NCBI GenBank assembly: GCA_026392145.1
Contig: JAPLCS010000045.1
Span: 1-8,790 of the forward strand
DNA length: 8,790 nucleotides
DNA from: Fimbriimonadales bacterium
Lineage (GTDB): Bacteria > Armatimonadota > Fimbriimonadia > Fimbriimonadales > Fimbriimonadaceae
Direction: 5' to 3'
Part shown: piece after piece, positions 1-8,790 of the stretch
Position numbering within the stretch: position 1 is the stretch's first letter
Layout: each line of letters begins with the position of its first letter
Notes under the pieces: generated by a model
Told to the model about the DNA's origin: nothing
Seen by the model: only the letters and a program-made list of their open reading frames with translations
Database searches by the model: none
Position numbers and translations under genes: made by a program

Positions 1-111
1 ACCCGCTACAGCAGCTCCACCTCCACCGCATCCTACAATCACAATCGCCAATGCAAGAACGCAAGCCAAACCAGGTAACAAATAGCTCTTTTTAGAACCG
101 TAACGAGACAT
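1..111 (-). CDS. Lipoprotein, N-terminal fragment (runs off left edge)
   Basis: The minus strand opens with ATG at 111-109 and stays open for 37 codons to the window edge, so only the N-terminus is visible. It reads as a classic bacterial lipoprotein signal: a charged n-region (R3, K7, K8), a hydrophobic core at about residues 11-26, then a lipobox I25-V26-G27-C28 followed by a glycine/alanine-rich stretch. C28 would be the lipidated cysteine after signal peptidase II cleavage, placing the protein in a membrane or the periplasm. The mature domain lies outside the window, so its function cannot be given. It is divergent from the cytochrome c peroxidase gene. A TATCAT hexamer ends 7 nt before the ATG, which suggests a leaderless transcript. 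No Shine-Dalgarno sequence is visible. Confidence 0.72.
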   Translation of the reverse strand, partial: MSRYGSKKSYLLPGLACVLALAIVIVGCGGGGAAVAG

Positions 112-118
112 AGGTTCT

Positions 119-124
119 ATGATA
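119..124 (-). promoter_or_regulatory. Candidate -10 element of the lipoprotein gene
   Basis: On the minus strand this reads TATCAT, five of six matches to the sigma-70 -10 consensus, with seven bases between it and the ATG. At that spacing transcription would start at or next to the start codon, giving a leaderless or nearly leaderless mRNA. No good -35 hexamer is present at the usual distance; the DNA there is AT-rich instead. The call rests on sequence resemblance only. Confidence 0.4.
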
Positions 125-130
125 GCTCAT

Positions 131-152
131 CTTAATTAAAAACTTAATTAAG
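131..152. repeat. Paired CTTAATTAA palindromic repeats in the divergent promoter region
   Basis: CTTAATTAA occurs at 131-139 and again at 143-152, the second time as the perfect 10-bp palindrome CTTAATTAAG. The copies are 12 bp apart, roughly one helical turn. They sit in the 186-bp AT-rich gap between the divergent lipoprotein and peroxidase genes. They could be an operator for a dimeric regulator or UP-element-like DNA for the lipoprotein promoter. They could also be chance in AT-rich sequence. Confidence 0.3.
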
Positions 153-264
153 TATGTTTAAGTAAATTCAGAATACAAATAAATACGCATTCATTACCAA
201 TTTCCCTAATTTATTCGTGGCCTTCATTAGTTCTTTTAAGAGAATATTCAAATTAACGATCGGA

Positions 265-291
265 TTCTTGCACCAATTCTCAACGTATACT
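265..291 (+). promoter_or_regulatory. Candidate promoter of the cytochrome c peroxidase gene (leaderless)
   Basis: TATACT at 286-291 matches the -10 consensus at five of six positions and ends six bases before the ATG at 298, so the predicted transcription start coincides with the start codon. TTCTTG at 265-270 is a weak -35 candidate with a short 15-bp spacer. The position of this -10 lies inside the longer reading frame that begins at GTG 217, which favours 298 as the true start. There is no Shine-Dalgarno sequence before either start. Confidence 0.42.
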
Positions 292-297
292 AAAACT

Positions 298-1290
298 ATG
301 TGGACCAAGGTGGCATGGTTGACCGTCTCAACAGGAGTTCTCGGCAGCGGAATCGCCCTCCAAAACTCTGCCCTCCCCAAAGAACCACCCACGCCACTCG
401 GTACCCCACCCCCAGTTTCGTTCCCCGCCAATAATTCTTATTCAGCCGCCAAAGCCGACCTCGGAGAAAAACTCTTTTACGAAGGCAAAATGAGCAAAAC
501 CGGTGCCACTCCCTGCACCTGGTGCCACGTCCCCGACCAAGGATTCGGAGACGTACGAACCCTCTCCACCGGAGACCTCCGCACCTCCATCCGCCGCCAC
601 ACCCCCTCGCTCACCAACGTCGGATACGCCAAAATCCTCTTCTGGGACGGGCGAAGCAACGACCTTGAAAAACAATCTCTCATCCCGCTCGCTGCCCACG
701 ATGAAATGGATATGGACCTGAACAAACTCCCGTCCATTCTCAAAAAGGCAGACTACGAGCCACTCTTCCAAGCCGCCTTTGGAACCCCAGAAATCACCAC
801 CCAACGAATCGCCCAAGCCCTCGCCACCTTCGAACGCACCCTCACCGAAAACGACACCCCGTTCGACCGCTACCTCAATGGCGACAACCAAGCGATGAGC
901 GAAAAAGCCATCCAAGGACTCAAGCTATTCCAAGGAAAAGCCAATTGCATTTCCTGCCACGGCGGACCCCATTTCTCAAACGCTTTCATCCCCGGCAAGA
1001 ATCCCTACGCCAACACCGGCGTTGCCCAACCACCAATTTTCGATGAAGATTTAGGCAGGTTCGAGCAATCAAAGTTAGAAGTTGACAAGAAGGCATTCAA
1101 AATTCCTACCCTGCGAGGCATCGGCAATTCACCCCCCTACATGCACACAGGAAGGTTCAAATCTCTCCGAGATGTGGTCGAATTCTACGAACGAGGCGGT
1201 GACGAGGAAAGACTCCCGAAACTCAACCTCACCGAGGCTGAAAAATCCGCGCTAGTCGAATTCCTGCGACGAGGCATCACTTCACAATAA
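298..1290 (+). CDS. Di-heme cytochrome c peroxidase (CcpA/MauG family), exported
   Basis: The 330-residue product belongs to the bacterial di-heme cytochrome c peroxidase/MauG superfamily, periplasmic enzymes that reduce hydrogen peroxide with electrons from cytochromes or use high-valent heme for other oxidations. Two c-type heme motifs are present: CTWCH at about residues 73-77 and CISCH at about 217-221. Between them is the family stretch NVGYAKILFWDGRSNDLEKQ (about 107-126). Near the C-terminus SPPYMHTGRF (about 278-287) supplies M282 at the position of the usual Met ligand of the high-potential heme. MauG itself has Tyr there, so a peroxidase is more likely than a MauG-type oxidase. The N-terminus (MWTK, then a hydrophobic stretch to about residue 21) looks like a Sec signal or anchor without a clean AxA site. 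The frame also extends upstream to GTG 217, but that would bury the signal sequence and the -10 element. The gene converges on the NFACT gene, with 27 bp between stops, and its codons are strikingly C-rich at third positions. Confidence 0.9.
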   Translation: MWTKVAWLTVSTGVLGSGIALQNSALPKEPPTPLGTPPPVSFPANNSYSAAKADLGEKLFYEGKMSKTGATPCTWCHVPDQGFGDVRTLSTGDLRTSIRRHTPSLTNVGYAKILFWDGRSNDLEKQSLIPLAAHDEMDMDLNKLPSILKKADYEPLFQAAFGTPEITTQRIAQALATFERTLTENDTPFDRYLNGDNQAMSEKAIQGLKLFQGKANCISCHGGPHFSNAFIPGKNPYANTGVAQPPIFDEDLGRFEQSKLEVDKKAFKIPTLRGIGNSPPYMHTGRFKSLRDVVEFYERGGDEERLPKLNLTEAEKSALVEFLRRGITSQ

Positions 1291-1317
1291 CATCCTCAAC
1301 TTATTACAAAGCCGAGA

Positions 1318-2769
1318 TCAGTCGCCTTCGACATGCAGCGTCTTTTCGTGGGTGTACAACGCCGTCCCCTTCGCCGCTCCGCGAGGCTTCCGAACATACT
1401 TCTTGAGCGTGTAATCCACCGCCACAAACCCAGCATGCTTCTGCGGTGAATGTTGAACCGCCACCTTTGCCGCAAACAACATTGCTTCCCGAGAAACCGA
1501 CTCAGGTTTTCCACCCGTTCGAATAATCACGTGAGCACTGGTATGACCCCGAACGTGCAACCACCAATCATTGCCCTTCGCCACCCTCAAAGTCAAATAG
1601 TCATTTGACTCAGAATTCTCGCCATACAGAATCACCGATCCATGCGGTCCCATCAACTCCTTAATCCGGTGACCCTCATACGGCCGCTCCGCTACTCCTT
1701 GGTGAGAGACCGTCTGCTGATGAAGCCACTTGCACTTCGAAGCCTGCTCCTTTAATGTCTCCAGCGCATGAATCGTCTTGGCTTCCAGCACCGAAAAGAG
1801 CAAAGCCTCAACTCTCTCCTTGTCAGCCTCCAATCGTGCAATTTGGTCGGTCACCAGTCCCATTCTTCCCTTCGCCCTTTTCGCCTTGTCGAAGTACCGA
1901 AGCGCATTCTCCTTCGCACTCTCCTCCGTATTCAAACGAATCGTCAACGGAGTCCCATCATAATCCTGAGTTTCGAACTGAGCAGGTCCCGCCGCCATAT
2001 GACTGGCAAACGCAAGGAGCAACTCCCCGTATCGCTGCCACAACGCAGCCTTCCCTCCCGCATCTCGAGCCTCATACAGCGCCGCTAGAGAAGTCTCTCG
2101 CGCGAGAATCACACGCTCTAATTGAGCCACCAGTCCATGCCGAATAGAATCCGCCAAAGCCTGCGGAATCGCCACATTAAAGTGGTTCTCCAAAGCAATA
2201 CTCAATGTCTCCCGAGGCACCCAAGTTGGAAACTCAGAGCTCAAATCAATCGGATAAGCGCCTACTCCCGCCGCAAAACCAGGATTCAATATCAATGGTC
2301 GCTCCCCGCGTAGCTTCGAGTGAACCAGCGTGCCAATCCGCTCAAACGACGAAAAGTCGTTGATATCCTTCCCCTCTTTCAGAACAGGCGGCCAAAAATA
2401 CTCGGTATTAGGAAGGATAGGACGCTTACTTTTCGTCGCCCCCACCCACATCGCTGCCGCAACCACCTTAGCATGCTCATCAATCAATATCAGGTTAGAA
2501 TGCTTCCCCATAAGTTCGGCAATCAAACGATGTCCGCCAAAATCGAGTACCAACACCCGATCCCCCGCCTTCATCTTAATTGACTCGAGAGTTGAGCCCT
2601 TTAACCTCGCCCGCAAAGTCGCACAAAACACCGGTGGCTGCGATGGAGCACTCTCTCTACGAGTCGAAAAATGAACCCGAAAATGCACAGGATGACAACT
2701 TAGTAGTAAATGCTGTTCAATTTCGCAACCAATCGCGGAAAGAGTTAAAGCATCAAACGGAATCTTCAC
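1318..2769 (-). CDS. rqcH: NFACT family ribosome quality-control protein (RqcH-like), short N-terminus
   Basis: This 483-residue protein is an NFACT protein (Rqc2/NEMF/RqcH; older name FbpA, fibronectin-binding). RqcH binds stalled 50S subunits with peptidyl-tRNA and adds C-terminal alanine tails. Visible parts are: NFACT-N with PPVFCATLRARLKG (about 45-58), GDRVLVLDF (69-77) containing the Asp-Arg pair D70-R71 needed for tRNA binding in RqcH, and RLIAELMGKHSNLILID (81-97); a YFWPP element (124-128); an alpha-helical coiled-coil middle (about 280-350); and NFACT-R with YLTLRVAKGNDWWLHVRGHT (391-410) and VDYTLKKYVRKPRGAAKG (451-468). It starts at GTG, 35 bp after the proteasome alpha-like gene. 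It is about 80 residues shorter than B. subtilis RqcH (about 570), and the segment that normally holds GRIxKIYQP is absent between FDALTLSAIGCEIEQH and LLLSCHPVHFRVHF. Family assignment is firm; activity is uncertain. Confidence 0.9.
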   Translation of the reverse strand: MKIPFDALTLSAIGCEIEQHLLLSCHPVHFRVHFSTRRESAPSQPPVFCATLRARLKGSTLESIKMKAGDRVLVLDFGGHRLIAELMGKHSNLILIDEHAKVVAAAMWVGATKSKRPILPNTEYFWPPVLKEGKDINDFSSFERIGTLVHSKLRGERPLILNPGFAAGVGAYPIDLSSEFPTWVPRETLSIALENHFNVAIPQALADSIRHGLVAQLERVILARETSLAALYEARDAGGKAALWQRYGELLLAFASHMAAGPAQFETQDYDGTPLTIRLNTEESAKENALRYFDKAKRAKGRMGLVTDQIARLEADKERVEALLFSVLEAKTIHALETLKEQASKCKWLHQQTVSHQGVAERPYEGHRIKELMGPHGSVILYGENSESNDYLTLRVAKGNDWWLHVRGHTSAHVIIRTGGKPESVSREAMLFAAKVAVQHSPQKHAGFVAVDYTLKKYVRKPRGAAKGTALYTHEKTLHVEGD

Positions 2770-2804
2770 AACTTTTCAAACGGCAAAACAAGTTCGCTTA
2801 AGAA

Positions 2805-3470
2805 TCAGACCGCAATTTCTCGGAGCACCTGCTCACGGTGTGTCCCTCGCTCCATCAGCACTGCTTCAGGCGTCAACCCATCCAGGCTCACTTCCTCTCC
2901 GCTGTTGCCTGCCGCCGCTTCAAGCCACAAATACTTCAGTTTGTCCACCGCAGTTTCAACCGTTGCATCTACGGGAATCAGTTCGGTCAGTTTTGGACCA
3001 AGATAATTACGTCCTGACAACACCACACTTTCACGCTGAAGGTGGTAGTCGCCGTCATATTCCACGGTGTAATAGTGATCGTCTCCAGGCTTCTCACCTA
3101 ACTCAGCAAACAAGCAATTCGCCAAGATTGGAGCATAAGAAAAATCGCCAAAAGCTTTTTTAATTGGTGCACTCACCGAGGTCACCACTCGCTGAATCGT
3201 CACATCCTTTTCACTCCGTGTGTAGCCCTCTCGGTGCGCAAATTCCACCGCCATCACCCGAATCGATTCGATATCAGACTGCTGTCCCAATCCCGCAAAC
3301 GCCAGTTTGTCGTAGATCTCAAAAATTTTCTGACTCTGCCGACGATAGGTAAAAATCAAGATTCCAACATTCAAAGAAATCGCAAGCACAGGCGCACCGT
3401 TTTCAAGGCGACCACCAATATAGGCAACTCGGTTGCTCATCGCTTCTTGCCAATCGTAAGGATTCATCAT
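2805..3470 (-). CDS. prcA: 20S proteasome alpha-type subunit (PrcA-like)
   Basis: The 221-residue product aligns end to end with actinobacterial proteasome alpha subunits (about 248 residues), which form the outer rings that gate the 20S chamber and dock ATPase activators. Matching landmarks are an N-terminal NPYDWQEAMSNR (3-14) like the PrcA gate and H0 helix region, QKIFEIYDKLAFAGLGQQSD (47-66), VEFAHREGYTRSEKDVT (75-91), ANCLFAELGEKPGDDHYYTV (117-136) and EYDG (137-140). K48 in QKI..IYD lies where the pocket lysine that binds activator HbYX tails is expected; this is alignment by eye. There is no propeptide or N-terminal catalytic Thr as in beta subunits, so it should be structural. It lies 8 bp after purD and 35 bp before the NFACT gene on the same strand, so co-transcription is likely. 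No prcB, pup-like or ATPase gene is in the window. The C-terminal tail is shorter than in PrcA. A divergent proteasome-like Ntn homologue is the main alternative. Confidence 0.72.
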   Translation of the reverse strand: MMNPYDWQEAMSNRVAYIGGRLENGAPVLAISLNVGILIFTYRRQSQKIFEIYDKLAFAGLGQQSDIESIRVMAVEFAHREGYTRSEKDVTIQRVVTSVSAPIKKAFGDFSYAPILANCLFAELGEKPGDDHYYTVEYDGDYHLQRESVVLSGRNYLGPKLTELIPVDATVETAVDKLKYLWLEAAAGNSGEEVSLDGLTPEAVLMERGTHREQVLREIAV

Positions 3471-3478
3471 GTTGGTTT

Positions 3479-4723
3479 CTACGCTCCGATATCGGTTCTA
3501 AAGTGCATTCCTTCAAAAGAAATACTATCTATTGCATCATACGCCAGTTGAGTCGACTCCTTCACCGTCGCTCCCACCGCTGAAACTCCAAGAACCCGTC
3601 CTCCATTCGTCACGAGTTGCCCATCTTTCAATACTGTCCCTGCGTGGAATACCTTAACGTTTTCACCCGACCCAGTCTTTCCAATGTCCCCAATGGTAAT
3701 CCGCTTACCCTTGGCGTACTCACCCGGATACCCACCGCTCGCCAACACTACCGTCGTCACCGCATTGTCCAAAACCTCAACGGGACGAATGGGTTCTCCA
3801 CATGCAACGCACATCAACGCTTCCGCCAACCCACTTCCAAGCCGTCTCATCACCGTCTGTGTTTCAGGGTCGCCAAACCGAACGTTGTACTCCAAACACT
3901 TTGGTCCCTCATCGGTCATCATAATCCCACTAAACAACACTCCACGGTATCCAATGCCCCGTTGAGTGAGTTCCGCAATCGCTGGTCGCACCACACTCTC
4001 TTCAACTGCTTTCACCACCTCAGCGGTTACCAACGAGACGGGAGAATAAGTCCCCATTCCACCGGTATTCGGTCCCTCGTTACCAGTCCCCACTCGCTTA
4101 TAATCCTGAGCCACAGGCAAACTAAAAATGTCCCCTTCAGACACAAGCGTCAAGAGCGAAAATTCATAGCCAAACAACCGCTCTTCAATCACAAGGGTGT
4201 CGCCAGCACTTCCCAACGCCTTAAGTGCATCTACCGCGCTCAAAGCTTCTTCCAAAGTGGAACAAACTACTACTCCCTTGCCAAGAGCATTACCACTCGC
4301 CTTAACCGCCACCTGCCTCCCCTCGGCGAACATCGTGCGGCAGGCGTCCTTCGCTCTCTCAGAATCAGATTCGGTAAAGGATTTGGCCGTTGGAACTCCC
4401 GCCGCCTCCATAATCTCCTTCGAAAATGCTTTAGATCCTTCTAACTGAGCCGCTGCTTGATCAGGGCCAAAAACTCGAATCCCATGGCTCCGTAATTCAT
4501 TGCCTCTCCCCAAAACCAAAGGGTCCTCGGGTCCAAAAACAACCAAATCTATCTCGTTTTCTTGAACAAATTGAACCGTTTCCTCAACGCTCATCGTACC
4601 CACGCAGGCAACATCTTCAGCAATTCCTGCATTCCCGGGCGAGCAAAAAACGGTGGCGTCTTGTGACAACTTCCAAGCTAAAGCGTGCTCTCTTCCGCCC
4701 CCACCAATTACCAAAATCCTCAT
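3479..4723 (-). CDS. purD: Phosphoribosylamine--glycine ligase (GAR synthetase)
   Basis: This 414-residue cytoplasmic enzyme joins 5-phosphoribosylamine and glycine using ATP, the second step of de novo purine synthesis. E. coli PurD has 429 residues. Motifs in order are GGGGREHALAW (7-17), FGPEDPLV (63-70), GSKAFSK (96-102), the ATP-grasp lysine region KASGNALGKG (141-150), AQDYKRVGTGNEGPNTGGMG (205-224), GYRGVLFSGIM (258-268), EYNVRFGDPETQ (278-289) and ASGGYPGEYAKG (328-339). The reading frame is complete. The ATP-grasp loop departs from the usual KADGLAAGKG (Asp to Ser, LA to NA), and GRGNEL at 72-77 is unusual, but the downstream ATP and metal-binding motif is intact. It is the first gene of an apparent operon with the proteasome alpha-like and NFACT genes. 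A TAACCT hexamer ends 8 nt before the ATG in the 32-bp gap shared with the divergent SnoaL-like gene. Confidence 0.95.
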   Translation of the reverse strand: MRILVIGGGGREHALAWKLSQDATVFCSPGNAGIAEDVACVGTMSVEETVQFVQENEIDLVVFGPEDPLVLGRGNELRSHGIRVFGPDQAAAQLEGSKAFSKEIMEAAGVPTAKSFTESDSERAKDACRTMFAEGRQVAVKASGNALGKGVVVCSTLEEALSAVDALKALGSAGDTLVIEERLFGYEFSLLTLVSEGDIFSLPVAQDYKRVGTGNEGPNTGGMGTYSPVSLVTAEVVKAVEESVVRPAIAELTQRGIGYRGVLFSGIMMTDEGPKCLEYNVRFGDPETQTVMRRLGSGLAEALMCVACGEPIRPVEVLDNAVTTVVLASGGYPGEYAKGKRITIGDIGKTGSGENVKVFHAGTVLKDGQLVTNGGRVLGVSAVGATVKESTQLAYDAIDSISFEGMHFRTDIGA

Positions 4724-4742
4724 TCACTATGAGGTTACCTAG

Positions 4743-4748
4743 TAAGCT
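4743..4748 (+). promoter_or_regulatory. Possible -10 element of the SnoaL-like gene
   Basis: TAAGCT fits the degenerate TAnnnT form of a -10 element and ends seven bases before the ATG at 4756, which again points to a leaderless transcript. The whole divergent gap is only 32 bp, so any -35 contact would lie within or next to the purD start codon. TAnnnT is short and can occur by chance, so the support is weak on its own. Confidence 0.25.
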
Positions 4749-4755
4749 TTAAGCG

Positions 4756-5184
4756 ATGGTTGAGTCCTTAATCCAATCTTATTTCGATGCTTTTAACCGA
4801 CACGATTTAGACGGCATGCTTGACACACTACACAAAGCAGTCTGGCACGATATCAACGAAGGCGGAGTGGAGATAGGTAAAGACGCTTTTCGAGCATTCA
4901 AAACCCATATGGACCGTTGCTACCGGGAGCAAATCGATGAACTCCTCATCATGTCCAACGGTCGAAGAGGAGCAGCCGAATTCATCGTCCACGGTGAGTA
5001 CATTGCCACAGATGAAGGACTTCCACAAGCGAAAGGGCAAAAGTACTCCATCCCGGCAGCCGCTTTTTTTGAGGAACAAGACGGAAAACTCATCCGAGTG
5101 ACAAGCTACTACAATCTCCGACATTGGATTGAAACCGTCACTACTGCGGAGTCAACTGAGGTGTCATCTCCGCAGGATCACTAA
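4756..5184 (+). CDS. SnoaL-like / NTF2-fold protein (steroid isomerase-related)
   Basis: The 142-residue product has the pattern of the NTF2-like superfamily, steroid delta-isomerase-related or SnoaL-like branch: an N-terminal helix SYFDAFNRHDLDGMLDTL (8-25), acidic and aromatic cavity residues (WHDINEGG, 30-37), GKDAFRAFKTHMDRCYRE (41-58), AAEFIVHGEYIA (73-84) and the C-terminal strand RVTSYYNLRHWIETV (114-128). Members are small cytoplasmic cone-shaped proteins with a hydrophobic pocket. The family is functionally diverse, so no substrate is proposed. The conserved fold ends at about residue 128, and the remaining 14-residue tail is exactly the part that overlaps the opposite-strand DUF5665-like gene. 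The gene is divergent from purD at 32 bp. Confidence 0.8.
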   Translation: MVESLIQSYFDAFNRHDLDGMLDTLHKAVWHDINEGGVEIGKDAFRAFKTHMDRCYREQIDELLIMSNGRRGAAEFIVHGEYIATDEGLPQAKGQKYSIPAAAFFEEQDGKLIRVTSYYNLRHWIETVTTAESTEVSSPQDH

Positions 5185-5488
5185 ACTCTGGGGGAGCCGT
5201 CGCCAAAGGTCTTCTCGTCTGAAGTTCATCAATAACCTTCCCGACAACCGGCTTTATCCACTCTAATTTTGTGAGCGGTCGAAGCGCAATAATCAGAAAA
5301 GAAACCACCACCGTGGCACCAAAAACCGTTCCAAGACCAGTCCAAATTCCCGCCAACACTCTGCGCCGAAAACTGGTCTGGACCTCAACAAAGTCCGCAA
5401 GAATCTTGTTCTGTTGTTCAATCTTGCTCGTTAACTGACCAATCGCCTCAATCAATTCCCGTTCGTTTTCAATGGGTTCTTCAGACAC
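5141..5488 (-). CDS. Small single-pass membrane protein, DUF5665-like
   Basis: The 115-residue product starts at GTG and has an acidic, heptad-like N-terminal helix (residues 5-38, likely a short coiled coil), a basic RRR at 41-43, one strong glycine-rich transmembrane segment at about 44-69 (AGIWTGLGTVFGATVVVSFL within it), then PLTKLEWIKPVVGKVIDEL and a proline-rich tail. The order soluble helix, RRR, Gly-rich membrane helix and P..G..I motif resembles DUF5665 proteins, whose function is unknown. The positive charges before the helix suggest the N-terminus is cytoplasmic. The last 14 codons and the stop overlap the 3' end of the convergent SnoaL-like gene. It lies 58 bp downstream of the ALDH stop codon and could share its transcript. 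No convincing promoter is visible. Confidence 0.65.
   Translation of the reverse strand: MSEEPIENERELIEAIGQLTSKIEQQNKILADFVEVQTSFRRRVLAGIWTGLGTVFGATVVVSFLIIALRPLTKLEWIKPVVGKVIDELQTRRPLATAPPEFSDPAEMTPQLTPQ
5144..5175. repeat. Perfect 8-bp inverted repeat inside overlapping gene ends
   Basis: CTGCGGAG at 5144-5151 and CTCCGCAG at 5168-5175 form a perfect 8-bp GC-rich stem around a 16-base loop. The hairpin lies wholly inside the 44-bp region where the convergent SnoaL-like and DUF5665-like coding regions overlap. It starts immediately after the DUF5665-like stop as read on the plus strand. Neither strand has a T-tract after it, so it is not a standard intrinsic terminator. It may act as a bidirectional 3'-end stabiliser or a weak terminator. 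Confidence 0.45.
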
Positions 5489-5546
5489 AAAATAACAGAC
5501 CCCCTACACACTTTGACAGTTGCAAACCTTCGGTGATTGATTCCGA

Positions 5547-6479
5547 CTACTGAGCAACTGAGTGATAGGTGGTTTGCCACTCAGTCATTTCTTCCATAGC
5601 AAACGCAGGCCCCTCTCTACCTACTCCACTGTTCCCCGACCCGCCATAAGGAGCAGAATCTAGCCGAGTATTAGGTGGAAGATTAACCAGCAAACCTGGA
5701 TAATTCAAGGCTCTAAACTCACAAATCTCAGCTTCACTGTGAGAAAAGATAGAGGCATGAATCCTGTTCTGAGAGCGTGACAAGATGCTCACGAGCCTAC
5801 TCAACTCATCGTACTTATGGAGCACTAACAAAGGACTAAACGCCTCATTCCCGATTAGTTCACAATCTGGTTTCACATTCTCCAGCAAGGTGGGTAACCC
5901 AGCCCTTGCGTTCTCATGCCTCGGAGCCCGAGTAACTACAGCCCCATCCAAGATCGCGTTCTTGACTCTCAGTTCAAACTTGTCAAGCGCATCCTGGTCA
6001 ATGAGCGCAGAGCAAATTGAAAGCGCACTATCAGGACTTGCAACCAGCGAGCCTTCAACAACACGTTGCCGAAGCAGGCTTGCCAACTTCTCATAAACCA
6101 ACGAATGAATGTACACATGTTGAGCCGAAATACAAGACTGTCCACCAAATCCAAATCCGCTCACCACCAAAGCCTGAGCCGTAGATTCGACATCAGCGGT
6201 TGGAGTCACAACAACGGGAGCATCACCACCAAGTTCCAAGGTCATCGGCAATCTCGGAAAACATTGGCGCAAATGCCAACCCACCTCAGCAGACCCCGTA
6301 AAACTCAACATCTTCACCCTTTCGGCACGAAGGGCTTTCATCACCAAAGGATTCGGTCCCACCCATGTATTCAGTACTCCAGCAGGAACGCCTGCTTCAT
6401 GCAACAGCAAAGCCAGCGTAAGAGTCGAAAGTGCAGCTTTGGGTGAAGGCTTCAAGACTATGGTATTCCCACTCGCCAA
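5547..6479 (-). CDS. Aldehyde dehydrogenase, C-terminal catalytic fragment
   Basis: This frame, openable from TTG at 6479, holds the larger part of the enzyme in 310 codons. It contains the second copy of ASGNTIVLKPSPKAALST, LLHEAGVPAGVLNTWVG (25-41), SFTGSAEVGWHLR (59-71) of the cofactor site, the general-base Glu in LELGGDAP (81-88), the nucleophilic Cys in FGGQSCISAQHVYIH (111-125, C116) and the C-terminal oligomerisation end. FGGQSCIS and the surrounding sequence resemble the lactaldehyde/GapN-like ALDH branches more than the classical betaine-aldehyde type, but substrate cannot be assigned. Independent translation is unlikely: TTG is an in-frame leucine codon of the intact family sequence and no ribosome-binding site precedes it. 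Confidence 0.6.
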   Translation of the reverse strand: MASGNTIVLKPSPKAALSTLTLALLLHEAGVPAGVLNTWVGPNPLVMKALRAERVKMLSFTGSAEVGWHLRQCFPRLPMTLELGGDAPVVVTPTADVESTAQALVVSGFGFGGQSCISAQHVYIHSLVYEKLASLLRQRVVEGSLVASPDSALSICSALIDQDALDKFELRVKNAILDGAVVTRAPRHENARAGLPTLLENVKPDCELIGNEAFSPLLVLHKYDELSRLVSILSRSQNRIHASIFSHSEAEICEFRALNYPGLLVNLPPNTRLDSAPYGGSGNSGVGREGPAFAMEEMTEWQTTYHSVAQ

Positions 6480-7062
6480 CGCAGGAGCTATCTTGTGAGC
6501 GACGAGTCGAAAGTGCAGCCTTGGGTGAAGGCTTCAAGACTACGGTGTTCCCACTCGCCAACGCAGGAGCTATCTTATGAGCGGCAAGATTCATCGGAAA
6601 ATTAAAGGGAGTGATTGCAAAAACCACACCTCGTGGTTGTCTCTTTCGCTCAACTCTTAACTTCCAGTCAAAGCTTGTTTCTTCCCTAGTATCAAAAAAT
6701 CCGTGCTCAAGTGCCCCTTGAGCGGCACGAAAAGTTTCCACCATTCGAGTCACTTCAAAGCCCGCCATTAAAATCGGCTTCGCAACTTCCTTGGAAATGA
6801 GTTCAGCAAGTTCTTGATGCCTCTCACTGATTAAAGCAATGATTCGCTCAAAAAGTTGTATACGTTCCTCAATGCTTGAGAGCTTCCATGTATGAAACGC
6901 ATCATCCGCCGAAGCAACAGCTGTCAATAATTCTGACCAACCACCCTCGGCGTAGGTACCCAAAACAGTGCCATCCCAAGGTGAACGCGAAATCTCTTTG
7001 CCTACTGCTTGATCGCACACACCGCCAATTCGGTGACCAGAAATGAGCAGTTCAACATGCAT
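6397..7062 (-). CDS. Aldehyde dehydrogenase, N-terminal fragment
   Basis: Of the 221 codons only the first 186 are genuine ALDH. They include the start of the NAD-binding domain, EERIQLFERIIALISERHQE (65-84), ELISKEVAKPI (87-97), the PRGVVFAITPFNFPMNL segment (143-159) with the conserved Asn N154, and HKIAPALASGNTVVLKPSPK (162-181), the cofactor-binding strand with the conserved Lys and Pro. Residues from about 187 on are an out-of-frame reading of the second repeat copy and are not ALDH-like. Without the catalytic Cys and Glu this piece would be inactive alone. The ATG at 7062 has no Shine-Dalgarno sequence. TTCTTG and TACTTT spaced by 15 bp at about 35-60 bases upstream are a weak promoter candidate. 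Confidence 0.6.
   Translation of the reverse strand: MHVELLISGHRIGGVCDQAVGKEISRSPWDGTVLGTYAEGGWSELLTAVASADDAFHTWKLSSIEERIQLFERIIALISERHQELAELISKEVAKPILMAGFEVTRMVETFRAAQGALEHGFFDTREETSFDWKLRVERKRQPRGVVFAITPFNFPMNLAAHKIAPALASGNTVVLKPSPKAALSTRRSQDSSCVGEWEYHSLEAFTQSCTFDSYAGFAVA
6422..6585. repeat. 82-bp near-perfect tandem direct duplication within ALDH
   Basis: Positions 6422-6503 and 6504-6585 are adjacent direct copies of 82 bp. I count five mismatches by eye. In the ALDH frame three are synonymous (His CAC/CAT, Asn AAT/AAC, Lys AAA/AAG) and two are conservative (Ile/Val, Val/Ala). Because 82 is not a multiple of three, the second copy shifts the frame. The largely silent differences show that the copies diverged while both were under protein-level selection, so this is not a fresh replication slip of a single sequence. 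Confidence 0.93.
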
Positions 7063-7120
7063 AGCGAAAAACGTCCAGCTTAAAAGTACCTGGTAACAAA
7101 ATCCAAGAAAAATCTCGGAA

Positions 7121-7168
7121 TAAAAATCCCCACAGTTAGCGTGAAAGAATCCGGCTAAACCTGTGGGG
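7121..7168 (-). terminator. Intrinsic terminator after the OsmC gene
   Basis: CCCCACAG TTAGC (7128-7140) pairs with GCTAA plus CTGTGGGG (7154-7158 and 7161-7168), giving a 13-bp stem with a two-base bulge and a 13-base loop. On the minus strand the stem is followed directly by ATTTTTA (7127-7121). The hairpin and T-tract lie 22-69 bases past the OsmC stop codon, so this should end the OsmC transcript and separate it from the ALDH gene. No T-tract follows on the plus strand. Confidence 0.8.
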
Positions 7169-7189
7169 AACAGTAAATACGAACGGTAC

Positions 7190-7672
7190 TTAAGCTCGAA
7201 TTACAGTCGGTTCGACCTTGACCTCAAATGAGGCTCTCACTGCATTCGTAACAATACAGTAGGCATCGCACTTATGAGCCATATCCTCAGCGATCTTCAC
7301 TTGATCATCACTCGCATCCGAAGCAAGCGTAATCGTCGGCCGAATCACAATCTCTCGATACTTAAATGCCGCACCATTTTGCTCAACTGTGCCTTCAGCT
7401 TCAACTCGGACTGACTGAATAGGAAGTTTTCGGTTTGCCGCGACAATTCCAAAGGTAATGGAATAGCAACCTGTAATCGCACTTGTCAACAATTCTTCTG
7501 GATTAGTTTCTCCACCCTGACCACCAAACTCTGGTGGAACATTGATTGGAAAGTTCTTTCCGCTCGCTTCAGGAGTGATATCACCGCTCCCTTCTCTACC
7601 ACCTAACCAGTTCACGACAACGGGGTACTTATGTTCAATAGCTGCCATACCAACATCTTCTACGAAAGACAT
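7190..7672 (-). CDS. OsmC/Ohr family peroxidase-like protein
   Basis: The 160-residue product belongs to the OsmC/Ohr family, cytoplasmic thiol peroxidases that reduce organic hydroperoxides using a pair of cysteines. The signature ETNPEELLTSAITGCYSITF (55-74) contains the peroxidatic cysteine C69. The second motif AHKCDAYCIVTNAV (132-145) carries C135 and C139. C139 aligns with the resolving cysteine of the usual CPxSxAx motif, here CIVTNA. C135 is an extra nearby thiol. Both halves of the fold are present and the length is slightly above the usual 140. The ATG at 7672 is used here; an in-frame ATG eight codons later (M9, followed by AAIEHKYPVVVNW) would give a more typical N-terminus. It has its own terminator and lies 59 bp after the M1 peptidase stop. 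Confidence 0.88.
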   Translation of the reverse strand: MSFVEDVGMAAIEHKYPVVVNWLGGREGSGDITPEASGKNFPINVPPEFGGQGGETNPEELLTSAITGCYSITFGIVAANRKLPIQSVRVEAEGTVEQNGAAFKYREIVIRPTITLASDASDDQVKIAEDMAHKCDAYCIVTNAVRASFEVKVEPTVIRA

Positions 7673-7678
7673 TCACGA

Positions 7679-7700
7679 CCGTGTTACAGAATTTACACGG
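7679..7700. promoter_or_regulatory. Possible operator upstream of the OsmC gene
   Basis: CCGTGT (7679-7684) and ACACGG (7695-7700) form an inverted repeat with a 10-base spacer, lying 7-28 bases before the OsmC ATG and covering a possible -10 (TAAATT on the minus strand). The position suits a repressor or activator site, and OsmC/Ohr genes are often under peroxide-sensing regulators. It does not match the usual OhrR box, and no regulator gene is in the window. Confidence 0.28.
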
Positions 7701-7731
7701 CTCCAACACAACCTTAATGGTTCACAAGAAA

Positions 7732-8790
7732 TTACTGAACAGGCACTCCAACGGCTTCGGGGAAGCGACATTCGCCCCTCAAAAACCTTCCCAAGTTGTC
7801 CACCAAAGCCACACCAGCACGACCCGTTCTTGGTGCCATGGATGGCTTACCCAAGGCAATACTGCACCACTTACCATTCCCAAGTGATACCATGGCAACT
7901 GCACCGCACTGGTTCAAATCAATCGCCATTCCCTGATAAACCAAGTTCTGACCATTTACTGTAAACCCAGCCTTTGAGCAGAGCGACTTCATTGCTGGAG
8001 TCTTATCAGGATGCCCGATCAGCAACACTCCATTCAAATCATCTGGCAACTGTCCCTTTCCTCTCGGCAACATGGACATATAGCCAGAATCATCCCGGTA
8101 AACCTTCATGGTCATCCCCTCGGTAGAAAACGCATGCTGACTTGCCGTCTCAGCAGCACGAAGTGCCTTGTGATACGGGTCCAAATACACTTTCTTCGGC
8201 TTAAACCCTTGAGTTGAAATGGAAAATTCACCTTGCGAATTACACTCCTGAGTATCCAGCAACACCATTTGCCGAGCTCCGCCTGAGTTCTCCATCCAAA
8301 TTTCCAAAGGCATTCTAAAACTTGGCGTACTCCATACGAGCTTTCCAGAAAGCATAGTGCCGCTCATCTTGGCGGAGACAAGATTGACATTGGCAAAGCC
8401 AGGACGTCGGAACCAGTCATCAAAGAAGCTCTTGAGCTTCTTGCCCGCGTTGCGTCTCAATACGACGGCTTCAAACTCTTCCCACTCTGCGGGTTCAGCC
8501 TTAGGATGAATACGGATCCACTCTTGAACTGCATCAAGCATATTTCGAGTTCCAATCATCTGCTCAAGCATCCCAAGTACCTTAGCCCCCTTGCCATAAC
8601 CAAGAGACCCCGCGGCCGCTCCAATGGAAACGCCAGATTTCATCAAAGGTGCAGCATTATAATCAGGTTCAGAAGGGGCTATCTGTGCAAAAGCCTCCCG
8701 ACGATCCAGCGTGCTACCGATAGGAACTTCACGAGCATAAAACCCTTCACTCCAAACCGCAAACGACTCATTCCAAAATGAATTCAAATA
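7732..8790 (-). CDS. M1-family metallopeptidase, C-terminal part (runs off right edge)
   Basis: The frame is open from the window edge, so 352 C-terminal residues are seen. It begins YLNSFWNESFAVW, equivalent to the WLNEgfA/WLNESFA element of gluzincin M1 aminopeptidases. E8 would be the third zinc ligand after an HEXXH motif that lies outside the window. LGYGKGAKVLGMLEQMIG (63-80) matches the conserved helix with the catalytic Tyr (Y65), and LKSFFDDWFRRPGFANV (119-135) matches the end of the catalytic helical domain. A beta-rich segment follows (about 136-210). A further C-terminal region (about 230-352: GVLLIGHPDKTPAM, LVYQGMAIDLNQCGAVAMV, GKWCSIALGKP) is not one I recognise from M1 enzymes. 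M1 enzymes trim N-terminal residues from peptides. Whether this one is exported cannot be judged without its N-terminus. Confidence 0.78.
   Translation of the reverse strand, partial: YLNSFWNESFAVWSEGFYAREVPIGSTLDRREAFAQIAPSEPDYNAAPLMKSGVSIGAAAGSLGYGKGAKVLGMLEQMIGTRNMLDAVQEWIRIHPKAEPAEWEEFEAVVLRRNAGKKLKSFFDDWFRRPGFANVNLVSAKMSGTMLSGKLVWSTPSFRMPLEIWMENSGGARQMVLLDTQECNSQGEFSISTQGFKPKKVYLDPYHKALRAAETASQHAFSTEGMTMKVYRDDSGYMSMLPRGKGQLPDDLNGVLLIGHPDKTPAMKSLCSKAGFTVNGQNLVYQGMAIDLNQCGAVAMVSLGNGKWCSIALGKPSMAPRTGRAGVALVDNLGRFLRGECRFPEAVGVPVQ

Follow-up and report, generated by a model that had tools for sequence, protein, structure and literature searches.

A proteasome alpha-subunit gene flanked by purD and an RqcH-family gene in one clade of Armatimonadota

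RqcH of Bacillus tags proteins that are stuck on ribosomes. A gene of this family lies next to a gene for a proteasome-like alpha subunit in an 8,790-nucleotide stretch of DNA (the window), which is one contig of a genome (G000) belonging to the same genus as Fimbriimonas ginsengisoli (Armatimonadota), 89.9% complete and distributed over 437 contigs. Does this neighbourhood denote a route from ribosome quality control to a bacterial proteasome, as the first-pass annotation proposed, or has a proteasome gene moved into a housekeeping operon? The three genes are arrayed in the order purD, alpha and NFACT, all on the minus strand, within positions 1318-4723. The first of them, purD, encodes phosphoribosylamine-glycine ligase (3479-4723; TIGR00877, 426 bits, cut-off 288) and was found in 20 of 20 congeners. 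Its stop codon is separated by 8 bp (3471-3478, minus strand) from the ATG of the alpha gene (2805-3470, 221 aa), and 35 bp (2770-2804, minus strand) lie between alpha and the NFACT gene (1318-2769, 483 aa, GTG start). The single strand and both gap lengths had been read correctly in the first pass and were obtained again on remeasurement.

We consider it probable that, in one clade of seven genomes, the alpha gene of a UBact-proteasome has moved to a place between purD and the RqcH-family gene, within what is predicted to be a housekeeping operon, and that no dedicated hand-off is involved. By homology and predicted fold, the alpha product is a bacterial-type 20S proteasome alpha subunit. It matches PF00227 with 28 bits in the profile search, above the cut-off of 22.4, and its best NCBIfam model is TIGR03691 (20S_bact_alpha) with 63 bits, below the equivalog cut-off of 139, the beta model scoring 22 bits. 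The PDB chain 1q5q_A matches it at 1.7e-10. The predicted structure (pLDDT 90.9) displays an Ntn fold with an N-terminal H0 helix at residues 4-22, and all 50 of the 50 listed PDB fold matches of the model are actinobacterial proteasome chains. The PrcA-like identity given at first is borne out by TIGR03691, the PDB match, the model and its fold matches. An orphan alpha-like protein, HslV and Anbu were ruled out by the NCBIfam ranking, the H0 helix and the fold matches, and an orphan is also contradicted by the beta-UBact cluster of the congeners.

The alpha gene adjoins the beta gene in all 19 outgroup genomes that have alpha, but in none of the 36 genomes of the family, in the rest of which alpha has other neighbour genes; from this distribution we conclude that alpha has moved. 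Within the order, 93 genomes have both genes; alpha and NFACT are adjacent in seven of them (7 of 20 in the genus), and the other 86 yielded no such pair less than 10 kb apart. The seven triad genomes form one clade with support of 98/95, and the triad arrangement arose once. F. ginsengisoli itself has these gene families but not the triad. Their alpha proteins, apart from that of the window, share 60-68% identity with the latter, and the six corresponding NFACT proteins share 51-57% identity with P0121, a full-length near-copy of the window's NFACT. The triad is retained in three unlike flanking contexts among the seven genomes, and chance adjacency in a single genome is thus ruled out. The conserved neighbourhood for which the first-pass annotation had suggested a survey therefore reaches beyond one genome, yet stays within one clade of the order.

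The survey was also extended across phyla to 38 loci of 3.7-16.7 kb, two of which (L057 and L066) yielded no gene labels; NFACT was labelled only in L032, which corresponds to G003. Neither the 93 genomes of the order nor these 38 loci showed a genetic link of RqcH to the proteasome in independent lineages. Representatives of the alpha and NFACT homologues share longest-contig sizes, such as 3898 and 3174741, a hint that other species, too, may have the pair on a single contig. In the flank comparison of the triad, the alpha gene in L145 and the purD gene in L146 were confirmed by tblastn (loci L006 and L003) and again by the purD survey and the gap measurement.

The spacing of the three genes differs in its constancy. 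The gap between purD and alpha is 8 bp in all seven triad genomes. That between alpha and NFACT is 23, 35 or 92 bp or, in three genomes where the two genes overlap by 4 bp, -4 bp; G001 was omitted from this range because a common NFACT start codon was not assignable. By this measure, purD is a tighter neighbour of alpha than NFACT is. A scan for promoters and terminators gave counts equal to those of shuffles, which is chance level. The three genes are likely co-expressed, as one predicted transcript. The gene order could also be a frozen accident of one rearrangement, in which neutral hitchhiking would have brought together genes with neither regulation nor function in common. Such an origin would agree with the one origin of the triad, the different alpha neighbours across the family and the variable distance from alpha to NFACT, but we regard it as rather unlikely, because the triad and its 8-bp gap remained intact in seven of seven genomes while the flanks turned over. 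This persistence suggests that selection acts on at least the purD-alpha pair.

The NFACT product scores above the cut-offs of PF05833 (170 bits) and PF05670 (37 bits), so that both the NFACT-N and NFACT-R domains are present, and it matches RqcH of Bacillus subtilis (7aqc_R) at 6.7e-45. Residues D70-R71 align with D97-R98 of that protein, a pair reported in PMC8373112 as required for tRNA-Ala selection. Across 38 aligned rows, R71 is invariant and D70 almost invariant. These matches uphold the RqcH-like assignment made in the first pass: the gene belongs to the RqcH family, and Ala-tailing activity is predicted for its product. The window's copy lacks 28 residues near the N-terminus, after codon 18 (site 2715-2716, minus strand), which are present in P0121 and in the aligned clade relatives, and 479 of the 483 remaining positions are identical to P0121. 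The N-terminal part of NFACT-N is hence not intact in this copy, for which an assembly error is possible.

If RqcH and the 20S alpha subunit were made from one transcript, Ala-tailed and possibly UBact-tagged nascent chains might reach the proteasome, which would be a bacterial counterpart to the Rqc2-26S route; the Ala tail itself, or UBact put on the tailed chains, would deliver them to the 20S proteasome with its co-expressed alpha subunit. We judge this improbable. The survival of the triad through flank turnover, the 4-bp overlap in three genomes, the conserved D-R pair of RqcH and the possession of a UBact-proteasome by the lineage are in its favour. The single origin of the triad stands against it, as do the absence of the pair within 10 kb from the other 86 genomes and, among the 38 loci, from all but L032, the closer spacing of alpha to purD and the shortened NFACT of the window. 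Moreover, all 20 of 20 congeners have ClpP and ClpX, which as ClpXP form the established destination of Ala tails, and NFACT persists without alpha in two genomes, G066 and G039, in the latter of which the ATPase and the Pup ligase were not found either. The genetic likeness to the eukaryotic Rqc2/NEMF-26S proteasome route lies in an NFACT gene and a proteasome subunit gene side by side; in difference from that route, the tag of this lineage is UBact, with no sign of an E3-like step or of tailed chains degraded by the proteasome.

The alpha gene probably belongs to the known UBact-proteasome system. G000 encodes a proteasomal ATPase and one PafA-like Pup ligase, whereas beta, UBact and a Dop-like ligase were not found in this 89.9% complete genome of 437 contigs, which has a single PF00227 match. 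Of the proteasome partners whose search was suggested in the first pass, the ATPase was found in G000 itself, beta and UBact in the congeners, in 19 of 19 of which beta lies directly beside UBact. UBact, a Pup-ligase homologue and an ARC-type ATPase all occur in the same number of congeners (19/19). In all six sister genomes, which also carry a second Pup-ligase homologue and a proteasomal ATPase, the Dop-like ligase, UBact (PF20513, 75 bits) and beta are contiguous within about 2.3 kb. A single assembly gap would remove this whole block, and the absence of the three genes in G000 is probably such a gap. That the window's species uses alpha without beta, perhaps as a ring serving some other function after loss of the proteolytic half, would fit the one PF00227 match, the one Pup ligase and the missing UBact, but is very improbable given the incomplete assembly, the contiguity of the missing genes and the retention of the ATPase and the PafA-like ligase.

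Under the preferred reading, a relocated alpha gene without dedicated hand-off, the purD, alpha and RqcH-family genes would be transcribed as one unit, and alpha would be produced at a steady housekeeping level together with purD. The alpha rings would dock on beta rings encoded elsewhere to form an ordinary 20S proteasome, into which the ATPase, also encoded elsewhere, would feed UBact-tagged proteins. Independently, the RqcH homologue would extend chains on stalled 50S subunits with Ala tails, and ClpXP would be the main destination of these chains. The shared position would then mean that two genes of protein quality control are expressed along with one of core metabolism. Several observations count against this explanation: a triad outliving its flanks and the 4-bp overlap are also expected from a functional link between alpha and RqcH, the promoter and terminator scan stayed at chance level, beta, UBact and the Dop-like ligase were not found in G000, and equivalog scores are below cut-off.

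The UBact-proteasome system of Gram-negative bacteria was reportedly described by Lehmann et al. in 2017. The lineage resembles it in having UBact (PF20513), Pup-ligase homologues, bacterial alpha and beta subunits and an Mpa/ARC-type ATPase, but differs in that alpha is apart from beta throughout the family (0 of 36 adjacent) and lies here between purD and NFACT. In actinobacteria, prcB and prcA are adjacent. The Pup-proteasome of that group (PrcA/PrcB, Mpa, PafA and Dop) is matched in alpha sequence and fold and in the ATPase and ligase families; however, UBact replaces Pup, and the alpha, ATPase, PafA-like and Dop-like proteins all score below the NCBIfam equivalog cut-offs of the Pup system. 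With B. subtilis RqcH, the window's protein has in common the NFACT-N and NFACT-R domains and the D-R pair, but it lacks the 28 residues of the N-terminal domain and is encoded next to a proteasome gene and purD. The term UBact does not occur in the available part of the text of PMC7203096.

The components, the UBact-proteasome and RqcH, are already known. In the literature searched, judged by titles and abstract openings, no description was found of a proteasome alpha gene split from beta in an apparent purD-alpha-RqcH operon. Were tagged proteins indeed passed directly to the proteasome, that would be new. If the co-location is functional, these organisms would allow one to ask whether ribosome quality control feeds a bacterial proteasome; if it is not, they would clearly exemplify how a proteasome core gene can be kept in a housekeeping operon away from its partner.

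A total of three genes on the minus strand of the window, purD (3479-4723), a 20S proteasome alpha gene (2805-3470) and an NFACT/RqcH-family gene (1318-2769), are separated by gaps of 8 bp (purD-alpha) and 35 bp (alpha-NFACT), as stated in the first-pass annotation. This triad is flanked by a MauG-type gene (217-1290) on one side and a SnoaL-like gene (4756-5184) on the other, both on the opposite strand. The window spans contig C225 of the assembly G000 from end to end; this assembly comprises 2.56 Mb in 437 contigs and is 89.88% complete.

Among 113 genomes surveyed in the order, alpha was found in 97, NFACT in 106 and both in 93. The two genes are adjacent by coordinates in seven of these 93 (G000 and its sister genomes G001, G002, G003, G009, G015 and G018), all from a single genus of 20 genomes; the pairing singled out earlier thus extends beyond one genome but is confined to one clade. 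No adjacency was observed in the remaining 86, compared by eye on coordinates, where contig breaks could hide a case and the closest pair on the same contig lies about 28 kb apart (G043). In an alpha tree with 33 rows (the 20 genomes of the genus, 10 from elsewhere in the family and three outgroups), the seven triad genomes fall on one side of a branch supported at 98/95. All 20 congeners have purD; where the triad is lacking (13 genomes), no contig carries it less than 40 kb from alpha or NFACT. The grouping of the seven on one branch and the separate purD of the other congeners indicate that the triad arose once.

In the outgroup families of the order, the alpha gene and beta, its partner subunit gene, are about 260 bp apart or less in 19 of 19 sampled genomes with alpha. 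Alpha is next to beta in none of 36 genomes of the window's family (37 sampled, with G000, where beta was not found, left out), the nearest pair being about 18 kb apart (G028). Beta directly precedes alpha in 26 of 38 loci of named genomes, mostly Verrucomicrobiota and Bipolaricaulota, and NFACT is labelled in just one of them, the G003 locus L032. Outside the clade, alpha loci of 23 genomes of the family were compared. In 11 of them (L009, L012, L015-L020, L026, L028, L029) an M28 peptidase gene is found no more than 1.5 kb from alpha, a commoner neighbour than NFACT; an M50-CBS protease gene occurs within the same distance in seven (L010, L012, L013, L016, L018, L024, L028). G006, which the alpha tree places as sister to the clade (100/99), is one of the 11. 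The position beside beta in the outgroups, and near the M28 gene in G006 and others, indicates that the alpha gene has been relocated more than once.

Three flanking contexts emerge when the surroundings of the triad in the six sisters (stretches of 10.8-18.0 kb) are compared with the 8.8-kb window: one is shared by G001, G015 and G018, another by G002, G003 and G009, and the third belongs to the window. One exception to full turnover is a relative of the window's MauG-type gene about 3 kb past NFACT in G002. All seven genomes have 8 bp between purD and alpha, whereas the spacing from alpha to NFACT varies: -4 bp in G002, G003 and G009 (a TTG start being assumed), 23 bp in G015, 35 bp in the window and 92 bp in G018, with G001 left out as no NFACT start was assigned. 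Alpha is therefore bound more closely to purD than to NFACT.

The top NCBIfam model for the alpha protein is 20S_bact_alpha, with 63 bits under a cut-off of 139, and its match to PF00227 exceeds the Pfam cut-off. Among solved sequences, the Rhodococcus alpha subunit is nearest (1q5q_A, 1.7e-10). The AlphaFold model, built with 45 sequences, reaches a mean pLDDT of 90.9 and shows a helix spanning residues 4-22; the 50 fold matches listed from the PDB are, without exception, actinobacterial proteasome chains, those of M. tuberculosis and Rhodococcus. Lys48 is invariant across the 45 alignment rows and aligns with the lysine in the QKI stretch of PrcA, the residue that accepts ATPase tails. HbYX and QYL-like tails, motifs linked to docking on alpha, were not recognisable in the proteasomal ATPases read (L157, 4433-6112; L100-L104), which end in -VI, -II or -IV.

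The proteasome partners sought in G000 were recovered in part: an ATPase is encoded on C354 (TIGR03689, 442 bits, cut-off 505), but UBact, a proteasome tag, was not found, and neither was beta, the sole PF00227 match in this 89.88% complete genome being the alpha gene itself. A PafA-like ligase on C134 scores 274 bits versus 253 for Dop, both under the cut-off. Each of the six sisters has a Pup-ligase homologue, UBact and beta clustered in about 2.3 kb (G001 C33, G002 C4, G003 C57, G009 C126, G015 C10, G018 C1). The ligase of this block scores higher as Dop in G001, the sole one tested (387 aa of the protein), and Pfam identifies the 60-aa product as UBact (75 bits, cut-off 27.8). UBact is present in 19 of 20 congeners, G000 being the one miss, and beta adjoins it in all 19. 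Since the three genes are contiguous in the sisters, a single assembly gap would account for all three (beta, UBact and the Dop-like gene) not being found in G000.

The NFACT protein matches B. subtilis RqcH (7aqc_R) at 6.7e-45, with D70-R71 aligned on D97-R98, the pair whose replacement ablates RQC function in B. subtilis according to PMC8373112. Compared with the 511-aa near-copy P0121, identical at 479 of 483 positions outside the missing stretch, the window's protein lacks 28 residues after residue 18 in NFACT-N (window about 2716), which are present in the aligned clade relatives. Either the strain has a deletion here or the assembly is in error. Local assembly trouble is plausible because the aldehyde dehydrogenase gene of the same contig carries an 82-bp tandem duplication (6422-6585, 94% identity) and is split in two overlapping frames (6397-7062 and 5547-6479), a state due either to local misassembly or to a recent mutation. 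Modelling of the shortened protein gave a mean pLDDT of 85.3 and a pTM of 0.60; with these residues missing, RqcH function in the window's strain is uncertain.

The first-pass annotation proposed that Ala-tailed chains made by RqcH are handed to the proteasome, which we regard as improbable. Its chief support is that the triad outlived its flanks and that three of the genomes have overlapping alpha and NFACT genes. In B. subtilis, Ala tails from RqcH lead to degradation by ClpXP, as reported in PMC8138137, and clpP and clpX are present in all 20 congeners, side by side on C235 in G000. NFACT is kept in G039 (96% complete), for which searches for alpha, ATPase and Pup ligase gave no match, and in G066 (92% complete), where alpha was not found. 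Neither alpha nor NFACT was found by these searches in G087 and G088 (1.5 Mb each, 97% complete), possibly a streamlined lineage that has lost both. Co-occurrence therefore does not clearly favour a link between alpha and NFACT. By title and start of abstract, neither a bacterial route of this kind nor a proteasome-NFACT operon is described among the literature matches listed, which cover few subscription papers. The most economical reading is that the proteasome alpha gene moved, along with a gene of the RqcH family, into what is predicted to be a purD operon; this relocation would bring alpha, purD and the RqcH-family gene under co-expression, and the proteasome would still be supplied by UBact.
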